Shown here: piece by piece, positions 1-64,000 of the stretch
How positions within the stretch are numbered: the first letter of the stretch is position 1
Layout: the number at the start of each line of letters is the position of its first letter
Assembly: GCA_026393475.1 (NCBI GenBank)
Contig: JAPLAA010000054.1
Coordinates: 1 to 64,000 of the forward strand
Reading direction: 5' to 3'
DNA from: Actinomycetota bacterium
Lineage (GTDB): Bacteria > Actinomycetota > Acidimicrobiia > Acidimicrobiales > Ilumatobacteraceae
Length of the DNA stretch: 64,000 nucleotides
Program-made: the position numbers and the translations under genes
The notes under the pieces: generated by a model
What the model saw: only the letters and a program-made list of their open reading frames with translations
What the model was told of the DNA's origin: nothing
Database searches by the model: none

Positions 1-141
1 GAGATCACCGCCAACATGCACACCGTCGCCGAAGCCGCCGACTCCACCGCCAACGGCGCCAACGACTCCAGCCGCGCCGCCAGCGAACTCGCCCGCATGG
101 CCAGCGACCTCCAAGCACTCGTCGGACAGTTCCGCTACTGA
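1..141 (+). CDS. Methyl-accepting chemotaxis protein, C-terminal end (partial)
   Basis: Frame 1 is open from the window edge to a TGA at 139-141 and encodes the last 46 residues of a protein. The alternating Ala/Ser/Asn heptad pattern ending in LVGQFRY is typical of the distal cytoplasmic helix of a chemoreceptor (MCP), which signals to CheA/CheW. The ligand-binding, membrane and hairpin-tip regions lie outside the window, so the identification rests on this helix and on the flagellar genes next door. No pentapeptide receptor tail (NWETF type) is present, so CheR/CheB tethering at the C-terminus is not expected. Confidence 0.7.
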   Translation, partial: EITANMHTVAEAADSTANGANDSSRAASELARMASDLQALVGQFRY

Positions 142-260
142 TCGGGGCCTGACCGGCCGATACACACAGCGGACCTCCGCACCGGTCCGAGCCGTCCACG
201 GCGACACCCGGTGCCGATCGTCCGCCCTCCGCATCACCGTCCCCTCAGGAGCACCAGCCG

Positions 261-1490
261 ATGTCCACGAGCGTCTTCCTCGGTCGTCAGCCCATCTTCG
301 ACCGGAAGCGGAGGACGTACGCGTACGAGCTGCTCTACCGCAACGGCACGGAGAACCTCGCGTTCTTCCGCGATCCCGACGACGCCACCCGCCGCGTGCT
401 GGAGGTGGCGATGCTCGAGTGGGGCTTCGACCGTGTCGTGGGCGACCGCTACGGCTTCATCAACGCCGCGTCGGGCATCCTGCACAGCGGCATCCTCGAG
501 ATCCTCCCCGCCGACCGCGCCGTGATCGAACTCGTGCAGGACATGGTCTTCGACGGCACCGTCCTCGACGCCATCCGTGGCGCGCACGCGCGCGGTCTGC
601 GCTTCGCCCTCGACGACGTGACGACGACCGACCGACCGGGCTTCGCCGACGTGGCCCCGTTCATCAGCGTGGTGAAGGTCGACCTGCAGGCCGTCGGTCT
701 CGACGGCCTGCCGTCGCTCGTGACCGACGTGAAGGCGCTGTTCCCGAAGGCCCTCCGGCTCGCCCAGAAGGTGGAGGAGCACACCGAGTTCGAACACGCC
801 GCGACGCTCGGCTTCGATCTGTTCCAGGGCTACTTCTTCGCCAAGCCCGAGGTCATGGGCCGCACGGAACGGCCGGCCAACCTCACCGCCGCGGTGCAGC
901 TCATGGGCGAGGTGAACCGACCCGAGGTCGACCTCGACCGGGTCGAGCAACTCATCGCCACCGACCCGACGCTCGCCTACGGCCTGCTGCGCCTGGTGAA
1001 CTCGAGCTCGTACGGCCTCACGGTGCACGTGCAGTCGATCCGCCACGCGATCGTGATGCTCGGCCTGTCGCAGGTGCGTCACCTCGCGGTGCTGCTCTCG
1101 ATGGCCTCGTCGGCCCAGGCGGTGAGCGAGGAGTTGATCGTGCTCGCCGCGACGCGGGCGAAGATGGCGGCCGGCATGGCCGGCGGCGACCAGCAGCTCG
1201 CGAACGCCTGCTTCACGGCGGGTCTGCTGTCGGTGATCGACGCAGTGTTCCAGTGCCCGATGGCCGAGCTGTTGGCCGACCTGCCGCTGCAGACCGACGT
1301 GCGTCGAGCGCTGCTCGACGGCAGCGGCGAGATCGGCGAGATCCTCGCCGCCGTGTACGCGTTCGAGCGGGCCGACACCGCTGCACTCGAGCGGCTGCAC
1401 CCCGACGCGGCGCTGCAGCTGCGCGATTGGTTCGGCGAGGGTGCCCAGTGGGGCGAGTCGCTCCGCCGCGAGCTCGCACCCCAGGCCTGA
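261..1490 (+). CDS. EAL-like/HDOD domain signalling protein (YuxH family)
   Basis: 409 aa. Residues 1 to about 200 form a degenerate EAL domain: it opens FLGRQPIFDRKRRTYAYELL, so the catalytic EAL triad is replaced by YELL, and ends with FQGYFFAKP. The rest is an HDOD domain (NSSSYG, IRHAIVMLG, SQVRHLAVLL). This architecture is known from YuxH/CdgJ-type proteins, usually inactive as cyclic-di-GMP phosphodiesterases but linked to motility. The ATG follows AGGAG about ten bases upstream. The gene stands alone between a chemoreceptor and the fliL-flbD operon, so a role in motility signalling is inferred from family and context. A perfect hairpin follows the stop. Confidence 0.85.
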   Translation: MSTSVFLGRQPIFDRKRRTYAYELLYRNGTENLAFFRDPDDATRRVLEVAMLEWGFDRVVGDRYGFINAASGILHSGILEILPADRAVIELVQDMVFDGTVLDAIRGAHARGLRFALDDVTTTDRPGFADVAPFISVVKVDLQAVGLDGLPSLVTDVKALFPKALRLAQKVEEHTEFEHAATLGFDLFQGYFFAKPEVMGRTERPANLTAAVQLMGEVNRPEVDLDRVEQLIATDPTLAYGLLRLVNSSSYGLTVHVQSIRHAIVMLGLSQVRHLAVLLSMASSAQAVSEELIVLAATRAKMAAGMAGGDQQLANACFTAGLLSVIDAVFQCPMAELLADLPLQTDVRRALLDGSGEIGEILAAVYAFERADTAALERLHPDAALQLRDWFGEGAQWGESLRRELAPQA

Positions 1491-1554
1491 TCTCCAGCGC
1501 CGCGAGAACAGCCAGGACGCGCCCAAGGCGCCACAGGACGCGCCCAGCACGCGC

Positions 1555-1582
1555 AACGGCCCGGGGTCACCCCCGGGCCGTT
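1555..1582. terminator. Perfect 12-bp hairpin between convergent genes
   Basis: Arms AACGGCCCGGGG (1555-1566) and CCCCGGGCCGTT (1571-1582) are perfectly complementary around a 4-nt loop. It lies between the stops of the converging EAL/HDOD and fliL genes, so it can terminate transcription from both sides. There is no long U-tract, which is common in GC-rich actinobacteria. Confidence 0.75.
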
Positions 1583-1647
1583 CTCGTCCGATCCTGTGTC
1601 AGCCGCTGTGTCCGGCGCTCTGTCCGGCGCGACGCGCGATCAGCGTG

Positions 1648-2160
1648 TCACTGCATCACGAACTCGAGGAAGTACACCTCGTGCACCTCGTCGGGGTAGG
1701 CGTTCGCGAGGCGCTGGGCGAGCAGCTCCTTGATGTTCTCGCGGCCCTCGGGCTCCTGCAGCGTCGCCATCGAGTTGCCCGACAGCGTCGACACGATGAT
1801 GTCCTTCGCAGGCGCGGCGTTCAGCGGCTCGCCGGCACCCTCGCCCGCAGCGACGCCGATCACCCCCGGGCAGAGACCGAGCGAGACCGTCACGCGCAGA
1901 TAGTGACCGTCGTTGAGGTTGATGCTCATCGACTCGAGGTCGAGCGTGTTGTGCTCGGCCGTCATGGCATCGGTGCCCGGTGCACAGCCCTCGAGCTGCA
2001 CGATCGTCGTGGTCGTCGCCGATGCCGGCGTTGCCGCCGCGCCGCGTCCGCCCAGCATGTAGCCCACACCGGCGAGTGCGACGCACATGCCGATGAGCTT
2101 GACGGGGCTCTTCTTCTTCTCGCCGTCCTCGCCGGCCTTGTCGTCCTTCTTCTTTCCCAT
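1648..2160 (-). CDS. fliL: Flagellar basal body-associated protein FliL
   Basis: 170 aa. A lysine-rich cytoplasmic start (MGKKKDDK) precedes one membrane segment at about residues 21-40, then a Thr/Ala linker and a C-terminal domain with the FliL pattern (LRVTVSLGL, IKELLAQRLANAY, VYFLEFVMQ). FliL surrounds the MotA/MotB stator and supports torque and stator assembly. It is the last gene of a minus-strand flbD-motA-motB-fliL run, about 150 bases after motB. An unusual feature is the pair of cysteines (in LEGCAP and LGLCPG) in the extracytoplasmic part, which could form a disulfide. Confidence 0.88.
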   Translation of the reverse strand: MGKKKDDKAGEDGEKKKSPVKLIGMCVALAGVGYMLGGRGAAATPASATTTTIVQLEGCAPGTDAMTAEHNTLDLESMSINLNDGHYLRVTVSLGLCPGVIGVAAGEGAGEPLNAAPAKDIIVSTLSGNSMATLQEPEGRENIKELLAQRLANAYPDEVHEVYFLEFVMQ

Positions 2161-2311
2161 GAGTGACCGTCCGTGTCGTCGGGCCCCCGTCGGTTCCCGC
2201 TCGTCGGGCCCGGTGGAGGTTCTTGCGTTCTTGACTGTCCGGAGACGAAGCCATCGATGCCAGGAGGCAGCGGCGGATCGGCCGTGGGATCAGTCGTCGA
2301 TCAGTCGTCGA

Positions 2312-3208
2312 TCAGCCGTCGATCTGCAGGGCTGCGTCGAGCGAGATGGCCGAGACGATCGTGATCTCGACCCGTCGGTTCAGCGCACGGCCCTCGGCCG
2401 TGCCGTTGTCGGCGATGGGCACCTCTTCGCCCCAGCCGGCGATCTCCAACCGCTTGTCGAAACCGCCCTGCAGGTCGAGGAAGCGGCGCACCGAGTTGGC
2501 CCGGTCCGCCGAGAGTTCGTAGTTCGTGTTCGCGTCGCCGACATTGTCGGTGTGGCCCTCGATCTTGATCTCGTTGGGGATCTTCTGGAGCGCGGGCACG
2601 ATGGTCTGCAGCACCACCTGACCGCTCAGCTTGAGTTCGGCACTGCCGCTGTCGAACAGGAGCGCGGAGTCGACCACGCTCAGCACGAGCCCCTCGCCGT
2701 CGAACTTGAACAGGAGCTGATCGCCGACACCTTGCGAGTCCGCAGCCGCCTGGATCGCCTCCTCCACGCTCTCGAGCGCACCGAGCGCCTCCTGCGCGGC
2801 CTCCTGCTCGGCATCCTGGCGCGCCTGCTCGATCTGCAGCTCCGTCGGCGTCGCCATGCCGGTGCCGTCACCGTTGCCGGTGCCCTCCGCGTTCGCGGGC
2901 ATCACGTTCGAGTCGAGCACACCTTCGCCGCCGTCGAGCGGCGACGTGCCGCTCTGGCCCTCGCTGATCGACACCACCTGCGAGCTCGCACCACCGCCGC
3001 CGAATTCGCTGCGGAAGCTCTCGGCCAGCTTCTTGAACTTCTCGAGATCGGTACGACCGATGGCGAACAACACCAGGAACAACGCCATGAGCAGCGTCAG
3101 GAGGTCCGCGTACGGGATCACCCACGCCTCGTGGTTGACGTGCTCCTCGTGCTCTTCGTGTTCTTCGTGCTTGTGGCCCTTCCTCCCGCCGTGGCCACCG
3201 CCGCTCAT
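2312..3208 (-). CDS. motB: Flagellar motor stator protein MotB
   Basis: 298 aa. The ATG at 3208 overlaps the motA stop (ATGA), the usual motA-motB coupling, which decides the start over a longer upstream ORF. A His/Glu-rich cytoplasmic tail (residues 8-27) precedes one membrane helix WVIPYADLLTLLMALFLVLF; the Asp at residue 35 is the expected proton-binding residue. The C-terminal half is an OmpA-type peptidoglycan-binding domain (IKIEGHTDNVGD, LSADRANSV, GWGEE). It anchors the stator to the wall while MotA/MotB conducts ions. The seven-histidine tail is longer than usual. TGA codons repeat every 11 bases after the stop. Confidence 0.93.
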   Translation of the reverse strand: MSGGGHGGRKGHKHEEHEEHEEHVNHEAWVIPYADLLTLLMALFLVLFAIGRTDLEKFKKLAESFRSEFGGGGASSQVVSISEGQSGTSPLDGGEGVLDSNVMPANAEGTGNGDGTGMATPTELQIEQARQDAEQEAAQEALGALESVEEAIQAAADSQGVGDQLLFKFDGEGLVLSVVDSALLFDSGSAELKLSGQVVLQTIVPALQKIPNEIKIEGHTDNVGDANTNYELSADRANSVRRFLDLQGGFDKRLEIAGWGEEVPIADNGTAEGRALNRRVEITIVSAISLDAALQIDG

Positions 3209-3984
3209 GCGTTGGCCTCTCGGAACGCCTCGGCGTCCGAGGGCGACAGATAGCTGAGGAGGCTCTCCTCGATGACTCGCGGGTTCTGGCCGCCCTGGAT
3301 CGCGAGCACGCCCTCGACCACCATCTCGCGCGCCTGGGCCTCCTGGGCGGAGAGGCGCTTCATGCGGGCCGACAGGGGCAGCATCACGCCGTTGGCGAGA
3401 TACACACCGAGGAAGGTCGCGACGAACGAGCCGGAGATACCGGCACCGAGCTTCTCGGGTTTGTCGAGCTCGCCGAGGGTGGCGATGAGACCCACCACGG
3501 CGCCGATGATGCCGAACGTCGGAGCGAAGATGCCGTACGACTGACACCAGTCGGATGCCACCTTGTGGCGAACCTTCATGGCCTTGATGTCGGTCTTCAT
3601 CACCTGCGCGACCGCATCGGGGTCGCTGCCGTCGATGGCCAGCTGCAGTCCGCGCTTCATGAACGGGTCGTCGAGGCCCGCCATCTCGGACTCGAGTGCC
3701 AGGAGGCCTTCACCGCGTGCCTTGCGGGCGAACTCGACCAGCGTCTTGATCGTGTCGACGCCGGGCTGAGGATCCTTGCCGAGCGTGGTCTTCAAGATGG
3801 CCTTGATCACGCCGGTGGAGGCCGTGAACTCGTAGCTGGCGACGGTGGCGCCGAGCGCGCCGAGACACACGATGAACAATGCCGTGACGTTGCTGATGAG
3901 ATAGACGGGGCTCACGTGGTGCGTGACGGCGCCGAACATCACGGCGACGAGTGCGACGAGGAGGCCGACGAGTGTTGCGGGCAT
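3205..3984 (-). CDS. motA: Flagellar motor stator protein MotA
   Basis: 259 aa with four predicted membrane segments: two near the N-terminus (MPATLVGLLVALVAVMFGAV; VTALFIVCLGALGATV) and two after residue 150 (IFAPTFGIIGAVVGLIATL; GSFVATFLGVYLANGVMLPL). Between them is the cytoplasmic loop with GLLALE and DPFMKRGLQLAIDG, which in MotA contacts FliG. It forms the ion-conducting stator ring with MotB, with which it overlaps by 4 nt. It starts just after flbD, so the flbD-motA-motB trio is probably one transcript. The length is normal for the MotA/PomA family. Confidence 0.95.
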   Translation of the reverse strand: MPATLVGLLVALVAVMFGAVTHHVSPVYLISNVTALFIVCLGALGATVASYEFTASTGVIKAILKTTLGKDPQPGVDTIKTLVEFARKARGEGLLALESEMAGLDDPFMKRGLQLAIDGSDPDAVAQVMKTDIKAMKVRHKVASDWCQSYGIFAPTFGIIGAVVGLIATLGELDKPEKLGAGISGSFVATFLGVYLANGVMLPLSARMKRLSAQEAQAREMVVEGVLAIQGGQNPRVIEESLLSYLSPSDAEAFREANA

Positions 3985-3987
3985 CGC

Positions 3988-4344
3988 TCAGCCTTCCTTC
4001 TGATCTCGTGTCAGCTGCTGCACGGGCTCGCCGTCGCGGTGGACCGTCGGCAGGGGCGAGACGACCGCGGCAGCGTGCACCGGATCGACCGCAACGGCCG
4101 ACGCAGCCGACGTGCCGGCCGATGAGGCCTCGATGCCGTCGACCGCGAGGCGCGCCGCCAGGCCGATCGCTCGGGCTCGGAGGTAGATCACCTGCTCGAC
4201 GATCTCCTCGGGTGACTCCACGACCACGTACTCGGTGCCGTTGAGCAGGTGCACCACGGTGTCGTGGTGCCCTTCGAGGCGTTCGATGTGATCGGGGTTG
4301 ATGTAGAGCGGGTCGTTCTGCCGCAACCTCGTGAGGCGGATCAT
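3988..4344 (-). CDS. flbD: FlbD family flagellar protein
   Basis: 118 aa if started at the ATG at 4344. The first 60 residues (MIRLTRLRQND.LYINPDHIE, LNGTEYVVVESPEEIVEQVI) match the small FlbD family found next to motA in Gram-positive flagellar operons; its biochemical role is not settled. A further 55 residues are Ala/Ser/Val-rich and absent from typical FlbD. An in-frame ATG at 4380 and one at 4425 would add residues without FlbD similarity. None of the candidate starts has a strong ribosome site. Divergently placed from flgN, so 4345-4520 should hold both promoters. Confidence 0.85.
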   Translation of the reverse strand: MIRLTRLRQNDPLYINPDHIERLEGHHDTVVHLLNGTEYVVVESPEEIVEQVIYLRARAIGLAARLAVDGIEASSAGTSAASAVAVDPVHAAAVVSPLPTVHRDGEPVQQLTRDQKEG

Positions 4345-4520
4345 GGCGCTGACTGTTCCGACGGGGCGCGGACGCGCCATGAAGCAGGGTGTCGAACTCC
4401 GTCTCCGCGCCGTCGCATCCGTCACTCATCCGCCGATCGCCCGGCTCCGGATGCGGCCGGCGATCATCCAGCAGCACCGAACAGGTTGCATCTCGGCCGC
4501 GACACCGGACGATCCTCTCC

Positions 4521-5009
4521 GTGGAACCCGCAGAGGATCTCTCCCATCAGCTCTGGACGATGCGCGAGCTGCTCGAGCAACTCGTCTACAAGCTCGAGGT
4601 GCAAGGGCTCCTGCTCGCGTCCGGCCGTGCCCGGTGGATCCCCTACGTGACCGCCGAGCTCGAGGCGATCATCGAGGCGATCGGCGAGATCGAGGCGCTC
4701 CGTGCCTCGGCCTCCGGCCGGCTCGCCCGTCAGCACCGTCAGTCGCCGCACGCCAGCCTGGCCGAGCTCATCGACCACGTCGAGGCACCGTGGGCCGGCC
4801 TGCTCGCCCAGCACCGGCTGCACCTGCTCTCGCTGCAGGCCGAGATCGAGGAGATCTCGCGGGCCAACCACGAGATGGCCAAGCGCAGCCTGATGCGCTC
4901 TCGCGAGATCATCGCCTCGCTCGGCGAACAGACCGTCGACGTGTACGACCCTCGCGGCATGACCACCCCGCTCGCCGTCGGCTCGCTCCGCCTGGACCGG
5001 ACGGTCTGA
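4521..5009 (+). CDS. flgN: Flagellar chaperone FlgN-like protein
   Basis: About 162 aa from a GTG at 4521. The protein is almost wholly helical, with heptads in WTMRELLEQLVYKLEVQGLL and LHLLSLQAEIEEISRANHEM, and it ends 1 nt before flgK. FlgN binds the hook-filament junction proteins FlgK and FlgL and keeps them export-competent; position directly upstream of flgK-flgL is diagnostic. The open frame extends upstream to 4389, but that part is Ser/Arg-rich and lies over the divergent promoter region, so the GTG is preferred without a clear ribosome site. The name rests on helical character and context. Confidence 0.75.
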   Translation: MEPAEDLSHQLWTMRELLEQLVYKLEVQGLLLASGRARWIPYVTAELEAIIEAIGEIEALRASASGRLARQHRQSPHASLAELIDHVEAPWAGLLAQHRLHLLSLQAEIEEISRANHEMAKRSLMRSREIIASLGEQTVDVYDPRGMTTPLAVGSLRLDRTV

Positions 5010-5010
5010 C

Positions 5011-6384
5011 ATGCCGAACTTCTCCTCGCTCAACACGGCCTTCTCGGGCATGAACTCGCAGAAGCGGGTGCTCGACGTCATCGCCCACAACATCGCCAAC
5101 TCCAGGACCGAGGGATACCACCGTCAGCGCGCCGACCTGAAGTCGCTCGGCGGCACTGCCGCCACCGGTGTGTTCAGCGGCCGCTCGCAGAGCTACGGCG
5201 TCGACGTCGTCGGGGTCACCCGCGCCTACGACGTGTTGCTCGCCGGCCGTGCCGTCCGTGAGGACGCCGCCCGAAGTGCGGCGAACATGACCAGCACGTC
5301 GATGTCGACGGTGGAGGGTGTGTTCCCCGAGCCCAGCGACCTCGGCCTCGCCAACCAGCTCGACGTGTTCTGGGGATCGTGGACCGACCTCGCCAACGAC
5401 CCCGGCAGCCTCGCCGCCCGCACCCAGTTGCTCGAGAACGCCGACACCCTCGCGACGAACCTCCGCCGCTCGTCGAACGATCTCCAGGCGGTCGCCGACA
5501 GCGCGGTCAGCCGGATGTCGACGCTTGCCGCCGAGGTGAACGACCTCGCCGACCAGATCGCGAACCTCAACCGCACGATCAGCACCACCTTCGGTGAGAA
5601 CAACGACCTGCTCGACCAGCGCGACGTCCTGGTCGGCCGGATGTCGAACCTCACCGGTGCGGTGGCCCGCCCGTCCGACGCGAACGGCATCGACCTCTAC
5701 ATCAACAACCGCTCGATCGTCAGCGGCACCATCGTCCAGCGGGTGGACGGCACCACCGGCCCGCTCACCTGGCAGTCCGACGGCGCCAACGTGAACCCCA
5801 CCTCCGGCGAGGCGCAGGCGCTGACGGCGGTGATCAACGATGTCGTGCCCCGCTACAAGACGGCGCTCGACGACATCGCCAGCACGCTCGTCACCCAGGT
5901 GAACGCGTTGCACACCACCGGCTACGACCAGTCGAGCACCACGGGCCGCAACTTCTTCGACCCGGCCAATCTGACCGCCGCGACGATCAGCCTCTCGGTC
6001 GACGTCGCCGGCCAGCCCGCGAACATCGCTGCAGGCGCACCGGTGCTGCCGGGGCCGGTGGCACCCGGCGTGCTCGACGGCGAGATGGCCCGCCAGATCG
6101 CTGCCCTCGCCGACGCCGCCACCGGTGCCGACACGAAGTACCAGTCGTTGATCACGACCCTCGCGGTCGAGACCCGCTCGGCCCAGGGTCGGGCGGCGAT
6201 CCAGGACCAGGTGGCCGACACGGCCATCCGCGACGCCGACTCCGTCGGCTCGGTCTCCATCGACGAGGAGATGGCCAACCTCACCGCGGCCCAGCGGGCC
6301 TTCGAGGCCAACGCCCGGATCATCACGGCGATCGACGAGATGCTCGGCTTCCTGATCGAGCGCACCGGGGTGGTCGGACGATGA
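5011..6384 (+). CDS. flgK: Flagellar hook-associated protein 1 (FlgK)
   Basis: 457 aa. The N-terminus (FSSLNTAFSGMNSQKRVLDVIAHNIANSRTEGYHRQ) has the rod/hook family signature HNIAN followed by TEGY; the C-terminus (SIDEEMANLTAAQRAFEANARIITAIDEML) has the matching amphipathic helix. FlgK is the first of the two junction proteins between hook and filament and is exported through the flagellar type III system. The gene starts 2 nt after flgN and overlaps flgL by 4 nt. The length is normal for actinobacterial FlgK. Confidence 0.95.
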   Translation: MPNFSSLNTAFSGMNSQKRVLDVIAHNIANSRTEGYHRQRADLKSLGGTAATGVFSGRSQSYGVDVVGVTRAYDVLLAGRAVREDAARSAANMTSTSMSTVEGVFPEPSDLGLANQLDVFWGSWTDLANDPGSLAARTQLLENADTLATNLRRSSNDLQAVADSAVSRMSTLAAEVNDLADQIANLNRTISTTFGENNDLLDQRDVLVGRMSNLTGAVARPSDANGIDLYINNRSIVSGTIVQRVDGTTGPLTWQSDGANVNPTSGEAQALTAVINDVVPRYKTALDDIASTLVTQVNALHTTGYDQSSTTGRNFFDPANLTAATISLSVDVAGQPANIAAGAPVLPGPVAPGVLDGEMARQIAALADAATGADTKYQSLITTLAVETRSAQGRAAIQDQVADTAIRDADSVGSVSIDEEMANLTAAQRAFEANARIITAIDEMLGFLIERTGVVGR

Positions 6385-7271
6385 GAGTGACGAGTTCGAT
6401 GATGCTGCGGTCGACCCTGCGCGACCTCAGCCAGGGACTGAGCCGGCTGCAGGAGACGCAGACCAAGCTCGCCTCCGGCAAGGAGATCACCCGACCGTCC
6501 GCCGATCCTGGCGGCACGTCGAGTGCGATGGGCATGCGCCAGGACCTGCGCCGTGCCGACCAGCGTCTGCGCTCGCTCAACGACGCGCAGGGTTGGCTGG
6601 AGACGGCCGACGTCACGTTGACCTCGTCGCTCGACTCGCTCGGCCGTGCCAAGGAGATCGCGGTGCGGGCCGCCAACACCGGAGCGCTCGGCGACCCGGT
6701 GGCGCGGCAGGCAATGGCGGCCGAGATCCGCTCGCTCCGGTCGGAGATGCTCGCCCTCGCCAACACGAACTACGGCAACCGGTCGATCTTCAACGGCACC
6801 GCATCCGGTGCGGCGTACGACCCGAACGGTGTCTACCTCGGCAACTCGTCGTCGATCGTCCGCGACGTGGCGCCATCGACCTCGATCGCCGTGAACCTCA
6901 CCGGCCCCCAGGTGTTCGGCACCTCGGGCGGTCCCGTCGGCGACGTGTTCGAGACCCTCGACCGGATGGCGGCGGCCATCACCGCGGGCGACGCGGCCGC
7001 CATGGCCACCGAGCACACGAACCTCGACGGTTTCCGCTCCAGCATCGGCGCAGCCACGGTGGAGATCGGCACCCGAGCGGCGCGCCTCGCCGAGGCGAAG
7101 ATCCGCGCCGAGGACGGCAAACTGCTGCTGAAGACCCAGCTCAGCGAGGTGGAGGACGTCGACGTCGTCGAAGCCCTGATCACCGCGAAGGCGCAGGAGA
7201 GCTCGTACCAGGCGAGCCTGCAGGTGGCGGCGAAGATCCTGCCCCCGTCGCTGCTCGACTACCTGCGCTGA
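6381..7271 (+). CDS. flgL: Flagellar hook-associated protein 3 (FlgL)
   Basis: 296 aa with the flagellin-like coiled ends: MMLRSTLRDLSQGLSRLQET and LASGKEITRPSADPGG at the N-terminus, and LSEVEDVDVVEALITAKAQE plus SLQVAAKILPPSLLDYLR at the C-terminus. FlgL is the second hook-filament junction protein, placed between FlgK and FliC. The start overlaps the flgK stop (ATGA). It is the last gene of the plus-strand flgN-flgK-flgL operon and is followed by a tandem pair of long hairpins. Confidence 0.94.
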   Translation: MRVTSSMMLRSTLRDLSQGLSRLQETQTKLASGKEITRPSADPGGTSSAMGMRQDLRRADQRLRSLNDAQGWLETADVTLTSSLDSLGRAKEIAVRAANTGALGDPVARQAMAAEIRSLRSEMLALANTNYGNRSIFNGTASGAAYDPNGVYLGNSSSIVRDVAPSTSIAVNLTGPQVFGTSGGPVGDVFETLDRMAAAITAGDAAAMATEHTNLDGFRSSIGAATVEIGTRAARLAEAKIRAEDGKLLLKTQLSEVEDVDVVEALITAKAQESSYQASLQVAAKILPPSLLDYLR

Positions 7272-7310
7272 CGATTCCCCGGCCGCCGGCCCCGTATCAC
7301 ACCGATGTCG

Positions 7311-7407
7311 CTTCGTGAGCGATCTGCGCCGTAGCAGCGCATCGCGCTCACGAAGGACTGTCGTTCGTGAGCGATCTGCGGCGTAGCAGCGCATCGCGCT
7401 CACGAAG
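7311..7407. repeat. Two tandem copies of a 45-bp palindromic element
   Basis: Copy 1 (7311-7355) and copy 2 (7364-7407) are identical apart from one base and the first C, separated by 8 bp. Each is an imperfect palindrome: the outer arms CTTCGTGAGCG and CGCTCACGAAG pair perfectly over 11 bp and an inner TGCG/CGCA pair closes a loop carrying CGTAGCAG. They lie between the converging flgL and the small membrane protein gene. They could be REP/BIME-like elements or a double bidirectional terminator; there is no T-tract. Confidence 0.7.
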
Positions 7408-7471
7408 GGGTGTCGGACGGGGCGATCTGTTGCGGCCGGTCGTCACCCGACGCGACGCGGGCGAGCCGGGT

Positions 7472-7825
7472 TCAGGCGCTCGACGACTCGATGTCGTCGC
7501 TGCGCTCGTCGACCCACGGCCGGGGTGACGCCTCGACCGGCTTGGGCTTGTCGGCCTCGACGGCGGTCTGGGCGTCGCGCAACACTCGGTTGACGAACCC
7601 CACGGCGATCCACACGGCGAAGGCCACGCCGAACGACCGGATGAGCGCCATGTCGACGCCGACGCCGGTCATGGCCGAGTCGTACAGGTCGAGCCCGGTG
7701 AACGCGGCCGACACGGCCACGGCGATGCTCAGCTTCCAGGGGGCGAGCGGACCGGGATCCGCCGGCGGTGCGTCGACCACCGCACCCTCGAGCCCTTCGA
7801 GCTTCTCCTTGTTCTTCTTCCCCAT
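7472..7825 (-). CDS. Small membrane protein of unknown function in flagellar locus
   Basis: 117 aa. It begins with MGKKNKEKL, much like FliL's lysine-rich start, followed by an acidic/Pro stretch and two hydrophobic segments (WKLSIAVAVSAAFTGLDLY and ALIRSFGVAFAVWIAVGFV), then a charged tail. I do not recognise a named family. It sits about 30 bases downstream of the FlhF-like gene in the same direction and is the last minus-strand gene before the palindromic repeats, so co-expression with the flagellar genes is inferred. It may be an inner-membrane accessory of the export apparatus or stator, but nothing in the sequence proves that. Confidence 0.6.
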   Translation of the reverse strand: MGKKNKEKLEGLEGAVVDAPPADPGPLAPWKLSIAVAVSAAFTGLDLYDSAMTGVGVDMALIRSFGVAFAVWIAVGFVNRVLRDAQTAVEADKPKPVEASPRPWVDERSDDIESSSA

Positions 7826-7855
7826 GTCGGCTCCCGTCCTGTCACCCGCGACGGG

Positions 7856-9751
7856 TCAGGACGCCTCCCACTCGGCCTCGGCCTCGACCTCGCGCTGGTC
7901 GCCCGTGCGCAGGACCACACGCACCGACAGCCGCTTGACGCCCTCGTCGCGCTTGAGCGACTCGATGAGCTGATCGGTCGCGGCGACGGCGAGCTCCACC
8001 TGACGTCGCGAGGGCGCGCTCGACGAGCCCGGCAGCCGCGACGACGTGATCTGCCGTGCACGATCGGCACGATCGGCACGATCGGCACGATCGGCACGAT
8101 CGGCACGATCGGCACGATCGGTCGTCGGATCGCCGACGGGACCGTCACGATCCGAGCCGTTCAGCAGATCGGCGTCGATCTCGAGCGAGGCGTGCACCGT
8201 GCCCGCGGTCGCGTCACGGTCGACCGCGCTCACCAATCCAGGGTCGTGATCGCCACGCAGGGCGCGGCGCACCGACTCGGCCATCCGGGCCATCTCGACC
8301 TGGTCGTCGTCGCCCGGCACCGTGGGCTCGAGCCGATCCGACGGGTCGGTGTGCTCGACCCGCGCGGCCGCCGGCGTGCCCGGCACGGTGGGGATCGGGC
8401 GGACCGCAACCTGGGGCTGCGGTGCCGGGGCCCGGCCGGGCCATGGCGAGGCAGCGGCCGGACCAGCGGCCGCGGCAGCCGCAGCGAACGCCGGGGCCGC
8501 TGCCGGGGCGACCCGACGGGCGGGTGCCACCAGGTTCGCCGGCGACGCCAGCACCCGGGTGTGGTTCGCCGCCGAGGCGGCAGAGGCGGCGCGGGCGATC
8601 TCACCGGGTCGCGGCGGCAACGTCGGCAGCACCCTGGGACGCTCGGCGACCGGTGCCACGGGGGCGGTGTCCGCAGGAGCAGAGACGCCAGCGGGATCAG
8701 CGGCGTCGGGTGCGTCCGCGACGTCGGCTGTCGTGCGCTCCACGGTGACGGGCCGGGCGACACGACCGCGACCGCGGTCGCCGCCGAAGACGGGCTCGGC
8801 CGTGATCGCCGAGAGCTCCTCGATGATCTGCTCCACCCGCACCATCGTCGGCGGGGTGTCGTACACGGGGCGGCGTGAGGGGTCGGCGACCGTGCTCGGA
8901 GCGACGATCCTCGTCGGCGGCGCGGGCGGCGTGGAGGTCGGGTGCGTGGATGTCGGGTCGGGGGCGTTCGACGCGGTCGGGTTCGTGCGGGAGGCGACGA
9001 TCGTCCCGTCGGTCCCGCGGCCGTCGATCTCCTGCTCGGCGGCCCTCGCCGCGGCGGCGAACGCCGTGGCGAGCTCCGCAGCGATCGCCCGTTCGCGCTC
9101 GGCGGCACGCGCCTGTTCCTCGGCAGCACGCGTCGAGGCTGCGGCGCGCTCCGTCGTCTGGAACGACTGGGCCTGCTGCGTCTGCTGCACCTGCTGCTGT
9201 TCGGCGGCCTCGGCCATGAGCGCGGCGAGCACCTCCGACAGCACCGGGTTGACGGCGGGCGTCGGCCCGTCGTCGCGCTGGTCGAAGCGGCCACCGATCC
9301 CGCTCGTCGGCCGCGACGGCACGACCGGCACGGGCGCGGTCGGCGTCGCGGCGGCCGAGGAGCCCAGCGAGGCGGGACGCACCCCGAGTTGCTGGGCGAG
9401 TCGCGATTCGAACTGGGCACGCTCGTCGGCGGCGGACTCGGCCACGATCCGCTCGAGCGCCTGCTCCATCGTCTCGTCGTCGAGCGCCACGGTGACCTCG
9501 ACACCGAGATCCGACGCGAAGAAGCCACCGATCCCGCCACGACGGATCCGGTTCGCCGCCACGACCCGCACCCGGGCCCCGAGCGAGGTCTCGGCGAGCG
9601 CGATCGCTTCCTCGAGCGTCGGCGCCCGGAAGCGCATCGTGTCGCTCCCGTCGCCGCCGGCGGCCCCGGGGTCACCGGCTCGAGCGGCGCGTTCCAGCTG
9701 CTGCTGGTACTGCTGGTGCTGAACGGACGCGTCAGTTGACGGCGTAGGCAT
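7856..9751 (-). CDS. FlhF-like N-domain protein without GTPase domain
   Basis: 631 aa. The ATG at 9751 overlaps the flhA end by 20 nt and follows GGAGG at ideal spacing, supporting this start. Residues 39-95 (MRFRAPTLEEAIALAETSLG, ARVRVVAANRI, ASDLGVEVTVAL) resemble the N-terminal domain of FlhF, the SRP-type GTPase that follows flhA in many flagellar operons. No P-loop or GTPase motifs follow: there is a long Ala/Pro/Arg-rich low-complexity region with a (ADR)n repeat, then a 55-residue folded-looking tail (RQVELAVAATDQLIESLKRD, LSVRVVLRTGD). It may be a degenerate FlhF paralogue or a scaffold. Function is unknown; the flagellar role is inferred from position. Confidence 0.6.
   Translation of the reverse strand: MPTPSTDASVQHQQYQQQLERAARAGDPGAAGGDGSDTMRFRAPTLEEAIALAETSLGARVRVVAANRIRRGGIGGFFASDLGVEVTVALDDETMEQALERIVAESAADERAQFESRLAQQLGVRPASLGSSAAATPTAPVPVVPSRPTSGIGGRFDQRDDGPTPAVNPVLSEVLAALMAEAAEQQQVQQTQQAQSFQTTERAAASTRAAEEQARAAERERAIAAELATAFAAAARAAEQEIDGRGTDGTIVASRTNPTASNAPDPTSTHPTSTPPAPPTRIVAPSTVADPSRRPVYDTPPTMVRVEQIIEELSAITAEPVFGGDRGRGRVARPVTVERTTADVADAPDAADPAGVSAPADTAPVAPVAERPRVLPTLPPRPGEIARAASAASAANHTRVLASPANLVAPARRVAPAAAPAFAAAAAAAGPAAASPWPGRAPAPQPQVAVRPIPTVPGTPAAARVEHTDPSDRLEPTVPGDDDQVEMARMAESVRRALRGDHDPGLVSAVDRDATAGTVHASLEIDADLLNGSDRDGPVGDPTTDRADRADRADRADRADRADRARQITSSRLPGSSSAPSRRQVELAVAATDQLIESLKRDEGVKRLSVRVVLRTGDQREVEAEAEWEAS
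8058..8120 (+). repeat. Seven perfect copies of a 9-bp repeat inside the FlhF-like gene
   Basis: The unit GCACGATCG is repeated seven times without a mismatch. Read on the minus strand in the gene's frame it gives consecutive Ala-Asp-Arg triplets. The 9-bp unit keeps the frame, so copy number can change without inactivating the protein. Confidence 0.95.
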
Positions 9752-11837
9752 CGAAGTCCTCCGGGCTGTTCTGGCTGCTGGCGTGCGGCTGGTTCACGGG
9801 GTTGAGCTCGACGTTGGCGATCACGTCGATCTGCAGGTGGTCACCGATCTCGGTGTACGCCACCACCGGCACGCCGGGGACGGTGGCGCGCACGAGGCGG
9901 GCGACGGCGCTGCGCAACGGCGCCGAGCAGACGAGCACGGGCGTGATGCCATGGCTCGCGGTCGCGGCGACCAGTTCGTTCAGCTGACGGATGAGCGCAT
10001 CGGCCTCGTCGGGCAGCAGCTCGAGCTGGCTCACCCCGTCGGCGATGCGAAGTCCCTGCATGAGACGGTTCTCCGACGACGCCGACATCGTGACGGCCGT
10101 GAGGCGACCGTCGGCGGCGAGGCCGGTCGTGATCGCCGGACCGAGATCGTGACGTGCCGCCTCGACGAGGGCCTCCACCGATCGCTGGGTGCGGGCCCGA
10201 TCGCCGACGGCTTCGAGGATGCGGACGAGATCGCGAATCGGCACGCCGTCGTCGAGCAGGCCCGACAGCACGCGCTGCACCTCGGCGGTGGTGACCCCGA
10301 TGGTCATCAGGTCGTCGACCACCTGCGGATCGGTCGCACGGACACCGTCGACCAGCACCTTGACGTCGGTCCGGCTGAGCAGACGTCCGGCCTTGCGTCG
10401 CACGATCTCGGCGAGGTGGGTGACGATGAGCGTCGACCGGTCGACCACGGTGTTGCCGAAGATCTCGGCCTGGGCCTGGAACTCGGCCGGCACCCAGCGG
10501 GCTGCGAGCCCGAACACGGGCTCGCGGACGTCGTCGCCGGGGAGGCTCTCGAAGGCATCGCCGATCACGAGCACGCGGCCGGCGGGAGCGATGCCGCGCC
10601 CGACCTCGACACCGTGCACCCGGATGACGTACGTGCCACCCGGCAGATCGGCGGCGTCGCGGGTGCGGATCGATGGCATCACGAAGCCGAGCTCGGAGGC
10701 GATCTTGCGGCGCAGCGCACCCACCCGGTCGAGCAGGTCGCCACCGCTCGCATTGTCGACGAGCGGGATCAGGTCGAACGCGATGTTCAGCTCGAGCGGC
10801 TCCACGCGGGCGTCGACGGCCAGCTGCTGCGGCGACTGCGGCGGTGCCGCCTCGGTCGCGCCCGGCAGCGCCGGCGGCAGGTCCTCGATCGCCAGTTCGT
10901 TCTCGCGCGGAAGGCGGCTCGACACGAACACCAGGGTGCCGCCGATCAGGACGAACGGCAGCTTCGGCAGGCCCGGGATGAGGCCCATCATCAGGATGAC
11001 GATGCCGGCCGCCCGCATGGCCGGCCGCTGCCGGCGGAACTGGGCGAACACGTCGGAGCCGAGGTCGCTGCCGCCGGCGGCACGGGTGACGATGAGGCCG
11101 GCCGAGATCGACACCAGCAGCGCCGGGATCTGCGACACGAGACCATCGCCGACGGTGAGGAGCGAGAACGTCTTGATGGCCTCGCCGACGGGCATGCCCA
11201 TCTGCACCACACCGATGAGGAAGCCACCGATGAGGTTCACCATCGTGATCACGAGGCCGGCGATGGCATCGCCCTTGACGAACTTCGAGGCACCGTCCAT
11301 CGCGCCGTAGAAGTCGGCCTCGTCGCCGACCTCCTTGCGGCGGCGCCGTGCCTCCTCCTCGCCGATGACGCCGGCGCTGAGATCAGCGTCGATCGCCATC
11401 TGCTTGCCGGGCATGGCATCGAGGGTGAAGCGTGCCGTCACCTCGGCGACGCGGCCGGAACCGTTCGAGATGACCACGAACTGCACGAGCGTGAGGATGA
11501 GGAAGATCACGAGGCCGACGACGAGGCTGCCGCCCACCACGACCGAGCCGAAGGTGGCGATCACCGCACCCGCATGGCCCTCGGAGAGCACGGCGCGCGA
11601 GGTGGCGACGTTCAGGCCGAGCCGGAGCAGCGTGACCACGAGGAGCAACGACGGGAACGAGCTGAACTCGAGCGCCCGCTTCACGTTCATGGAGACGAGG
11701 AGGATGAGGATCGACGTCGAGAGGTTCGCCACCAGCAGGACGTCGAGCACGCTCGACGGGAGCGGGATCACCATGACCGCGACGACGAGCACGACGGCGC
11801 CGGGCAGCATCACCTGTCCCAGTCGACTCTTCTCCAA
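9732..11837 (-). CDS. flhA: Flagellar type III export gate protein FlhA
   Basis: About 701 aa. The first 300 residues hold eight membrane helices and the FHIPEP-family region (SMNVKRALEFSSFPSLLL, RFTLDAMPGKQMAIDADLSAG, RRRKEVGDEADFYGAMDGAS). The rest is the large cytoplasmic domain that docks chaperone-substrate complexes (RILEAVGDRA, VLVCSAPLRSAVARLV). FlhA forms the nonameric export gate. I place the start at a TTG at 11837 because GGAGGAGGAG lies directly before it; an in-frame GTG at 11882 would add 15 Arg-rich residues but has no ribosome site. It overlaps the FlhF-like gene and is transcribed away from fliW-csrA. Confidence 0.94.
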   Translation of the reverse strand: MEKSRLGQVMLPGAVVLVVAVMVIPLPSSVLDVLLVANLSTSILILLVSMNVKRALEFSSFPSLLLVVTLLRLGLNVATSRAVLSEGHAGAVIATFGSVVVGGSLVVGLVIFLILTLVQFVVISNGSGRVAEVTARFTLDAMPGKQMAIDADLSAGVIGEEEARRRRKEVGDEADFYGAMDGASKFVKGDAIAGLVITMVNLIGGFLIGVVQMGMPVGEAIKTFSLLTVGDGLVSQIPALLVSISAGLIVTRAAGGSDLGSDVFAQFRRQRPAMRAAGIVILMMGLIPGLPKLPFVLIGGTLVFVSSRLPRENELAIEDLPPALPGATEAAPPQSPQQLAVDARVEPLELNIAFDLIPLVDNASGGDLLDRVGALRRKIASELGFVMPSIRTRDAADLPGGTYVIRVHGVEVGRGIAPAGRVLVIGDAFESLPGDDVREPVFGLAARWVPAEFQAQAEIFGNTVVDRSTLIVTHLAEIVRRKAGRLLSRTDVKVLVDGVRATDPQVVDDLMTIGVTTAEVQRVLSGLLDDGVPIRDLVRILEAVGDRARTQRSVEALVEAARHDLGPAITTGLAADGRLTAVTMSASSENRLMQGLRIADGVSQLELLPDEADALIRQLNELVAATASHGITPVLVCSAPLRSAVARLVRATVPGVPVVAYTEIGDHLQIDVIANVELNPVNQPHASSQNSPEDFDAYAVN

Positions 11838-12092
11838 GGCTCCTCCTCCTCTGTCCGGCCGCGTCCTGCGTGTCGTCTTCACGGCCCGGCCGGACGTCCC
11901 TGCGAGGGGGCCCGTGAGAACCGGTCTGGAACCTTCCTGCGCATCTCCGCATGTCCCGGACCATCACAACTGTTCGCAGGAAGCCGACCTTGTCGAGAAG
12001 GTTCCTGGGGGCCGTCACCGCCGTGATCCGCCGTGATCCCACGCAGTGACATCGCCTCCTCGAGCCGCCTCGACGAGACGACAGGAGGTCAC

Positions 12093-12557
12093 ATGCAGTT
12101 CGAGACACGACGGTTCGGGACGATCGCCATCGGCGACGACGATGCCTTTGCCGTGCCCAACGGGATCCCCGGGTTCCCCGACCTGCGCCGCGTGGCGCTG
12201 CTCGGGGCGGGACCGGCACCGGGGGTGAACCCCGGCGACGAGTCCTCGCTCTACTGGATGCAGGATCTCGACGACGGCGATCTCGCCTTCATGTGCCTCG
12301 TGCCGTGGGAGGTGTTCCCCGACTACGAGATCGACATCGACGAGAAGTCACTCGGGATCGCCGACGAGGCCGACGTGCGCGTGCTGTCGCTCGTGACGGT
12401 GCACCGTGACGCGGACACCCCTCACCTGACCGCGAACCTGCGTGCCCCGCTCGTCGTCGACGTGCACCACCGCAGGATGCAGCAGGTGATCCTCGCCGAC
12501 TCGCGCTGGCCCATCCGGGCACCTTTCGGCGTGCTCGCGGCGAGCGAGGTGGGCTGA
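12093..12557 (+). CDS. fliW: Flagellar assembly factor FliW
   Basis: 154 aa from the ATG at 12093, which follows AGGAGGT eight bases upstream; this decides the start over an in-frame ATG at 12033. Family motifs are [22 protein letters not shown]-like ([17 protein letters not shown]), [27 protein letters not shown] and [12 protein letters not shown]. FliW binds flagellin and, when flagellin is exported, instead binds CsrA and relieves CsrA repression of flagellin mRNA translation (established in Bacillus). csrA starts 1 nt after its stop, so the partner-switch pair is co-transcribed, divergently from flhA. Confidence 0.95.
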
Positions 12558-12558
12558 C

Positions 12559-12810
12559 ATGCTCGTTCTCACCCGACGCGTCGGGGAGAGCATCCTCATC
12601 GGTGACGACATCGTCGTCACCGTGTTGGAACTCAACCGCGACCAGGTGCGCATCGGTATCCGTGCGCCCCGCTCCGTGAGCGTGCACCGCGAAGAGGTGT
12701 ACCAGGAGATCCTGCTGTCGAACCAGGCAGCCGCCGCCGACGATGCCGACCTCGTCGCCACCGTCGTCGGTCCCTCACCCTCGTTCAGCCAGCTCCCCCG
12801 CCGCCGCTGA
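12559..12810 (+). CDS. csrA: Carbon storage regulator CsrA
   Basis: 83 aa. The core ([48 protein letters not shown]) is canonical, with the conserved Arg of [12 protein letters not shown] that contacts GGA motifs in mRNA leaders. The last 25 residues are an Ala/Ser-rich extension. CsrA is a dimeric RNA-binding translational repressor; in Gram-positives its main target is the flagellin transcript. It is co-transcribed with fliW, its protein antagonist. A CsrA-like site overlapping the fliC ribosome site in this window supports the same circuit. Confidence 0.96.
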
Positions 12811-12845
12811 CAGCCGGCGACGCTCGAATCACCCGCCACGCGCCA

Positions 12846-12882
12846 CGGCCCGGGAACCCGCTCGATGCGGGTCCCCGGGCCG
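12846..12882. terminator. Hairpin between csrA and the CsbD-like gene
   Basis: Arms CGGCCCGGGAACCCGC and GCGGGTCCCCGGGCCG pair over 16 positions with one mismatch on the plus strand (a G-U wobble on the minus strand) around a 5-nt loop. It separates converging genes and probably stops transcription from both. Confidence 0.75.
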
Positions 12883-12933
12883 TTGTCGACGGTCGACGCT
12901 GACCGTCGGACGGTCAGCGGTGGTCAGCGGTGG

Positions 12934-13131
12934 TCAGCGACGATCGGTGAGCTTGTCCTTCACCTTGTCGACGGCGTCGCGCAGCTTGTCCGCTCCCGAG
13001 TCGAGACCTTCCTTCACCTTGCCGGCGGTCTCGTCCACCTTGCCCTCACGACGCAGTTCGTCGTCACCGGTGAGGTCGCCGGCAGCCTGCTTGACGCGGC
13101 CCTTGGCCTGGTCGAGGTTCGAGTCCTTCAT
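12934..13131 (-). CDS. CsbD family stress-response protein
   Basis: 65 aa, highly charged and helical: MKDSNLDQAKGRVKQAAGDL, then ELRREGKVDETAGKVKEGLD. The duplicated K.D.aaGkvK pattern is that of CsbD/YjbJ-like general stress proteins, whose molecular function is unknown. The ATG follows GGAAGG in a good position. It lies alone between flhB and csrA and looks unrelated to the flagellar genes. Downstream of the stop the TGA recurs every 10 bases. Confidence 0.9.
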   Translation of the reverse strand: MKDSNLDQAKGRVKQAAGDLTGDDELRREGKVDETAGKVKEGLDSGADKLRDAVDKVKDKLTDRR

Positions 13132-13279
13132 GTGAGCCTTCCTCCCCGGGGCGAGCGCCCCGCGATCGCCGTCCTCGTCGGGTCGTGAGGACGTCCGAAG
13201 ATGGGGTTCCCACCTGGGCAGCACTCGAAACCAACGGGTCGGCCAGCAGATCGGCCGGCAGATCGGCCAGCAGGGCCGG

Positions 13280-14431
13280 TCAGGCCGCGGGCGCGCGCTT
13301 CGGGCGACGACCGGTGATGCCCTCGAGCATCGTGTCGTCCACGTGGTACTGCCGGGGCAGCGGGAGCACGGTGGCCGACAGGATGCTGCCGCGCAACCGG
13401 CGCACGAACGCGAGCACCTTGGCGACCGCCTCGTACAGCTGACCCGGGATCTCGTCACCCACCTCGCACGATCGCCACAGGGCACGGGCGAGCGGCTTGG
13501 CCTCCACGATCGGCACACCGGCCTCACGGGCCTTCTCGCGGATGCGCATCGCCACGTTGTCGATGCCGGCCGCGACGACCTTCGGCGCCCCACCCGACAG
13601 CGGGTCGTACCGCAGCGCGATCGCCACGTGTGTCGGGTTGGTGATGATCACGCTCGCGGTGGGCACGTCGGCCATCATGCGGCTGCGCGACATCGCCATC
13701 TGCAACGAGCGGATCCGCTGCTTGACGTGCGGATCGCCCTCGCTGTTGCGCATCTCGTCGCGGACCTCCTGCTTGGTCATCTTGAGGTCGAGGATCGTGC
13801 TGCGCCGTTGGTACATGTAGTCGACGAGGGCGACGACGATGATGGCGTAACAGACCACGCGGGTCATCGCCATCAGCGCCCGGGAGCTCTCGGCCAGTCC
13901 GTCCATCAGCGACACGCGTCCACTGTTGGTGAGGTTCTCGGCGACCCGGGTGACGTGCGGCCACGACAGCCACGTGATCAGGACGCTCTTCGCGACCTGC
14001 TTGGCGGTGTCCCACAACGACTTCGGCGAGAACAGGCGCTTCGTGCCCTCGATCGGGTTGATGCGTTTGAAGTCGGGCTTGAGCGGGTGCAGCGACAGCA
14101 TCAGCCCGGTCTGGCCCACGTGGGTGACGACACCGACGAGCGTGCACACCCCGAGGAACGGCAGCAGCGCCATGAGTCCGCCGAACATCGCCTGACCCAA
14201 CAGGTCGACCGCCTTCTGCGAGTCCGGTTGGGCCGAGATGGCGCGCAGCGAAGCGAGCGAACTGATGGCCACGTTGCTCGTCGCGCCGATCGTGGCCGGG
14301 ATGACGTAGGTCGCGACGAGCAGGGTGATCCACGGCCCGAGGTCCTGCGACTTCGAGATCGTGCCCTTCTTGCGCGCGTCCTTCTTCTTCTTCTCTGTGG
14401 GGGCCTCTGTCTTCCCCTCGCGCTTGCTCAT
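13280..14431 (-). CDS. flhB: Flagellar type III export switch protein FlhB
   Basis: 383 aa. A lysine-rich start (KTEAPTEKKKKDARKKG) is followed by four membrane helices and the cytoplasmic domain containing the autocleavage motif NPTH at residues 265-268 (ITNPTHVAIALRYDP) and EAKPLARALW. Cleavage between Asn and Pro switches export from hook to filament substrates. The start overlaps fliR by 4 nt. The tail beyond the conserved domain (about 40 residues, basic) is somewhat longer than in Bacillus. Confidence 0.96.
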   Translation of the reverse strand: MSKREGKTEAPTEKKKKDARKKGTISKSQDLGPWITLLVATYVIPATIGATSNVAISSLASLRAISAQPDSQKAVDLLGQAMFGGLMALLPFLGVCTLVGVVTHVGQTGLMLSLHPLKPDFKRINPIEGTKRLFSPKSLWDTAKQVAKSVLITWLSWPHVTRVAENLTNSGRVSLMDGLAESSRALMAMTRVVCYAIIVVALVDYMYQRRSTILDLKMTKQEVRDEMRNSEGDPHVKQRIRSLQMAMSRSRMMADVPTASVIITNPTHVAIALRYDPLSGGAPKVVAAGIDNVAMRIREKAREAGVPIVEAKPLARALWRSCEVGDEIPGQLYEAVAKVLAFVRRLRGSILSATVLPLPRQYHVDDTMLEGITGRRPKRAPAA

Positions 14432-15189
14432 CCGGAGAAGACCCCCAGCGCCGCGCGCAACCCCCGACCGATGAGCGAGTCGACCGTCTCGGGGAGCAGC
14501 ACCATCGTCGCCCCGAGCAGGGCGAAGGTGATCAGTGACTTGACCGCGAACCCGATCACGAGGATGTTCAGCTGCGGCGCGGCCTTGCCCAGGAAGCCGA
14601 GTGCGACCTCGGTGCAGAACAGTGCGGTCAGCACCGGCAGGGCGATCTCGATCGCTGCGGCGAGCAGCGTGGCGACGAGCTTGGCCAGGGTCTCGGTGAC
14701 CTTCGCCCCGTCGATGTGCCCCAGCGGTGCCATCTCGACCGAACGGATGAAGGCGCGGACGATCAGCACGTGGCCGTTGATCGCGAACAGGATCGCCACG
14801 CCGACCAGTTGGTGCAGACGGCCGACCGGCGTCGACTGGTTGCCGGACATCGGGTCGATGACCGCGCCCATGCTGAAGCCGACCTGGAGGTCGATCAGTT
14901 CACCCGCCGACTGGATCGCCGAGAAGATCACGTAGACGAACAGCCCGAGCGTGAAGCCGGCCAGGAGTTGGGTGAACAGCATCCCCACGAGGTTCGCGGT
15001 CTCGAGGCTCTGCACCTCCTTGCCCACCTGGTTGCCGAGCAGCAGCGCAATCGAGACGGCGATGCCGACGCGCACACGTGGCGGGACGGCCGGCGTGTTG
15101 AACGGTGGGCAGATGGCCACCCACGCGCCGGCGCGCACCAACACCAGGCAGAACCCCACGAGGGTCGCCGGGTCGATGAAGAGACGCAT
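14428..15189 (-). CDS. fliR: Flagellar export apparatus protein FliR
   Basis: 253 aa, strongly hydrophobic with about six membrane segments. It begins MRLFIDPATLVGFCLVLVRA and contains the family features PPFNTPAVPPRVRVGIAVSI and the mid-protein GELIDLQVGFSMGAVIDP. FliR caps the FliP/FliQ export gate complex. It lies 16 bases after fliQ and overlaps flhB, in the conserved order fliP-fliQ-fliR-flhB. Confidence 0.95.
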   Translation of the reverse strand: MRLFIDPATLVGFCLVLVRAGAWVAICPPFNTPAVPPRVRVGIAVSIALLLGNQVGKEVQSLETANLVGMLFTQLLAGFTLGLFVYVIFSAIQSAGELIDLQVGFSMGAVIDPMSGNQSTPVGRLHQLVGVAILFAINGHVLIVRAFIRSVEMAPLGHIDGAKVTETLAKLVATLLAAAIEIALPVLTALFCTEVALGFLGKAAPQLNILVIGFAVKSLITFALLGATMVLLPETVDSLIGRGLRAALGVFSG

Positions 15190-15205
15190 GGCGCGATGTG
15201 GACCG

Positions 15206-15478
15206 TCAGCCGTTGAGCAGCGCGGGGACGCTGTCCATCAGCTCGTGGCCGAACGACACCATCGTCGCCAGCATCCAGTTGCCGCTGACGGCGATGACGA
15301 TCGCGCTGCCGATGAGCTTTGGCACGAACGTGAGCGTCTGCTCCTGCAGTTGGGTCACCGACTGCAGGAGGCCGATGACGATGCCGACCGCGAGCACGAC
15401 GGCCAGGAACGGTCCGGCCACCTTGGCCGTCACGATCAGGGCACGTGTGCCGATGTCGATCACTTGTTGACTGGTCAT
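15206..15478 (-). CDS. fliQ: Flagellar export apparatus protein FliQ
   Basis: 90 aa with two long membrane helices: VAGPFLAVVLAVGIVIGLLQ and LIGSAIVIAVSGNWMLATMV, separated by the conserved SVTQLQEQTLTFVPKL. Length and motif match FliQ, four copies of which pack around the FliP5FliR1 gate. It sits between fliP and fliR. Confidence 0.96.
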   Translation of the reverse strand: MTSQQVIDIGTRALIVTAKVAGPFLAVVLAVGIVIGLLQSVTQLQEQTLTFVPKLIGSAIVIAVSGNWMLATMVSFGHELMDSVPALLNG

Positions 15479-15493
15479 GGGATGGGTCCTCGC

Positions 15494-16465
15494 TTATCCG
15501 TAGGAGGTGAGGAGCGTGCCGACGACCAACATCCAGCCGTCGAGCATCACGAAGAGCAGGAGCTTGAAGGGCAACGACACGAACGACGGTGGGAGCATCA
15601 TCATCCCGAGTCCCATCAGCACGGCCGAGACGACCAGGTCGATGATGAGGAACGGGATGAAGATCACGAACCCGATGATGAAGCCGCTCTTCAACTCGGA
15701 GAGCACGAACGCCGGGATCAGCGCGTTGAGGGGCACCTCGTCGCGCGCCACCGGCGTCTCGGTCTTGGAGGCATCGAGGAACATCTCGAGCTCGCCTTCG
15801 CGTGTGTGCGCCAACAGGAACTCGCGGAGCGGTCCCTGGGCTGCATCGAGTGCGTCGCCGGTGGTGATCTCGCCGGCCAGGAGGGGGTCGAGCGCGACCT
15901 CTTTCATCTCGCTCAGGGTGGGGCCCATCACGAACAGCGTGAGGAACAGGCTGAGACCGACCACCACCTGCTGCGGCGGCACCGTGGGGATGCCGAGCGC
16001 ATTGCGGGTGAGGGAGAGCACGATCACGATGCGCGTGAACGACGTGCACAGCACGAGCAGGCTCGGTGCGATCGACAGCACCGTGAGCAGCAGGATGATG
16101 ACGACGGAGTTCGACGACTCCTCCGTGACGTTCGGGAAGTTCACGTCGATGCTGGCGTCGGACGAATCGCCTTCGTCGACGCCGGGTGTGCCGGTGTTCC
16201 CCGTCGGGCGGTCGAACGGATCGGAGACGTCCGGGATCTCCGGGACCTCGGGTGGCGTCGGCGCCACGGCCGGTGCGGCCGAAGCGACGGCCGGTGCGGA
16301 TCCCGCGGCGAGCGCGGTGCCGGGCGACAACAGGGTGCCGAGGCCGGCCGCCACGAACGCGATCGCGACGACGAACACGAGGCGAGCGAACGTGCGCTTC
16401 GACGACGACCTGCGGGCGCGCGTGCGATCGAACGATCGATCGAGCGGGAGGACGGGATCAGCCAC
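15494..16465 (-). CDS. fliP: Flagellar export apparatus protein FliP, with long N-terminal extension
   Basis: 323 aa from a GTG at 16465 that overlaps the fliO stop by 8 nt. The conserved FliP core begins near residue 110 (VVIILLLTVLSIAPSLLVLC, TSFTRIVIVLSLTRNALG, PPQQVVVGLSLFLTLFVM, LIPAFVLSELKSGFIIGF, MGLGMMMLPPSFVSLPFKLL). Before it are a basic leader, a hydrophobic segment ending TALAAG that resembles a cleavable signal, and an acidic Pro/Asp-rich linker. FliP family members often carry a cleaved signal peptide, but the 80-residue linker is unusual. The exact start is uncertain, as no strong ribosome site is seen. Confidence 0.93.
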   Translation of the reverse strand: MADPVLPLDRSFDRTRARRSSSKRTFARLVFVVAIAFVAAGLGTLLSPGTALAAGSAPAVASAAPAVAPTPPEVPEIPDVSDPFDRPTGNTGTPGVDEGDSSDASIDVNFPNVTEESSNSVVIILLLTVLSIAPSLLVLCTSFTRIVIVLSLTRNALGIPTVPPQQVVVGLSLFLTLFVMGPTLSEMKEVALDPLLAGEITTGDALDAAQGPLREFLLAHTREGELEMFLDASKTETPVARDEVPLNALIPAFVLSELKSGFIIGFVIFIPFLIIDLVVSAVLMGLGMMMLPPSFVSLPFKLLLFVMLDGWMLVVGTLLTSYG

Positions 16466-17018
16466 GTCGGGTCGTCGCTTCCCGCAGCGACTCGAGCAGG
16501 CCGTTCGGCCGCGGCGTGTGCGGCGTTTGGAGCGCGCTCGGATCGATCGCCTCGCGGACGATGGGCGCGCCGACGCCGGCGGCGGTGTCGTCGGCCTCGG
16601 TCGCGGCGAGCCAGGCGGCCAGGTCGAGCTCGGCGAGCACGGCAGGGGCGGCCTGGTCGGACGCTGCCAGCAGGTACACCTTCTCCGCGAACTGCACGGC
16701 CACGACCTGTGTGGTGCGGCCGACACCGACCCGGCCGAGCACCCGAAGGCCACGACGGTTGCCGGCGTTGCGCGACGCACCACCGGTGCGACCGCCTGCA
16801 CCGAACCCACCGATGCCACCGATGCCGGACATGCCGGAGGTGGTCGAGCGCATCGAACGTGAGGCGCCACGGGCCGGTGCACGGCGCAAGGACGGCCCCG
16901 TCGACCCGAACCCCTGGCGACGGCGCAGGAACCAGTAGGCGCCGAACATCAGGCCGAGCACGACGCCGAGCGAGACGATCATCCGGACCACGAGGTCCAG
17001 GAAGCTGACGTCGGTCAT
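16458..17018 (-). CDS. fliO: Flagellar biosynthetic protein FliO-like
   Basis: 186 aa. One membrane segment near the N-terminus (LDLVVRMIVSLGVVLGLMFG AYWFLRRR) is followed by a Gly/Ser/Arg linker and a small beta domain (LRVLGRVGVGRTTQVVAVQF, KVYLLAASD), the usual FliO layout. FliO assists assembly of the FliP ring. It overlaps fliN upstream by 4 nt and fliP downstream. The Met/Gly repeats in the linker (SGMSGIGGIGGFGAGG) are low complexity. Confidence 0.88.
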   Translation of the reverse strand: MTDVSFLDLVVRMIVSLGVVLGLMFGAYWFLRRRQGFGSTGPSLRRAPARGASRSMRSTTSGMSGIGGIGGFGAGGRTGGASRNAGNRRGLRVLGRVGVGRTTQVVAVQFAEKVYLLAASDQAAPAVLAELDLAAWLAATEADDTAAGVGAPIVREAIDPSALQTPHTPRPNGLLESLREATTRRG

Positions 17019-17776
17019 CGGGAGTGCTCGCCGGTCGGAGCGATCTCGGTGATCCGGATACCGAACTCCTCGTCGATCACCACCACCTCCCCAGCGGCGA
17101 TCTTGCGTCCGTTCACGAGCAGGTCGATGGGCGACCCGGCCGCACGGTCGATCTCCACGACCATGCCGGGCGCGAGGCCCAGCAGGTCGCGCACCTGCAT
17201 CGTGGTGCGGCCGAGTTCGGCCGTCACGACCAGCTCCACGTCGTGGAGCACGCTCAACGACGATGCCGGCACCCCACCGGCGAGCATCCCACCGAGACCA
17301 CCACCGAAACCGGCATCGAGCGGCGCCGGCTCGAAGGCCTCGGCCACGGGCTGCGGCTCGGGCTCGTACGCCGGCTCCTCCCTGGGCATGGTGAGACCGG
17401 CGAGCGCCGTGAGCGAACCGTTGTCGACGATCTCGGCGATGAACGACGGCTGCATGACCTCGGCCTTGGTCACCGCGGAGGGACGCAGCGAGGTACCGGC
17501 AGTGGTGTTGATCGCCTCGGTGGCCTCCGCGAAGGTCGAGTTCAACAGCGAGGCGTTGCCGAGCAGCCGCTCGGCGACGTCGTCGTTGACCGCCAGGACG
17601 AGCGAGCTCGTCGGGTCGCCCTCGAACGGCATGTTGAGGACGGCGTCGCCCTCGTCGATCGGCCAGTCATCGCTCGCCCGCGTCTCGTCGCCGAGACCGA
17701 GCTTCTGCGCCAGCACGAGTGCGGCCGCTTCGATGCCGGCGATCAAGCTCGCTCGCGAGGTGGCTGTGTCCGTCAC
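17015..17776 (-). CDS. fliN: Flagellar motor switch protein FliN (FliY-like)
   Basis: 253 aa. The last 80 residues are a SpoA/FliN domain (LHDVELVVTAELGRTTMQVR, LLGLAPGMVVEIDRAAGSPI, LLVNGRKIAAGEVVVIDEEF). The first 130 residues resemble the CheC-like half of FliY (VLNMPFEGDPTSSLVLAVND, STFAEATEAINTTAGTSL) but no clear E-x-x-N phosphatase motif is visible. FliN forms the lower C-ring and binds CheY-P and FliH. It is followed by fliO with a 4-nt overlap. Upstream, 17,777-17,982 is a non-coding spacer with direct repeats of GCGCCCGATCGGC-like sequence. Confidence 0.92.
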   Translation of the reverse strand: MTDTATSRASLIAGIEAAALVLAQKLGLGDETRASDDWPIDEGDAVLNMPFEGDPTSSLVLAVNDDVAERLLGNASLLNSTFAEATEAINTTAGTSLRPSAVTKAEVMQPSFIAEIVDNGSLTALAGLTMPREEPAYEPEPQPVAEAFEPAPLDAGFGGGLGGMLAGGVPASSLSVLHDVELVVTAELGRTTMQVRDLLGLAPGMVVEIDRAAGSPIDLLVNGRKIAAGEVVVIDEEFGIRITEIAPTGEHSR

Positions 17777-17982
17777 GTCAACTCCTGTTTCGCCGTGAGG
17801 CCTGTCATGGATCCGGGATGGGCGCCCGTGGGTGCCCTCCGGATCTCGCCCGGGGTGGCTCCGGATCGGGCCTGGATGACGTGGACCGTGTCGTCCGGGC
17901 CGGATCTGTCATGCAGGTCGGTCAGCGCCGTGACCTGCAGCGCGCCCGATCGGCGCGCCCGATCGGCGGGCGCCCGGCTCGG

Positions 17983-18969
17983 TCAGCGGGCGCCGGGCTT
18001 GGTCAGCATCAGCGGCTTGACCGGCATCGACGACGCGTTCGGGTCGGCCTTGCTGTCGATCAGCATCGCGAGGCGGCGGTTCTTGCGACCGATGCGGGCG
18101 CGGTACGTCGGCGTCTCGCCAACGACCAGCGTGAGCGGCTCGTCGAGGGGATGGCTGAGGGGGAGGATGTCGCCCACGCGCAGCTTCACGATCGCGTCGG
18201 CCGTCATCTCGATCTGGCGGAACTGGGCCGACACGGTCACGGGCGTCTCGCCGATGTGTTCGTGCAGGCGCTCGCGCGTCTCGGCCATGTTGTGCATCGA
18301 CTGGCTGCCGTACAGCGAGGTCGCCGACAGCGCCTCGAGATGCGGTTGCAGGCTGGAGAACGGGATACACAGCGTCGCGGTGCCGGCGACGTTCTCGATG
18401 CGGATGTCGAACGAGACCACGATCACCATGTCGGTCGGCGCGGCGATCTGCGCGTACTGCGGGTTCGACTCCTGGCTCATGATCTTCGGCTCCGTGGCCA
18501 CCACGGGCTCGAAGGCGTAGCGCATCTCCGGCAGCGCTCGTTCGAGGATGCCGCGAATGAGTTGGAGCTCGAGCTCGGTGAGCGGACGGGCGGGGTGCTC
18601 GAGGTGGCCGGCGCCGCCCATCATCAGCTCGATCGCACAGAAGGCGACCTCGAGCGGCAGCTGGAAGATCGCGGCACCGATCAACGGCTCGAGGCTGAGC
18701 ATCGTGATCAGGTTGGGGTTGGCCAGGTCGCGGACGTACTCGTCGTAGGAGCGTTGCTCGATCGACTGGATGGTCACCTGCGTCACGCTGCGCAGCTGCG
18801 ACGCGAGCATGGTCGAGAAGCCGCGCGCGAACGTCTCCTGCACGATCTGCATGGTGCGCACGTGCTCTCGCGAGAGCGTGCTCTGCCGGCGGAAGTCGTA
18901 CAGCTTCGGTTCTCCCCGGCGGCGTCGACCGTTCTTGGCGGCGCCGGGGTCGGTTGCGGTGTCTGACAT
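17983..18969 (-). CDS. fliM: Flagellar motor switch protein FliM
   Basis: 328 aa. Recognised by LYDFRRQSTLSREHVRTMQI, QETFARGFSTMLASQLRSVT, the middle CheC-like domain with GGAG (LMMGGAGHLEHPARPLTELE) and the C-terminal SpoA domain (LRVGDILPLSHPLDEPLTLV, ARIGRKNRRLAMLI). FliM is the C-ring protein that receives CheY-P and sets rotation direction. The short N-terminal CheY-binding peptide of Proteobacteria is not obvious here. The spacer before it (18,970-19,160) holds no gene that I can support. Confidence 0.95.
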   Translation of the reverse strand: MSDTATDPGAAKNGRRRRGEPKLYDFRRQSTLSREHVRTMQIVQETFARGFSTMLASQLRSVTQVTIQSIEQRSYDEYVRDLANPNLITMLSLEPLIGAAIFQLPLEVAFCAIELMMGGAGHLEHPARPLTELELQLIRGILERALPEMRYAFEPVVATEPKIMSQESNPQYAQIAAPTDMVIVVSFDIRIENVAGTATLCIPFSSLQPHLEALSATSLYGSQSMHNMAETRERLHEHIGETPVTVSAQFRQIEMTADAIVKLRVGDILPLSHPLDEPLTLVVGETPTYRARIGRKNRRLAMLIDSKADPNASSMPVKPLMLTKPGAR

Positions 18970-19160
18970 CGGTCTCGTGGTGCTCCTGCGATTCGAGGTG
19001 GGTCCGTCGGACCCGGTGTCGGAACTCGTCCCCCCTGACTGTCGGGTGCGGCGTCGATCTGTCGATCAACGTCGCACCCAGCAGCGACGGGCCCGCCGGC
19101 GGGTGGACCGGGGAGTGGACCGGCGGTGTGCCGGCGAGTGGGACGAGCCCCGCGTGGGGA

Positions 19161-20405
19161 TCAGCGACGCAGGTTCACGACCTCCTGCAGCACCTCGTCG
19201 GAGGTGGTGATCACGCGGGCGTTGCCCTGGAAGCCGCGCTGGGCGACGATCAGGCGGGTGAACTCCTCGGCGAGGTCGACGTTCGACATCTCGAGGGTGC
19301 CGGCCGACAGCAGGCCGCGGCCGCCACCACCGGGGACGCCCACCTGGGCCAGACCCGAGTTGGCGGTCGGTCGCCACGCACCGGCCACGCGCTCGAGACC
19401 CTGCGGGTTGTTGAACACGGCGAGCGCGAGCTGACCGATGGACTTCGTGAGACCGTTCGAGTAGCTGCCGGTGATGATGCCGTCCTGGCCGACGCTGAAC
19501 GCCTGCAGGGTGCCGGAGGCCGCGCCGTCCTGCTGGACGATGGCGGCCGTCGTGGCGCCGGCGAACTGGGTGAGGCGACCCTGGCTACCGGCGGCACCGA
19601 GGTCGAACACGATCGGGTTCGGGTAGCCGGGGATCACGCCGCCGGCGACGTTCATGTTGCGGTCGGCCGGGCCGACGAGCTCGCCGCCGCCGCTGAAGGT
19701 GAGCACGTTGTCGGTGATCGCGAACGGCGTGGCGCCCGGGCCGTGGGTGCCCGTGACCGTCCACGTGTTCGCCGCGGTCTTGGTGTACGTGAGGTTGATC
19801 GGCGTCGTGGTGCCCTGCTGGTCGTAGCCGGTGAGGGTGATGGTGGTGGCCGTACCGATCGGCGCGTCGGCCGACAGGTTGCCGCCGACGACGGCGTTCT
19901 GGCTCTGGTTCGGGTTGAGCAGGTCGCCCACGCGGATCTGCACCGAGCCGGGTGTGACGTTGGTGTTGATCGCACCTGTCACGTCGGCCTGCCAGCCCTG
20001 GACGAAGAAGCCCTCCGCCGTGGTGAGGTTGCCGGCTGCGTCGAGGGTGAGCGCGCCGCCGCGGGTGTACATCGTCTCGCTGGCCGTGCGGACCTGGAAG
20101 AAGCCGTCGCCCTGGATGGCGAGGTCGGTGCTGCGGCCCGTGCGCTGCAGGGCGCCCTGGGTGAACGACTGCACCGTGGCCATGAGGCGCGAACCGAGGC
20201 CGATCTGGGCGGCGTTGGTACCGCCCTGCAGGCCGGCCACGGGTGCACCGGCGCCCTGGAGGGTCTGGGTGAGGACGTCGGAGAACACCGTCGTGGAGCT
20301 CTTGAAGCCGACGGTCGACACGTTGGCGATGTCGTTGCCGACGACGTCGAGCATGACCTGGTGGTTGCGGAGGCCGGAGAGGGCGGTGGACATGGAGCGG
20401 ATCAT
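19161..20405 (-). CDS. flgE: Flagellar hook protein FlgE
   Basis: 414 aa. The N-terminal rod/hook motif is MSTALSGLRNHQVMLDVVGNDIANVSTVGFK; the C-terminus ends ISMSNVDLAEEFT-like (TLEMSNVDLAEEFTRLIVAQ) and RVITTSDEVLQEVVNLRR. It polymerises into the hook and is capped by FlgD during assembly. The start overlaps the flgD stop and follows AAAGGA. No flgF or flgG paralogue is present in the window, so distal-rod genes must lie elsewhere or be replaced. Confidence 0.94.
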   Translation of the reverse strand: MIRSMSTALSGLRNHQVMLDVVGNDIANVSTVGFKSSTTVFSDVLTQTLQGAGAPVAGLQGGTNAAQIGLGSRLMATVQSFTQGALQRTGRSTDLAIQGDGFFQVRTASETMYTRGGALTLDAAGNLTTAEGFFVQGWQADVTGAINTNVTPGSVQIRVGDLLNPNQSQNAVVGGNLSADAPIGTATTITLTGYDQQGTTTPINLTYTKTAANTWTVTGTHGPGATPFAITDNVLTFSGGGELVGPADRNMNVAGGVIPGYPNPIVFDLGAAGSQGRLTQFAGATTAAIVQQDGAASGTLQAFSVGQDGIITGSYSNGLTKSIGQLALAVFNNPQGLERVAGAWRPTANSGLAQVGVPGGGGRGLLSAGTLEMSNVDLAEEFTRLIVAQRGFQGNARVITTSDEVLQEVVNLRR

Positions 20406-21118
20406 GATGGGTTCCTTTGGTCGAGTTCGTTCGTCGGGTTGGGCTGGGTCTGGGGCTGGGTCTGGGGGGAGGTCACGTGCCGGTCGTGCCGGTCGTGCCG
20501 GTCGTGCCGGTCGTGCCGGTCGTGCCGGTCGTGCCGGTCGTGCCGGTCGTGCCGGTCGTGCCGGTCGTGCCGGTCGTTGGTGCCGGTGGTGCCGGTGGTG
20601 CCGGTGGTGGAGAAGGTCGTCACGGGTCCCTGGGCGATGGAGGTCACGGCGTCGATCGGGACGTCCCAGGTGCCGGCGCGCAGCACCATGGTCGTGCCCG
20701 TGAACGACACCGACGTCACCACCTGGCTGACGGGCACGCCGTCCTTGCCGGCGAAGGTGACCTGCTTGCCGATGATCGAGCCGCCGAGGTTCAAGCGGTT
20801 GGTGGCGCTCGCTTCGCTGATCGACTTCGAGATCTGGTCGAGCTTGTCGACGACGCTGAGCTGCGCCGACTGCGAGATCATCTCCGACGCGTCGGCCGGC
20901 TTGCTGGGGTCCTGGTACTTCAGCTGGGCGACCAGCAGCTTCAAGAACGCGTCGCGGTCGAGCATCGTGGAGGGGCCCGACGAGGTCGACGACGAGCTGC
21001 TCGAGCTGCTGGAACTGCCGCTCGAGCTGGAACTGGCGGAAGTGCCGGAGGCGTCGGCCTCGGTACGGGCGCTGGGGCTCCGTGCCGAGAGGACTCCTCC
21101 GACGGCGGCGATGGTCAT
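20402..21118 (-). CDS. flgD: Flagellar hook capping protein FlgD with (DRH)n tail
   Basis: 238 aa. A Ser-rich N-terminus precedes the conserved FlgD core (MLDRDAFLKLLVAQLKYQDP, ASEMISQSAQLSVVDKLDQI, GKQVTFAGKDG). The family length is normal to about residue 170; then a TG-rich linker leads into eleven Asp-Arg-His triplets and a Gln/Pro tail. FlgD caps the growing hook and leaves after completion. The His-rich tail is not a known FlgD feature and comes from a perfect 9-bp DNA repeat. It lies between fliK and flgE, the usual order. Confidence 0.93.
   Translation of the reverse strand: MTIAAVGGVLSARSPSARTEADASGTSASSSSSGSSSSSSSSSSTSSGPSTMLDRDAFLKLLVAQLKYQDPSKPADASEMISQSAQLSVVDKLDQISKSISEASATNRLNLGGSIIGKQVTFAGKDGVPVSQVVTSVSFTGTTMVLRAGTWDVPIDAVTSIAQGPVTTFSTTGTTGTTGTNDRHDRHDRHDRHDRHDRHDRHDRHDRHDRHDRHVTSPQTQPQTQPNPTNELDQRNPS
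20477..20575 (+). repeat. Eleven perfect copies of a 9-bp repeat in the flgD 3' end
   Basis: The unit GTGCCGGTC occurs eleven times in perfect tandem, followed by three related units ending GTG. On the minus strand the main block encodes Asp-Arg-His repeats and the variant block encodes Thr-Thr-Gly repeats. This is the longest perfect short repeat in the window and a likely site of slippage. Confidence 0.96.
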
Positions 21119-21198
21119 GTGGTGCTCCTGTGGGTTCCGGTGAGTTCTGTGGGGATCAGGTGGATCAGGTGGGATCAGGTGGCTCGCGCCGGGTGTCG

Positions 21199-22905
21199 TC
21201 AGATAAGGAGGTCGAGGCCGCCGGCGGCCGACGACGACGGACGGGTGTTGGCGACCGCGCGGGCTGCTGGTGCGTCGGTGCGAGCGGTTCGAGCGAGGCC
21301 GTCGAGGCCGCCCGGACGATCGGGCAGGCCGCGCCCATCACGGCCCTGATTGCCCTGCTGGCCCTGGGTGCCTCGGTGGCCCACGTCGAGCGAGCCGAGC
21401 ATCGTGCCCGAGGCCTCGAGGTCGCGACGGAGTTCGTGTGCCGACGCCGCGAGGGCATCGCCCACCGCACGGTCACCGGCGGTGAGCCGGAGCTGCAGCC
21501 CGCCGGCGCCGGTGGCCGCCTGCAGGGTGAGCGGACCGAGCCCCTCGTCGGAGAGATCGATCGACATGCGGTCGAGACCCGGGGTGCGCAGCAGCTCGCC
21601 ATCGCGGCGGCGGGTCTCGGCCGCGCTGTCCGTCCCGGCGAGCGCCGCCGCCTCTGCCGCCTCGGCCGCTGCGGCGTCGGCCGCCGAGACGAACGAGACG
21701 CCGTCGGCCGTGGCGGCGCGGTGACCGGCGCCGACGGTCTGGACGGTGAGCGGGTTCCCGGCGCCGGTGGACGTCGAGTTGTCGGCGCTGTCGCGCTCAC
21801 CGGCACCGGCGGCCGTGGCGGCGACCGCAGAGGGAGCCGCAGCATTGGCGAGCGCGGTCGGTGCGGCGGGCAGCGAGGCACCGTCGTCGCGTCCGTTCGC
21901 CCGGGCCTGCAGCGCCCGAGCCGCTGGGAGCGCGCCGGCCGTGGCAGCGGCACCGGCAGCAGCTGCTGGATCGGCGTCGGCTGCGGCGTCGCCACCCGCC
22001 GCGGCCGCCGCGGCCGCCGCGGTCGCGTCGAAGGCGACGGCGGCCACGGCGCCGATGGCGGTGTCAGCGATGGCAGCAGCGCCTGGATCGGCAGTGGCAG
22101 CCGTGGTGGCCGGTGCCGTCGAGGGCGCCGTCGCGACGGCTTCACCGGTCGTCGGCGCAGCGCCGGTCGTCTGGGTGGCGCCGTCCGCGAGGGCGGCAGC
22201 GGCAGCAGAGTCCGACCCGGTGTCGACCGACGGGGTGGCCACGGCACCGGCCGTCGCCACGGCGGCGTCGACCGTCACGGCGGCCTCCGCTGAGGTGGCC
22301 GATGAGGTGACCGCTGGCGCGGTCGCAGCGGCCTCGACCGCGAGCTGGTCCGACGCCTCGGTCACCGCCGGCACCAGCGTCGGCGCCGCCGCCGGCGCGG
22401 TGGTGGCGGCGGGTGCCGTCGGCACGACGACCGGTGCCACGACGGGCGGCATCGTCTCGACGCCGGCGGCAGGGGCGGTGTCGTCGGCCCCGGCATCGGT
22501 CGCATCGGTCGCATCGGTCGCATCGGTTGCATCGGTCGTGCCGTTCGATGCGGCATCGGTGGTGTCGGCGCCATCGCCCGAGCGTGCGCCGTCGTCGCGG
22601 CCGGCACGTTCGGTCCGGCGCAGCGCGGGCCGCACCTCCTGGCGCGCCGACCCGGCGTCCGCGCGGCCCTCGCCCACCTCTCGATCGGCGTGGTGATCGG
22701 TGGGCCGGTCGGGCCGGTCGGCACGCGACCGGTCGGCGCGGCCGTGATCACCGAGTGCGCGTTCGAAGTGGGCCGAGAACCGATCGGCCGCGTCACCGGT
22801 CCGCTGCCCCGCCTGGTCGGCGGCGCCAGTCGGCAGGTCGATCACCGGCATCGCGCGAGCGCTGCTGGTGGGGCCGGAACGGCCGGGAAGCGTGATGTTG
22901 CTCAT
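21199..22905 (-). CDS. fliK: Flagellar hook-length control protein FliK
   Basis: 568 aa from the ATG at 22905, which overlaps the stop of the upstream transglycosylase (TGATG). Most of it is Ala/Thr/Asp-rich low complexity, as expected for the extended ruler part. The folded C-terminal domain is visible near the end (LDRMSIDLSDEGLGPLTLQA, GGLQLRLTAGDRAVGDALAA, ELRRDLEASG). FliK measures hook length and triggers the FlhB switch. A run of Thr-Asp-Ala repeats near residue 130 comes from a 9-bp DNA repeat at 22493-22537. A longer in-frame ORF upstream to 24069 is only an open shadow. Confidence 0.88.
   Translation of the reverse strand: MSNITLPGRSGPTSSARAMPVIDLPTGAADQAGQRTGDAADRFSAHFERALGDHGRADRSRADRPDRPTDHHADREVGEGRADAGSARQEVRPALRRTERAGRDDGARSGDGADTTDAASNGTTDATDATDATDATDAGADDTAPAAGVETMPPVVAPVVVPTAPAATTAPAAAPTLVPAVTEASDQLAVEAAATAPAVTSSATSAEAAVTVDAAVATAGAVATPSVDTGSDSAAAAALADGATQTTGAAPTTGEAVATAPSTAPATTAATADPGAAAIADTAIGAVAAVAFDATAAAAAAAAGGDAAADADPAAAAGAAATAGALPAARALQARANGRDDGASLPAAPTALANAAAPSAVAATAAGAGERDSADNSTSTGAGNPLTVQTVGAGHRAATADGVSFVSAADAAAAEAAEAAALAGTDSAAETRRRDGELLRTPGLDRMSIDLSDEGLGPLTLQAATGAGGLQLRLTAGDRAVGDALAASAHELRRDLEASGTMLGSLDVGHRGTQGQQGNQGRDGRGLPDRPGGLDGLARTARTDAPAARAVANTRPSSSAAGGLDLLI
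22493..22537 (+). repeat. Five copies of a 9-bp repeat in fliK
   Basis: Unit GCATCGGTC, five tandem copies with one base change in the fourth. It encodes Thr-Asp-Ala triplets on the minus strand, inside the extended ruler part of FliK. Confidence 0.92.
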
Positions 22906-23837
22906 CAGATCCGTCCTGTCGCGTCGAGAACCTTGGTCAGGTACCGCTCGGCCTGTGAGCCGGGCTGCACACCGCCGGCCCGCGCGATCGCGCCGGGGCC
23001 GACGTTGTAGGAGGCGATCGCCTCGTCGAGGGAGCCGAACCGATCGAGCGCGCTGCGCAGGTAGCGGGCGGTCCCGTCGATCGCCGAGGCCGGGTCGTAC
23101 GGGTCGACGCCCATCGACGCGGCGGTGCTCGGCAGGAACTGCATCATCCCGACCGCGCCGGCGCTGCTGACGGCGTCGGGGCGAAAGCGCGACTCGACGT
23201 ACCCGATCGCGGCGAGCACCTTCGCGGGGATGCCGTAGCGGGCACCGGCTGCTTCGAAGACGGCGGCGTGCGGCGTCGATGCGGCGACGGCACCCTCGAT
23301 GCCGACGACGCCGACCGCTACGGCGGCGCCCGATGCGACCGGCGCGGCGGCTGCCGGCGTCGCGAACGCAAGTGTGCTCGTCGCGCCGACCGCAGGGACG
23401 GCGCCCGAGCCGGCCGTCGTGCCAGCGGTGGTGAGACCTGACTGCTGCCACTGGGCCTGCAGCTCGGCGACGGCCGCTTGGAAGACCTGGTCGAACGAGG
23501 CGCCCGATGTGGCGTCGCCCGGCGTGGTCGTGCCCGTCGTGGGATCGGTGCCCAGCAGTTCGGTCAGCGATGCCGAGGGATCGGCGGCGATGGCAGCCGC
23601 AGCGGCGGCGACGCTCGCACCAGCCGCCGTGTTCGGCGCCACCGCGGTCGAGGCGGCGGTCGAGGCGGCGGACGAGACGGATGCGGCGGCGGCGCCGGTC
23701 GAGGATGCGGTGGCGGTCGCGGCAGGCGTCGACGAGGTGTCGACCGGCAGGGTGCGGCGGACGCCGAAGCGTTGTTCGATCTGGCCGATGCGAGCCTGTA
23801 CGGCACCGATCGACGCGATGGCGGAGACGCCGCTCAT
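22905..23837 (-). CDS. Lytic transglycosylase (SLT domain), flagellar-associated
   Basis: 310 aa. An N-terminal helix (VSAIASIGAVQARIGQIEQR) and a long Ala/Thr linker lead to a C-terminal SLT domain: PAKVLAAIGYVESRFRPDAV with the catalytic Glu in VES, then SAGAVGMMQFLPSTA, LRSALDRFGSLDEAIASYNV. It cleaves glycan strands, presumably opening the wall for the rod, the role FlgJ has in Proteobacteria. There is no Sec signal peptide, so export by the flagellar apparatus is inferred. It lies between fliJ and fliK with 1-4 nt overlaps. The N-terminal helix resembles that of the VanY-like protein at 35,834. Confidence 0.9.
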   Translation of the reverse strand: MSGVSAIASIGAVQARIGQIEQRFGVRRTLPVDTSSTPAATATASSTGAAAASVSSAASTAASTAVAPNTAAGASVAAAAAAIAADPSASLTELLGTDPTTGTTTPGDATSGASFDQVFQAAVAELQAQWQQSGLTTAGTTAGSGAVPAVGATSTLAFATPAAAAPVASGAAVAVGVVGIEGAVAASTPHAAVFEAAGARYGIPAKVLAAIGYVESRFRPDAVSSAGAVGMMQFLPSTAASMGVDPYDPASAIDGTARYLRSALDRFGSLDEAIASYNVGPGAIARAGGVQPGSQAERYLTKVLDATGRI

Positions 23838-24265
23838 GCCAGCTCACCACCGGGCTCGCGTCCGCGACGGGCGAGGACCAGGTCGTCGATCTCGAGGATC
23901 TGCTTGCGCTCCTCCTCGGCCTCGTCGGCCTCGCGCAACCGCGTGCCCAGCCGGTCGAGTGCCTCCACCCGGCGGGCGGCGATCGTCCACTCGTCGCGGG
24001 CGACCACGGTCTGCTGCAGCGTCTCGTCGGTGACGACGTGCTGCACCTCGGCGGCGCGCACACCGGCATCGCGAACGGCCTGCATGGCGAGCAGTCGTCC
24101 GCTCTCGGTCACGTCCTGCGACGCCTCCTCGAGGCGTTCCCACGTGTGCTGCTCGGCGGACACCGCGCGCTGGTGGTCCTGGCTGCGCCGCGCGAGTTCA
24201 CCGCGGGCACCGCGCTCCTGCAGGGAGCGCACACGGAGCACGGCCTGCAGCCGCTTGCGGTTCAT
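23834..24265 (-). CDS. fliJ: Flagellar export chaperone FliJ
   Basis: 143 aa from the ATG at 24265 (MNRKRLQAVLRVRSLQERGA), overlapping fliI by 4 nt; an upstream in-frame start at 24328 is unlikely because it lies in fliI. The protein is entirely helical and charged, with the coiled-coil character of FliJ (EERKQILEIDDLVLARRGRE near the end). FliJ activates the FliI ATPase ring and escorts substrates. Identification rests on helical content, length and position immediately after fliI. Confidence 0.87.
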   Translation of the reverse strand: MNRKRLQAVLRVRSLQERGARGELARRSQDHQRAVSAEQHTWERLEEASQDVTESGRLLAMQAVRDAGVRAAEVQHVVTDETLQQTVVARDEWTIAARRVEALDRLGTRLREADEAEEERKQILEIDDLVLARRGREPGGELA

Positions 24266-25605
24266 GCTCGACCGCCGACGGGTCCGAGGATCTCGCGCAG
24301 TCGTGCGAACGACCGCGGCGCATCCCACGCGTCGTGCGTGCGCTGGGTGAGGAAGCCCTTGATCACGTCGCGCATCGCGACCGCGCGATCGACCGTCGGG
24401 TTGGTGCCCGGCACGTACGCACCGATCTCGATCAGGTCCTTCGCCTCGGCCTCGGCGGCCATCAGCCGGCGCAGCTCGTACAGCAGGTTGCGCTCCTCCT
24501 CCGAGGTCACCGCGTTGGTGACGCGGGAGACGGAGGCGAGCACGTCGATCGCCGGGTAGTGGTTGGCGTGGGCGAGCTTGCGGGACAACACCACGTGACC
24601 GTCGAGGATCGAACGTGCCGCGTCGGAGATCGGCTCGTTGTGGTCGTCGCCGTCGACGAGCACCGTGTAGAGACCCGTGATCGAGCCGACCTCGGCGGCG
24701 CCGGCGCGCTCGAGCAACCGGGGCAGCAGCGAGAACACGCTCGGCGGGTAGCCACGGCTCGTGGGCGGCTCACCGGCACTCAGGCCGATCTCGCGCTGGG
24801 CCATGCAGAAGCGGGTCAGCGAGTCCATCATCAGCATCACGTCGGCGCCCTGGTCGCGGAAGTACTCCGCGATGCGCGTCGCGACGAAGGCCGCACGGAA
24901 CCGCACGAGCGCGGGCGCGTCGGACGTGGCGATCACCAGCACCGAACGCTCGAGGCCCTCGGGGCCGAGGTCGTTCTCCACGAACTCGCGCACCTCGCGG
25001 CCGCGTTCGCCGATCAGCGCCACGACGTTCACGTCGGCTGCGGTGTTGCGGGCGATCATGCCGAGCAGCGTCGACTTGCCGACGCCCGAGCCGGCGAAGA
25101 TGCCGACGCGCTGACCGCGCCCGGCCGGGATGAGCGTGTCCCAGGCGCGCACGCCGAGGGACATCTTCTGGTCGATCATCGCCCGACGCAGCGGGTGGGG
25201 AGGTTCGCCGTCGAGCTCGACGTCGACGAGGCCGTGGATCGGGCCACGGTCGTCGAGCGGACGGCCCAGGGCGTCGATCACGCGGCCGAGCAGCGCCGGG
25301 CCGACACCGATGGACGACGCCTTGTCGGAACCCTCGACGCGGGCGCCGACGCGCAGACCCTTCACCTCGCCGAAGGGCATGCAGGTGATCATCCCGTCGC
25401 CGACGGCCACGACCTCACCGTTGAGGTCGAAGCCGGGCTCGGCGATGCGCACGCTGGCGCCGATCGGCAGGTCGAGGCCCTCCACGTCGAAGCGGAGACC
25501 GAGCACCTTGCAGATCGAGCCGGAACGAACCGGACGGACGGCCTCTCGCGCATGACCGAGTCGGATGGCGAGGTCGTCGTGCAGATCGGCGAACGCAGTG
25601 GGCAA
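24262..25605 (-). CDS. fliI: Flagellar export ATPase FliI
   Basis: 447 aa from a TTG preceded by AGGAG. Walker A AGSGVGKST is at residues 171-179; other motifs are ALIGERGREVREFVEN, the Walker B region DVMLMMDSLTRFCMAQREIG, and EPPTSRGYPPSVFSLLPRLL. It is an F1-beta-like ATPase that forms the cytoplasmic hexamer of the flagellar export machine with FliH and FliJ. The 172-nt spacer upstream (25,606-25,777) separates it from fliG and contains no ORF that I can support. fliH is displaced to the other side of flgB, not adjacent as in Bacillus. Confidence 0.97.
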   Translation of the reverse strand: MPTAFADLHDDLAIRLGHAREAVRPVRSGSICKVLGLRFDVEGLDLPIGASVRIAEPGFDLNGEVVAVGDGMITCMPFGEVKGLRVGARVEGSDKASSIGVGPALLGRVIDALGRPLDDRGPIHGLVDVELDGEPPHPLRRAMIDQKMSLGVRAWDTLIPAGRGQRVGIFAGSGVGKSTLLGMIARNTAADVNVVALIGERGREVREFVENDLGPEGLERSVLVIATSDAPALVRFRAAFVATRIAEYFRDQGADVMLMMDSLTRFCMAQREIGLSAGEPPTSRGYPPSVFSLLPRLLERAGAAEVGSITGLYTVLVDGDDHNEPISDAARSILDGHVVLSRKLAHANHYPAIDVLASVSRVTNAVTSEEERNLLYELRRLMAAEAEAKDLIEIGAYVPGTNPTVDRAVAMRDVIKGFLTQRTHDAWDAPRSFARLREILGPVGGRA

Positions 25606-25777
25606 CGGGAGCTCCTGATGGTGTCGGTCCCCGATCCGTGGGTTCCTCCAACGGCGTCGTCCCTGAGCCGATGTGTACTGGTTGTCGTCGAGCCGCAGTG
25701 CGCTCGACGTGATGTGCTTGATCGTCCGGGTCGCCCCGGGTGTGCACGGATGCCCGTGCCTGGTGGCCCTACGACCC

Positions 25778-26809
25778 CTATGAGACGTATTCGTCCGTGC
25801 CCCGTGTGACCACGACCTGGCCGCTCTCCTCGAGCGCCCGGATCACACGGACGATGGCGCCCTGCGCCTCTTCCACGGTCTTCATCTTCACCGCGCCGAG
25901 GAGGGTGATCTCCTCGTCGAGGTTCTGCGCCGCACGTTCGGACATGTTGCGCATGATCTTCTGCTTGACCTCGGCGCGCACACCCTTGAGGGCGGTCGCG
26001 AGCTCCTTGGCGTCGACCTGGCGCAGCACGAGCTGCACGGCACGGTCGTCGAGGGTGACGATGTCCTCGAACACGAACATGCGCGAACGCACCTCGTCGG
26101 CGAGCTCTTCGTTGTGGTGCTCGAGACCTTCGAAGATCGAACGTTCGGTCGCGCGGTCGGAACGGTTGAGGATCTCGATGAGCGTCTGCACGCCGTCGGC
26201 CACGGCCTGGTTGGTCTGGCTCTTCACCACCGACGACAGACGCTTCTCGAGCTGCCCTTCGAGCATCGTGATCACCTCGGGCGAGGTCTGGTCGAGGGTG
26301 GCGATGCGGATCGACACCTCGCGCTGCAGTTCCTCGGGCAGGCCGCCCACCACCATCGACGCGATGTCGGGGTGCACGTGGGCGAGCACGAGCGCGATCG
26401 TCTGTGGGTGCTCGGCCGAGAGGAAGTTGAGGATCTGGCGCGGGTCGGCGTTCTTCAGGAACTCGAACGGCGCCTTGACCATCGACTCCTTGAGGTTCTC
26501 GATGATCTCCGTCGCACGGATCGGGCCGAGCGACGCCTCGAGCAGGTCGTGGGCGGTCTGGAAGCCGCCGCTCTGCAGGTGGTCGCCGGCGACGACGAGG
26601 GCGGCGAACTCGGTGAGCGCGACCTCGCTGTCCTCCTTCTTGATCGTCTGTGCCTTCACGATCTCGGCGGTGATCTGGGTGACCTCCTGGTCGCCCAGCA
26701 GCTTCAGCACCTTCGACGAGTGCTCCTGGCCGAGCTTCAGCAGCAGGATCGCCGCCTTCTGCGCACCGCTCAGGTCGGACTGCGGGATCGCGGGGAGGTT
26801 GTCGCTCAT
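25778..26809 (-). CDS. fliG: Flagellar motor switch protein FliG
   Basis: 343 aa. Family regions are LSGAQKAAILLLKLGQEHSS (N-domain, binds FliF), the EHPQTIALVLAHVHP motif in the middle domain (the EHPQ signature), and the C-terminal torque helix RSRMFVFEDIVTLDDRAVQL followed by RNMSERAAQNLDEEI. FliG is the rotor protein that receives torque from MotA. It overlaps fliF by 4 nt. The charged residues of the torque helix are present. Confidence 0.96.
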   Translation of the reverse strand: MSDNLPAIPQSDLSGAQKAAILLLKLGQEHSSKVLKLLGDQEVTQITAEIVKAQTIKKEDSEVALTEFAALVVAGDHLQSGGFQTAHDLLEASLGPIRATEIIENLKESMVKAPFEFLKNADPRQILNFLSAEHPQTIALVLAHVHPDIASMVVGGLPEELQREVSIRIATLDQTSPEVITMLEGQLEKRLSSVVKSQTNQAVADGVQTLIEILNRSDRATERSIFEGLEHHNEELADEVRSRMFVFEDIVTLDDRAVQLVLRQVDAKELATALKGVRAEVKQKIMRNMSERAAQNLDEEITLLGAVKMKTVEEAQGAIVRVIRALEESGQVVVTRGTDEYVS

Positions 26810-28482
26810 CGACGGGCCCCGGCCTTGTTCTCAGCCAGCCAGGCGCGCAGCACGTTGGCCACTTCCTGCGGCCGGCGGTCGGCCATCTGGGTGAGTTCGT
26901 TCATCACGATCGCATCGCGGTCCGGTGGCCGGTTGATCGCGATCGGCACCGACTCGTTGTCGAGCTCGGAGAGCGGGTCGATCGCCGAACCGGGGCCGAG
27001 CGACGGGCGCGGTCCGGTGGTGATCTCGCCGATGTTGATCGGCGTGACGGTGACCGTCCGGGCCTTCTTGGCGCTGCGGTAGCCGAGGATGAGGGCGATG
27101 ATGATCACGAGCAGCACGGCGATCGTGCGCACCATGCCCATCATCTGGGTCTTCGACGCCGCGGCTTCCTCGGCCGCGGCCAGTGCCTCGGCCTCGGTGC
27201 TGGCGGTGGTGTCGAAGGGCAGTGCCTCCACCTCCACCTTGTCGCCGCGCTGCTCGGAGTAGCCGATCGTCGCTTTCACCAGTGCGTCGATCTGGTCGAT
27301 CTGCTCGGGTGTCACCGTGGCCTCGTCGACGACGATCGCGACGTTGACCTGGGTGACCTTGCCGGGCACGATCGTGCGCTGCTCGACCACCCGGTCGATC
27401 GCGTACTGCGTGTCGGCCTCCTCCTTCACGTAGCCGGACGCAGCCACCGGCGTACCCGTGCCGTCGTCGACGGTGATGTCGTCGGCGGTGAGCGCACCGT
27501 CGGGGCCGAGGATGCCGGTCTCGCCGTTGCCGTTGGCACCCTCGGCGTCGGCGCCGTACTCCTCGCGGGACGCGCTGTTGGCGATGACGTACGGCAATTC
27601 CTCACCGTCGGGGTTGAGCGTGCCGTAGTCCTCCGACGTCTGCTGAGCCTGGTCGAGGTCGAGCTCGGCGGTGACCGTGACGCCCACCTTGTTCGAACCG
27701 AGCGCCTTCGACAACATGGCGAGGATCGAGGCCTGCATGTCGGCCTCGTACGCAGCGGTCGCCTTGGTGCGATCGTTCATCCCGCCTGCCGCCATGCCGC
27801 CGGACGTGCTCCCGCCGCCGACGGAGAGGACGTTGCCCTCCGAGTCGACGATCGAGACGTCCTCGGGCTTCATGTCCTTCACCGACGATGCGACGAGGTG
27901 CATGATCGCCTCCACCTCGTTGCTGGTGATGCCGCCCACACCCTGCGGCACGACGAGCACCGCGGCCGAGGGGGAGGCCGGCTCGTCGACGAACAGCGAC
28001 TCGTCCGGCAGCGCGAGGCGCACCGAGGCGCTCTGCACACCGTCGAGCGCGGTGAGGGTCTTGGCGAGCTCGCCCTCGAGCGCACGCTGGTAGTCGACGC
28101 GCTGGCGGAACTCCGACGTCGTGATGCCCTGGTTGTCGAGCAGCGCGTAGCCGTCGTTCGACGACGGCAGGCCCTCGCCGGCCAGTGCGACGCGCAGGTC
28201 GTACACCTCGGTCTTCGGCACCATCACCGTCTTGCCGCCGTCGGCGAGGTCGTACTGCACGCCACGTCCGGCCAGCGAGTCGACGACCGACGCCGCGTCG
28301 GCGGCGTCGAGGTCGGTGTACAGCGCCGTCATCGGCACGGCGTCGGACGACCGCGACAGCACCAACCCGCCGGCGATCACGGTCAGCAGCACGGCGCCGA
28401 GGGTGATCTTCTGGATCGGGGTGAGCTTGCCGGCGAGCTCTTTGGCTCGGCCGAGTGCATTGGATTGATCTGGAGTGGGCAT
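26806..28482 (-). CDS. fliF: Flagellar MS-ring protein FliF
   Basis: 558 aa. First membrane helix at residues 25-43 (ITLGAVLLTVIAGGLVLS); ring-building domains with YDLADGGKTVMVPKTEVYDL and RQRVDYQRALEGELAKTL; second membrane helix VRTIAVLLVIIIALILGYRS; and the C-terminal FliG-binding helix NELTQMADRRPQEVANVLRA in the last 32 residues. FliF forms the MS ring, the first structure assembled in the inner membrane. The ATG follows the fliE TAA without a gap. Confidence 0.96.
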   Translation of the reverse strand: MPTPDQSNALGRAKELAGKLTPIQKITLGAVLLTVIAGGLVLSRSSDAVPMTALYTDLDAADAASVVDSLAGRGVQYDLADGGKTVMVPKTEVYDLRVALAGEGLPSSNDGYALLDNQGITTSEFRQRVDYQRALEGELAKTLTALDGVQSASVRLALPDESLFVDEPASPSAAVLVVPQGVGGITSNEVEAIMHLVASSVKDMKPEDVSIVDSEGNVLSVGGGSTSGGMAAGGMNDRTKATAAYEADMQASILAMLSKALGSNKVGVTVTAELDLDQAQQTSEDYGTLNPDGEELPYVIANSASREEYGADAEGANGNGETGILGPDGALTADDITVDDGTGTPVAASGYVKEEADTQYAIDRVVEQRTIVPGKVTQVNVAIVVDEATVTPEQIDQIDALVKATIGYSEQRGDKVEVEALPFDTTASTEAEALAAAEEAAASKTQMMGMVRTIAVLLVIIIALILGYRSAKKARTVTVTPINIGEITTGPRPSLGPGSAIDPLSELDNESVPIAINRPPDRDAIVMNELTQMADRRPQEVANVLRAWLAENKAGARR

Positions 28483-28803
28483 TTAGACCTGCATGCGCAT
28501 GATGTCGTTGAAGGCCTCGACGGCCCTGTTCCGCACCTGCACCGTGAGTTGGGTGAGCAGCTGAGCCTCGGTCGAGGCGATGGTGTAGTCCTGGATCGAC
28601 TGCAGGTCGCCGGTGGCGGCCTGCAGCGCCAGGTCGTCGGCCTTCGCTTGCGCAGCCGACAGCTTGTTGAGCTGTTCGGTGAGCACGTTGCCGAACGACG
28701 AACCCTCGCCGCCGCCGGCGACGGCAGCGGTGCGGTTGCCGGGCTGGATGGAGCCGGCGACCGTGATGGGCGAGATGGGCATGATGGGGAGGGCCATGAT
28801 CAC
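28483..28803 (-). CDS. fliE: Flagellar hook-basal body complex protein FliE
   Basis: 106 aa. The conserved part is FGNVLTEQLNKLSAAQAKAD, then TGDLQSIQDYTIASTEAQLL and TQLTVQVRNRAVEAFNDIMR, matching the two FliE helices. FliE links the MS ring to the proximal rod and is the first exported substrate. It overlaps flgC by 4 nt and abuts fliF. Confidence 0.94.
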   Translation of the reverse strand: MIMALPIMPISPITVAGSIQPGNRTAAVAGGGEGSSFGNVLTEQLNKLSAAQAKADDLALQAATGDLQSIQDYTIASTEAQLLTQLTVQVRNRAVEAFNDIMRMQV

Positions 28804-29207
28804 TTCCCGATCGAGAGGATGGTCTCGTAGGCCTCTTTGGCGCTCTCGAACGAGCGCACGTTGGCCTGGTAACCACGCTGGGCCAGCTGCATGTAGACCA
28901 TCTGGTCGGTGAGCGATACGTTCGGGCGGCGGATCATGCCCTCCTCGTCGGCCAGCGGGTGGTTGGGCTCGTAGGCGACGATGCCGTTCGGATCACCGAA
29001 CTGCACGCCCGACACCATCGCGCCTTCGCCCAGGCTGTCCTCGCCGACGATCGGCTCGACCTCGACGAAGCGTTCCTGGAAGGCGGCCTCGTCGGTGCGG
29101 ACCACGTTGTTCATGTTGGCGACGTTGTCGGCCACGGCGTTGAGCCAGGTCTTGTAGACACCCATCCCGGACGTGGCGACGCCGAGGATCGAGAAGACTT
29201 CTGACAT
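28800..29207 (-). CDS. flgC: Proximal rod protein FlgC
   Basis: 135 aa. Rod-family ends are present: ILGVATSGMGVYKTWLNAVA DNVANMNN at the start (DNVAN replaces NNIAN) and YMQLAQRGYQANVRSFESAKEAY at the end. The mid-part PNHPLADEEGMIRRPNVSL is typical of FlgC. It is an axial rod component. The ATG follows GGAGG (minus strand). It lies 94 bases after flgB. Confidence 0.95.
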   Translation of the reverse strand: MSEVFSILGVATSGMGVYKTWLNAVADNVANMNNVVRTDEAAFQERFVEVEPIVGEDSLGEGAMVSGVQFGDPNGIVAYEPNHPLADEEGMIRRPNVSLTDQMVYMQLAQRGYQANVRSFESAKEAYETILSIGK

Positions 29208-29301
29208 GGGGTACCTCCTTGCAACGGTTGATCAGCGGATGATGGGACTGGCGGGGTGGATGGTGTGATGGGGGGTGGGTGGCCATCCGTGGCCCCACCG
29301 G

Positions 29302-29667
29302 TCACTGACCGGTGATCGCTGTTCGCAAGAGCGTGTACTTGCTGTTGAGCGCCTGCACGACGAGCCGCTGGCGCAACACGTTCTCCTTCTCGGCGAGGAG
29401 CTCGAAGTCGATGTTCACGTTGTTGCCGTTCATCCGGGTCGCGGCGCGCGACTCGGCGACCGACACGTTCGTCGCGGTCGGCGTACCGTCCGCGAGCGCG
29501 GCGCGCAGGCTGTCCTCGAAGCTGACGATGCGAGCCCGGTAGCCCGGGGTCTCGAGGTTCGACACGTTGCCGGCGATGGCCTGCTGACGCGCGTCCAGGC
29601 CGTTGATCGCCATGTGGAGTGCATGGGTGGTGCCGTCGGAGATGCCCGAGACGCTCATCACGCTCAT
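29302..29667 (-). CDS. flgB: Proximal rod protein FlgB
   Basis: 121 aa from the ATG at 29667, preceded by AAGGTGG. It shows THALHMAINGLDARQQAIAG NVSNLETPGYRAR, with a rod-family signature and ETPGY, and ends LAEKENVLRQRLVVQALNSKYTLL. FlgB is the first rod subunit above FliE. It begins the flgB-flgC-fliE-fliF-fliG run, with a 100-nt spacer from fliH upstream. A longer open frame to 29901 overlaps fliH and is not credible. Confidence 0.94.
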   Translation of the reverse strand: MSVMSVSGISDGTTHALHMAINGLDARQQAIAGNVSNLETPGYRARIVSFEDSLRAALADGTPTATNVSVAESRAATRMNGNNVNIDFELLAEKENVLRQRLVVQALNSKYTLLRTAITGQ

Positions 29668-29767
29668 CGGTCCGCCACCTTCGTTCGCCGCTCGTCCGCC
29701 ATGACCCTGACTGTGTGGATCGGCCGCGGATTGCAAGCAGCGTTGGCCAGGTCCTTCGTCAAGACTT

Positions 29768-30448
29768 TCATGAGGCGAACGCCTCGCGTAGCCGTTGGAA
29801 GACCGCCGGCAGCTGTGCGTCGACCTGGAGGGCGCCACACGCGGCCGTACAGCCGCCGCGCTGCACGTTGGCGTCGGCGACGATCTGCACGTCGCCCGCA
29901 CGGTGACCCATCACCACGGCCGACTCGAGCACGGCGGCGAGGTCGGTCGGGTTCACGCGCAGCACCACGTCACCGCGGTCGGGTACGAGGCTGAGGGCCC
30001 GTTCGACGCTCGCGACGGTGACGTCGTCGAAGGTACGCAGCTCGCGGCCGACGATCTCCTCGGCGAGCGACACGGCCAACGACAGCACCTGCTGCTGGAA
30101 GTCGTGGAGGATGCCGAGATCGACGTGTTCGATCTGGTCGAGCGCGTTGGCGAGCGCGGAGGCCGCCATCTGCATCTGCTCGGTCGCCCGGCGATGGGCC
30201 TCGATCGCCGAGCTCATCACGGCCTCGGCCTCGCGGCGTCCGGCGAGGCGGGCGTCCTCGAGCGCCTGGGAGTCGGCGAGGTTGTGGGTGATGCGCCCGG
30301 TGTTCGAGCTCGCCAGGCGAGGCGGTTCGAACCGGAGGGGCTGCAGTCGTGTGGATTCCTGGCGCAGCCCTTGCTGCGGTTGCAGCGGGGAGGCGCCGGC
30401 GGTCAGCGGAACAGATCGGGATCGATCGTCGAGTCTGCTCTGATCCAC
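29768..30448 (-). CDS. fliH: Flagellar export regulator FliH
   Basis: 226 aa. After a Gln/Arg-rich start there is a helical stretch (DARLAGRREAEAVMSSAIEA) and the conserved C-terminal domain: FQQQVLSLAVSLAEEIVGRE, VERALSLVPDRGDVVLRVNP, and VQIVADANVQRGGCTAACGA followed by VDAQL. FliH dimers bind FliI and anchor it to the C-ring via FliN. The gene overlaps its upstream neighbour by 46 nt if the ATG at 30448 is used; no other good start exists before the conserved region. Its location upstream of flgB, apart from fliG/fliI, is unusual. Confidence 0.88.
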   Translation of the reverse strand: MDQSRLDDRSRSVPLTAGASPLQPQQGLRQESTRLQPLRFEPPRLASSNTGRITHNLADSQALEDARLAGRREAEAVMSSAIEAHRRATEQMQMAASALANALDQIEHVDLGILHDFQQQVLSLAVSLAEEIVGRELRTFDDVTVASVERALSLVPDRGDVVLRVNPTDLAAVLESAVVMGHRAGDVQIVADANVQRGGCTAACGALQVDAQLPAVFQRLREAFAS

Positions 30449-30855
30449 TGGCTGATGACCTCCGCAACACGTTGTGGGTCGGTCTCCGCGACATGCTCGG
30501 CGATCGCTTGCGCGTACTCCACCGTCATCTCGCGGGACGCACCCCGAACCTGGAACAGACCGTCCGAGATGTCGATGACTTGTCCAGTGACGCCCCCACC
30601 TGCGACGGCACCTGCGGCGGAGCCCTGACGCGGCCCAGCGGCGACGCCAACGGTCGCCAGTTCGGCCCGATGGGTGGCGGCGCGCGCCTCGGCGAGGGCG
30701 AGGGTGTGCGCTGCGGTGTCCGACAGCTGGCGGCCCGAGCGACGACGCCGGCGACGTGCCCGCGGCGCGAAGTTCATCGCCATGATCGTGGTGCTGATGA
30801 TCAGCACCACGATCCCCGCGACGAGCAGGACCGTCAGGAGGTCGGCGGCGAGCAC
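30403..30855 (-). CDS. Membrane protein with FliF-like C-terminal FliG-binding motif (unknown)
   Basis: 150 aa. One N-terminal membrane helix (residues 3-27, ADLLTVLLVAGIVVLIISTT), an Arg cluster (residues 32-42), a flexible middle, and a C-terminal helix (113-141) with AEHVAETDPQRVAEVISQWI. This pattern P-x-x-V-A-x-V-x-x-x-W matches the C-terminal FliG-binding segment of FliF in this same window (RRPQEVANVLRAW). I know no named family for the whole protein. It lies inside the fliS-to-flgB run and overlaps fliH. A role at the rotor, binding FliG from the membrane, is inferred only from the motif. Confidence 0.6.
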   Translation of the reverse strand: MLAADLLTVLLVAGIVVLIISTTIMAMNFAPRARRRRRRSGRQLSDTAAHTLALAEARAATHRAELATVGVAAGPRQGSAAGAVAGGGVTGQVIDISDGLFQVRGASREMTVEYAQAIAEHVAETDPQRVAEVISQWIRADSTIDPDLFR

Positions 30856-30862
30856 GGCATCC

Positions 30863-31204
30863 TCAGATCTTCTGGTCGAGCGTCGATCCGCTGGACGACG
30901 AGGCGAACCGCGGCGCCTTGCCGAGGGCCGGCCGATCGCTGAGGATCTGGTGCGCGAGTTCGGTGAGCCCGGCCGTCTCGGTGAGCAGCGACATGGCCCA
31001 CGGCTCGAAGCTCGACGGCATCGGGGGCACCCCGGCGGGCACGTGGAATTGCGGCGGCAACAAGGTCGCCTCGTCCACGTGGTCGATCACGCTCAGCGAC
31101 ACCAGGTAGGCACGCTGCTGCTCGATGACCTCCGCGTACGCGCGGAGCAGGTCGTCCCACAGCGCGATGGCGGCTGCCTCGGCGGCGTCGGGCGGGCGGA
31201 CCAT
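30863..31204 (-). CDS. Small protein downstream of fliS, FliT-like by position
   Basis: 113 aa. A helical N-terminal half (AIALWDDLLRAYAEVIEQQR) is followed by a Pro-rich segment (LLPPQFHVPAGVPPMPSS) and a second helix (LTETAGLTELAHQILSDRPA). The ATG overlaps the fliS stop (TGATG). In many flagellar operons the gene after fliS encodes FliT, the FliD chaperone; size and helices are compatible, but sequence similarity is not evident to me, so the name is not assigned. Confidence 0.55.
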   Translation of the reverse strand: MVRPPDAAEAAAIALWDDLLRAYAEVIEQQRAYLVSLSVIDHVDEATLLPPQFHVPAGVPPMPSSFEPWAMSLLTETAGLTELAHQILSDRPALGKAPRFASSSSGSTLDQKI

Positions 31205-31710
31205 CAGGCTCGTGCCGAGAACTGGCGCGGTGCCGCATCGGCACCGGCGAACGCGGGAACGGGACGCGTGACCGGTGCAGCGAGCGCCGACGACACACGA
31301 GGTGCGGGCGCTTCGGCGGCAGCGGGCGCGGCCGGAGCTGCGGCGCTGACGGCCGCCTGCCGGAACGCGTCACCGAGGCCGGCGAGCAGCGTGCGGGCCT
31401 CGTTGACCTCCTTGGCGCTCTTGCGCATGTTGGCCGTGGTGAGCAGATCGATGACGTACCGGTAGATCGACGCGAGCTGTGCGGCGTGTTCCCATGCGTC
31501 GAGGTCGAGCATGCACAGCAGCTCGTGCGTCAGATCCTGGGCGTGGACGAGCAACTCGTGGGAGCGCTCGATCTGCCGGGCCTCGATGGCGACGAGCGCT
31601 CCAGCGAGGTCGCGGTCGAGGCGGTCGTACGCCATGACGACGACCCGTGCCGGCGAGGCCGTCTCGAGGCCTCCATCGGTGAATCTGGCTCGGAGTGACT
31701 GTGGTGACAT
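31204..31710 (-). CDS. fliS: Flagellin chaperone FliS
   Basis: 168 aa from the ATG at 31710, preceded by GGAAGG. The FliS core occupies residues 1-125 (ETASPARVVVMAYDRLDRDL, ARQIERSHELLVHAQDLTHE, SIYRYVIDLLTTANMRKSAK). FliS binds the C-terminus of flagellin, prevents its polymerisation in the cytoplasm and passes it to FlhA. The last 45 residues are an Ala/Pro-rich extension not seen in typical FliS. It follows fliD at 95 nt. Confidence 0.9.
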   Translation of the reverse strand: MSPQSLRARFTDGGLETASPARVVVMAYDRLDRDLAGALVAIEARQIERSHELLVHAQDLTHELLCMLDLDAWEHAAQLASIYRYVIDLLTTANMRKSAKEVNEARTLLAGLGDAFRQAAVSAAAPAAPAAAEAPAPRVSSALAAPVTRPVPAFAGADAAPRQFSARA

Positions 31711-31805
31711 GACTGACCTTCCATGGTTCGTCGAGGGTGGACGGGGGGTGGGTGGTCCCTGAGGACCGTCCGGCACCGCGAGGGCGATGCCAGGGGTTGC
31801 GGCGG

Positions 31806-34205
31806 TCAGTTGCTGCCGCCGCCCAAGCTGTTGATCTGGCTGGTGAGCCAGCTCTGCTGGTTCTGCATGTTGTTGAGCAGGTTCTGCACGGCGGTCCACT
31901 GCCGTCGGTACGAGGCCTCCTTCACGGCGAGGCGATCCTCGTAGCGGGTGATCTGCTCGTTGAAGGCCGTGCTGCGCGTCTCGTACGTCTTCGCCGAGCT
32001 GGTCAGCGTCCCGCCCTCGCTCGTCGCGGTGGCGACGAGGTTGACGAGACGAGCGGCGACGCCGGGCGAGTAGCTCACCGGGCCCAGCGTTCCCGTCTGG
32101 CCCTCGGCGACATCGACCTCGAGTCCTCGGGCCTGCGAGGTGTCGGTGTCGAGCAGGCGGAGTCGCTGACCGACGCCCACAGCGGCCTTGCCGTCGATCG
32201 TGCCGACGACGTCGGTACCGGTGTTGTTGCCCCACGCGGCTGGAGTGGTGAGGACGTCGGTGTTCGTCTCGAACGAGCCAGCGCCGCCGTAGCCCACCGC
32301 GGTGAGGCGCACGCCTCCGCCACTGGCCTCGGCGTTCACCTTCAGACCGGCGCTCGACATGGCCGCGTTCAGGCCGACGACGATGTCGTTCGCCGTGGCG
32401 CCCGGGGCGGCGTCGTAGGTCGCGACGACGGTGCCGACGCGCACGCCGATGCGCTGGCCGAGCGGCGAACCGCCGATGAGGATGTCGCCGGTGGTGGCGC
32501 GGGTCGCCGCCGTCGTGACCTCGACGCCGTACGTGCCCGCCACCGTCTTGTCGGCGGCCGCCGCGAACGACACACCGTTCGACGAGCTCCCGCCGCGGGC
32601 GAAGAGCCGCTCGACCGCGGACGGGTCGGCAGACATCGCTGCGGTGAACTCGGCGCGGTTGAACTTGAGTGTTCCGTCGCGCTGCAGGTCGATACCGATG
32701 GTGGACGCGAGACCGTTGGTCGCGTCACCGACGAGTGCGGTCACGGCACCGCGGACCTGCTCGGCCAGCCGCCGGATGCCGGCATCGCCCGCCAGCGGCG
32801 ACGACTTCTTCGTCTTCGGGTCGTACTTCGTCTGCAGGTTGATGTCGGCGATCACCGAGTTGATCGACGTGACGAGGCTGTTCACGGCATCGGCCGTGGC
32901 CGACTCGTTCATGCCGACGCTCACCGTCACCGCCGATGCCGCCTCGGCGAGCGCCGTGAGGCTCACCCCGGGCATCACCTCGCTGAAGACGTTGCTCCCG
33001 GAACTGACCGAATAGGCGCCGGGTCCCGAGCCGACGGTGATCCTCGCGTCCTGGGCGGTCGACGTCTCGATGAGTCCGCCCACGCCGGCGAAGACGGCGT
33101 CGTCGAGTGCGACGGTGCCGTTCACACCGGTCGACTTCGAGTTGACCTGCAGCAGCCAGTTGCCGTCGGAGACCTTCACCGAGGAGGCGGTCGCGCCGAC
33201 GTTGGCCGAGTTGATCGCGGCAGCCACGGCAGCGAGGCTGCGATCCCCGGTGGACACGACGGCGACCGTCGCCGAGCCGGTGCGGAGGCCACCGCCGACG
33301 TCGAAGGTGAGGTCGCCGGTGCCGGTCGCGACGGCGAACGTGCCGCCGATCCCGGCCGAGGTCACGGTGGTCGCTGGGTTCGACCCGATCTTCACGGAAC
33401 CGTCCGTACCGGCGATCGCGGTCGCGTCGGCGGTGAGCCCGAGCGAGGTGAGGGCTGTTCCCCCGGTCACCTGCACGATGGCAGCCGATCCCTCGTGTGC
33501 CGTGGTGAGCCGGAGCCGGCCGGTGCCGTCGAGCGCGGTGGTGGCGCCGCCGCCGGTCGCGGTGATCGCGGACTGGACGGCGGCTGCGAGATCGGCGGAC
33601 GAGTAGGTACCGGCGGCGAGGGTGAGCGTGCGAGCCACCCCGTCGATCGAGACGTCGACGGTGTTGTTCGAGCCGTTGATCGTGGTCGAACCGCCGAGCG
33701 CGGTGGCGCCCGACTTCACCGCTCCCACGGTGGCCTGGGTGACCTCGACGACGTACTTGCCGTTGGCCACGCCCACTCCGACGGAAGCGGAGCCGAGGCC
33801 GAGCTTGGTCGTGGTGGTCGAGAGTGCGAGCGACGACGCGGTGGTGACCACCGAGGTGCTCGAGGCCACGGCGGACGCGCTGCGGATGCCGTGCGAGCGA
33901 GCGAGGCGATCGACCGTGAAGCTGATCGAGCCGGCAGCAGCCGACGACGACAGCGAGGCGGACACGGCGCTGGTGTTCGACACGGTCGAGGACAGTTTGG
34001 TGATGCCGCCGGAGACGATGTTGGCGGCGGCGTTCCGGAGCGAGTCGAAGTTGTTGCGCAGCCTGGACACGGCGTCGCTCTGGAGCTTGACGGCCGATTG
34101 ACGGGTGACCAGACGGTCGATGGGTTGCCGTTCCGCGGTGATGAAGCCGTTGACGATCGACGTCACGTCGAGGCCGGCAGCGGTGAAGCTGATGCTGTTG
34201 GACAT
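31806..34205 (-). CDS. fliD: Flagellar filament cap protein FliD
   Basis: 799 aa, well above the usual 450-650. The N-terminal D0 region is SISFTAAGLDVTSIVNGFIT, with LVTRQSAVKLQSDAVSRLRN; the C-terminal coiled coil is YETRSTAFNEQITRYEDRLA and AVQNLLNNMQNQQSWLTSQI. The extra length lies in the central Ala/Thr/Val-rich domains (residues about 120-520), which form the exposed part of the cap and vary most between species. FliD caps the filament and folds incoming flagellin. A separate transcript is likely, since the fliC terminator and inverted repeats lie upstream. Confidence 0.93.
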   Translation of the reverse strand: MSNSISFTAAGLDVTSIVNGFITAERQPIDRLVTRQSAVKLQSDAVSRLRNNFDSLRNAAANIVSGGITKLSSTVSNTSAVSASLSSSAAAGSISFTVDRLARSHGIRSASAVASSTSVVTTASSLALSTTTTKLGLGSASVGVGVANGKYVVEVTQATVGAVKSGATALGGSTTINGSNNTVDVSIDGVARTLTLAAGTYSSADLAAAVQSAITATGGGATTALDGTGRLRLTTAHEGSAAIVQVTGGTALTSLGLTADATAIAGTDGSVKIGSNPATTVTSAGIGGTFAVATGTGDLTFDVGGGLRTGSATVAVVSTGDRSLAAVAAAINSANVGATASSVKVSDGNWLLQVNSKSTGVNGTVALDDAVFAGVGGLIETSTAQDARITVGSGPGAYSVSSGSNVFSEVMPGVSLTALAEAASAVTVSVGMNESATADAVNSLVTSINSVIADINLQTKYDPKTKKSSPLAGDAGIRRLAEQVRGAVTALVGDATNGLASTIGIDLQRDGTLKFNRAEFTAAMSADPSAVERLFARGGSSSNGVSFAAAADKTVAGTYGVEVTTAATRATTGDILIGGSPLGQRIGVRVGTVVATYDAAPGATANDIVVGLNAAMSSAGLKVNAEASGGGVRLTAVGYGGAGSFETNTDVLTTPAAWGNNTGTDVVGTIDGKAAVGVGQRLRLLDTDTSQARGLEVDVAEGQTGTLGPVSYSPGVAARLVNLVATATSEGGTLTSSAKTYETRSTAFNEQITRYEDRLAVKEASYRRQWTAVQNLLNNMQNQQSWLTSQINSLGGGSN

Positions 34206-34253
34206 CGGAATCTCCTCAGGTCGCAGGTCGGTCGAGTGCGGTCACGGGTTGGG

Positions 34254-34303
34254 CCCGGCTGCAACGGCCGGGTGAACGTCGGTCACGGCACGGATGCCGT
34301 GAC
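34254..34303. promoter_or_regulatory. Two inverted repeats upstream of fliD
   Basis: GTCACGGCA (34282-34290) and TGCCGTGAC (34295-34303) form a perfect 9-bp inverted repeat with a 4-nt centre. A second pair, CCCGGC and GCCGGG (34254-34259 and 34267-34272), lies closer to fliD. Both are 50-100 bases upstream of the fliD ATG. They could be a regulator-binding site or leader hairpins; there is no T-run to make them simple terminators. Confidence 0.45.
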
Positions 34304-34344
34304 GTCGTGATGTTGAGTGGTGTTGTGGGTGCCGAGATGGGCGA

Positions 34345-34373
34345 AAGGGGGCCCGGCGACGCCGAGCCCCCTT
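34345..34373 (-). terminator. Terminator of the flagellin gene
   Basis: On the minus strand AAGGGGGCTCGGC pairs with GCCGGGCCCCCTT (one G-U) around a 3-nt loop, followed by a T. It begins about 20 bases after the fliC stop, typical of a strongly expressed single-gene flagellin transcript. Confidence 0.85.
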
Positions 34374-34394
34374 CCTCCGTCGAACAGCAACCGA

Positions 34395-35594
34395 TCAGCG
34401 CAGGAGCGACAGGATCGACTGCGGGATCTGGTTCGCCTGAGCCAGCATCGCCGTGCCGGCCTGGGACAGAACCTGGTTCTTGGTGAACGACACCATCTCC
34501 ATCGCCATGTCGGTGTCACGGATGCGGGACTCCGATGCCGAGATGTTCTCGGTGGTGACCTGCAGGTTGTTGATCATCGACTCGAAACGGTTCTGGAGCG
34601 CACCGAGGTTGCCACGGGTGCTCGAGACGGTCGCGATGGCCGTGTCGAGAGCCGTGATGGCCGAGGCGGCACCGGCATCGGTGGTCACGTCGAGGGCGTT
34701 CACCGACAACGTGGTGGCCGAGACGCTCGCGATCGAGAGCGCAACGGTCTCGCCGGAGTTGGCGCCCACCTGGAAGGTGCCACCCGAGCCCGACGCAGCC
34801 GAGGACGCGCCGTACAGGCCCATGCCGGCACCGGCGAACGCCGTACCCACACCGACAGCGGTGAGGGTGAACGTCTCGGTGGCGGCCAGACCGGCGTCGA
34901 TGGTGATGGCGAAGCCGGCACCGACGGTCTGCGATGCCACCTTGATCTTGCTGGCGGCGGCCTGGTCGGCAACGTTGGCGCTGGACGACAGCGACGCCTT
35001 GATGGCCGACTCGAGCGTGGAGGCCAGCTGTGCACCGCTGGTGTAGGTCGCATCCGCGATGTCGACCGTACGAGCGGTACCACCGGTGACGGTGATGCTG
35101 AACGTGTCGGTCGCGCCCACGACCACCGAGCTGTCCGCGTCGAAGCCGGTACGACGGGCGGCCTGGATGCCGTAGGAACCGTCGAGCAGCTGCGTCGAAC
35201 CGAACTTGGTGGTGGTCGAGATACGGCTGATCTCCGTGCTGAGGGCCGTGATCTCGGCCTGGGCCGCAGTGCGGGCTGCCGTGTCGTTCGCACCGGTGTT
35301 GGCGCTCTGGACGGACAGGTCACGCATGCGGTTCAGCATGGTGTGGACTTCGTTGAGCGCACCTTCAGCCGTCTGGACGACGCTGATGCCGTCCTGGGCG
35401 TTGCGGGTTGCCTGGCGAAGACCGCTGGTCTGGGCACGCAGGCCCTGGCTGATGACGAGGCCGGCCGCATCGTCCGCAGCGCGGTTGATACGGAAACCCG
35501 ACGAGAGCTTCTCGAGGCTCTTGCCGAGCTGAACACTGGTGCCGGCCAAGTTGCGTGAGGCGTTGTTGGCCATCACGTTCTGGTTGATACGCAT
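34395..35594 (-). CDS. fliC: Flagellin
   Basis: 399 aa. The conserved D0/D1 ends are complete: MRINQNVMANNASRNLAGTS, GFRINRAADDAAGLVISQGL, VVQTAEGALNEVHTMLNRMR at the N-terminus, and FESMINNLQVTTENISASES, SFTKNQVLSQAGTAMLAQAN, ending IPQSILSLLR. The middle 200 residues are the surface domain. It is the filament subunit and the only flagellin gene in the window. It has its own terminator and a leader with a CsrA-like site overlapping GGAGG; FliW, CsrA and FliS encoded nearby complete the known flagellin control circuit. Confidence 0.97.
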   Translation of the reverse strand: MRINQNVMANNASRNLAGTSVQLGKSLEKLSSGFRINRAADDAAGLVISQGLRAQTSGLRQATRNAQDGISVVQTAEGALNEVHTMLNRMRDLSVQSANTGANDTAARTAAQAEITALSTEISRISTTTKFGSTQLLDGSYGIQAARRTGFDADSSVVVGATDTFSITVTGGTARTVDIADATYTSGAQLASTLESAIKASLSSSANVADQAAASKIKVASQTVGAGFAITIDAGLAATETFTLTAVGVGTAFAGAGMGLYGASSAASGSGGTFQVGANSGETVALSIASVSATTLSVNALDVTTDAGAASAITALDTAIATVSSTRGNLGALQNRFESMINNLQVTTENISASESRIRDTDMAMEMVSFTKNQVLSQAGTAMLAQANQIPQSILSLLR

Positions 35595-35604
35595 TTTCTT
35601 CCCT

Positions 35605-35615
35605 ACCTCCGTGTG
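35605..35615 (-). promoter_or_regulatory. Possible CsrA-binding site over the fliC ribosome site
   Basis: The minus-strand sequence CACACGGAGGT matches 8 of 11 positions of the CsrA consensus (UACARGGAUGU) and contains the GGAGG ribosome site of fliC. Flanking CCC and GGG could place the GGA in a loop. The site lies 11 bases upstream of the fliC ATG. CsrA repression of flagellin translation is established in Bacillus; here it is inferred. Confidence 0.5.
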
Positions 35616-35716
35616 GGGTGTGACTGATCGGGTTCCAATCCGTTGGGACCCTGCCCTGGTTGGGCCCTCATCACTGTTCGGACCCCTCGACCGACCGCAG
35701 GGGTTTCGGCGCCGAA

Positions 35717-35744
35717 TCCCCCGCCGTTCCCCCGGGCTTCCCCC
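35717..35744 (-). promoter_or_regulatory. Three GGGGGA boxes spaced exactly 11 bp upstream of fliC
   Basis: TCCCCC occurs at 35717, 35728 and 35739 on the plus strand, so GGGGGA repeats three times at 11-bp intervals on the coding strand, 123-150 bases before the fliC ATG. Phasing of one helical turn suggests a multimeric regulator site. I could not find a convincing sigma-28 or sigma-54 promoter in the same spacer. Confidence 0.4.
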
Positions 35745-35833
35745 GGATCAATCCGTGGTCAGTTCCGGCGCACGATCGCGTCATGCCAGCTCAGGTACCG
35801 ATCAAGCCTGCAGACCGCGTTCGCGAGTCCGGA

Positions 35834-36544
35834 TCAGGCCTGGGTGGGTCGGAACTCCCAGTGCCACGGTTCGCGCGGCACGGCTTCGACGAAGCCGAAG
35901 CGGTGGGCGTTGGTGCGCATCCACGACATCACGGCCGGGTCGTTCACGTCGGCGTCGAGGGCGAGGCCCCAGCCGTGGTTCGAGGTGCCGGGCACGGCGC
36001 CGTAGCCGCCCTCGGAGTAGAGGCCCTTGCGGGCAACGAGATCGACCTGCTGGTCGTAGGAGCGGTAGGTGTCGGTGACGCGCAGGGTGACGCCGTCGGC
36101 GGCGGCGGCCTGGACGGCCGCCTTCCACGCCTCGGCCGCGGGTGCATAGAGCGCATGGCCGCCCTGTCCGATGGGCTGGAGGACGCCGGGCGGGATCCGG
36201 CCGTTGCCGTATGCCTGCAGTTCGGTGGGCACGGGCATCGGGCCGTAGCCACCGATCTGGCCGACGCTCGCCCCGGTGGTCCCCACCAGTCCCTCCGTGT
36301 AGGCGCCGCCCATCGCAGAGGCGAACATCGACGTCGGTTGCACGCTCGGCCGTGCCTCGAGCGCCGCCTGGTACACGGCGCCGAACGGGTCGAACCCCGC
36401 TGCGACGGGGTCGGGCACGACGGAGTCGAGCGAGAACCCGGCCTGGTACGTGCCGGCGGTGGCGGCCGCGCTCTGCGGCGCGATCCGTTGCCGGATGGCT
36501 GCCAGGCGGGCCTCGATGGCGGAGATGGGTCCGATCGAGAGCAT
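35834..36544 (-). CDS. D-Ala-D-Ala carboxypeptidase/VanY-like M15 peptidase
   Basis: 236 aa if started at the ATG at 36544. The C-terminal half is an M15 metallopeptidase: VTDTYRSYDQQVDLVARKG, SNHGWGLALDADVND (His and Asp zinc ligands) and the final EPWHWEF (third ligand). It should trim peptidoglycan stem peptides. There is no Sec signal; the N-terminus (MLSIGPISAIEARLAAIRQR) resembles that of the flagellar transglycosylase, suggesting a shared export or targeting route. The frame is open to 36688, but that would leave 26 bases for two divergent promoters and adds a Gly-Arg-Glu-Asn repeat, so the shorter start is preferred with some doubt. Confidence 0.82.
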   Translation of the reverse strand: MLSIGPISAIEARLAAIRQRIAPQSAAATAGTYQAGFSLDSVVPDPVAAGFDPFGAVYQAALEARPSVQPTSMFASAMGGAYTEGLVGTTGASVGQIGGYGPMPVPTELQAYGNGRIPPGVLQPIGQGGHALYAPAAEAWKAAVQAAAADGVTLRVTDTYRSYDQQVDLVARKGLYSEGGYGAVPGTSNHGWGLALDADVNDPAVMSWMRTNAHRFGFVEAVPREPWHWEFRPTQA

Positions 36545-36714
36545 GGTGTCGATGACCGTCCGGCGGGCCCGCGGATCGTCCAGTCGCCAGTCGTTCTCGC
36601 GCCGGTTCTCGCGCCCATTCTCGCGTCCATCGGCCGAGGACCCTGGCGCGAGCTGGACTTCTCGGGACATTCGTCCTGAGCAGTGCATGCGAATCAGCCC
36701 CTGAGGAGGGACAG

Positions 36715-37179
36715 ATGCAGACCGGAGAACTCACTTACGGGGCAGCGCCTGAGATCGTCGCCGAGCTCGTGTCGATGGCATGGAGCACCTTCGTCGGCAG
36801 CGAACTCGGCCAGATCGACGACGTCGTCTCCACGGAGAACGTGATGTGCTCGTCGATCTCGATCAACGGCCCGTGGAGCGCAACGCTGTTGCTGTTCTGC
36901 GATGTGCAGGTCGCGTTCGCCAGCACCGCCTCGGTGTTGGGGATGGAGCCGCACGAGGTGGAGAAGGCAGACGTCCTCGACATCATGGGCGAGCTGGCCA
37001 ACATCATCGGCGGCAACCTGAAGGGCGCCGTGAGCGACGACAACGCAGCGTGGAAGCTCTCGCTGCCCGTCGTCTCCGAAGGCATGCAGACGGTGCCGGG
37101 CAGCAAGCTCACCACCGAACTCGCCTTCATCGGACCGTGGGGCACCATCGGGTGCCAGGTCCGCGAACACGCGGTCTGA
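36715..37179 (+). CDS. CheX-type chemotaxis phosphatase
   Basis: 154 aa, with GAGGAGG before the ATG. The helix ADVLDIMGELANIIGGNLKG carries the E-x-x-N phosphatase motif (E and N in GELAN) of the CheC/CheX/FliY family, which dephosphorylates CheY-P. Flanking segments (VSTENVMCSSISINGPWSAT, LTTELAFIGPWGTIGCQV) fit the CheX beta-sheet. A single E-x-x-N helix indicates CheX rather than CheC. It is divergent from the VanY-like gene and is the last motility gene in the window. Confidence 0.85.
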   Translation: MQTGELTYGAAPEIVAELVSMAWSTFVGSELGQIDDVVSTENVMCSSISINGPWSATLLLFCDVQVAFASTASVLGMEPHEVEKADVLDIMGELANIIGGNLKGAVSDDNAAWKLSLPVVSEGMQTVPGSKLTTELAFIGPWGTIGCQVREHAV

Positions 37180-37233
37180 CCGCACCTCACCCCCTCTGGT
37201 CGCGCCCTGGTCGCGCCCTGGTCGCGCCCGTCG

Positions 37234-38328
37234 TCAACCGACGACGAGGTCGCGCCAGATCCCGGACGGGATCGTCGCCACGCCGGTGGCCTGCACGTCG
37301 CGGGCGAGCTGTGCATCCGAGGTGACCACCACCGCGTGCACCGAGCCGAGCGCCCCGCGGGGAGCCGCCCGCGCCAGATCGCGCACGGTCCGGCCATCGT
37401 CGACGACCATGACCTCGGGGTTGACGCGCCCGAGCGCCGTGCCGTGCGCGCCGTGCGGGAACACGACCGTGATCCGCGTGCCGAAGGTGTGTGCGGCGGT
37501 CGCGCAGAGCTCGAGGCACCGGCGAATCGCGACGTTGCGATCGGCATCGGCCCACAGCGCCATGACCGTGTCGCCGTCGACGAACACCCGCGACCCACCC
37601 GCTGACGGCTCGTCCGACGCCGGTGGACCGCTCCCGTTCACCATCGACGCGCCGACCGCTGCGGTGCCGCCTGCGGTGGTGCCGCTCGCGACCCCGGCGA
37701 GCACGCCGTCCTCCCGTCGTGGCGGCCCGCTCCCACCCGCTCCTCGTGGCGGGTCGCCGTCGACCCGGCTGTCCTCGTCCTCGCTGTCCTCGTCCTCGCT
37801 GTCCTCGTCCTCGGGCCAGAGGTGCACGAACACGAACAGCGACACCGTGGCGGCGATGAACCACCACGTGCCCATGTAGCGCACGAGCAGCCCCACCTTC
37901 GGGAGATGTACGCGGGCGACCCCGGCGACGTCGTCGGTGGTGATGTCGAACTGGTCGGGCTGGTCGCGGTTGTCGCCCTGGATCACGAGCGTGCCGTCGA
38001 GGCGCACATCGACGAAGCGGTGCATGATCAGCTTGCCCTTGCCGGCTCCGTCGGGCACCGCGTAGACGACGACGTCGCCGATCTCGAGCTCGTCGACCGA
38101 ACGAGCGATGACGATGTCGCCCGTGTGGAAGTTCGGCAGCATCGAGTTGCCCTTCACGATCACGTACGTCGTGTCGCCGCCCCACTGCGACGGCCAGGCG
38201 ACGAAGCCCACGACCGCGATGGCGATCCACCCCAGGAGCTGCCCGGCGCGCCGGCGCCACGACGGCGCCGACCGCGTCGGGTCGGCGTCGATCGGCGGGC
38301 GCGAGCCACTGCCCGGCGACCCGATCAC
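37234..38328 (-). CDS. SipW-type signal peptidase I fused to a NYN/PIN-like domain
   Basis: 364 aa from a GTG overlapping the upstream stop. First membrane helix at residues 29-45; catalytic Ser62 in GNSMLPNFHTGD; His103 in LIMHRF, the His replacing the bacterial general-base Lys as in SipW/ER-type peptidases; then QGDNRDQPD; second membrane helix YMGTWWFIAATVSLFVFVHL. An acidic (EDEDS)n linker at 172-188 is followed by a cytoplasmic domain (247-364): SRVFVDGDTVMALWADADRN, VMVVDDGRTVRDLA, HAVVVTSDAQLARDVQ. That order of Asp motifs resembles NYN/YacP-type PIN folds. Substrates are probably the two secreted proteins encoded just upstream. The fusion is unusual. Confidence 0.85.
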   Translation of the reverse strand: MIGSPGSGSRPPIDADPTRSAPSWRRRAGQLLGWIAIAVVGFVAWPSQWGGDTTYVIVKGNSMLPNFHTGDIVIARSVDELEIGDVVVYAVPDGAGKGKLIMHRFVDVRLDGTLVIQGDNRDQPDQFDITTDDVAGVARVHLPKVGLLVRYMGTWWFIAATVSLFVFVHLWPEDEDSEDEDSEDEDSRVDGDPPRGAGGSGPPRREDGVLAGVASGTTAGGTAAVGASMVNGSGPPASDEPSAGGSRVFVDGDTVMALWADADRNVAIRRCLELCATAAHTFGTRITVVFPHGAHGTALGRVNPEVMVVDDGRTVRDLARAAPRGALGSVHAVVVTSDAQLARDVQATGVATIPSGIWRDLVVG

Positions 38329-39155
38329 GGGGTCGCCGGTGGGGACACCCTCAGATCGTCGGCGGTCACGGAGGAGTTGGATGCGGAGAGTCCAGCACCT
38401 GTGGCGGCTCCGAGGGTGGCAACCGTCGCTCCGTCGAGCACATGGCTCACCACCAGCGCCCCGTCGAGGTGCACCGTGGCCGTCGCGCCGTCACGGGTGA
38501 GCGCCACCACGACCGAGGGCGCGACGGTCACCGGCGACGACGCCAGGACCGTCGTCACGCCACCGTCGACCAGGAGCAGATCGACCCGGGGGACGACGTC
38601 GCCCACCACCACCGCGGCGAGGTAGGTGTCGGCACCGTCGTGGTCGAGCACCACGCCGGTCTCGTGCACGCCGACGTCGGCGCCGGCGAGCTCGACCGAC
38701 ACCGTGGCCGACGACAGGGCGGTGCCCAGGGTTGCGATCGCCGGCGTCGCGGCGGTCGCGGACACCCGTCCTCCGCTCACGGTCCACGTGCCGGCGTGCA
38801 CCGTCCACACGAGGCCGCTGCACCGTGCGGCATCCGACACGGTGCGGCCTGCCAGGTCGCCGACGGTGAGATCGAAGTTGTCGCAGGTCGCGAGCGCCGG
38901 CGCGCCGGCCGTCGCAGCACGATCGAACGCGACGAGTGGATCGCTCGACAACCCGCCGAGGCTCGTCGCACCGGCCGCGGCGATCGCCCGACCGCCGAGG
39001 ACACACGTGGCCGCGAGGGCGATCGTGAGGCCCAGTTGCCGAACGCGTCGGGCGCTTCTGGCGCTTCTGGCGCTTCTGGCACTGCTGGCGCTACTGGCGC
39101 ATCGCGCCCGCCGGCTGTGGGTCTGGGCTCGATCGTTCCGACGCACGGCCGGCAC
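38325..39155 (-). CDS. Secreted protein with SipW-type signal and LamG-like beta domain
   Basis: About 276 aa, start uncertain (GTG at 39155 or 39146; no clear ribosome site). An Arg/Ser/Ala repeat leads to a hydrophobic signal (LGLTIALAATCVLGGRAIAA) ending ATSLGGLSSD, the motif typical of SipW-dependent precursors. The mature part reads as a concanavalin-like sandwich (WTVHAGTWTVSGGRVSATAA, DTYLAAVVVGDVVPRVDLLL, TVHLDGALVVSHVLDGATVA, VTADDLRV). It overlaps the signal peptidase gene (GTGA), so processing by that enzyme is likely. Two cysteines (ATCDNFD, ARCSGLVW) could form a disulfide. Function is unknown. Confidence 0.7.
   Translation of the reverse strand: MPAVRRNDRAQTHSRRARCASSASSARSARSARSARRVRQLGLTIALAATCVLGGRAIAAAGATSLGGLSSDPLVAFDRAATAGAPALATCDNFDLTVGDLAGRTVSDAARCSGLVWTVHAGTWTVSGGRVSATAATPAIATLGTALSSATVSVELAGADVGVHETGVVLDHDGADTYLAAVVVGDVVPRVDLLLVDGGVTTVLASSPVTVAPSVVVALTRDGATATVHLDGALVVSHVLDGATVATLGAATGAGLSASNSSVTADDLRVSPPATP
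39051..39095 (+). repeat. Five 9-bp repeats near the start of the LamG-like gene
   Basis: The unit GGCGCTTCT occurs three times perfectly and twice with changes. On the minus strand it encodes Ser-Ala-Arg repeats in front of the signal peptide, extending the cytoplasmic n-region. Confidence 0.85.
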
Positions 39156-39160
39156 CGGGA

Positions 39161-39601
39161 TCAGGCGATGACGACTGCGATGTTCAGCACGAGCGCAGCG
39201 CTCACGTCGATACCGCCGTTGGAGGTGAGGTCGATGACGAAGTCGTCGGTCGCCGCGTCGCCATCGACGTCGGCGAGGGTCGGCACGACCATGTCGTTCG
39301 TGGTGGTGAGGTTCGCCGGACCGACGCCGTCGAGCGCGACACGGGCGAGTTCGCCGACGCAGACAGCGTTCACGTTGAGCAGCTCGACAGCCGTGACCTC
39401 GAACAGCTGGGTGGTCGCGTTGTACGCCGTGGCGTACGAGACGTCGATGCCGTCGGTGTCGCAGCCGGCCACGACGGCCGTCTCGGCGCCGAGGGTCTCG
39501 GTGTTCAACCCGCCGAGGGTCGCGGCAGAGGCACTCACCAATGCGGCAGCGATGACCGCGCCGAGGACGGCGCCGGACTTCGACTTCAACTTCAACTTCA
39601 T
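39161..39601 (-). CDS. SipW-dependent secreted protein (TasA/CalY-like class)
   Basis: 146 aa from the ATG at 39601. A Lys-rich n-region (MKLKLKSKSG) precedes a short hydrophobic stretch (AVLGAVIAAALVSASAATLGG) with the LGGL motif of SipW substrates. The mature part is small and acidic with two cysteines (VVAGCDTDGID, NVNAVCVGELARVAL) and beta-rich. TasA/CalY proteins form biofilm fibres in Bacillus; this protein shares the signal type but I cannot show homology of the mature domain. It lies immediately upstream of the LamG-like gene and the signal peptidase, forming a three-gene unit. Confidence 0.72.
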   Translation of the reverse strand: MKLKLKSKSGAVLGAVIAAALVSASAATLGGLNTETLGAETAVVAGCDTDGIDVSYATAYNATTQLFEVTAVELLNVNAVCVGELARVALDGVGPANLTTTNDMVVPTLADVDGDAATDDFVIDLTSNGGIDVSAALVLNIAVVIA

Positions 39602-39834
39602 CTGCCGCTGCCTTCCCTGACTCGTGCACTCCGACTCGTACGAGTCGGACGCGTCGGCTGACATGCCGGGATCGTGACCCCGTCTTCACGAGGTATTGAT
39701 CCGTTCTTGTCGGGAGTGACCGTCGGGACGCGGCGTGATCACGCCACCCTTTCCCCGGGAATCACCCGTACATCCCCCGCGGGTGACACCCGCGACGCGA
39801 TGACGTCAGGAACGATGAGGCGGGTGGGGTCGGC

Positions 39835-40482
39835 TCAGCGGCCGACGAGGTGCATCCACCCGCGGCACGACAACACCCGGGCCCCGTGGGCCTCGGCCAC
39901 GCGTGCGGCGGCGGGATCATCGGTCACGAAGAGCAGGGGCAACGCAGGGTCGACCGGGGCGATGAGCTCCCAGAGCACGTCGCCCATCGATCGACCCGGC
40001 GGCACCGTGCGCACGTCGACCCGCTCGCGCTGCGGCAGGTCGCGGGCGCCTTCGCCGAACACGACCGCCACCGGGCTGGCGAACCGGGCGGCCACACGGG
40101 CCGTGGCGTCCACGCTCCAGGGCCGCGACTTCGCAAACCCGGCACCGGGCCATGCGGCCGCTGCGAGGCTGTCGCCGTCGACGAACACGTTGGGCACGGC
40201 GCTCCGCCAGCCGAGCGGTCGGGTGACCGGCACGAACGCCCAGTGCTGCGACCGTCGCACCATCAGCGCCGGATGGGCCGCCGACTTGGGCGGGCGCGGC
40301 CGGGGGGTGAGCAGAGCGAGCGCGAGACCTGCCGGCACCATCGCGACGAGCCACCACGGCCCCACCGTCGATCGCAGCCAGTCGCGCTCGACGTACGCCA
40401 AGGCGATCGAGGCACCGAGCACCGCGCAGCCGACCAGGACGAACAGGGTGCGGGCGACCGAGCGGCGTCGGTCGTCAGGCAC
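39835..40482 (-). CDS. Membrane-anchored NYN/PIN-like domain protein
   Basis: 215 aa from a GTG preceded by GGGGAGG. Two membrane helices (residues 11-30 and 42-60), then a cytoplasmic domain from residue 98: PNVFVDGDSLAAAAWPG, VAVVFGEGARDLP, RTVPPGRSMGDVLWELI, LLFVTDDPAAARVAEAHGAR. The domain lines up throughout with the C-terminal domain of the signal peptidase at 37,234 (VFVDGD, VVTSDAQLA), so they are paralogous modules. PIN/NYN folds are usually metal-dependent nucleases; several Asp residues are kept, but activity is unproven. Upstream lies a block of 9-bp repeats (about 40,500-40,545) and the divergent NarL-type gene. Confidence 0.7.
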   Translation of the reverse strand: MPDDRRRSVARTLFVLVGCAVLGASIALAYVERDWLRSTVGPWWLVAMVPAGLALALLTPRPRPPKSAAHPALMVRRSQHWAFVPVTRPLGWRSAVPNVFVDGDSLAAAAWPGAGFAKSRPWSVDATARVAARFASPVAVVFGEGARDLPQRERVDVRTVPPGRSMGDVLWELIAPVDPALPLLFVTDDPAAARVAEAHGARVLSCRGWMHLVGR

Positions 40483-40722
40483 GACCCCGCGGGCCTCCCC
40501 ACCGACCGGACCGACAGGACCGACCGGACCGACCGGACCATCGGGAGGCGGCGCGCCGGGCGCGACCGGACGCGCCGTCGCGGGACGCGGGCGTTGTATC
40601 TGTTCGACGGTGGAGTCCAGCAGTTCGATGTCCCTAGTCCAGCATCAACGGCACCCGAGGACGCGGCAATCGCGAGCGAGTGCCCGCAGGCTCAGGTGCA
40701 TCGGGACGTAGGATCGCCGACG

Positions 40723-41370
40723 GTGGACGAACCCTTGATCGACGTGCTGATCGTCGAAGACCACGACATGGTGGCGCAGGCGCTCTCGTCTGCCCTGTCG
40801 GCGACCGGGTGGTTCCGCGTCGGTGGGTGCATGCGCACCCGTGCCGAGGCGATGCACGCCATCACCGCCCGTCCGCCCGACGTGGTGGTGCTCGACCTGC
40901 GCCTCGCCGACGGCGACGACACCACCTCGTTCATCCCCGACATCCTGGCCGCGGCACCCGACGCGAAGGTGCTGATCGTCAGTGCCTGGGGCGACGACTG
41001 GTCGGTGTCGCGGGCGGTCGAGGCCGGCTGCCACGGCTACCTGTTGAAGGAGCAGGGCCTCGACGATCTGGTCGACGGCATCCGTGCGGTGGCCCGCGGC
41101 GAGGCCACCTTCGCCCCGTCGGTGCTCAGCCGGGTGCTCAAGCTCCTCCGCCCGGGCACGGTCACCACCGAGACGCTCACCGCCCGCGAGACCGAGGTGC
41201 TGCGCCGCCTCGCCGACGGCCTCACCACCGAGCAGATCGCGGCCGATCTGTACGTGAGCGTCAACACGGTGCGCAACCACGTCAACAACATCATCCGCAA
41301 GCTGAACGTGCACTCGCGGCTCGAGGCCGTGAGCTACGCGATCCGCAACGGTCTCATCCGCGTCGGCTGA
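40723..41370 (+). CDS. NarL/FixJ family response regulator
   Basis: 215 aa from a GTG. Receiver domain: acidic pair in IVEDHD, phospho-acceptor Asp58 in VVVLDLRLADGDD, and Lys109 in GYLLKE. The C-terminal LuxR-type HTH is LTARETEVLRRLADGLTTEQ, IAADLYVSVNTVRNHVNNII. It should bind DNA as a dimer after phosphorylation. No histidine kinase is adjacent, so its partner is unknown. The stop codon region is copied three more times downstream, giving four in-frame TGA codons 12 bases apart. Confidence 0.93.
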   Translation: MDEPLIDVLIVEDHDMVAQALSSALSATGWFRVGGCMRTRAEAMHAITARPPDVVVLDLRLADGDDTTSFIPDILAAAPDAKVLIVSAWGDDWSVSRAVEAGCHGYLLKEQGLDDLVDGIRAVARGEATFAPSVLSRVLKLLRPGTVTTETLTARETEVLRRLADGLTTEQIAADLYVSVNTVRNHVNNIIRKLNVHSRLEAVSYAIRNGLIRVG

Positions 41371-41406
41371 GCGGTCGGCTGAGCGGTCGGCTGAGCGGTC
41401 GGCTGA
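41363..41406 (+). repeat. 12-bp tandem repeat carrying the stop codon
   Basis: GTCGGCTGAGCG repeats so that TGA occurs at 41368, 41380, 41392 and 41404, all in the frame of the response regulator. It fills the 51-bp space before the converging DUF3048 lipoprotein gene. Confidence 0.9.
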
Positions 41407-41421
41407 CGGATCGGGCCCTGA

Positions 41422-42534
41422 TCAGGCGGCAGGGCGGGCGATCGTCTTGTCGACCCGGGGCAGTTCGATGAACGTGCGGCCCGGCGTCAACGCCACGACC
41501 GACCCGTCCTCGGCCGTGAGGGTGAACGGCAGGAGCCGATCGGCCCGCGTCCAGGTGGCCGCGATGTAGTGGCCGCCCGTGAACACGTACGCCCGCCCGG
41601 AGCCGATGGTCTGGGCATCGGGGCTGTCGGAGATGCCGGGCAGGTAGTTGACCTCCAGCACGACCACGTTGTTCGTGGTGACCTGCCCGCTCAGCGCGTC
41701 CTCGTGCACGCGGCGCTCCATCGTGCGCCGGTAGAGACCGCTGGCCTCGTCCCACGCCCACTCGACGTCGATCGAGTCGAGCGTGATCAGCACGCCGGGG
41801 CTGGGCACGCCCTGCACGGCCGCACCGTCGGCGCGGTAGGTGAACTGCTGCTGGGGCGGCTGCGAGCCCTGCGGCGCCTGGGTCCACAGGGCACCGGTGC
41901 TCGAGTAGAGGTTGTGGGGCGCCTTGCGATCGCCGGAACGGAAGTAGACCGGCGCCCGGCTGGGGCCGATGTCGACGAGATCGCTCGCCCGGATCGCGTC
42001 GGTGACCGTGCGATTGCCGCCGCTCCAGGCGAACAGCGGGCCGTTGAACGCGCCGAACAGATCGATGTCCTGCAGACGTCCCGACCGGATCGGGCCGACC
42101 GGATCGGCGCCCTGGCTCTGGAACACGAAGGCAAACCGCGTGAGGTTGTCGTTGACGATCTCCTCGACGACGATGTCGGCCTCGTTCATGCCGCTCTGCG
42201 GACGAGCGCCGGGGGCGTTGTCGATCTTCACCACCAGCGCCGGGAGCGCGGCGACGAACGGGTCGGTCGCGAGCACGCCGGTGAGCGGGTACACGGGCGG
42301 CGGCGGTTCGGTGGTCGTCGTCACCGCCTCCGTCGTCGTGGTGGGCAGGGCCGTCGTCGTGGGTGCTGCGGTGGTGGTCGGCGCCTCGGTGGTGACGACG
42401 GCGACGGTGGAGGCGACGGCGGTGTCGACCGAGACCTCGGCCGCGTCGCTGCACGCGGCGAGGAGCATCGCCCCGACGAGCGGGACGACGATGAACATGG
42501 CGGCGCCCAGAGGGCGGCGTTGACGTGGTTGCAC
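41422..42534 (-). CDS. DUF3048 family lipoprotein
   Basis: 370 aa from a GTG at 42534 with GAGGAG eight bases upstream; this rules out the longer frame. The lipobox MLLAAC places the lipidated Cys at residue 28, followed by a Thr-rich linker. The mature protein has the DUF3048 (YerB) pattern: VVKIDNAPGARPQSGMNEAD, ADPVGPIRSGRLQDIDLFGA, VYFRSGDRKAPHNLYSST, then the C-terminal half with GGHYIAATWTRAD and LTPGRTFIEL. The family is surface-anchored and of unknown function. The divergent neighbour is an EamA transporter. Confidence 0.92.
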   Translation of the reverse strand: MQPRQRRPLGAAMFIVVPLVGAMLLAACSDAAEVSVDTAVASTVAVVTTEAPTTTAAPTTTALPTTTTEAVTTTTEPPPPVYPLTGVLATDPFVAALPALVVKIDNAPGARPQSGMNEADIVVEEIVNDNLTRFAFVFQSQGADPVGPIRSGRLQDIDLFGAFNGPLFAWSGGNRTVTDAIRASDLVDIGPSRAPVYFRSGDRKAPHNLYSSTGALWTQAPQGSQPPQQQFTYRADGAAVQGVPSPGVLITLDSIDVEWAWDEASGLYRRTMERRVHEDALSGQVTTNNVVVLEVNYLPGISDSPDAQTIGSGRAYVFTGGHYIAATWTRADRLLPFTLTAEDGSVVALTPGRTFIELPRVDKTIARPAA

Positions 42535-42662
42535 GATGGAACTCCTCGAAGGTGATCGACCGGGAGCCGCCACCCCGGGAACCGCACCAGTCTGCCGTCT
42601 CCACCGGCCGCTCGGGCATCGGCTTCCCGACGGTCGGGGCTCGGCGGCGTACGATTCGGCTC

Positions 42663-43700
42663 GTGGGTCGATCGGGCGTGGCGCTGTGTCTGGCGGCGGC
42701 CGTGCTGTTCGGTGCCTCCACCCCGGCCGCATCGGTCCTGGCCAGGGACATCGAGCCGCTGGTGCTCGCCGGACTGCTCTACCTCGGCGCCGCCCTCGCG
42801 ATGGTGCCCTTCGTCGGACGTTCACCCGTCCGGGTGAGCGCGCTGCGGGCCGATGCGCGGCTGGTGCTCGTCGCGATCGTCGCCGGCGGACTGGTCGGCC
42901 CCGCGCTCCTCACCACCGGGCTCACCCGCACGTCGGCATCGTCGGCGTCACTGCTGCTGAACCTCGAGCTCGCGGCGACGGTGGCCGTGGCGGCGACCGT
43001 CTACCGCGAGCACCTCGGCGCCCGGATGTGGACCGCGGCCGCCGTGGTGACCGCCGGTGGGGCGCTGCTCGTGTGGGACGGCGCGGACGGATGGAGCCTC
43101 GGTGCGGTCGCGGTGGTGGGTGCGTGCGTGTGTTGGGGCTTCGACAACGGTGCGACTGCGCGCATCGACCATGTCGCCCCGCACCACGTGACGCTGTTGA
43201 AGGGGCTCGTGGCCGGCAGCTGCAACCTGGCGATCGGACTCGTGTGGTTCGGTGCCGGCGACGCGACCGCCGCGCAGGTGCTCGGGGCGCTCCTCGTGGG
43301 AGCGCTCGGCTACGGCGCCTCGATCACGCTGTGGGTGCGCGGGGCTCGCATGTTGGGGGCCGCTCGTGCCCAGGTGGTGTTCGCCACGTCGCCGTTCCTC
43401 GGTGCCGTCATCGCCTGGACGTTCCTCGACGACGCACTCGTGGCCCGGCAGCTGGTGGCGATGGCGTTGGCGCTCACCGGTGTGGCGCTGTCGTTGCGGT
43501 CCGGGCACGAGCACCTCCACCACCACGACCCGCTCGACCACGAACACGAGCACGAGCACCTGCCGGGACACCCCGACGACCACCACGCGCACGTGCACCC
43601 CGATGGCTTCGTCGGGCGTCACGCCCATCCGCACCACCACGACGAGCTGGTGCACGCCCACGACCACGTGCCCGATCTGCACCACCGCCACCCGCACTGA
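42663..43700 (+). CDS. EamA family transporter with His-rich C-terminal tail
   Basis: 345 aa from a GTG at 42663. Ten membrane segments in two EamA halves, e.g. VALCLAAAVLFGASTPAASV at the start and GALLVGALGYGASITLWVRG in the second half. The final 65 residues contain about 25 histidines (HEHLHHHD, HEHEHEHLPG, HPHHHDEL), a likely transition-metal-binding tail. The EamA family exports small metabolites; the His tail suggests metal sensing, storage or transport, but the substrate is unknown. A longer in-frame start at 42525 would overlap the divergent promoter. Confidence 0.88.
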   Translation: MGRSGVALCLAAAVLFGASTPAASVLARDIEPLVLAGLLYLGAALAMVPFVGRSPVRVSALRADARLVLVAIVAGGLVGPALLTTGLTRTSASSASLLLNLELAATVAVAATVYREHLGARMWTAAAVVTAGGALLVWDGADGWSLGAVAVVGACVCWGFDNGATARIDHVAPHHVTLLKGLVAGSCNLAIGLVWFGAGDATAAQVLGALLVGALGYGASITLWVRGARMLGAARAQVVFATSPFLGAVIAWTFLDDALVARQLVAMALALTGVALSLRSGHEHLHHHDPLDHEHEHEHLPGHPDDHHAHVHPDGFVGRHAHPHHHDELVHAHDHVPDLHHRHPH

Positions 43701-43742
43701 GCGCGTCGGCGCCGGGTGACGCGTCGTCCTGGCGGCCCGCGA

Positions 43743-44525
43743 TCAGACGAGTTCGAGCGAGTGCCCGGGCCGCACCACGGTGAGCCGCTCGCCCGCGTCG
43801 AGCGCATCGAGCTCGTCGCGGAACGCCTGCAGCGGGTTCTCCAACCACGGCGGCGCGCCGCGTTGCGGTCGGATCGGGCTGTAGGTGCCCCAGTGGATCG
43901 GCACCACCTGCGTCGGGCTGAGCCACGTGGTGGCGATCGCCGCGCGACCCGGATCGAGGTGCCGGTCGCCGAGCGTGGGACCCCAACCCCAGATCGGCAG
44001 CAGGGCCACATCGAGTGGCCCGAGGTCGTGCATCTCGTCGAACAGGTCGGTGTCGCCGGCGAAGTAGATGCGCCGATCGCCCACCTCGACCACGTATCCG
44101 ACCGGCGCGGCGGTGACCCGCGAGTGCGGGCCGCGTGCGTCGGAGTGGTTGGCCGGCACGACGACCAGTGCGATCTCGGGCGTCTCGCCACGGGCAGGCC
44201 GCAGCACCAGCCGATCGCCGCGCACCACCTCGTCGAGCCGACGTGCCCGCAGGCCCGCCACGAGCGGCGTCGCGCCGCGCGGCAGCACCAGCTGGGCGTC
44301 GCCCGCGACACGGCGGAGCGAGGTGACGTGGAGATGGTCCATGTGCACGTGCGAGATCGCGACGGTGTCGACACGGCCGATCTCGGGTGACGCCACGCGA
44401 CGGCGCAGATGTGCCATCCGCGGGGTGAGCGCCGGGTCGGTGAGCAGCCGGAAGCCGTCGAACTCCACCAGCACGGTCGCATGGCCGACCCAGGTGACGG
44501 TGATGGGCAGGCGGGTGGTCTCCAC
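43743..44525 (-). CDS. MBL-fold metal-dependent hydrolase (UlaG-like)
   Basis: 260 aa from a GTG. The metallo-beta-lactamase motif SHVHMDH has ligands His59, His61, Asp63 and His64. Further features are TWVGHATVLVEFDGFRLLTD at the start, VVPANHSDARGPH, IYFAGDTDLFDEM and VPIHWGTYSP, as in the UlaG/NAPE-PLD-like branch. It probably hydrolyses a lactone or phosphodiester; the substrate cannot be told. It stands between the EamA transporter (convergent) and moaD-like gene. Confidence 0.9.
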   Translation of the reverse strand: METTRLPITVTWVGHATVLVEFDGFRLLTDPALTPRMAHLRRRVASPEIGRVDTVAISHVHMDHLHVTSLRRVAGDAQLVLPRGATPLVAGLRARRLDEVVRGDRLVLRPARGETPEIALVVVPANHSDARGPHSRVTAAPVGYVVEVGDRRIYFAGDTDLFDEMHDLGPLDVALLPIWGWGPTLGDRHLDPGRAAIATTWLSPTQVVPIHWGTYSPIRPQRGAPPWLENPLQAFRDELDALDAGERLTVVRPGHSLELV

Positions 44526-44594
44526 GGTGGAGATCCTGGCAGAGCTCGCCGAGCGGGGTCCGTCGCCCTGACCGTCGCCCTGACCGTCGCCCGG

Positions 44595-44855
44595 TCAGCC
44601 GCCCGAGAGGGCCTGCATGAGCACGACCTCGTCGATGCCGTCGAGCGGCGTGTCGAGCTGCCGGCACCGGTCCTGACCGAGGAACACGACCATGTGCTGA
44701 CGCAGTCGACCCTGCTCGTCGACCACGCGGAACGTGATGCCGGGGAACTGTCGGTCGAGATCGGCCAGCAGTTCGCGCACGGTCGTGCCCTCGGCCGTCA
44801 CGTTCGCCTCGCCCGCGGTGTACGACCGCAGCGGGGTCGGGATGCGCACCTTCAC
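44595..44855 (-). CDS. MoaD/ThiS family ubiquitin-like sulfur carrier
   Basis: 86 aa from a GTG that overlaps the upstream stop (GTGA). It begins VKVRIPTPLRSYTAG and contains TVRELLADLDRQFPGITFRV; the C-terminus is LMQALSGG, with the terminal Gly-Gly that is activated and thiocarboxylated in this family. No MoeB-like activating enzyme or MoaE is nearby. Coupling to the BNR-repeat gene suggests a specific pairing rather than general molybdopterin synthesis. Confidence 0.88.
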   Translation of the reverse strand: MKVRIPTPLRSYTAGEANVTAEGTTVRELLADLDRQFPGITFRVVDEQGRLRQHMVVFLGQDRCRQLDTPLDGIDEVVLMQALSGG

Positions 44856-46045
44856 CGGTGTGCGACCTCGACCGAGTACACCTCTGGCAGGTGTGCGGCG
44901 ATGCAGCGCCACGTCTGGCCTTCGTCGGCGCTGGCCCAGATCTCGCCGCTCGTGGTGCCGAGGTACAACCCGAGCGGCGACCCGCCGTCGGAGCACATCG
45001 CCTGGCGCTTCACGGTGAACCAGCCGCGTGCGGGGAAGCCGTTGTCCTGGCGGTGCCAGGTGGCGCCGGCGTCGTGGGTGACGTACGCGGCGGGCCGGCC
45101 GTCGGGGCTCGTCCGTGGCCACACCTCGGTGCCGTCCATCGGGAACACCCAGGCGGTGTCGGGGTCTCGCGGGTGCAGCTCGATCGGGAAGCCGATGTCG
45201 CCCACCTCGGCGGGCATGTTGGCGCCGATGCGTTCCCACCGCTCCGACGGCCGGTCGATGCGGTAGATGCCGCAGTGGCTCTGCTGGTACAGCCGATCGG
45301 GGTTCGTCGGGTGCATGCGCACACAGTGCGGGTCCTGCCCCCACTCGGGGTTCGGGTCGGGGAGGAAGTCGACGGTGCATCCGGCGTTCATCGGCCGCCA
45401 GTCGACACCACCGTCGGTCGACTCGAACACCCCGCCGCCCGACAGCCCGACGTAGAGGTGCGCCGGGTCGCGAGGGTCGACCATCACCGAGTGCAGCAGT
45501 GAGCCGTCGGGCGTGCCCTCGGTGTCGGGCCACTCCGCCCACTCGCCCCACATCGGATGGTCGTTCCACCCGCTCACGGGCGACCACGTGTCGCCGCCGT
45601 CGTCGGAGCGGAACAGCCCCTGCGGCGACGTGCCGGCATACCAGACGCCCGGCTGGTCGGTGTGAGCCGGCGTGAGCCAGAACACCGTCCGCACCGCGCG
45701 CCCGTGGGCGTCGCCGGCCACGAACGCCGGCGGCCGGCTCGCCTCGGTCCAGGTGACGCCGAGGTCGGTCGACCGGAACACGGTGGGCCCGAGGTGACCG
45801 GTCTTGCACGCCATCACCATCGTCGTGCGGTCGCGCGGATCGAGCACGAGGTGCTGGACGATGTGCCCGAGGAACCTCGGCGGGGTGATCGCCCACCGGT
45901 CGCGCGCCGCGTCGGCTGCCATGACGAACGCCCCCTTGCGCGTGCCGACGAGCAGGACCGGACCGTCGAGGTCGTCGGGCATGCGATCACCGACCGGCTC
46001 GAGGTCGGGCCGGGTCAGGTGGGTGTCGTGCGCGCTGGCGGTCAT
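44852..46045 (-). CDS. BNR/sialidase-like beta-propeller protein
   Basis: 397 aa. Several Asp-box repeats are visible (FRSTDLGVTWTE, FRSDDGGDTWSP, FESTDGGVDWRP, YVTHDAGATWHR, WASADEGQTWRC), indicating a six-bladed propeller. It starts from an ATG with AGAGGA upstream. No signal peptide, so the protein should be cytoplasmic and not a secreted sialidase. It overlaps the moaD-like gene; such propeller-MoaD pairs occur in several actinobacteria, though the function is unknown to me. Confidence 0.85.
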   Translation of the reverse strand: MTASAHDTHLTRPDLEPVGDRMPDDLDGPVLLVGTRKGAFVMAADAARDRWAITPPRFLGHIVQHLVLDPRDRTTMVMACKTGHLGPTVFRSTDLGVTWTEASRPPAFVAGDAHGRAVRTVFWLTPAHTDQPGVWYAGTSPQGLFRSDDGGDTWSPVSGWNDHPMWGEWAEWPDTEGTPDGSLLHSVMVDPRDPAHLYVGLSGGGVFESTDGGVDWRPMNAGCTVDFLPDPNPEWGQDPHCVRMHPTNPDRLYQQSHCGIYRIDRPSERWERIGANMPAEVGDIGFPIELHPRDPDTAWVFPMDGTEVWPRTSPDGRPAAYVTHDAGATWHRQDNGFPARGWFTVKRQAMCSDGGSPLGLYLGTTSGEIWASADEGQTWRCIAAHLPEVYSVEVAHR

Positions 46046-46186
46046 GCGGTCGTTCCTCTCGTGGGCGTTCGTGCACCTCGGGCGGCACCGACGTCGGGTG
46101 TGCCCGGTGTGGACGATGCTCGACCCTCAGACTCATCGTTCGACCGTGGCACCGCTCGCTGGGCGAGGTGCACGACCGGCCGGTCG

Positions 46187-46870
46187 TCAGGACAGCCGGC
46201 GGCGGAGTTCGACGACGACCTCGTCGCCGGCGATGGCGGTGAGCTCCTCGGCGAGCGATTCGATGACCGGCCGATCGCCCACGTACGCCTCGGGCTCCTC
46301 CGTGCAGCACCACGCCATCGCATCGCCGTCGTCGCCCCAGTCGGCGCGGGTCCAGCCGTGCACCGTCGCGACCTCGACGTCGTCGTCGCGCATCTCCCAG
46401 TCGACCTTCACGGGGAGCTGCCAGCACACCGACGGCTTCCAGTCGAGCGGTGACTCGTCGGCGTCGACGGCCCTGAGGTGCAGCGCGCACCCGGCCCCGC
46501 CGGCGAAGCCGGGCCGGTTGAGGAAGATGCACGCGCCGTCGACCACGCGCGTGTTGGTGAACGTGTCGTCGCTGAAGACGCCGGCGGCTTCGGCCGCCTC
46601 GGCGTGGAACTGGAACCGCTCCGCGGGGAGCGTCGCCGCTAAGGCCGCCACGTTGCGCGCGTCGTCGAGCCCGTCGAGTTCGGCGCCGAGCGAGCAGCAG
46701 CCGTGCCCGAGGTGCGCGGCGCGTTCGGTGCCGATGCCGTGGCAGCCGCGCCCCCAGATGCACGTCCAGTTGGAGGTGAGGAACGACCGCTCGAAGCGCC
46801 ACAGCGTGTCGCCCGCGTCGACCTCGACGTACTCATCCTGCCCGTCCTGCCCGTCCTGCTCGTCACCCAT
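46187..46870 (-). CDS. Cysteine-rich protein of unknown function
   Basis: 227 aa from the ATG at 46870, overlapping the upstream flavoprotein gene by 8 nt. Cysteines are grouped as metal ligands would be: TSNWTCIWGRGCHGIGTE, LGHGCCSLGAELDG, DGACIFLN, KPSVCWQLP and AWCCTEEPEAYVG. An iron-sulfur or zinc site is likely. The pattern recalls DUF3109/YkgJ-type proteins, but I do not assign a family with certainty. The N-terminus has a short Gln-Asp-Gly repeat from a 9-bp DNA repeat. Confidence 0.65.
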   Translation of the reverse strand: MGDEQDGQDGQDEYVEVDAGDTLWRFERSFLTSNWTCIWGRGCHGIGTERAAHLGHGCCSLGAELDGLDDARNVAALAATLPAERFQFHAEAAEAAGVFSDDTFTNTRVVDGACIFLNRPGFAGGAGCALHLRAVDADESPLDWKPSVCWQLPVKVDWEMRDDDVEVATVHGWTRADWGDDGDAMAWCCTEEPEAYVGDRPVIESLAEELTAIAGDEVVVELRRRLS

Positions 46871-48155
46871 CGCGACCCGACCTCTCGTATGTCCGTCCGT
46901 CCCCGCTCGCGGCCGCCTCACGCCACCAGGCGATCGCCCCGCGGGCCGCGGCGACGCCCGTGCTGAACGACGCCTGCAACAGGTAGCCGCCCGTGGGCGC
47001 CTCCCAGTCGATCATCTCCCCGGCGACGAACACCCCCGGGAGCCGTCGGAGCATGAACCCCTCGTCGATCTCGTCGAGAGCGATGCCGCCGGCCGACGAG
47101 ATCGCCCGGTCGATCGGCATCGTCGCCACCACGGTGCACGGCAATGCCTTCACGAGCGCGGCGAGCGACGCCGGGTCGGTGGGCAGGTGCCGCCCGCCCA
47201 GCTCGCGCACGAGCGCCGCTGCCACCGGCGACAGCCCGAGGCCACGGCGGAGGACGGTGCTCGTCGAGTCGCCGGGGCGGGCACGCGCGATGCGATCGGC
47301 CAACTGCTCGACCGAGCGGTCGGGGCGGAGGTCGAACGTGAGGGTGGACGAACCCCCGGCCTCGATGCCGTCGCGCACCGCGGCGGCGAGCGCGTACACG
47401 GGCCCTCCCTCGATCCCGGCCGCGGTGATCACCACGTCGCCGCGCACCGCGACACCGTCGACCGTCAGCTCGACGTCCTTCACCGGGACGCCCTCGTGGC
47501 GGCCGATGAACTCGTCGCGCCACGGCACGAGCAGCCCGCAGTTCGCAGGGCGCATCGGGGCGACGACCACGCCCGCGCCCAGGAGTGCGTCGACCCATCC
47601 ACCGTCGGAGCCGACGCGGGGCCAGCTCGCACCGCCCAGTGCCAGCACCACGGCGTCGACCTCCGACGTGATCCGACCGTCGGGTGTGTCGACCACGATG
47701 CTGTGCTCCGACGGGCCGAAGCCGACGAACCGATGCCGCGTCGCGATCGTCACCCCCGACGCCGTCAGCCGCGCCAGCCAGGCGCGCAACAACGGTGTCG
47801 CCCGGAACGACGACGGGAACACGCGCCCGCTCGACCCCACGAACGTCGGCTCGCCGAGGCCGGCGCACCAGGCCCGCAGTGCCGTCGCGTCCCAGGCGCG
47901 CACGGCCGCCTCGAGGCGAGGACGGGCGGTTCCGTAGTGGTCGAGCAGGTGGTCGAGCGGTTCGCTGTGGGTGATGTTGAGCCCGCCGCGGCCGGCCAAC
48001 AACAGCTTGCGGCCCACCGACGCCATGTGGTCGTGGACCGTCACCGACCAACCGACGTCGGCGAGCACTTCGGCAGCGATCAGACCCGCCGGACCGCCAC
48101 CCACGATCGCGGCGATCGGCCGACGGTCGGGTGACGCGTCGGTCGGGTCGGGCAT
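46863..48155 (-). CDS. BaiN/HI0933-type FAD-dependent oxidoreductase
   Basis: 430 aa. The FAD-binding motif is AAIVGGGPAGLIAAEVLADV, followed by VGRKLLLAGRGGLNITHSEP, the family signature, and FVGSSGRVFPSSFRATPLLR. The C-terminal part has GGIALDEIDEGFMLRRLPG and GEMIDWEAPTGGYLLQASFS, where the second nucleotide contact is made. Members reduce diverse substrates; the reaction here is unknown. It is transcribed toward the Cys-rich gene, with which it may form an operon. Confidence 0.93.
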   Translation of the reverse strand: MPDPTDASPDRRPIAAIVGGGPAGLIAAEVLADVGWSVTVHDHMASVGRKLLLAGRGGLNITHSEPLDHLLDHYGTARPRLEAAVRAWDATALRAWCAGLGEPTFVGSSGRVFPSSFRATPLLRAWLARLTASGVTIATRHRFVGFGPSEHSIVVDTPDGRITSEVDAVVLALGGASWPRVGSDGGWVDALLGAGVVVAPMRPANCGLLVPWRDEFIGRHEGVPVKDVELTVDGVAVRGDVVITAAGIEGGPVYALAAAVRDGIEAGGSSTLTFDLRPDRSVEQLADRIARARPGDSTSTVLRRGLGLSPVAAALVRELGGRHLPTDPASLAALVKALPCTVVATMPIDRAISSAGGIALDEIDEGFMLRRLPGVFVAGEMIDWEAPTGGYLLQASFSTGVAAARGAIAWWREAAASGDGRTYERSGRDG

Positions 48156-48189
48156 CGGCCCAGGCTATGACCCGCGCGATGATCGCTGC

Positions 48190-48639
48190 GTGACGACGCC
48201 CACCACCTTCGCCGCGACCATCGAGCGCAGCGGTGCGACCGCCACCGGCATCGAGGTACCCGAGACCGTGTTGGCATCGCTCGGTGCGGGCAAGCGCCCG
48301 ACGGTGACGGTCACCATCAACGGTGCCTCGTTCACCACCACACTCGGCTCGATGGGCGGCCGGGTGATGATCCCGCTCAGCGCGGAGCGTCGTGCGCTCA
48401 CCGGGACCGCCGGCGGCGACCGGGTCGACGTGACGATCGCGCTGGACACCGCGCCGAAGGAGATCGCCGTACCCGACGACCTCGCGGCTGCGCTCGAGGC
48501 GAACGGGCTGCGCGCCCGCTTCGACTCGCTCGCCCCGTCGCACCGCAAGGAACACGTCCGCGCGATCGAAGAGGCCAAGGCCGCCGAGACGCGGGCGCGG
48601 CGCATCGACAAGGCGATCGAGAAGCTCCGCGCCACCTGA
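48190..48639 (+). CDS. DUF1905/YdeI-like protein
   Basis: 149 aa from a GTG; the longer frame to 47971 overlaps the divergent flavoprotein and is rejected. It begins FAATIERSGATATGIEVPET with the DUF1905 beta-barrel (GRVMIPLSAERRALTG) and ends with the YdeI/OmdA helical region (RARFDSLAPSHRKEHVRAIE, AKAAETRARRIDKAIEKL). Members are linked to bacteriocin protection and to unknown stress roles. The stop TGA is copied at 10-bp intervals, giving stops in all three frames. Confidence 0.88.
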   Translation: MTTPTTFAATIERSGATATGIEVPETVLASLGAGKRPTVTVTINGASFTTTLGSMGGRVMIPLSAERRALTGTAGGDRVDVTIALDTAPKEIAVPDDLAAALEANGLRARFDSLAPSHRKEHVRAIEEAKAAETRARRIDKAIEKLRAT

Positions 48640-48732
48640 CGCGACCTGACGCGACCTGACGCGATGGCGTCGTGGTCGGCGTCGTGGACAACCCCGGTGG
48701 TTGGAGTCGGGGCTGCGAGGGAACCACTGAAC

Positions 48733-50337
48733 ATGAGTTCTCCCTCCGCTGCACCGCCGCGCTCCGCCCCGGCTTCTCGGGCGACCCTGCCGGCGGGCCC
48801 CGAGCTGTCGTTCCCCGCGCCCGATGAACCCGAGCCGCAACTCGAGCGGCAGACGATCGCACCGCCGATCGCGACGCCGACACCCCGGCGGCGTCACCTG
48901 GTGGTCGTCGCCAACCGGCTGCCCGTCCGCCGTGTGTTCGACAGCGGCGACGACGAGCCCGCTGAGGACTCGAACCCGGCGTCGACGACGGGCACCGGTC
49001 GATGGGAGCGCAGCCCGGGCGGCCTGGTGTCGGCGCTCGAGCCGGTGGTGCGCACCAGCCGCACGAGCTGGGTGGGGTGGACGGGCTCACCGGACGAACC
49101 GTCGGCCCCGGCGCTCGAGGCGTTCGAGCACGAGGGCATCGACCTCCATCCGGTGTCGATCACCGCGGCCGAGCAGCAGGGGTTCTACGAAGGGTTCTCC
49201 AACGGCACGCTGTGGCCGCTCTACCACGACGCGATCTTCGTCCCGCAGTTCCACCAGGCGTGGTGGGAGGCCTACGAGGCCGTCAACCGTCGCTTCGCCC
49301 AGCAGACGGCGGCGGTCGCCTCGCCCGGCGCGACCGTGTGGATCCACGACTACCAGTTGCAGCTCGTGCCGAAGCTGCTCCGCGAGTTGCGACCCGATCT
49401 GCAGATCGGGTTCTTCCTCCACATCCCGTTCCCCGCGCAGGAGCTGTTCCTGCGCCTGCCGTGGCGCGCCGAACTGACCGAGGGGCTGCTCGGCGCGGAC
49501 GTCGTCGGGTTCCAGACCGCGGTGGGTGCCGACAACTTCCGGCTCGTCGCCCGCCGCGTGCTCGGCGCGCGCCTCGACGGGCGCCATCTCCTGCACGGCG
49601 GTCGGCGGATCCGTGTCGGCACCTACCCGGCCGGCATCGACGCCGCACGGATCCGGGCGATCGCGACCGAGCCGGCGACCCGGGCCCGGGCGGTCGAGAT
49701 CCGCCACGAGCTCGGCGATCCGCACACCGTGCTGCTCGGCGTCGATCGGCTCGACTACACCAAGGGCATCGAGGTGCGCCTGCGGGCGTTCCGCGCGTTG
49801 CTCGAGTCGGGGCGCATCGATCCGTCGAGCACCGTGTTCGTGCAGATCGCCCAGCCGAGCCGCGACGAGGCGCCCGGTTACGCCGAGACGCGCGCCCTCG
49901 TGGAGCAGATGGCGGGCGCGATCAACGGCGACTTCGGGGCGCTCGGCGGCACGGCCGTGAAGTACCTGCACCAGGGTCAGGACCTGCACGAGCTGGTGGC
50001 GCTGTACCTCGCCGCCGACGTGATGCTCGTGACGCCGTTCCGCGACGGGATGAACCTGGTGGCCAAGGAGTACGTGGCCGCGCGGGTCGACCTCGACGGC
50101 GTGCTGATCCTGTCGGAGTTCGCCGGCGCTGCGCACCAGATGCGCCAGGCCGTACTGGTCAACCCGTTCGACGTGCGAGCGCTCGAAGCAGCCGTCGACG
50201 AGGCGGTGAACGGCGACCGCCGCCAGCACCGGCGGCGGATGGCAGCCCTCGGCCGCGGCGTCCACCGCGACGACGCCGCCTGGTGGGCCGGCCAGTTCCT
50301 CGCCGACCTCGAGGCCGTCCCGCCGGTGTCGACATGA
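48733..50337 (+). CDS. otsA: Trehalose-6-phosphate synthase
   Basis: 534 aa from the ATG at 48733. After about 50 Pro/Ala-rich residues comes a GT20 glucosyltransferase: [102 protein letters not shown] and [16 protein letters not shown]. It joins UDP/ADP-glucose and glucose-6-phosphate. It overlaps otsB by 4 nt (ATGA), the classical OtsA-OtsB route to trehalose, an osmoprotectant. Confidence 0.97.
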
Positions 50338-51134
50338 CCGGTGCGGGCACTCGTGCGGGCACTCGTGTGGGCGGTATCGACGAGGCGCTGCGAGCGCAGG
50401 TCGAGCGGTTCGTCGCCCACCCCGTCGTGCTGGTGGCGAGCGACTACGACGGCACGCTGTCGGAACTGGTCGACGATCCAGGGCTGGCCCGTCCGAACGA
50501 AGCGGCGGTGCTCGCGCTGCGGCTCCTGGCACAGCTGCCTCGCACCCATGTCGCGCTCGTGTCCGGTCGATCGCTGCGCGACCTCGCCGTCCTGAGCGGC
50601 CTGTCGGGCGAGGCCCGCCTCGTGGGCTCGCACGGCAGCGAGTTCGAGCCGGGCGTGATCGACGGGATGCACCCGGGTGCCGACACCCTGCTCGACGCGA
50701 TCACGACGACGATCGCCGACCTGGCCGGTCGGGTGCCCGGCGCGCGCGTCGAACGCAAGCCGGCCAGCGTGGCGTTCCACACCCGCCAGGTCGACCCGCT
50801 GCTCGTGCCCGACCTCGTCGCGTCGGTGCTGCTCGGCCCCGGAACGATGCCGGGGGTGAGCGTGAAGCACGGCAAGGACGTGGTGGAGCTCACCGTCGTC
50901 GACACCCACAAGGGCAACGCGCTCCAGCAACTCCGCGCCGCGGTCGGCGCCGACGCCGTGATGTTCGTCGGCGACGACCTCACCGACGAGGACGCGTTCA
51001 CGATGCTCGGCCCCGACGACCTGGGCGTGAAGGTCGGTGCGGGCCCGACGTCGGCCGGCCACCGCGTCGACGACGTCGCCTCGGTCGCCGAGCTGCTCCG
51101 TCTCGTCGTGAGTCGACGGGCCGTGCGGTCGTGA
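50334..51134 (+). CDS. otsB: Trehalose-6-phosphate phosphatase
   Basis: 266 aa. HAD-superfamily motifs: [12 protein letters not shown] (nucleophile and acid/base Asp), [25 protein letters not shown], then the Lys-containing [20 protein letters not shown] and [13 protein letters not shown] with its metal-binding Asp pair. It removes phosphate from trehalose-6-phosphate produced by OtsA. The start overlaps the otsA stop. Confidence 0.96.
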
Positions 51135-51163
51135 CGGCGGCGCGACGCGTGAGCGTCGGGACG

Positions 51164-51721
51164 TCAGCGACCGAGATCCGTTGCCGTGTCGACCGCTGTG
51201 GACAGCAGGTCGACCGCGAACGGCCACGGATCGGCGAGACCGAGCCCTCCGACCCCCACGAGCACGACCCGCCCGTCGGCCAGCCTCGCCGCCGCGAATC
51301 CTTGCGACCCCCACGCCTGGACACCGATTCCCTCGATCGCGATCTCGTCGCGTGAGCCCATCGGCTGGAAGAAGGAGCCGGACTCGGCTGGGATCAGCTC
51401 GACCTCGACCCCGCCGGCGATCACCGAGTTGGGGGCGTTCGGCAGGACGTACCTGCATTCGTCGCCAGGTGTGTTCGGATCGGTTCCGGCGGTCGCCACA
51501 ACGGAGAGTCCCGTGGCTTCGAGGTCAGCGATCGACAGGAGGTCACATGCGACGACAGGCGCTCCCGCTGAGGTGGTGTCGTCCAGCTCGATCGTCGTCA
51601 GCGTGGTCGACGTGGCCGATGTGGCCGCGGCTGACGGGTTCGATCGATCCGGTGAACACGAAGCAAGCACGCCGACCGCGCCCAACCAGAAACACAGCGC
51701 CAGGATCGTCGTGGGCTGCAC
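51164..51721 (-). CDS. Lipoprotein of unknown function
   Basis: 185 aa from a GTG at 51721 (an in-frame start at 51856 is possible but adds 45 Arg-rich residues). The signal [16 protein letters not shown] has a good lipobox with Cys22, then a Ser/Thr linker. The mature domain ([40 protein letters not shown]) resembles DUF3558-like actinobacterial lipoproteins, with two cysteines probably forming a disulfide. Function is unknown. It converges with otsB. Confidence 0.7.
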
Positions 51722-52369
51722 CGACGCGCCCGCTCGGCGTGCGGGAGCCTTCGCTGTTCGACGCGGGTTCGTGATGCCGTTGAGCGGTCCGTCGAACGGC
51801 TGGCTTCGACGGTCCACACGACGGTCCTGACTGAGCTCTCCCCTGACCGACACCAACAGACGGTCGCGCCTGAGGCGGCAACCGCGGCGGATTGCACCAA
51901 AGGTTCACGACCCGTTCGGCGTGGATTCAACGAGTCCCGACGCCGGCACCCGGCCGACACCGATCCCTCGCCCACGAGGCCCAGCCGTGAGGACGTTCCT
52001 GTCGCCGTCCGAGAGCTCCAGCCGCACCTTCACCACGCCCAGGAAGCCGAGACGCGTATGGGGTTGCAACGAAGAAGCCGACCGTGCAGCATGAGCGTTG
52101 CCCCCTGCAGTAGCGGGTGGAAGTACACCCGGTGAGCCCTCCGGACGGTGGGTAGCCGGGTGTTGCGCGTTCGGGCCCGACGTTGCGGATGTCCGAGATG
52201 ATCGCCTCGGTGATCCGTCGGACGCGATCGAGCCGATGACTGCGCGTTCCGACTGCAGCGCTGCCGTCGCTGCCGCACCGTTGGCTGACCCGTCGCCTTC
52301 GACGCCATGGCGACATCCGTGCTGATACATCGCTGATACGCCGCTGATTCGTGGTCCGGAAAACGACAA
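51722..52369. other. Intergenic stretch before the tRNA fragment
   Basis: About 650 bases with no gene that I can support. Several frames stay open because of GC content, but none has a recognisable domain or a good ribosome site. The right end (52,323 onward) carries TGATACAT repeats that recur on the other side of the tRNA remnant. Confidence 0.5.
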
Positions 52370-52395
52370 AAGGCCCCGCCCGATGGCGGAGCCTT
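52370..52395 (-). terminator. Terminator of the former tRNA-Arg gene
   Basis: On the minus strand AAGGCTCCGCC pairs with GGCGGGGCCTT (one G-U) around 4 nt, followed by TTGTCGTTTT. It lies about 40 bases after the tRNA 3' end. Confidence 0.88.
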
Positions 52396-52433
52396 CCTCT
52401 GTCACGACACCGAATTGAGCCGGTGGCGTTCAG

Positions 52434-52475
52434 CGCGCTCGAAGGGACTCGAACCCCTAACCTTCTGATCCGTAG
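52434..52475 (-). tRNA. 3' fragment of tRNA-Arg(ACG), attachment-site remnant
   Basis: On the minus strand the sequence runs CTACGGA (anticodon loop, anticodon ACG), the 3' half of the anticodon stem TCAGA, variable loop AGGTT, a T-arm AGGGG-TTCGAGT-CCCTT and the acceptor strand CGAGCGC plus G73. The bases upstream do not form the 5' anticodon strand, D-arm or acceptor, so the gene is cut at the anticodon loop. Integrases commonly use this region as core site. I interpret it as one end of an integrated element extending to the right. Confidence 0.82.
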
Positions 52476-52692
52476 TGGAAATCGGCCTCATCCGTCTCGT
52501 GCCGCCATGTATCAGATCATGCCGCTGAGCAGGACAAATACATTGATCACCGGACGGGGTGGGACTCGTTGGTACGGGCTGGTATCAGCCGTTTTGATAC
52601 ATATCTGATACATCGCCGTTCGGCGGTCGAAATCCTCCTTCTGACCATCTGTGTGTTGTACGCAGGTCGACAACACGCTGCGTATCGGAAAC

Positions 52693-53808
52693 TCAGCGGT
52701 CCTTGATGGCGTCGAGGGTGCTGGTGGTGGTGCGCGACGCTGCGGCGCGGGTGAGGGCGAGTGTCACGAGTGTGGTGGCGATGAGTGTCCTTGCGAGCGA
52801 GGTCCAGCCGACGTCGTTGATTCCTGCGGGGAGGTCGTGGCGGCGTACGGCGAGGCCGGTCGTGAGGGCGGCGAGTGCGAACGCGGTTGCGAGGATCGCT
52901 GCGAGTTCGAGGGTGGCGAGGGTCCAGATCCGTCGGCGGTCGAGGCCGGCGATGGCGTAGAGGGCGTGGTCGCTGCGGCGGAGGCGGAGATGCAAGAGCG
53001 CAATCGCGATGAAGGCGAGAGTGGTGATCGCCCAGTAGTACTGCGACGGACGGTGTTCGAAGCGGTACTGGGGCGTGTCGAACTGCTCGGCTGATGGGAG
53101 TGCCCAGCGCTGGCTGTAGCCGTCGAGGACCGGCAGCGCGGTGTCGATGGATCGGTTGACGTGGTCTCGGCGTGATGTGTCGACGTAGAGGGCGCAGGCG
53201 GCAACGGGCCCGGGTGTGGGGTCGATGGTGACGATGTTGCCCGAGGATCCTGCGCCCAGAGCGGTGAGGGCGACGGTTCGGGCGGTGGTGTCGTAGCTGG
53301 TGCCGTCCTGGTCGACCAGTCGGAGCGGGAACGGGGTGTTGGAAGGTGAGGCGACGAGCGCGTCGGTGTCGACGAGTGCTTGTGCCGTGTCCGGCCCGTC
53401 GGCGGGTGATGGGTTGGCGGCTCGGAGGAAGTCGATGATGTCTGCGCTGACGGCTCGGACGGGCACGTAGGGCCCGTTGCCGCTCCAGAGCGTGAACGGC
53501 TCGGGCTCGCGCATCGCGACGGATGCTTCGACGCCATCGATCGCGCCAAGGGTGCCGCAGGTGTCGGTGGACAGGGTGTTGCCGGCGGGGTTGTCCTGTT
53601 CGACGAGCAGTGTCGCCCAGCCGGTGTCGATCAGTTCGCGTTCGTAGTTGCGGACGTCTGTCGTGCTGTTGATCTCAGCGAGCGTGGCGCCGGTGATCAT
53701 CGCAGTGATCGCGAGGGTCAGGCCGAGGCTGAGCGCAGGACGAGCGAACGTGTTGGCTGCGGCCTCCGCGGCCAGACGGCGGAGGCTGGTGCGGCGCTCA
53801 CGTCGCAT
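52693..53808 (-). CDS. ABC transporter permease (FtsX/MacB-like)
   Basis: 371 aa from the ATG at 53808, overlapping the ATPase gene by 11 nt. One membrane helix near residue 30 (ALSLGLTLAITAMITGATLA), a 190-residue extracytoplasmic domain with two cysteines (DTCGTLGAID, VAACALYVD), then three C-terminal helices (YYWAITTLAFIAIALLHLRL, LATLELAAILATAFALAALT, LARTLIATTLVTLALTRAAA). This is the FtsX/MacB topology, which moves peptides or acts on the envelope mechanically rather than importing. It ends the seven-gene peptide/lipoprotein cluster of the element. Confidence 0.85.
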   Translation of the reverse strand: MRRERRTSLRRLAAEAAANTFARPALSLGLTLAITAMITGATLAEINSTTDVRNYERELIDTGWATLLVEQDNPAGNTLSTDTCGTLGAIDGVEASVAMREPEPFTLWSGNGPYVPVRAVSADIIDFLRAANPSPADGPDTAQALVDTDALVASPSNTPFPLRLVDQDGTSYDTTARTVALTALGAGSSGNIVTIDPTPGPVAACALYVDTSRRDHVNRSIDTALPVLDGYSQRWALPSAEQFDTPQYRFEHRPSQYYWAITTLAFIAIALLHLRLRRSDHALYAIAGLDRRRIWTLATLELAAILATAFALAALTTGLAVRRHDLPAGINDVGWTSLARTLIATTLVTLALTRAAASRTTTSTLDAIKDR

Positions 53809-54418
53809 GGAGACCGTCTTCTGCGAGCCGGAGGACCGTGGCGGTGTCGGGGAGCGCATCGTGGTCGTGGGTGACGACCAGCACGCAGCGATGCTCGATG
53901 GCCGCGCTGTCCACGAGTGCTTGCATGACACGACGTGCGTTGTCGCGGTCGAGCTGGTTGGTGGGTTCGTCGGCGAGCAGGATCGGTCGAGTCGAGGTGA
54001 GCGCTCGCGCGACCGCGAGGCGCTGCAGTTCGCCACCTGAGAGTTGCCGGGCCTTCGCGTCGGCGAGGTCGCCGATGCCGACCAGGTCGAGGTTGGCGCG
54101 GGCGCGTTCGCTCGCCTGCTTCGACGGCATCCCGTCGAGACGGGCGAGCAGCGCAGCGTTCGCAAGGACGGTGCGTGCGCCGAGCGAGTTCAGGGTTTGC
54201 AGCACCCACGCGAACGGTGCCGGCCGATCCGTGTCGATGCCGATCTGTCCGTGGGTGGCCGGCAGGACCCCGCCGATCACGGCGAGCAGCGTGGATTTGC
54301 CAGTGCCCGATGGTCCTTCGACCGCGACGGCCTCGCCCGGGACGAGTTGCAGAGTGACATCTTCGAACAGCACCCGTCCGGTGGGGAGCCGAAAACCGAC
54401 ACCGCTCGCGGTCAGCAC
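53798..54418 (-). CDS. ABC transporter ATP-binding protein (MacB/LolD-like)
   Basis: 206 aa. Walker A GPSGTGKST at residues 35-43, Q-loop in FAWVLQTLNSLGART, signature LSGGELQRLAVARAL, Walker B PILLADEPTNQLD, and the switch His in VVTHDHDAL. Length and motif spacing match the MacB/LolD subgroup that partners FtsX-like permeases. It overlaps both the adaptor gene (7 nt) and the permease gene (11 nt). Confidence 0.95.
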   Translation of the reverse strand: MLTASGVGFRLPTGRVLFEDVTLQLVPGEAVAVEGPSGTGKSTLLAVIGGVLPATHGQIGIDTDRPAPFAWVLQTLNSLGARTVLANAALLARLDGMPSKQASERARANLDLVGIGDLADAKARQLSGGELQRLAVARALTSTRPILLADEPTNQLDRDNARRVMQALVDSAAIEHRCVLVVTHDHDALPDTATVLRLAEDGLHAT

Positions 54419-55458
54419 GGCGTGGCGCGGTCCGGATCGACCGACACGAGCGTGCCATCGGACAGTTCACCGTCGACGAAGACCGTGCCGACCGACGACG
54501 AACGCACCGTCACCGGCACCACTGAGCGGGCGTCGCCGACGACGGCAATCACGCACGTCCCGCTGCCTCCGGTGATGATCGACGAAGCGGGCACTGTCGC
54601 AAGCTGCACCGGTTCAGCGAGGCGCACCGACCCGGCCGCCGACGCCGGCAGACCATCGGCCAACAGACCGGTCTCACGCAGCATCGACTCCAGCGCAGCA
54701 ACATCGCCGATCGCCCCATCGGCGTCGACGCTCACACGCGCGGGATTCGTGTCGACACCGAAGACCATCGGCGCCTCGTCAGCTCCACCCGGACTGCTCT
54801 CATCGGCGACCGGTGCGGTGACGGTCACCGTCGCTGACGTCAATCGCTCCGCCACCGACATCACCGCGTCACCAGGAGCGATCGGAACGCCCGGCTCGAC
54901 CGAAACCGCAGTCGGCGTGAACGGTTCGGTCAGCCACATCAACTCGCCAGGCTCCACCGTCGCGTCCACAGCCATCCCGAGCGATGCCTGCCAGAACCTG
55001 ATCGCGTCACGACGCTGCGCCGCAGATGGAGCAGCCACCCCCTCGAAGAACCCGACCGAACGCAACCACGCAACGAAGTCGTCGCTGTCCCGACCCTTCG
55101 ACGTCGCCGACACCGCGCCGGTCAACGGACGCGGTCCGCAGTACGACACGACCGGAAACGAGTCGACCTCGAACACTGCGACGCCGCAACCGACCTCCAC
55201 ACCCGGCGCGGCGAACACCGCCGACACCACACCCGCCGACGACGAGCGCACCACCCCCGGCGACGACCACACCAGATCCGCAGAAGCGTTCACAGGCAGA
55301 TCCGTCGGGCGCGACACCACCGACACCGTCGCCGCAGCCGACCGCCACACCCACAAGGCCAGCAACCCCGCGGCGAAGAGCCCGGGGAATCATCGAGCCG
55401 ACCCCGACGATTCCGCCCCCGCGCGATCTCGTTCAGCCTGTGTGCTCACACCGAACAT
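54412..55458 (-). pseudogene. Adaptor protein of the ABC system, interrupted by an in-frame UGA
   Basis: From an ATG at 55458, directly overlapping the upstream stop (TGATG), the frame runs 22 codons (MFGVSTQAERDRAG...) to a TGA at 55392-55390, then continues in the same frame for 325 codons to 54412. The part after the TGA begins FPGLFAAGLLALWVWRSAAA, a membrane helix, followed by a peptidoglycan-binding-like fold (WLRSVGFFEGVAAPSAAQRR, AIRFWQASLGMAVDATVEPG) and a beta domain, as in MacA/HlyD-like adaptors next to MacB systems. Either the gene is inactivated, or it restarts at the TTG at 55365 (317 aa), or the UGA is read through. Both parts being in one frame argues for a single base change. 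Confidence 0.75.
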
Positions 55459-56069
55459 CATCCGCCACCGAACAACGACGGCGGACAACGCCCGTCACCC
55501 ATCGCCTCGTACGCCTCGTCGTTCAACGGATTCCAGTTCTCGTCCATGAACTCGAGATCCGACGGCACCGGCACGCCGATGTGGTCGAGACACACACGAG
55601 CTGTCTCGTCGAAGATCTTCATCTGCGCGATCGGATAGCCACCCAACACCACCGGATCGGTGAGCTGGAATGCGATCTCGGTCTGAACGAAGAAGCGCTG
55701 ATAGCAGTCGTTCTCCACGGAATCGCCGGACTGACCAGGCGGCAGCAGCGGCGCATCGCTCGACGTCTGATAGCTGACCACGCCCGTCACCTCATCACGA
55801 CCCGTCTCGTCCAGCCGACCGCCCGCCCCGCGAACACAATCCTCGAACCTTGCAAAGCCGCTCTGATACTCGGCGAGCGTGACCACCTGGTCCTCGAAGA
55901 ACTCCTGCTGCTCGGCAGGCACATCAGCAGCAGCCGGCAATGAGTATCCGTCGGGCGACGTATCTGGCCCGGACTCGTCCGAGCCACACGCACCGCAGAC
56001 CACGACAGCGACCGCAAAAAGCATGCGACCGCCGAACCGGCCTACGGCACGCGTGAAACCCGGACTCAT
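55458..56069 (-). CDS. Lipoprotein of duplicated peptide/lipoprotein module, copy 1
   Basis: 203 aa. A signal region (MLFAVAVVVCGACGSD) with a lipobox-like CGAC is followed by PAEQQEFFEDQVVTLAEYQS GFARFEDC, NDCYQRFFVQTEIAFQLTD, and CLDHIGVPVPSDL; four cysteines follow the anchor. It is clearly paralogous to the lipoprotein at 56,709 along its whole length. I know no named family. It follows the secreted peptide gene by 1 base and overlaps the adaptor gene. An immunity or substrate-binding role for the peptide is possible but unproven. Confidence 0.7.
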   Translation of the reverse strand: MSPGFTRAVGRFGGRMLFAVAVVVCGACGSDESGPDTSPDGYSLPAAADVPAEQQEFFEDQVVTLAEYQSGFARFEDCVRGAGGRLDETGRDEVTGVVSYQTSSDAPLLPPGQSGDSVENDCYQRFFVQTEIAFQLTDPVVLGGYPIAQMKIFDETARVCLDHIGVPVPSDLEFMDENWNPLNDEAYEAMGDGRCPPSLFGGG

Positions 56070-56070
56070 C

Positions 56071-56391
56071 TCAATCCGTGAACTCTTGCACGCGCGCCGA
56101 GACCGTCAACGCGCATCCGCCCGAGGTTGGTGCCCGGGACGTGCCACCGACCGCAGTCCAACTCCCGTACTGGATCGAACCCTGGCTGCCGTTACTGCAG
56201 GTCTGCCGGACTCGCTGGAGCCCCCCGCCCACCGCCGTCGTGCACCGACCAGTGGTGTAGGTGCCATTGTTGACTGCGCCGGTGCAGTTGGTCAGGTAGG
56301 CCGAGGCTGTGCCTCCGCTCGCAATTCCGACGACCGAACCTCCAGTCGCGATGAGAACGCACAGCATTCGCTTTCCGAACGATTTCTTCAT
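56071..56391 (-). CDS. Small secreted Cys-containing peptide, copy 1
   Basis: 106 aa with AAGGAGG before the ATG. Signal peptide (MKKSFGKRMLCVLIATGGSV, end TASA, cleavage predicted before Tyr32). The mature 75 residues have four cysteines (36, 50, 65, 93), two presumed disulfides, and SIQYGSWTAVGG. The same four-cysteine frame and YGxW motif occur in the peptide at 57,299. It is not a known bacteriocin family that I can name (not lactococcin-972 by motif). An AT-rich 317-bp spacer upstream should hold its promoter. Confidence 0.75.
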   Translation of the reverse strand: MKKSFGKRMLCVLIATGGSVVGIASGGTASAYLTNCTGAVNNGTYTTGRCTTAVGGGLQRVRQTCSNGSQGSIQYGSWTAVGGTSRAPTSGGCALTVSARVQEFTD

Positions 56392-56434
56392 GATTCCTCC
56401 TTAGGAAACAATTGAGATCGTCCGCCCACAAAGA

Positions 56435-56463
56435 TCGTAATCCCTATCCTGCCATCAAATCAA
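56435..56463 (-). promoter_or_regulatory. Candidate promoter of peptide copy 1
   Basis: On the minus strand TTGATT (56463-56458) and TTACGA (56440-56435) are 17 bases apart, about 45 bases upstream of the ATG. The match to a sigma-A promoter is moderate. The rest of 56,392-56,708 is AT-rich and without a gene. Confidence 0.3.
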
Positions 56464-56708
56464 GAATAATTCCTGTCATGCGAGCTGTCGGAAGCCCACT
56501 CGCCGTGGCGTCTTTCAGCTCAGAGATCTCGCCTTAGTCACTGTGTTCGCGATGGGTTCAGGGCTCGTGTATTTCTACCCCTCGAGCTTCTCAAGGACCT
56601 CGACGAAGATTCACGGGTTCGCACCACCAGCTATTCTGGGCGGATGAACCGTTCATTTCAGCAGCCAAGTCGCGGAAATACAAAGCGCTTGCCGGGCGTC
56701 CGAACGAC

Positions 56709-57299
56709 CTAATCCAGGACGCATGTTCCTTCGTTGATCAAGGTGATTGCAACTTGCGTTAGGTCGCCGAACAGTTGCGTCCCGGACTCGATGTCGTCAG
56801 GTACGTCATACCCATTGGCCTCCAGGCACGGCTCAAGATCACGCCGGAAGGTGTCGAGGCTCTCCTGGTTTCCGGCCGCAAGGACTGCGGCGTCCGTCGT
56901 CTGCCACTCGAGTTCTATCTCCGAGAAGAATCTTCGATAGCAGCGGTCGACAGCAGATCCATTGTCCGGGCCCGAGACCGTGAGTTCTCCCTTGACACCG
57001 AAGCGAATCAGACCCGTCGCCGGGTCGCTCGCTACATCGACCACGTTCCTCTCATCAGCGTTGGCGCACGCTTCGAACTGCTGGAAGGCCTCGGTGTATT
57101 CGAGCGTACTCACAACCCCATCCTCGAACGCCGCCCGCTGTTCAGGCGGGATGTCGTCCAGGTTTAGCGCGTTCGAGGAGGGTGGCGCCGCTGAAGTGTC
57201 GGAGCCACCCTCCCCACAACCAGCGCCGCCGAGTATCAGCAATCCCGCGACCGGCAGTACCGACCACGACCGGCATAGAGCCCAGCGGCGATCTCGCAT
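56709..57299 (-). CDS. Lipoprotein of duplicated module, copy 2
   Basis: 196 aa. Signal LPVAGLLILGGAGCGEGG with a lipobox-like end, then PPEQRAAFEDGVVSTLEYTE AFQQFEAC, DRCYRRFFSEIELEWQTTD and CLEANGYDVPDDI. These line up with copy 1 at 55,458 residue by residue (FED.VV, EY...F..FE.C, D.CY.RFF, CL...G..VP.D). It overlaps the peptide copy 2 stop (TAATG). Unknown function; co-expressed with its peptide. Confidence 0.7.
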   Translation of the reverse strand: MRDRRWALCRSWSVLPVAGLLILGGAGCGEGGSDTSAAPPSSNALNLDDIPPEQRAAFEDGVVSTLEYTEAFQQFEACANADERNVVDVASDPATGLIRFGVKGELTVSGPDNGSAVDRCYRRFFSEIELEWQTTDAAVLAAGNQESLDTFRRDLEPCLEANGYDVPDDIESGTQLFGDLTQVAITLINEGTCVLD

Positions 57300-57604
57300 T
57301 ACTGGAGCTGCCAGGTCTTATTGCTCATAGTGAGGCCGCATGTCACGGTCGAGAGAACGTTCACCCCTCGCCACGGACCGTAGAGAGTCGTGCCTCCACC
57401 AGATCCCGAACACGTGACCTTCGCTCGCTGCTGATTTTCCGGGTACGGGTTGCCCACGTTCGCTGTGTTGCACGAGGTGTTCCATGTGGTTCCACTCGTG
57501 TAGCCACCGCAGCCTGTGAGGCCTGCGTCTGCAACACCGCTTCCCATTGCAACCGTGCTTCCGGCCGCGACCAGAGCGGCAACAATGAATCGACGAAATC
57601 TCAT
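57299..57604 (-). CDS. Small secreted Cys-containing peptide, copy 2
   Basis: 101 aa with GAAGGAGG before the ATG. Signal peptide (FIVAALVAAGSTVAMGSGVA, end ADA, cleavage predicted after residue 27). The mature part has cysteines at 32, 45, 65 and 89, with LTGCGGYTSGTTWNTSC, VTCSGSGGGTTLYGPWRGV and CGLTM. Spacing and the YGxW motif match peptide copy 1. It is the first gene of the seven-gene run. Mature size (74 aa) and disulfides fit a secreted toxin, signal or structural peptide. Confidence 0.75.
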   Translation of the reverse strand: MRFRRFIVAALVAAGSTVAMGSGVADAGLTGCGGYTSGTTWNTSCNTANVGNPYPENQQRAKVTCSGSGGGTTLYGPWRGVNVLSTVTCGLTMSNKTWQLQ

Positions 57605-57648
57605 CAGAGTTCCTCCTTCGTTGGCGCCCGCTGAGAAACCGTCTCACA

Positions 57649-58000
57649 TCACAACGTGGACGGCAAGCGGTCTTGCCAAAAGTCAGTTGAGCCGTCAATA
57701 CTCGCGAGAGAAGGGAGCCGCATGCACTCAGGTGGATTCGATGTCTGAGCTATAGCGAGCTGTGCTGCTGTCAAAGAGCGCCGAAGAGGATCCCGATTTC
57801 TTCCACCACATGCTTGCCGGGCGTGCGCGGTGCGAGCACGAGCGATGAGGCACGCTGGAACATCGCATACCTCGACCGGCATCTTGAGAGCGTCATCGGG
57901 CTCAACGTTCTCGAAGCGCTCGGCGTGCTCGTCGGCATGGTTGATGATGTCTTAGATCGAGATACGGAGCGCCACCGGGTCGGAAGTGGCCTCGTCAACG
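57649..58000 (-). pseudogene. Degenerate small ORF, possibly antitoxin/HTH-like
   Basis: On the minus strand the frame reads YVDEATSDPVALRISI, a TAA stop, then DIINHADEHAERFENVEPDD ALKMPVEVCD and a less ordered tail. The ADEHAERFE-type helix recalls small actinobacterial antitoxin-like HTH proteins. The internal stop and weak tail suggest decay. Low confidence; the rest of 57,605-58,480 contains no gene that I can support. Confidence 0.3.
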
Positions 58001-58480
58001 TACCTTGATGCCAGTCGGTTCACCAGAGCCCGCAGGACTCAGAGTCGCCCCAGCGCCGTGCCAACGAGTGTTGTTGTGTCACGTCGCACCTGCTCAGAGC
58101 GGGTGCGGCAGTCCAGGCTGTACCGTCCGTCCCATCCTGTCCCAGCACGTTTCGCGGCAAAATTCGCGGCAAGGACTGCGCAGGGCCTGCGGACTCCGTT
58201 ATCTGCAGTGCGTCACGGAGACGTGACGGACCCCTTCGTCGGGGTGGTCGTCGGCGTGTTCGATCCGCTTCTGAGCTTGCGGATCCGTGCGATCTTTCGG
58301 TCGGTGTCGGATCGCCGGATCGGGTCGGTGATCCGACCGAGGCGCACCCCGGCGAGGAGGTAGGCGAGGTCGACGGCTCGCTCCGAAACTACGGGCGGGC
58401 CACGGATGCATCGCGAGGTCCGCGACGGCGGCAACGTCGTGAGCGTCGAACGGGTCCGCCGCCCGCTGCGCCTGAACGGG

Positions 58481-58905
58481 ATGGCCGACCACATGCGCAC
58501 CGAGCTTGTGATCGATGCGCACAACGGAGCGATCACCGCCCGTGGCGGTGACATCGCCGGCGTGATCGCACACGCGGATCGCTGACGCTCACGCTGGCGT
58601 CGATACGTCAGCGTCAGCGTCAGCGACTCGGACCGGCTCGCCGACAACGACGTCGTCGCGTCGGTCGAGTCCAAGGGCGACAGCTACGACAACGCGATGG
58701 CCGAGAGCTTCAACCGGCTCTACATGTGGAACTGATCTACCCGAAGGGACCGTGGCGGGGCCTCGATGCCGTCGAGTTCGCGACCCTCACCTACGTCGGC
58801 TGGTTCAAGTAACCGGCGCCTCCACGGCGAGATCGAGCCCGGCGCCGGCTACACGACACCGGCAGGCTCGAAGCCGACCGATACCCGCAAAGTGAACCGA
58901 ACTGG
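58481..58905 (+). pseudogene. IS3 family transposase remnant
   Basis: Pieces of the DDE domain are recognisable across three frames: MADHMRTELVIDAHNGAITA and GVIAHADR then stop, SDRLADNDVVASVESKGDSYDNAMAESFNRLY, then after a 1-base shift YPKGPWRGLDAVEFATLTYV and, after another, NRRLHGEIEPGAGY. A normal copy would read GVIAHADRGSQY...DSYDNAMAES without breaks; the GSQY part, and the N-terminal half with the first Asp, are missing or altered. An inactive remnant, typical of element cargo. Confidence 0.85.
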
Positions 58906-59135
58906 GATCCCTGGAGGCTCTCGTGTGCCCTGGGTTCTGCGCAATCAGCTTGCTTGGTCGCGGGCGTGGTGGTGTGGCGGAGCTCGTGCTCGATCGGGCT
59001 GGGCATGCCGAGTGAGCCGTCCCCTGGTCTATTGCCGCCATTCGGGCCAGCGTTGGCAAAGAATCGATCTTGACTGCAGGTCTCGGTAGTCCTACGATGT
59101 ATTCACGGGCAAAAAAGAGACTGGTGGCAATTCCT

Positions 59136-59708
59136 ATGAGATCCGCTTCACTGTCCATTTTGACTCTACTTTTGGTGCCGAGCCTTGCGATCGGATCGAC
59201 ATCTGATAACTCTTCACCGGTGAAAGACCCAGTTGGTAGTACTCAGTCCTTCCCAGACGCCATCGAGGACGGAGTTGGAAACACGTTGTATCGGGTTGAC
59301 GTGCGGCCTGTCGATATGGAAGTCCCTGGCGAGAAGGGCATGATGATTGTTCCGGGCTACGAGTGGACCTATTCGATTGCACCGAGCGAAGGGCCAAGCA
59401 GAGCAATGGGATGTTCCGTAGTCGTTTCAGCATCGCTGCCGTTCATCCAGTTCGCTCAGGTGAGAGCAACCGCGACTGTCAATGTTTCACCCGAATGCCT
59501 CCCCTTCAAATGGAACCATCAGATGTTTCGGCTTAACACCCTGCGCGGTGGAACGTACCCCAGCAATTCCACATTCTTTACGATAGCCCCGGGGTCGTTT
59601 GACACTGACCAGAGGAGTTCGCCTTGCGGGAGTTCCTCAGGTGCCAGTAGTTGGAGCAATCGAGTCAATGGGACGATTTACACCTCGACGTTCCTGGCTT
59701 GTTCGTAG
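59136..59708 (+). CDS. Secreted protein of unknown function
   Basis: 190 aa from the ATG at 59136 (59097 also possible). The signal MRSASLSILTLLLVPSLAIG is followed by an Asp/Ser-rich mature protein with four cysteines (AMGCSVVVSA, SPECLPFKW, SPCGSSSG, FLACS at the end). The region is noticeably richer in A+T than the flanking genes, which suggests foreign origin. I do not recognise a family. It is followed by another unknown gene 65 bases downstream in the same direction. Confidence 0.55.
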   Translation: MRSASLSILTLLLVPSLAIGSTSDNSSPVKDPVGSTQSFPDAIEDGVGNTLYRVDVRPVDMEVPGEKGMMIVPGYEWTYSIAPSEGPSRAMGCSVVVSASLPFIQFAQVRATATVNVSPECLPFKWNHQMFRLNTLRGGTYPSNSTFFTIAPGSFDTDQRSSPCGSSSGASSWSNRVNGTIYTSTFLACS

Positions 59709-59773
59709 CCGCTTGAAACCGATAGATTCTCTCGGTTGGCTAAGACCCGTGAGTAGGCGGAGAAACCTGTTTC

Positions 59774-60292
59774 GTGAACACTGATCCTCTACTCGATGAC
59801 TGGCACAACGCGGCGACTCGCGTTGGATTCCGACCATACGAACTGGTTGACCCGGTTCCGATAAGTCTATCGATGGGAGGGTTCGGCTACGGTTCTCACG
59901 GCAGCGTTCATGTCGACGTTGTGTTCGCCGTTGACGACTACGAGATCACCGTTTCGACGTCAGTCGGTCAGACCCAACGTGCGAACGACGATGAGGAGAT
60001 CCGTCAGGCGATCTTGCGGAGTGTCGAGTCTGTCTTTGACCGCGGGGTGACTTTGCCACTCACGCTGCACTTCGCTCTTTCCATCGAGGAGGTGTTGGTG
60101 GAGGTCTTGGTGGACGATGCGCCAGTCATGTTCCGTGGGATCTTGAGTTCGGAGCTTGACGATTGGGAAGTGAGCGCCGGTGTCGGTGACGGCATTGTGA
60201 TTGGGATCGGCGGACGCCGGGGCGTCCCATTTCCCAGAGCTCTCCGCATACGAGCAGACCTCACGCTCGACGACCCAATCGCATCCTCGTGA
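59774..60292 (+). CDS. Hypothetical cytoplasmic protein
   Basis: 172 aa from a GTG. It has no signal peptide or membrane helix: MNTDPLLDDWHNAATRVGFR, a beta-rich middle (SVHVDVVFAVDDYEITVSTS) and VLVEVLVDDAPVMFRGILSS. Acidic. The base composition is lower in GC than the host genes. Function is unknown; being paired with a secreted protein gene, it could be a partner or immunity protein, but that is speculation. Confidence 0.5.
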   Translation: MNTDPLLDDWHNAATRVGFRPYELVDPVPISLSMGGFGYGSHGSVHVDVVFAVDDYEITVSTSVGQTQRANDDEEIRQAILRSVESVFDRGVTLPLTLHFALSIEEVLVEVLVDDAPVMFRGILSSELDDWEVSAGVGDGIVIGIGGRRGVPFPRALRIRADLTLDDPIASS

Positions 60293-60371
60293 TCGTGCTA
60301 CCCCGATGCTGTGGGGCCAACTTCGTCGGAACCTCTGGCTTGATCTCAGTGGCCCATCAGATGAGCTGTGC

Positions 60372-63083
60372 TCAGAGTTCGATGCCGTAGTCGACGTCGG
60401 CTCGGTCGACGTGTTGTGCGGGCGGGTTCAGCGCTGGGTGCTCGGGGGCGACGGTGATGAGGAGTGCGCGGGCTTCGGGGACGGTGTCGACGTATCGGGC
60501 GAGTTCTTCGACGGCGTGGTCGAGGTCGGGGCCTGTGATGGTGTGGCCGGCGGCCCAGGTGCGCCAGGTGGTGATCGCCTGGTCGAGCGCGATGTCGTCG
60601 GCGCGGTAGTTGCGGAGATCGGCGGCTCGGCGGTCGTGCTTGTCGAGCTGCTGGGTGGCGACGGCCAATTCGCGACGCGCTGCCTCACGCTGTTCGGTGA
60701 CGGGTTGGTAGATGGCTTCGAGTTCATCGAGGCGACTGGCGCTCAGGGTTGCCCGTTCGGTCGCTTCGGTCGCGGCTCGCTCGAGCTGGCGCCGTGTTCG
60801 CCAGGTGGCGTTGCCGGCCCGGTAGCGGGCGGTGCGAGCGGCGGCGTCGTCGATGTTCGCCTCACGACGGGCTTGGGACAGGTCGTGCTGATCGGGTGCA
60901 GGGAGTGCACGGGCCTTGTCGTAGCTCTCTCGGGCGTTGGCGACGGACTGCTCGAGGGCGGGGCGTTCCTCGGTCATCGAGGCGAGGAGCCCGCCGATCA
61001 TCGGGACCCGGTCCCGGACATCGGACTGCCACTCGTTGAGCCAGGCGGGCTCGACCGCCCGGCGGCGAGGGCCGGGTGCCGGTGCGGGTTGGCGTTCGGC
61101 GAGGTGTCGCTGGTGGGTGACGGCGGGGGTGTCGGCCCGGTCGGTGGCGAGGACCCGTCCGAGCAAGTCCATGGCTTCGCGTTCGGAGTGCTGTTCGGTG
61201 ACGACGAGGAGTTGGTTGTCGTCGCGTCCGCGGGTCGCGCCGACGTAGAGGCCTCGTCCTGTGGTGGTGCCGGTGACGAGGGTGATTGATTGGTCGGTGG
61301 TGATGCCTTGGTTTCCGTGCTCGGTCGTTGCGTAGGCGAGCTGCACGAACTCGGACACATAGGCGGCAGGCAGTGTCACGGTTGCGTCGCTGGTGTGTGG
61401 GCGGGCGGTGATCGAGCCGTCGTCGTGGGTGGCGGTGATGGTCCAGCGGTCGCGGTTGCGGACGCTGTCGCCGGCGGTGGTGGTGAGGGTGCGGTCGTTG
61501 CGGCGGGTCATCACCACGTCACCGATGTAGATGTCGCCGTCGGCCGCAGCGACGGGCACGCCGGTGAGCGCGCCGGTCTTGAGCCGTGCGTTCTGGATGT
61601 GGTGGTTGATGAGGGTGGCGTGTTCGTTGGTGGTGGTCGTGATCGCCAACGAACGCCCCTTCCTCTGCGCGTCGGCCCATTGCCTGCCGATCGTGCGGAG
61701 GTGCTGGTCGAGGTTCCCGGGTTCGACGCGTCCGTGCCACAGGTACTCCGACAGCACGGCCGGGTCACCTCGACGCAGCCGGAGTGATGCTGAGGCTTCC
61801 CATGGCTCGGTGAACCTGTGGACCTGTTCGAGCTCGACCGTCCGCGACGCGGTGGCGGCGATCTCCGGAAACATGCCGCCGCGTGCGACTGCTTGGAGTT
61901 GGTGTGGGTCACCGACCAACACCACTCGCAGATCCAGTCGTTGGGCGAGATCTGTGAGGCGCCACAGGTCCGGGGTCGAGACCATGCCTGCTTCGTCGAC
62001 GATCACGGTCGTGCCGCGCTTCAGCCGCCACTCGGGTCGCGGGCCGCCGTCACGGGCGTGTTCGTGCATGAGCTTGGCGAGCGTGTCCGTGCGCATCCCT
62101 GTCTCGTCTTCGAGGACACGGGCCGCCTTCGCGGTCGGGGCGACGCCGAAGACTGATCGGTCGTGTCGCCGGAGGTCGTCGATCGCTGCGGTGAGCATGC
62201 TCGTCTTCCCAGCACCGGCTGGGCCGATGATCACCACCAACCGATCCCCACCCGCGACCTCCGCTGCAGCGGCGGCCTGCACGACGTCGAGGTGGCCGCG
62301 TTCGATCGACGTCGACGGTGACGGCTCGAGGCCCTGGGCGCTCAACGTCCAGGCGAGGAGGTCGAGTTCCTGATCGATCACCTGCTGCGACGACCAACGC
62401 GGCGCGACCGGTTCGACCCACACCGACCGACCATCCGACCCGCGACCGTTCTCGCCGTCTCGCTGGTCGGGGTCGAGACCGACGCACTGCTCGAGCACCG
62501 TGTCCAGCGCACGATCCAACAGACCCGACCACCGCTCGCCGTCGATGCCTTTGCGTGGTTGGAAGCGGTCGGTAATCTCGCGGAGCGCGTCGAGGTCGTG
62601 CCAGACACTCTTGCGATCCGACAGCGCCGTGACGATCTCGGCGACCGTGGTCTTCGCCGGCTCTGCTTGTGCGCGTCCGGCGGTGTTCACGGCGTCGATC
62701 ACCGAGCGCGGGGTGTGTCCGAGATCGGTGGCTTCCTTGCGCCACGCGGTCCGCAGCTCTGCGGCAGCGGAGCCGGTCTTCTTCACCCGTGTGTCCGCAG
62801 CTGCCTCTCGCTCGATCGCTGCCCGCTCGAACCGCGACGGCTGACGGCCCTCTCGTGCTTCGAAGTCCTCGATTCGGGCGTCGGTCTCGCCGTCGACCTG
62901 GGCGGCGCGCTTGGAGAACGCTGCCAACAGGTTCGGGTCGAGCCCGGTGATCTCGGCCTGGCCATTGACGATGGCCTCCCACGTGACACCGAACTTGGCG
63001 GTGAGCTCGGAGCGGAGCACCGACTGATACAGGCCACCGAAGGTTCGCTGGTGCTGCTTCAACACACGCGCGTCCAACGCCAT
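60372..63083 (-). CDS. MobF relaxase/helicase (TraA/TrwC-like), C-terminal part
   Basis: 903 aa from an ATG at 63083. It opens MALDARVLKQHQRTFGGLYQ, SVLRSELTAKFGVTWEAIVN, the end of a TrwC relaxase domain, followed by an SF1 helicase: Walker A GPAGAGKTS at residues 287-295, VIVDEAGMVSTPDLWRL, VVLVGDPHQLQAVARGG, and late motifs VQLAYATTEHGNQGIT and YVGATRGRDDNQLLVV. A coiled C-terminus follows. It should unwind plasmid or element DNA during transfer, but the nicking motifs lie in the separate N-terminal fragment or are lost. The 5' sequence encoding KVQTADGRW lies just before the ATG in the same frame, so a longer ancestor is clear. Confidence 0.85.
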   Translation of the reverse strand: MALDARVLKQHQRTFGGLYQSVLRSELTAKFGVTWEAIVNGQAEITGLDPNLLAAFSKRAAQVDGETDARIEDFEAREGRQPSRFERAAIEREAAADTRVKKTGSAAAELRTAWRKEATDLGHTPRSVIDAVNTAGRAQAEPAKTTVAEIVTALSDRKSVWHDLDALREITDRFQPRKGIDGERWSGLLDRALDTVLEQCVGLDPDQRDGENGRGSDGRSVWVEPVAPRWSSQQVIDQELDLLAWTLSAQGLEPSPSTSIERGHLDVVQAAAAAEVAGGDRLVVIIGPAGAGKTSMLTAAIDDLRRHDRSVFGVAPTAKAARVLEDETGMRTDTLAKLMHEHARDGGPRPEWRLKRGTTVIVDEAGMVSTPDLWRLTDLAQRLDLRVVLVGDPHQLQAVARGGMFPEIAATASRTVELEQVHRFTEPWEASASLRLRRGDPAVLSEYLWHGRVEPGNLDQHLRTIGRQWADAQRKGRSLAITTTTNEHATLINHHIQNARLKTGALTGVPVAAADGDIYIGDVVMTRRNDRTLTTTAGDSVRNRDRWTITATHDDGSITARPHTSDATVTLPAAYVSEFVQLAYATTEHGNQGITTDQSITLVTGTTTGRGLYVGATRGRDDNQLLVVTEQHSEREAMDLLGRVLATDRADTPAVTHQRHLAERQPAPAPGPRRRAVEPAWLNEWQSDVRDRVPMIGGLLASMTEERPALEQSVANARESYDKARALPAPDQHDLSQARREANIDDAAARTARYRAGNATWRTRRQLERAATEATERATLSASRLDELEAIYQPVTEQREAARRELAVATQQLDKHDRRAADLRNYRADDIALDQAITTWRTWAAGHTITGPDLDHAVEELARYVDTVPEARALLITVAPEHPALNPPAQHVDRADVDYGIEL

Positions 63084-63126
63084 CCACCGCCCATCCGCGG
63101 TCTGGACCTTCGCCGACTACCTCGTG

Positions 63127-63381
63127 AACGACCTGCACCACCCGACCATCCGCCGTCGTCCGATCCGTCAACGCCCGGCCGAGACTCCGGCCCGTCACGG
63201 GATCGAGGCCGCCCAGGAGGGCCTGCAACTGCTCGCCTTCCACCGTCCCGACCAGGCCGAGCCCGTCGGCCTGGGCGCCCATCCACACGCCGGGAGCCTC
63301 TCCCGGCGCAGCGGTCAGGTACTTCGTGTAGTACGCAGCCGAGGAGGCGGCCGACGACGCGTACAACGTGGTCACACGCAT
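63127..63381 (-). pseudogene. N-terminal fragment of the MobF relaxase
   Basis: From an ATG at 63381 the frame gives MRVTTLYASSAASSAAYYTK, with the paired catalytic tyrosines (YY) of MobF relaxases, then GLGLVGTVEGEQLQALLGGL, DPVTGRSLGRALTDRTTADG, RVVQVV. After that the frame leaves relaxase sequence, and the next recognisable part (SAKVQTADGRW, from 63116) is in another frame. The roughly one hundred residues normally in between, including the HUH metal-binding histidines, are missing. The break lies in 63117-63126. Confidence 0.8.
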
Positions 63382-63478
63382 CACGACACATCACCGCCCC
63401 AAACGGGCACCTGTCTGTCGAACCAACAGCGCAAGCAACCGGGATGAAGGTGGTGAGCGATCACGGGAAGGGCGCCGA

Positions 63479-63859
63479 TCAGAACCCGCGGCCCAGCTGC
63501 AGGTCCGCATTCGAATCAGCTGCATCCGCCCGAGAGTGCGTCACGTCGCGGTGACGCGTTGACGTCGTGCTCGAGTGCGATGAGCGCTTCGCGTCAGCGC
63601 ATGACGCGCAGGACATGTCCGATGCGGGCCTGAGTTCGTTGTCGACGAGAGGCCACGTGATCGGACCGCCGTGCAGCTTCTCCAGGGCCAGGCGCGGAAC
63701 GCGCTTCAACTTGCCCAGGCGAACGAATGGCAGCCCTGTCTCGCCGCCGCTCTTCTCGAACTCGGTCGCCAGCTTGTACGCCGAGTTCCGACCGATCCGC
63801 AGGATCCGCCCCGCCTCGGGCAGCGTGAAGAAGTCCGGCACCGCCGTCGACACGCTCAT
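63479..63859 (-). CDS. Excisionase-like helix-turn-helix protein
   Basis: 126 aa from an ATG at 63859 (the frame also has an ATG 3 nt upstream). The first 75 residues are a MerR/Xis-type winged helix: FFTLPEAGRILRIGRNSAYK, LPFVRLGKLKRVPRLALEKL, then GGPITWPL. Such proteins regulate excision or copy control in actinobacterial integrated elements and are usually next to the integrase gene. The last 45 residues look unordered. The integrase is probably just beyond the right edge. Confidence 0.8.
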   Translation of the reverse strand: MSVSTAVPDFFTLPEAGRILRIGRNSAYKLATEFEKSGGETGLPFVRLGKLKRVPRLALEKLHGGPITWPLVDNELRPASDMSCASCADAKRSSHSSTTSTRHRDVTHSRADAADSNADLQLGRGF

Positions 63860-63923
63860 CACGACCGACCTCGCGAACGCAGTCCCATGCTGAAGAACTG
63901 GACGTGATCACACCGATGTGTTG

Positions 63924-63938
63924 ACGCGAACTTCGCGT
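63924..63938. promoter_or_regulatory. Inverted repeat upstream of the excisionase-like gene
   Basis: ACGCGAA and TTCGCGT form a perfect 7-bp inverted repeat around one base, 65 bases upstream of the HTH gene start. It could be its operator. The remaining bases to the window edge show no gene. Confidence 0.4.
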
Positions 63939-64000
63939 GGCCGACGGCCAGCGATCGTGATGGGCTTCTCGAGGACGAACAACTCACGTCACTCAACTGG

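Follow-up and report, generated by a model that had tools for sequence, protein, structure and literature searches.

The window, meaning the whole stretch of DNA analyzed (64,000 nucleotides), comes from a 4.49 Mb actinobacterial assembly (G000) and contains a compact group of four genes, all on the minus strand, which lies between a response regulator gene and a CheX gene. The group encodes a SipW-type signal peptidase with a C-terminal pseudo-NYN domain (P0001), a LamG-like protein, a TasA-like protein and a second, membrane-anchored pseudo-NYN protein (P0002). The features of the locus are as follows.

36715-37179, plus strand: CheX (Pfam CheX, 3e-13), the convergent flanking gene, used as a marker for locus history
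37234..38328, minus strand: P0001, SipW-type signal peptidase with putative C-terminal pseudo-NYN domain, 364 aa, GTG start
37804..38256, minus strand: P0001 signal peptidase core, residues 25-175 (TM1 28-46, Ser62, His103, GDN 118-120, TM2 152-170)
37600..37803, minus strand: P0001 cytoplasmic linker, acidic and Gly-rich, residues 176-243
37234..37599, minus strand: P0001 putative pseudo-NYN domain, residues 244-364
38325..39041, minus strand: LamG-like exported protein and putative SipW substrate, signal region ending in ATSLGGL, uncertain start codon
39161..39601, minus strand: TasA-like small exported protein, signal ASAATLGGL, putative SipW substrate
39835..40482, minus strand: P0002, membrane-anchored putative pseudo-NYN protein, 215 aa (TM 13-31 and 40-58, NYN 98-215)
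40680-41370, plus strand: response regulator, named from reading the sequence

Beyond CheX lie VanY and then flagellin genes, the latter also named from reading the sequence. The start of the P0001 gene overlaps the upstream LamG-like gene by 4 nt (GTGA), which suggests translational coupling of the two genes, and promoter and terminator scans of the locus gave no result. Short direct repeats occur at three places: three exact 11-bp copies (CTGGTCGCGCC) at 37196-37229, in the gap where the SipW-NYN gene and CheX converge; 5.6 copies of a 9-bp unit (GGCGCTTCT) at 39051-39100, directly before the hydrophobic signal encoded by the LamG-like gene, whose start codon is unclear; and 4.3 copies of another 9-bp unit (ACCGACCGG) at 40501-40539, directly upstream of the P0002 start codon.

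The signal peptidase and the exported proteins

P0001 passes the threshold of the archaeal/ER-type signal peptidase I family TIGR02228 (58.1 bits, cut-off 51.85) and retains the catalytic residues of the enzyme, namely Ser62 (GNSMLP), His103 (MHR) and the acid of the GDN motif at 118-120. It resembles Bacillus subtilis SipW, encoded in the tapA-sipW-tasA operon, in being an ER-type signal peptidase placed beside small secreted proteins, but differs from it in falling well below the Bacillus SipW equivalog NF046067 (30 bits, cut-off 190), in bearing a predicted folded cytoplasmic domain, in belonging to an actinobacterial cassette and in having putative substrates of the LGGL type. P0001 and P0002 each have a pair of hydrophobic helices with basic residues on their flanks. 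In P0001, the basic residues that precede TM1 and the polar linker that follows TM2 suggest that both ends are cytoplasmic, and under the positive-inside rule the NYN parts of both proteins would face the cytoplasm, as the initial annotation had proposed. The linker contains three exact 15-bp repeats, encoding (EDEDS)x3, at 37768-37813, and its length varies between the species represented by G000 and by a second genome, G001. The window genome also contains a second, more distant SipW-like gene (G000:C41:4344-4715, minus strand; L050, L052) with 36% identity, in which the NYN tail is unmatched.

The two exported proteins encoded between P0001 and P0002 share an LGGL signal motif. The LamG-like protein matches Laminin_G_3 weakly (E 0.11), and the TasA-like protein, which is 90% identical in G001, matches none of the curated TasA families and only a CotA-like one (E 0.02). 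The cassette of TasA-like, LamG-like and SipW genes recurs at many loci in Acidimicrobiia, in the family and in the class, where SipW occurs without the NYN tail; its partners adjoining SipW in these relatives are a small protein (ASxxLGGL...CDTDG) and often also a LamG-like one (LGGL...CDxF). Since so many relatives carry the cassette without the tail, it is wider in distribution, and presumably older, than the fusion. The export of the two proteins, their LGGL signals and the homologous pairs beside SipW in many relatives make them likely candidate SipW substrates, which the neighboring peptidase would cleave, in agreement with their earlier assignment.

Identity and active site of the NYN-like domain

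The window contains the coding sequence for VFVDGD at exactly two places, one per NYN gene, with zero occurrences expected by chance; this count, together with full-length homology, led us to reject a chance motif match. The genome also encodes its own YacP-like NYN protein, a 458-aa coiled-coil frame with intact catalytic motifs (PF05991, 57 bits), to which residues 243-362 of P0001 match at 32% identity, and identity of the tail to most housekeeping NYN copies is 29-34%. Neither the tail nor P0002 matches Pfam PF05991 itself, for which 19 of the 21 alignment members give matches at E <= 10 (best 1.3e-21), and searching the PDB sequences with the isolated tail returned no match. Profile-profile comparison by hhalign, with 15 housekeeping NYN members as target, recovered the relationship over approximately 120 columns for both the tail (98.8% probability, E 1e-16) and the P0002 domain (98.5%, E 3e-15), and aligned the two with each other (97.3%, E 2e-11).

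Structural models were generated using AlphaFold2. For the tail (pLDDT 83, pTM 0.80), the best PDB match is Rae1/YacP (5mq9; E 1.1e-4, Z 14.3, 1.8 A over 109 residues), and for P0002 (pLDDT 81, mostly above 88 in the domain blocks) the top hit among solved structures is again Rae1 (E 7e-7). The tail is thus predicted from the model to adopt a PIN-like Rossmann fold and is a homologue of the YacP/Rae1 NYN domain (PF05991, PDB 5MQ8/5MQ9), with which it shares full-length sequence homology and the predicted fold; unlike that domain, it is fused to a signal peptidase, has the FDG Asp, the first Asp of ADD and the Tyr-Asn pair replaced, and lies below Pfam detection. The proposed fusion of an NYN/PIN-like domain to a SipW-type peptidase is therefore borne out by the TIGR02228 score, the profile comparison and a single reading frame in a second species, as is the nearby membrane-bound paralogue, identified as the two-helix protein P0002. 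Searches of an open full-text library returned no paper that describes a signal peptidase bearing an NYN or PIN domain.

To define the active site, 21 housekeeping NYN copies were compared with five variants, comprising two SipW tails and three membrane proteins. The DGYN, FDG, ADD and T[NSD]D-type motifs are present in all 21 housekeeping copies. In the case of the P0001 tail, the motifs VDGYN, VVFDG, G-x-x-ADD and VTND are replaced by VDGDT, VVFPHG, GRTVRD and VTSD, respectively. The same pattern extends to every variant (5/5): the first motif reads VD[GA]D[TSA], so that the Tyr-Asn of VDGYN is gone, the FDG Asp is absent, the first Asp of ADD has become Arg or Gly while the second acid stays Asp or Glu, and T[SD]D is kept. 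Rae1 D81 aligns with the Asp position lost in the variants, which therefore keep two of the invariant catalytic aspartates (D7, D81 and D104 of Rae1 by alignment). Structural work on NYN domains describes three aspartates as absolutely conserved, the lost position corresponding to D426 of MARF1 and D118 of the B. fragilis NYN protein (PMC11346440), and MARF1 mutated at D426 and D427 is impaired in target mRNA degradation (PMC6294520). Given the loss of this residue and of the FDG Asp, the invariance of the position among NYN domains and the MARF1 phenotype, we infer that the variant domains have lost normal nuclease activity. Some metal binding or activity could nevertheless persist, since the Asp of VDG and the TSD/TDD motif are kept and a new Asp stands two residues after the first. 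A catalytic NYN with the full acid set was rejected, as acids are missing in all five variants. The motifs initially read in both proteins thus hold for VFVDGD and for TSD/TDD, the acids being only partly conserved; likewise, the PIN/NYN fold stands, and the metal-binding acids conserved among homologues are partly lost in 5/5 variants.

Distribution, origin and selection

The SipW-NYN fusion occurs in two of the five genomes of the genus, both from uncultured actinobacteria (G000 and G001), and in G001, the second species, it is one uninterrupted reading frame. A survey of other genomes, as the initial annotation had suggested, retrieved it from this second species only: the fusion was found in no other of the 222 family genomes (best nine candidates per genome scored), nor in samples of approximately 395 class and 396 phylum genomes (best five candidates per genome scored), a scoring depth at which a weak tail could be missed. 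Direct reading of approximately 28 further SipW tails likewise revealed no NYN domain. A widespread fusion was not recovered: beyond these two species, no match among the candidates scored in the family, class and phylum joins the SipW core to an NYN tail. An assembly artefact was rejected because G001 has the same fusion and synteny. The fusion is real and lineage-restricted, and its NYN domain is degenerate.

The CheX marker allows the locus to be compared across the genus. In G002, CheX is the immediate neighbor of the response regulator, and the DNA between them holds nothing recognizable; in G004, CheX is accompanied by a P0002 orthologue and the cassette is absent; in G000 and G001, the cassette lies between P0002 and CheX. 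The presence of P0002 in G004 without the cassette indicates that P0002 is independent of the SipW fusion. In the tree, the tails form one group with the P0002-type domains, with support of 100/95, or 96/86 without the active-site columns; the tree program warns of long branches, and when either group is removed the other has no one clearly supported position. A common origin of the tail and the P0002 domain is likely from these sequences and would suit local duplication and fusion, an origin left unproven by the long branches.

Between G000 and G001, identity is 84% in the peptidase core and 60-64% in the tail, and the P0002 orthologues of G001 and G004 are 93% and 54% identical to that of the window. 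The dN/dS ratios (Nei-Gojobori, G000 versus G001), approximate because they derive from one species pair, are lowest for P0002 (0.08), followed by the peptidase core (~0.26), the tail (~0.46) and the linker (~0.66), consistent with moderate purifying selection on the tail and a near-neutral linker. P0002 is accordingly far more conserved between species than its SipW-linked paralogue. The altered pocket of the tail (VDGD, FPHG, TVR, TSD) is conserved between the two SipW tails at 14 of 16 positions, versus 64 of 107 in the rest of the tail (one-sided Fisher p 0.026). With a conserved pocket and a constrained dN/dS, the altered active site is, as judged from these alignments, not the outcome of decay alone.

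Possible roles of the pseudo-NYN domains

We favor, with a probability of roughly 0.5, a reading in which the pseudo-NYN is a binding or scaffolding module carried by a dedicated SipW/ER-type signal peptidase. The peptidase part would mature the two LGGL-signal proteins encoded directly upstream, and the pseudo-NYN, of YacP/Rae1 descent, would act on its flexible linker at the inner face of the membrane. Binding or scaffolding is the most likely function because the metal site is partly lost and the altered pocket is nevertheless conserved; the non-catalytic domain that the initial annotation had offered as its alternative is likewise the better reading, given the lost catalytic residues. Its most probable partner would be another NYN domain, either that of the adjacent P0002 or that of the cell's intact YacP-like protein, followed by RNA or the ribosome; this partner and any regulatory effect are conjectural, and the comparison covers two SipW-NYN tails.

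A doubtful but conceivable alternative, based on analogy, is that the pseudo-NYNs recruit the cell's intact coiled-coil NYN to the membrane or complete its nuclease there, forming a composite site that would bring about local decay of the mRNAs for exported proteins. In the SMG5-SMG6 pair, the inactive PIN of SMG5 completes the active paralogous PIN of SMG6 by donating an Asp to it (PMC12923823); here the genome also encodes an intact NYN protein, and conserved acids are kept in two pseudo-NYN copies. That precedent, in which a degenerate PIN-like domain likewise accompanies an intact paralogue, is eukaryotic, soluble and without a peptidase and serves as a mechanistic analogy only. A broader version, in which the two membrane-bound pseudo-NYNs would assemble with one another or join the intact NYN in a composite RNase at the secretion site and couple SipW processing of the matrix-like proteins to decay or localization of their mRNAs, is improbable. 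The tail might also be a recent by-product of the fusion of a duplicated NYN domain to SipW, drifting and with hardly any function, as its narrow distribution, its fast divergence relative to P0002, the weak purifying selection on it and the near-neutral linker would allow; an intact frame in two species, conservation of the pocket above background and a confidently predicted fold speak against this, and we consider it rather unlikely. It is very unlikely that the tail has remained a working endoribonuclease, with its metal site rearranged and its targets being mRNAs close to the membrane. Although two of the three core aspartates and the second acid of ADD are kept throughout and VDGD brings a new Asp, every variant has Arg or Gly at the equivalent of Rae1 D81 and MARF1 D426, the FDG Asp is gone, and the MARF1 double mutant is impaired; the proposed coupling of an active RNase to precursor processing is thus unsupported.

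The fusion bears on both protein families. B. subtilis SipW has been reported as bifunctional (PMC4238804), with a second role independent of its peptidase activity (PMC4238804, PMC5817204), and a SipW with a recognizable folded cytoplasmic domain makes a dual role of this kind testable through a defined part. Meanwhile, the NYN family gains membrane-tethered, catalytically degenerate members. In related genera, the cytoplasmic tails of five SipW proteins (L056, L057, L058, L061, L065) end in a common AEAWLREQL-like motif, which suggests that the tails of SipW proteins are often functional in this group.

What the first reader, a model, noticed from the sequence alone, without database searches (positions are those of the whole stretch)
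52693..57604. Duplicated Cys-peptide/lipoprotein module joined to an adaptor-ATPase-permease set
Seven minus-strand genes run peptide, lipoprotein, peptide, lipoprotein, adaptor, ATPase, permease, with overlaps at most joints. Both peptides have a Sec signal, about 75 mature residues, four cysteines in the same order and a YGxW motif; both lipoproteins align along their whole length. MacB-type systems with a dedicated secreted peptide are known for some bacteriocins, but I recognise neither the peptide nor the lipoprotein family. Inference: a mobile secreted-peptide system (toxin with lipoprotein immunity, or signalling), with a duplicated peptide-lipoprotein pair that has diverged.
Basis: partly seen in the sequence, partly recalled or inferred. 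Interest (0 to 1): 0.85.

Follow-up and report, generated by a model that had tools for sequence, protein, structure and literature searches.

The report
Secreted peptide, lipoprotein and ABC cassette
A mobile DNA element in an uncultured actinobacterium carries two small secreted proteins, each with its own partner lipoprotein, next to a membrane pump; relatives with very different secreted proteins recur in this bacterial class and look like unnamed toxin-and-self-protection pairs, though no activity has been tested.

Summary
The seven-gene run is real and its two peptide-lipoprotein pairs are true paralogous modules. It forms one end of a 14.2-kb element bounded by 44-bp repeats, one inside a tRNA-Arg gene, with integrase and relaxase. 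In this window the adaptor gene is broken (80 bp missing relative to a sister genome, where it is intact).

The lipoprotein belongs to an unnamed family found in 113 of 296 sampled genomes of the class (E <= 0.001). It occurs in three settings: (P) just downstream of a small Sec-secreted protein, often in arrays, alone or beside adaptor, ATPase and MacB-type permease; (T) with a related ABC set, often beside two-component genes, without a secreted protein; (S) as the outer part of anti-sigma-like proteins. Secreted-protein genes precede 38 of 77 lipoproteins outside the T clade and 0 of 35 inside it (39 and 2 before discarding hits judged false). Secreted families without detectable similarity share this lipoprotein family, and similar secreted proteins have similar lipoproteins.

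Best explanation (about 0.5): bacteriocin-like proteins with cognate immunity lipoproteins and a shared MacB-type clearing pump; it works like NisI/NisFEG or lactococcin 972 clusters, without being shown to belong to them. Export and signalling remain open. Both structure predictions failed.

The parts
57299..57604 (-). PepA, small secreted 4-Cys protein (101 aa, Sec signal, YGPW)
56709..57299 (-). LipA, lipoprotein paired with PepA (start overlaps PepA stop by 1 base)
56071..56391 (-). PepB, small secreted 4-Cys protein (106 aa, YGSW)
55458..56069 (-). LipB, lipoprotein paired with PepB
54412..55393 (-). HlyD/MacA-like adaptor, frame broken near its 5' end by an 80-bp deletion relative to L003; open part 54412-55365
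53798..54418 (-). ABC ATPase of the FtsE/LolD/MacB kind
52693..53808 (-). MacB-type permease (371 aa)
52433..52476 (.). left 44-bp attachment-like repeat (part of tRNA-Arg); identical copy at contig position 66569-66612, outside the window
60372..63083 (-). TrwC/MobF-type relaxase-helicase of the element, N-terminal part missing
63479..63859 (-). short DNA-binding-like protein of the element (by look only; not scanned). Its neighbour at contig 64148-64510 hits HTH_17 just below cut-off
   Evidence: inference

Best explanation
Each pair is a bacteriocin-like secreted protein plus its cognate immunity lipoprotein. The peptide leaves the cell by Sec and probably folds with disulfides. The lipoprotein, anchored outside the membrane, binds the same peptide and keeps it from the producer's envelope. 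The adaptor, ATPase and MacB-type permease form a shared clearing pump that pushes captured peptide away from the membrane and through the wall; the adaptor's peptidoglycan-binding insert, seen in most relatives, would tie the pump to the wall. One pump serves several pairs, which are gained, lost and exchanged as units, here on an integrative element. Shown by sequence: gene order, signals, pairing, co-variation of partners, shared pump genes, mobile element. Inferred: toxicity, binding, immunity, clearing. In the window itself the adaptor gene is broken, so this copy may not have a working pump.
For: Detector hits for secreted genes precede 38 of 77 lipoproteins outside the T clade and 0 of 35 inside it; unfiltered 39 of 77 and 2 of 35, Fisher 1.6e-6. 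Across 44 pairs from 18 genomes, similarity of secreted proteins tracks similarity of their lipoproteins (rho 0.24, 0 of 999 permutations reach it; 0.23 between genomes). Secreted families without detectable similarity share one lipoprotein family. Single ABC sets stand beside several pairs (L044, L080, window). T-type relatives place the lipoprotein with a MacB-type set beside two-component genes, the look of peptide-resistance operons. Precedents read in passages: NisI/NisFEG (PMC8538875, PMC5786555), YknXYZ against SDP (PMC5985334), Sec-secreted mediterrocin with ABC genes (PMC12345188). The genes are under purifying selection between window and L003 (dN/dS 0.15-0.36, adaptor 3' part only; few changes in the peptides).
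Against: No toxic activity, binding or immunity has been tested. Adjacent genes that duplicate together co-vary without touching each other. Many pairs stand without a local ABC set. The lipoprotein domain in anti-sigma-like proteins points to sensing. Between window and L003 the peptides (98 and 99% identity) are more conserved than the lipoproteins (96 and 94%), so there is no sign of an arms race in the peptide. About half of the non-T lipoproteins have no detected secreted gene. Structure models failed.
Confidence: 0.5

Rival explanations
1. Export or surface-delivery machine: after Sec export the small protein is taken up by its lipoprotein and pushed through the thick wall by the adaptor-MacB set, as MacAB-TolC exports the Sec-delivered STII peptide. 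The protein's job outside (toxin, adhesion, surface) is open.
For: Sec signal plus MacB-type set plus adaptors that mostly carry PG_binding_1; STII precedent read in passages of PMC5985334; co-occurrence by genome.
Against: T-type sets carry the same lipoprotein and ABC genes with no credible secreted gene upstream (0 of 35 in the clade, 2 detector hits discarded); 16 detector-positive lipoproteins (one judged false) have no permease nearby, although one elsewhere in the genome could serve.
Confidence: 0.2
2. Signalling: the secreted protein is a ligand, the lipoprotein its receptor, and the MacB-type set or an anti-sigma factor passes the signal on.
For: The same domain is the outer part of anti-sigma-like proteins beside sigma-factor genes in G033 and G293, and a lone lipoprotein adjoins an ECF sigma operon in G168 (the G293 sigma gene judged by sequence only); T-type sets lie beside two-component genes. 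LipB's nearest relative in the tree, apart from its L003 copy, is the G033 anti-sigma domain (support 0.95).
Against: No regulator lies in the window cassette; the anti-sigma loci show no secreted gene upstream (L011; L175, by eye).
Confidence: 0.18
3. Cell-wall or surface upkeep: a secreted structural protein with a lipoprotein chaperone and a wall-anchored ABC set, unrelated to competition.
For: Peptides are well conserved between sister genomes (98-99% identity, dN/dS 0.22-0.36 on few changes); PG-binding adaptors in the family.
Against: Patchy distribution (LipB: 5 of 200 genomes of its own family), arrays of diverged pairs, several secreted families, location on an integrative element.
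Confidence: 0.1

Closest known systems
Lantibiotic self-immunity LanI + LanFEG (NisI/NisFEG)
   Same: A membrane lipoprotein that binds one secreted peptide, together with an ABC transporter that clears it (passages of PMC8538875, PMC5786555).
   Different: Peptides here carry Sec-type signals; no lanthionine enzyme was noticed in the element (by eye); the ABC set is MacB-type with an adaptor; the lipoprotein family matches no Pfam or NCBIfam model usefully.
Lactococcin 972 family clusters (Lcn972, Sil, mediterrocin)
   Same: Small Sec-secreted unmodified protein beside ABC genes thought to give immunity (passages of PMC12345188, PMC4004548). The family's ABC ATPase model TIGR03608 is the third-best NCBIfam hit of the window ATPase, 109 bits against a cut-off of 254.85.
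   Different: No Lcn972 model among hits of PepA, PepB or 7 other secreted proteins at E up to 5; Lcn972 has no cysteines (PMC8538875 passage); the permease has no Pfam hit, so no DUF1430 match; here a lipoprotein and an adaptor are added.
YknWXYZ / Gram-positive MacAB-like sets
   Same: Adaptor + ATPase + MacB-type permease in a Gram-positive envelope, protecting from a peptide (PMC5985334 passages; PMC4887032 abstract start in the listing).
   Different: A dedicated lipoprotein and a linked peptide gene are not part of that set as far as I recall; only weak sequence similarity of the permease to MacB-type structures.
BceRS-BceAB / CprABC-CprRK type resistance operons
   Same: Comparable to the T-type relatives: two-component genes beside ABC genes, with a lipoprotein in some (PMC5786555 passages).
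   Different: T-type permease has MacB_PCD + FtsX domains (one scanned), not the ten-TM BceB; an adaptor is present.
MacAB-TolC export of enterotoxin STII
   Same: Sec-exported disulfide peptide handled afterwards by a MacB-type machine (PMC5985334 passages).
   Different: No outer-membrane channel gene in the cassette; lipoprotein partner added.

Membership tests
MacB-type (type VII) ABC transporter | C-terminal FtsX-like membrane part of the permease | tested here: met
   P-type permease profile A5 hits 5xu1 (pneumococcal, organism recalled), MacB, YtrF and LolF chains at E 2e-5 to 8e-3 over profile positions about 244-343. The window permease alone has no Pfam or NCBIfam hit.
MacB-type (type VII) ABC transporter | MacB-like extracytoplasmic domain | tested here: inconclusive
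   The profile matches cover only the C-terminal part; a T-type relative does hit MacB_PCD (3e-21).
MacB-type (type VII) ABC transporter | FtsE/LolD-like ATPase | tested here: met
   ABC_tran 5e-25; best NCBIfam hits FtsE, CydD, L_ocin_972_ABC, then CydC, DevA and LolD, all below curated cut-offs.
HlyD/MacA adaptor with PG-binding insert | PG_binding_1 and biotinyl-lipoyl domains in the family | tested here: met
   PG_binding_1 in 8 of 11 adaptors, Biotin_lipoyl_2 in 2 of 11.
HlyD/MacA adaptor with PG-binding insert | The same domains in this element's own adaptor | tested here: not met
   L003 adaptor: no Pfam family at 0.01; the window's open part: only PDZ_Tricorn 0.025 and RND_mfp 0.077, below cut-offs. 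It aligns to the others along its length.
Lactococcin 972 family bacteriocin | Match to the family's profile model | tested here: not met
   No Lcn972 model among hits of 9 secreted proteins in Pfam or NCBIfam at E up to 5.
Lactococcin 972 family bacteriocin | Beta-sandwich fold as 2LGN | tested here: inconclusive
   Peptide model mean pLDDT 39.7; profile A8 against PDB sequences found one irrelevant chain at E 0.71.
Lantibiotic immunity LanI/LanFEG | Lanthionine-modified peptide with its modification enzymes nearby | tested here: inconclusive
   None noticed among translations of the element; only some genes were scanned with Pfam.
Lantibiotic immunity LanI/LanFEG | Lipoprotein binds its peptide and protects the producer | not testable with these tools
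   Needs binding and killing assays.
Integrative mobilisable element | Direct repeats at a tRNA gene, site-specific integrase, relaxase | tested here: met
   44-bp identical repeats 52433-52476 and contig 66569-66612; tRNA-Arg(acg) at the right end; Phage_integrase E 8e-24; TrwC E 2e-18. Relaxase N-terminal part missing, so mobility today is doubtful.
Known anti-phage defence system | PADLOC profile match of several genes | tested here: not met
   Only the ATPase matches, to ATPase-bearing models (best mads_3, 7e-24); the other six proteins none at 0.01.

The most novel reading that the evidence does not exclude
A polymorphic effector system, recurrent in this actinobacterial class: one lipoprotein domain has become a general extracellular recognition module, evolving in step with non-homologous small secreted proteins, plugging into one shared wall-anchored MacB-type machine, partly in trans, and reused as sensor in anti-sigma factors and beside two-component systems. 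It would be a toxin/immunity/resistance/sensing continuum built on one unnamed domain.
Probability: 0.3. Interest if true: 0.8.

Novelty: new variant of a known kind. Interest (0 to 1): 0.62.

Why it matters
If the reading holds, a class of mostly uncultured actinobacteria carries a large unannotated repertoire of small secreted proteins with cognate protection lipoproteins, findable by the lipoprotein profile rather than by the peptides, which share little. It also offers a testable link between bacteriocin self-immunity, two-component peptide resistance and sigma-factor sensing through one domain.

Tried and rejected
Window peptides as members of the larger secreted family (A8): profile comparison gives 0.3% probability, so at least two secreted types without detectable similarity pair with one lipoprotein family. 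Homologues of the window peptides by profile in 298 genomes of the order: only the window's own at useful E; six matches in five other genomes at 0.02-0.05 were not followed. L093 shares a CTTAVGGG stretch with PepB (E 0.002 in a small set), a lead only. Plasmids: no hit for either peptide, LipB or permease. Viral contigs: none for A2 or the permease; the A4 profile could not be run there.

Structure: PepA model pLDDT 39.7, LipB 50.2, from 4-row alignments; no fold search was made on such models.

Rows dropped or relabelled: the relaxase row (frame mis-set). In one search: L003 pairs (near-copies), and detector hits at L103, L124 and L091 judged false by eye (a PDZ-like piece, a lipoprotein-like ORF, a doubtful ORF). 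The same three were relabelled as negative in the tree; domains under 110 aa were left out there. L093, T-ABC for the detector, was relabelled P. L101, T-ABC for the detector, was left out when the T clade was defined and lies outside it. Unfiltered, the clade contrast is 39 of 77 against 2 of 35. Unfiltered detector counts: 29 of 47 P-ABC (27 of 45 without L003), 16 of 46 unlinked and 3 of 29 T-ABC (6 with short upstream left out). A similar but not identical detector finds one upstream of 37 of 318 other genes. Nine of the 19 permease genomes are outside the 10 whose permeases built A5. Gene maps come from a home-made ORF caller.
Full report
OBSERVATION. The window lies in an unnamed actinobacterial genome (G000, contig C29). 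All seven genes are there in the stated order on the minus strand. PepA and PepB both carry a Sec-type signal, about 74-75 mature residues, four cysteines in the same order and YGPW/YGSW; their mature parts align better than all 2000 shuffles (Z 7.4) and the mature lipoproteins far better (Z 31). A genus-mate (L003, titled Actinomycetota bacterium KLAP8; apparently the same contig as G037:C43) has the same cassette at 94-99% amino-acid identity for the four small proteins. Three of six joints overlap. The adaptor is broken in the window: 80 bp present in L003 are missing, which removes the N-terminal membrane segment and the frame; short GCGGT repeats flank the gap; L003 has an intact 353-aa gene. 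Whether this is a real deletion or an assembly fault cannot be told here.

MOBILE ELEMENT. A 44-bp sequence at 52433-52476 recurs exactly at contig position 66569-66612, inside tRNA-Arg(acg). Just inside lie a Phage_integrase gene (E 8e-24) and, further in, a TrwC-type relaxase-helicase (E 2e-18). The cassette is thus the left end of a 14.2-kb integrated element. L003 carries the same 44-mer on the cassette's side; a second copy was not found in the stretch held. Synonymous divergence between the two genomes is lower in the cassette (dS 0.02-0.18 over seven genes, adaptor 3' part only) than in the neighbouring otsB (0.31) (very few sites in the peptides), as expected if the element or parts of it were exchanged after the hosts split.

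THE LIPOPROTEIN FAMILY. Neither lipoprotein, peptide nor permease has a useful Pfam or NCBIfam match, nor do the 20 members of A4 (scattered hits in one or two members, best 0.0047). Starting from LipB alone, 5 of 200 genomes of the window's family match, one of them doubtful. The A4 profile finds the family in 113 of 296 genomes of the class at E <= 0.001 and, at the stricter 1e-8, in 12 of 396 across the phylum, eight of them in the class; scoring per genome was capped at 11 and 8 candidates. The four outside the class (G272, G293, G438, G318) show no adaptor, ATPase or permease hit among the nearby genes printed (G318 is cut by a contig end). Conserved features are the lipid cysteine, a D-x2-V-x3-E motif and three further cysteines.

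THREE SETTINGS. I mapped 76 stretches and 20 more around permeases. P-type: a small Sec-secreted protein directly upstream of the lipoprotein, often in arrays (L036, L040, L044, L080), alone or beside adaptor-ATPase-permease. T-type: lipoprotein-adaptor-ATPase-permease, in many stretches beside a response regulator and a histidine kinase; Pfam confirmed these in the two loci checked (L105, L130), in the others I judge by size and position. S-type: the domain as C-terminal outer part of an anti-sigma-like protein after a sigma gene (L011 of G033; L175 of G293, judged by sequence), or a lipoprotein beside an ECF operon (L012 of G168).

COUNTS. With a crude detector, a secreted gene lies upstream of 29 of 47 P-ABC, 16 of 46 unlinked and 3 of 29 T-ABC lipoproteins (6 of 128 had too little upstream sequence). 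Of the three T-ABC cases two look false and one (L093, of the window's order) is P-like. In a tree of 114 domains the T-ABC ones other than L101 and the relabelled L093 fall in one clade of 35 (support 0.92), with no secreted gene after discarding the two false hits; of the 77 others (2 L003 copies left out) 38 have one (Fisher 1.4e-8). Unfiltered: 39 of 77 against 2 of 35, Fisher 1.6e-6. Relatedness is not corrected for. By genome, 14 of 16 with a strong lipoprotein hit (E below 1e-20) have the P-type permease (E below 1e-30), against 5 of 280 others (both searches report the same numbers of genomes, genera and complete genomes, so apparently the same set). Ten of the 14 supplied permeases to the profile; outside these it is 4 of 6 against 5 of 280 (Fisher 7e-6). 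The exceptions are G033 (the anti-sigma fusion) and G729.

PARTNERS CO-VARY. Over 44 pairs from 18 genomes, secreted-protein similarity correlates with lipoprotein similarity (Spearman 0.24; 0 of 999 permutations reach it; 0.23 between genomes only). In 30 cases with a recognisable nearest secreted relative in another genome, that relative's lipoprotein is the closest of 33-43 candidates in 21 (cases not independent, threshold chosen by me). Linked inheritance could give this without contact, so it shows that the pair is the unit, not that the partners bind. The secreted proteins fall into several groups without detectable relation: of 33 sequences the largest BLAST cluster has 19, and a profile of 12 mature sequences, mostly of it, does not match the window peptides. 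No member scanned has a convincing Pfam or NCBIfam match. A common fold below sequence detection is not excluded.

THE ABC SET. The permease profile matches MacB-type structures over the C-terminal part, best 5xu1 at 2e-5. The adaptors carry PG_binding_1 in 8 of 11 cases, though not in L003's own. One set often stands beside several pairs (window 2; L044 and L080 more), so the set looks generic and the lipoprotein specific.

MECHANISM. Precedents read as passages: NisI, a lipoprotein that binds nisin, with NisFEG that expels it (PMC8538875, PMC5786555); YknXYZ, which protects from SDP, and MacAB-TolC, which exports Sec-delivered STII (PMC5985334); mediterrocin, a Sec-secreted 89-residue bacteriocin encoded with an ABC protein and a putative 7-TM immunity protein (PMC12345188); Sil (PMC4004548). 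From these I favour cognate immunity lipoprotein plus shared clearing pump (0.5), with export (0.2) and signalling (0.18) as rivals. The anti-sigma fusions, and LipB's closeness to one of them in the tree, are the best argument for sensing. No biochemical step is shown.

NOVELTY. Nine searches of the paper library listed nothing that by title or abstract start describes this lipoprotein family or its pairing; several lists were capped at 10, only the passages named were read, and the library lacks most subscription journals. It works like known peptide self-immunity, but membership in the named families was not met or could not be tested, hence a new variant of a known kind.

Noticed in passing
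window 59139-59705 (+) and 59774-60292 (+): A second secreted-looking protein with four cysteines followed by a 172-aa protein, in a stretch of about 2.3 kb of the element (58043-60372) that does not align to L003; no Pfam hit for either. Possibly another effector-immunity pair.
   Followed up: partly
window 60372-63132: The relaxase lacks about 250 bp relative to L003 near its 5' end (L003 3029-3281) and its TrwC match covers only profile positions 176-285; the element may no longer transfer itself.
   Followed up: partly
window 51164-51817 (-): DUF3558-like lipoprotein (E 3e-4, below cut-off) between otsB and the element; no alignment to L003 at that place.
   Followed up: no
window 52080-52256 and L003 1360-1521: A stretch of about 178 bp (79% identity) lies on the chromosomal side of the cassette end in the window but on the far side of the element in L003, a hint of different insertion history.
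   Followed up: no
L011 5853-7825 (G033); L175 5965-7259 (G293): Sigma-factor gene followed by an anti-sigma-like membrane protein whose outer part is the lipoprotein domain.
   Followed up: partly
L044 5007-13273 (G529); L080 (G704): Long arrays of diverged secreted-protein/lipoprotein pairs around one ABC set; L044 also has an apparently split lipoprotein copy.
   Followed up: partly
window 1648-35594: Large flagellar gene cluster in the chromosome beside the element, judged only from the first 50 residues of the called genes.
   Followed up: no
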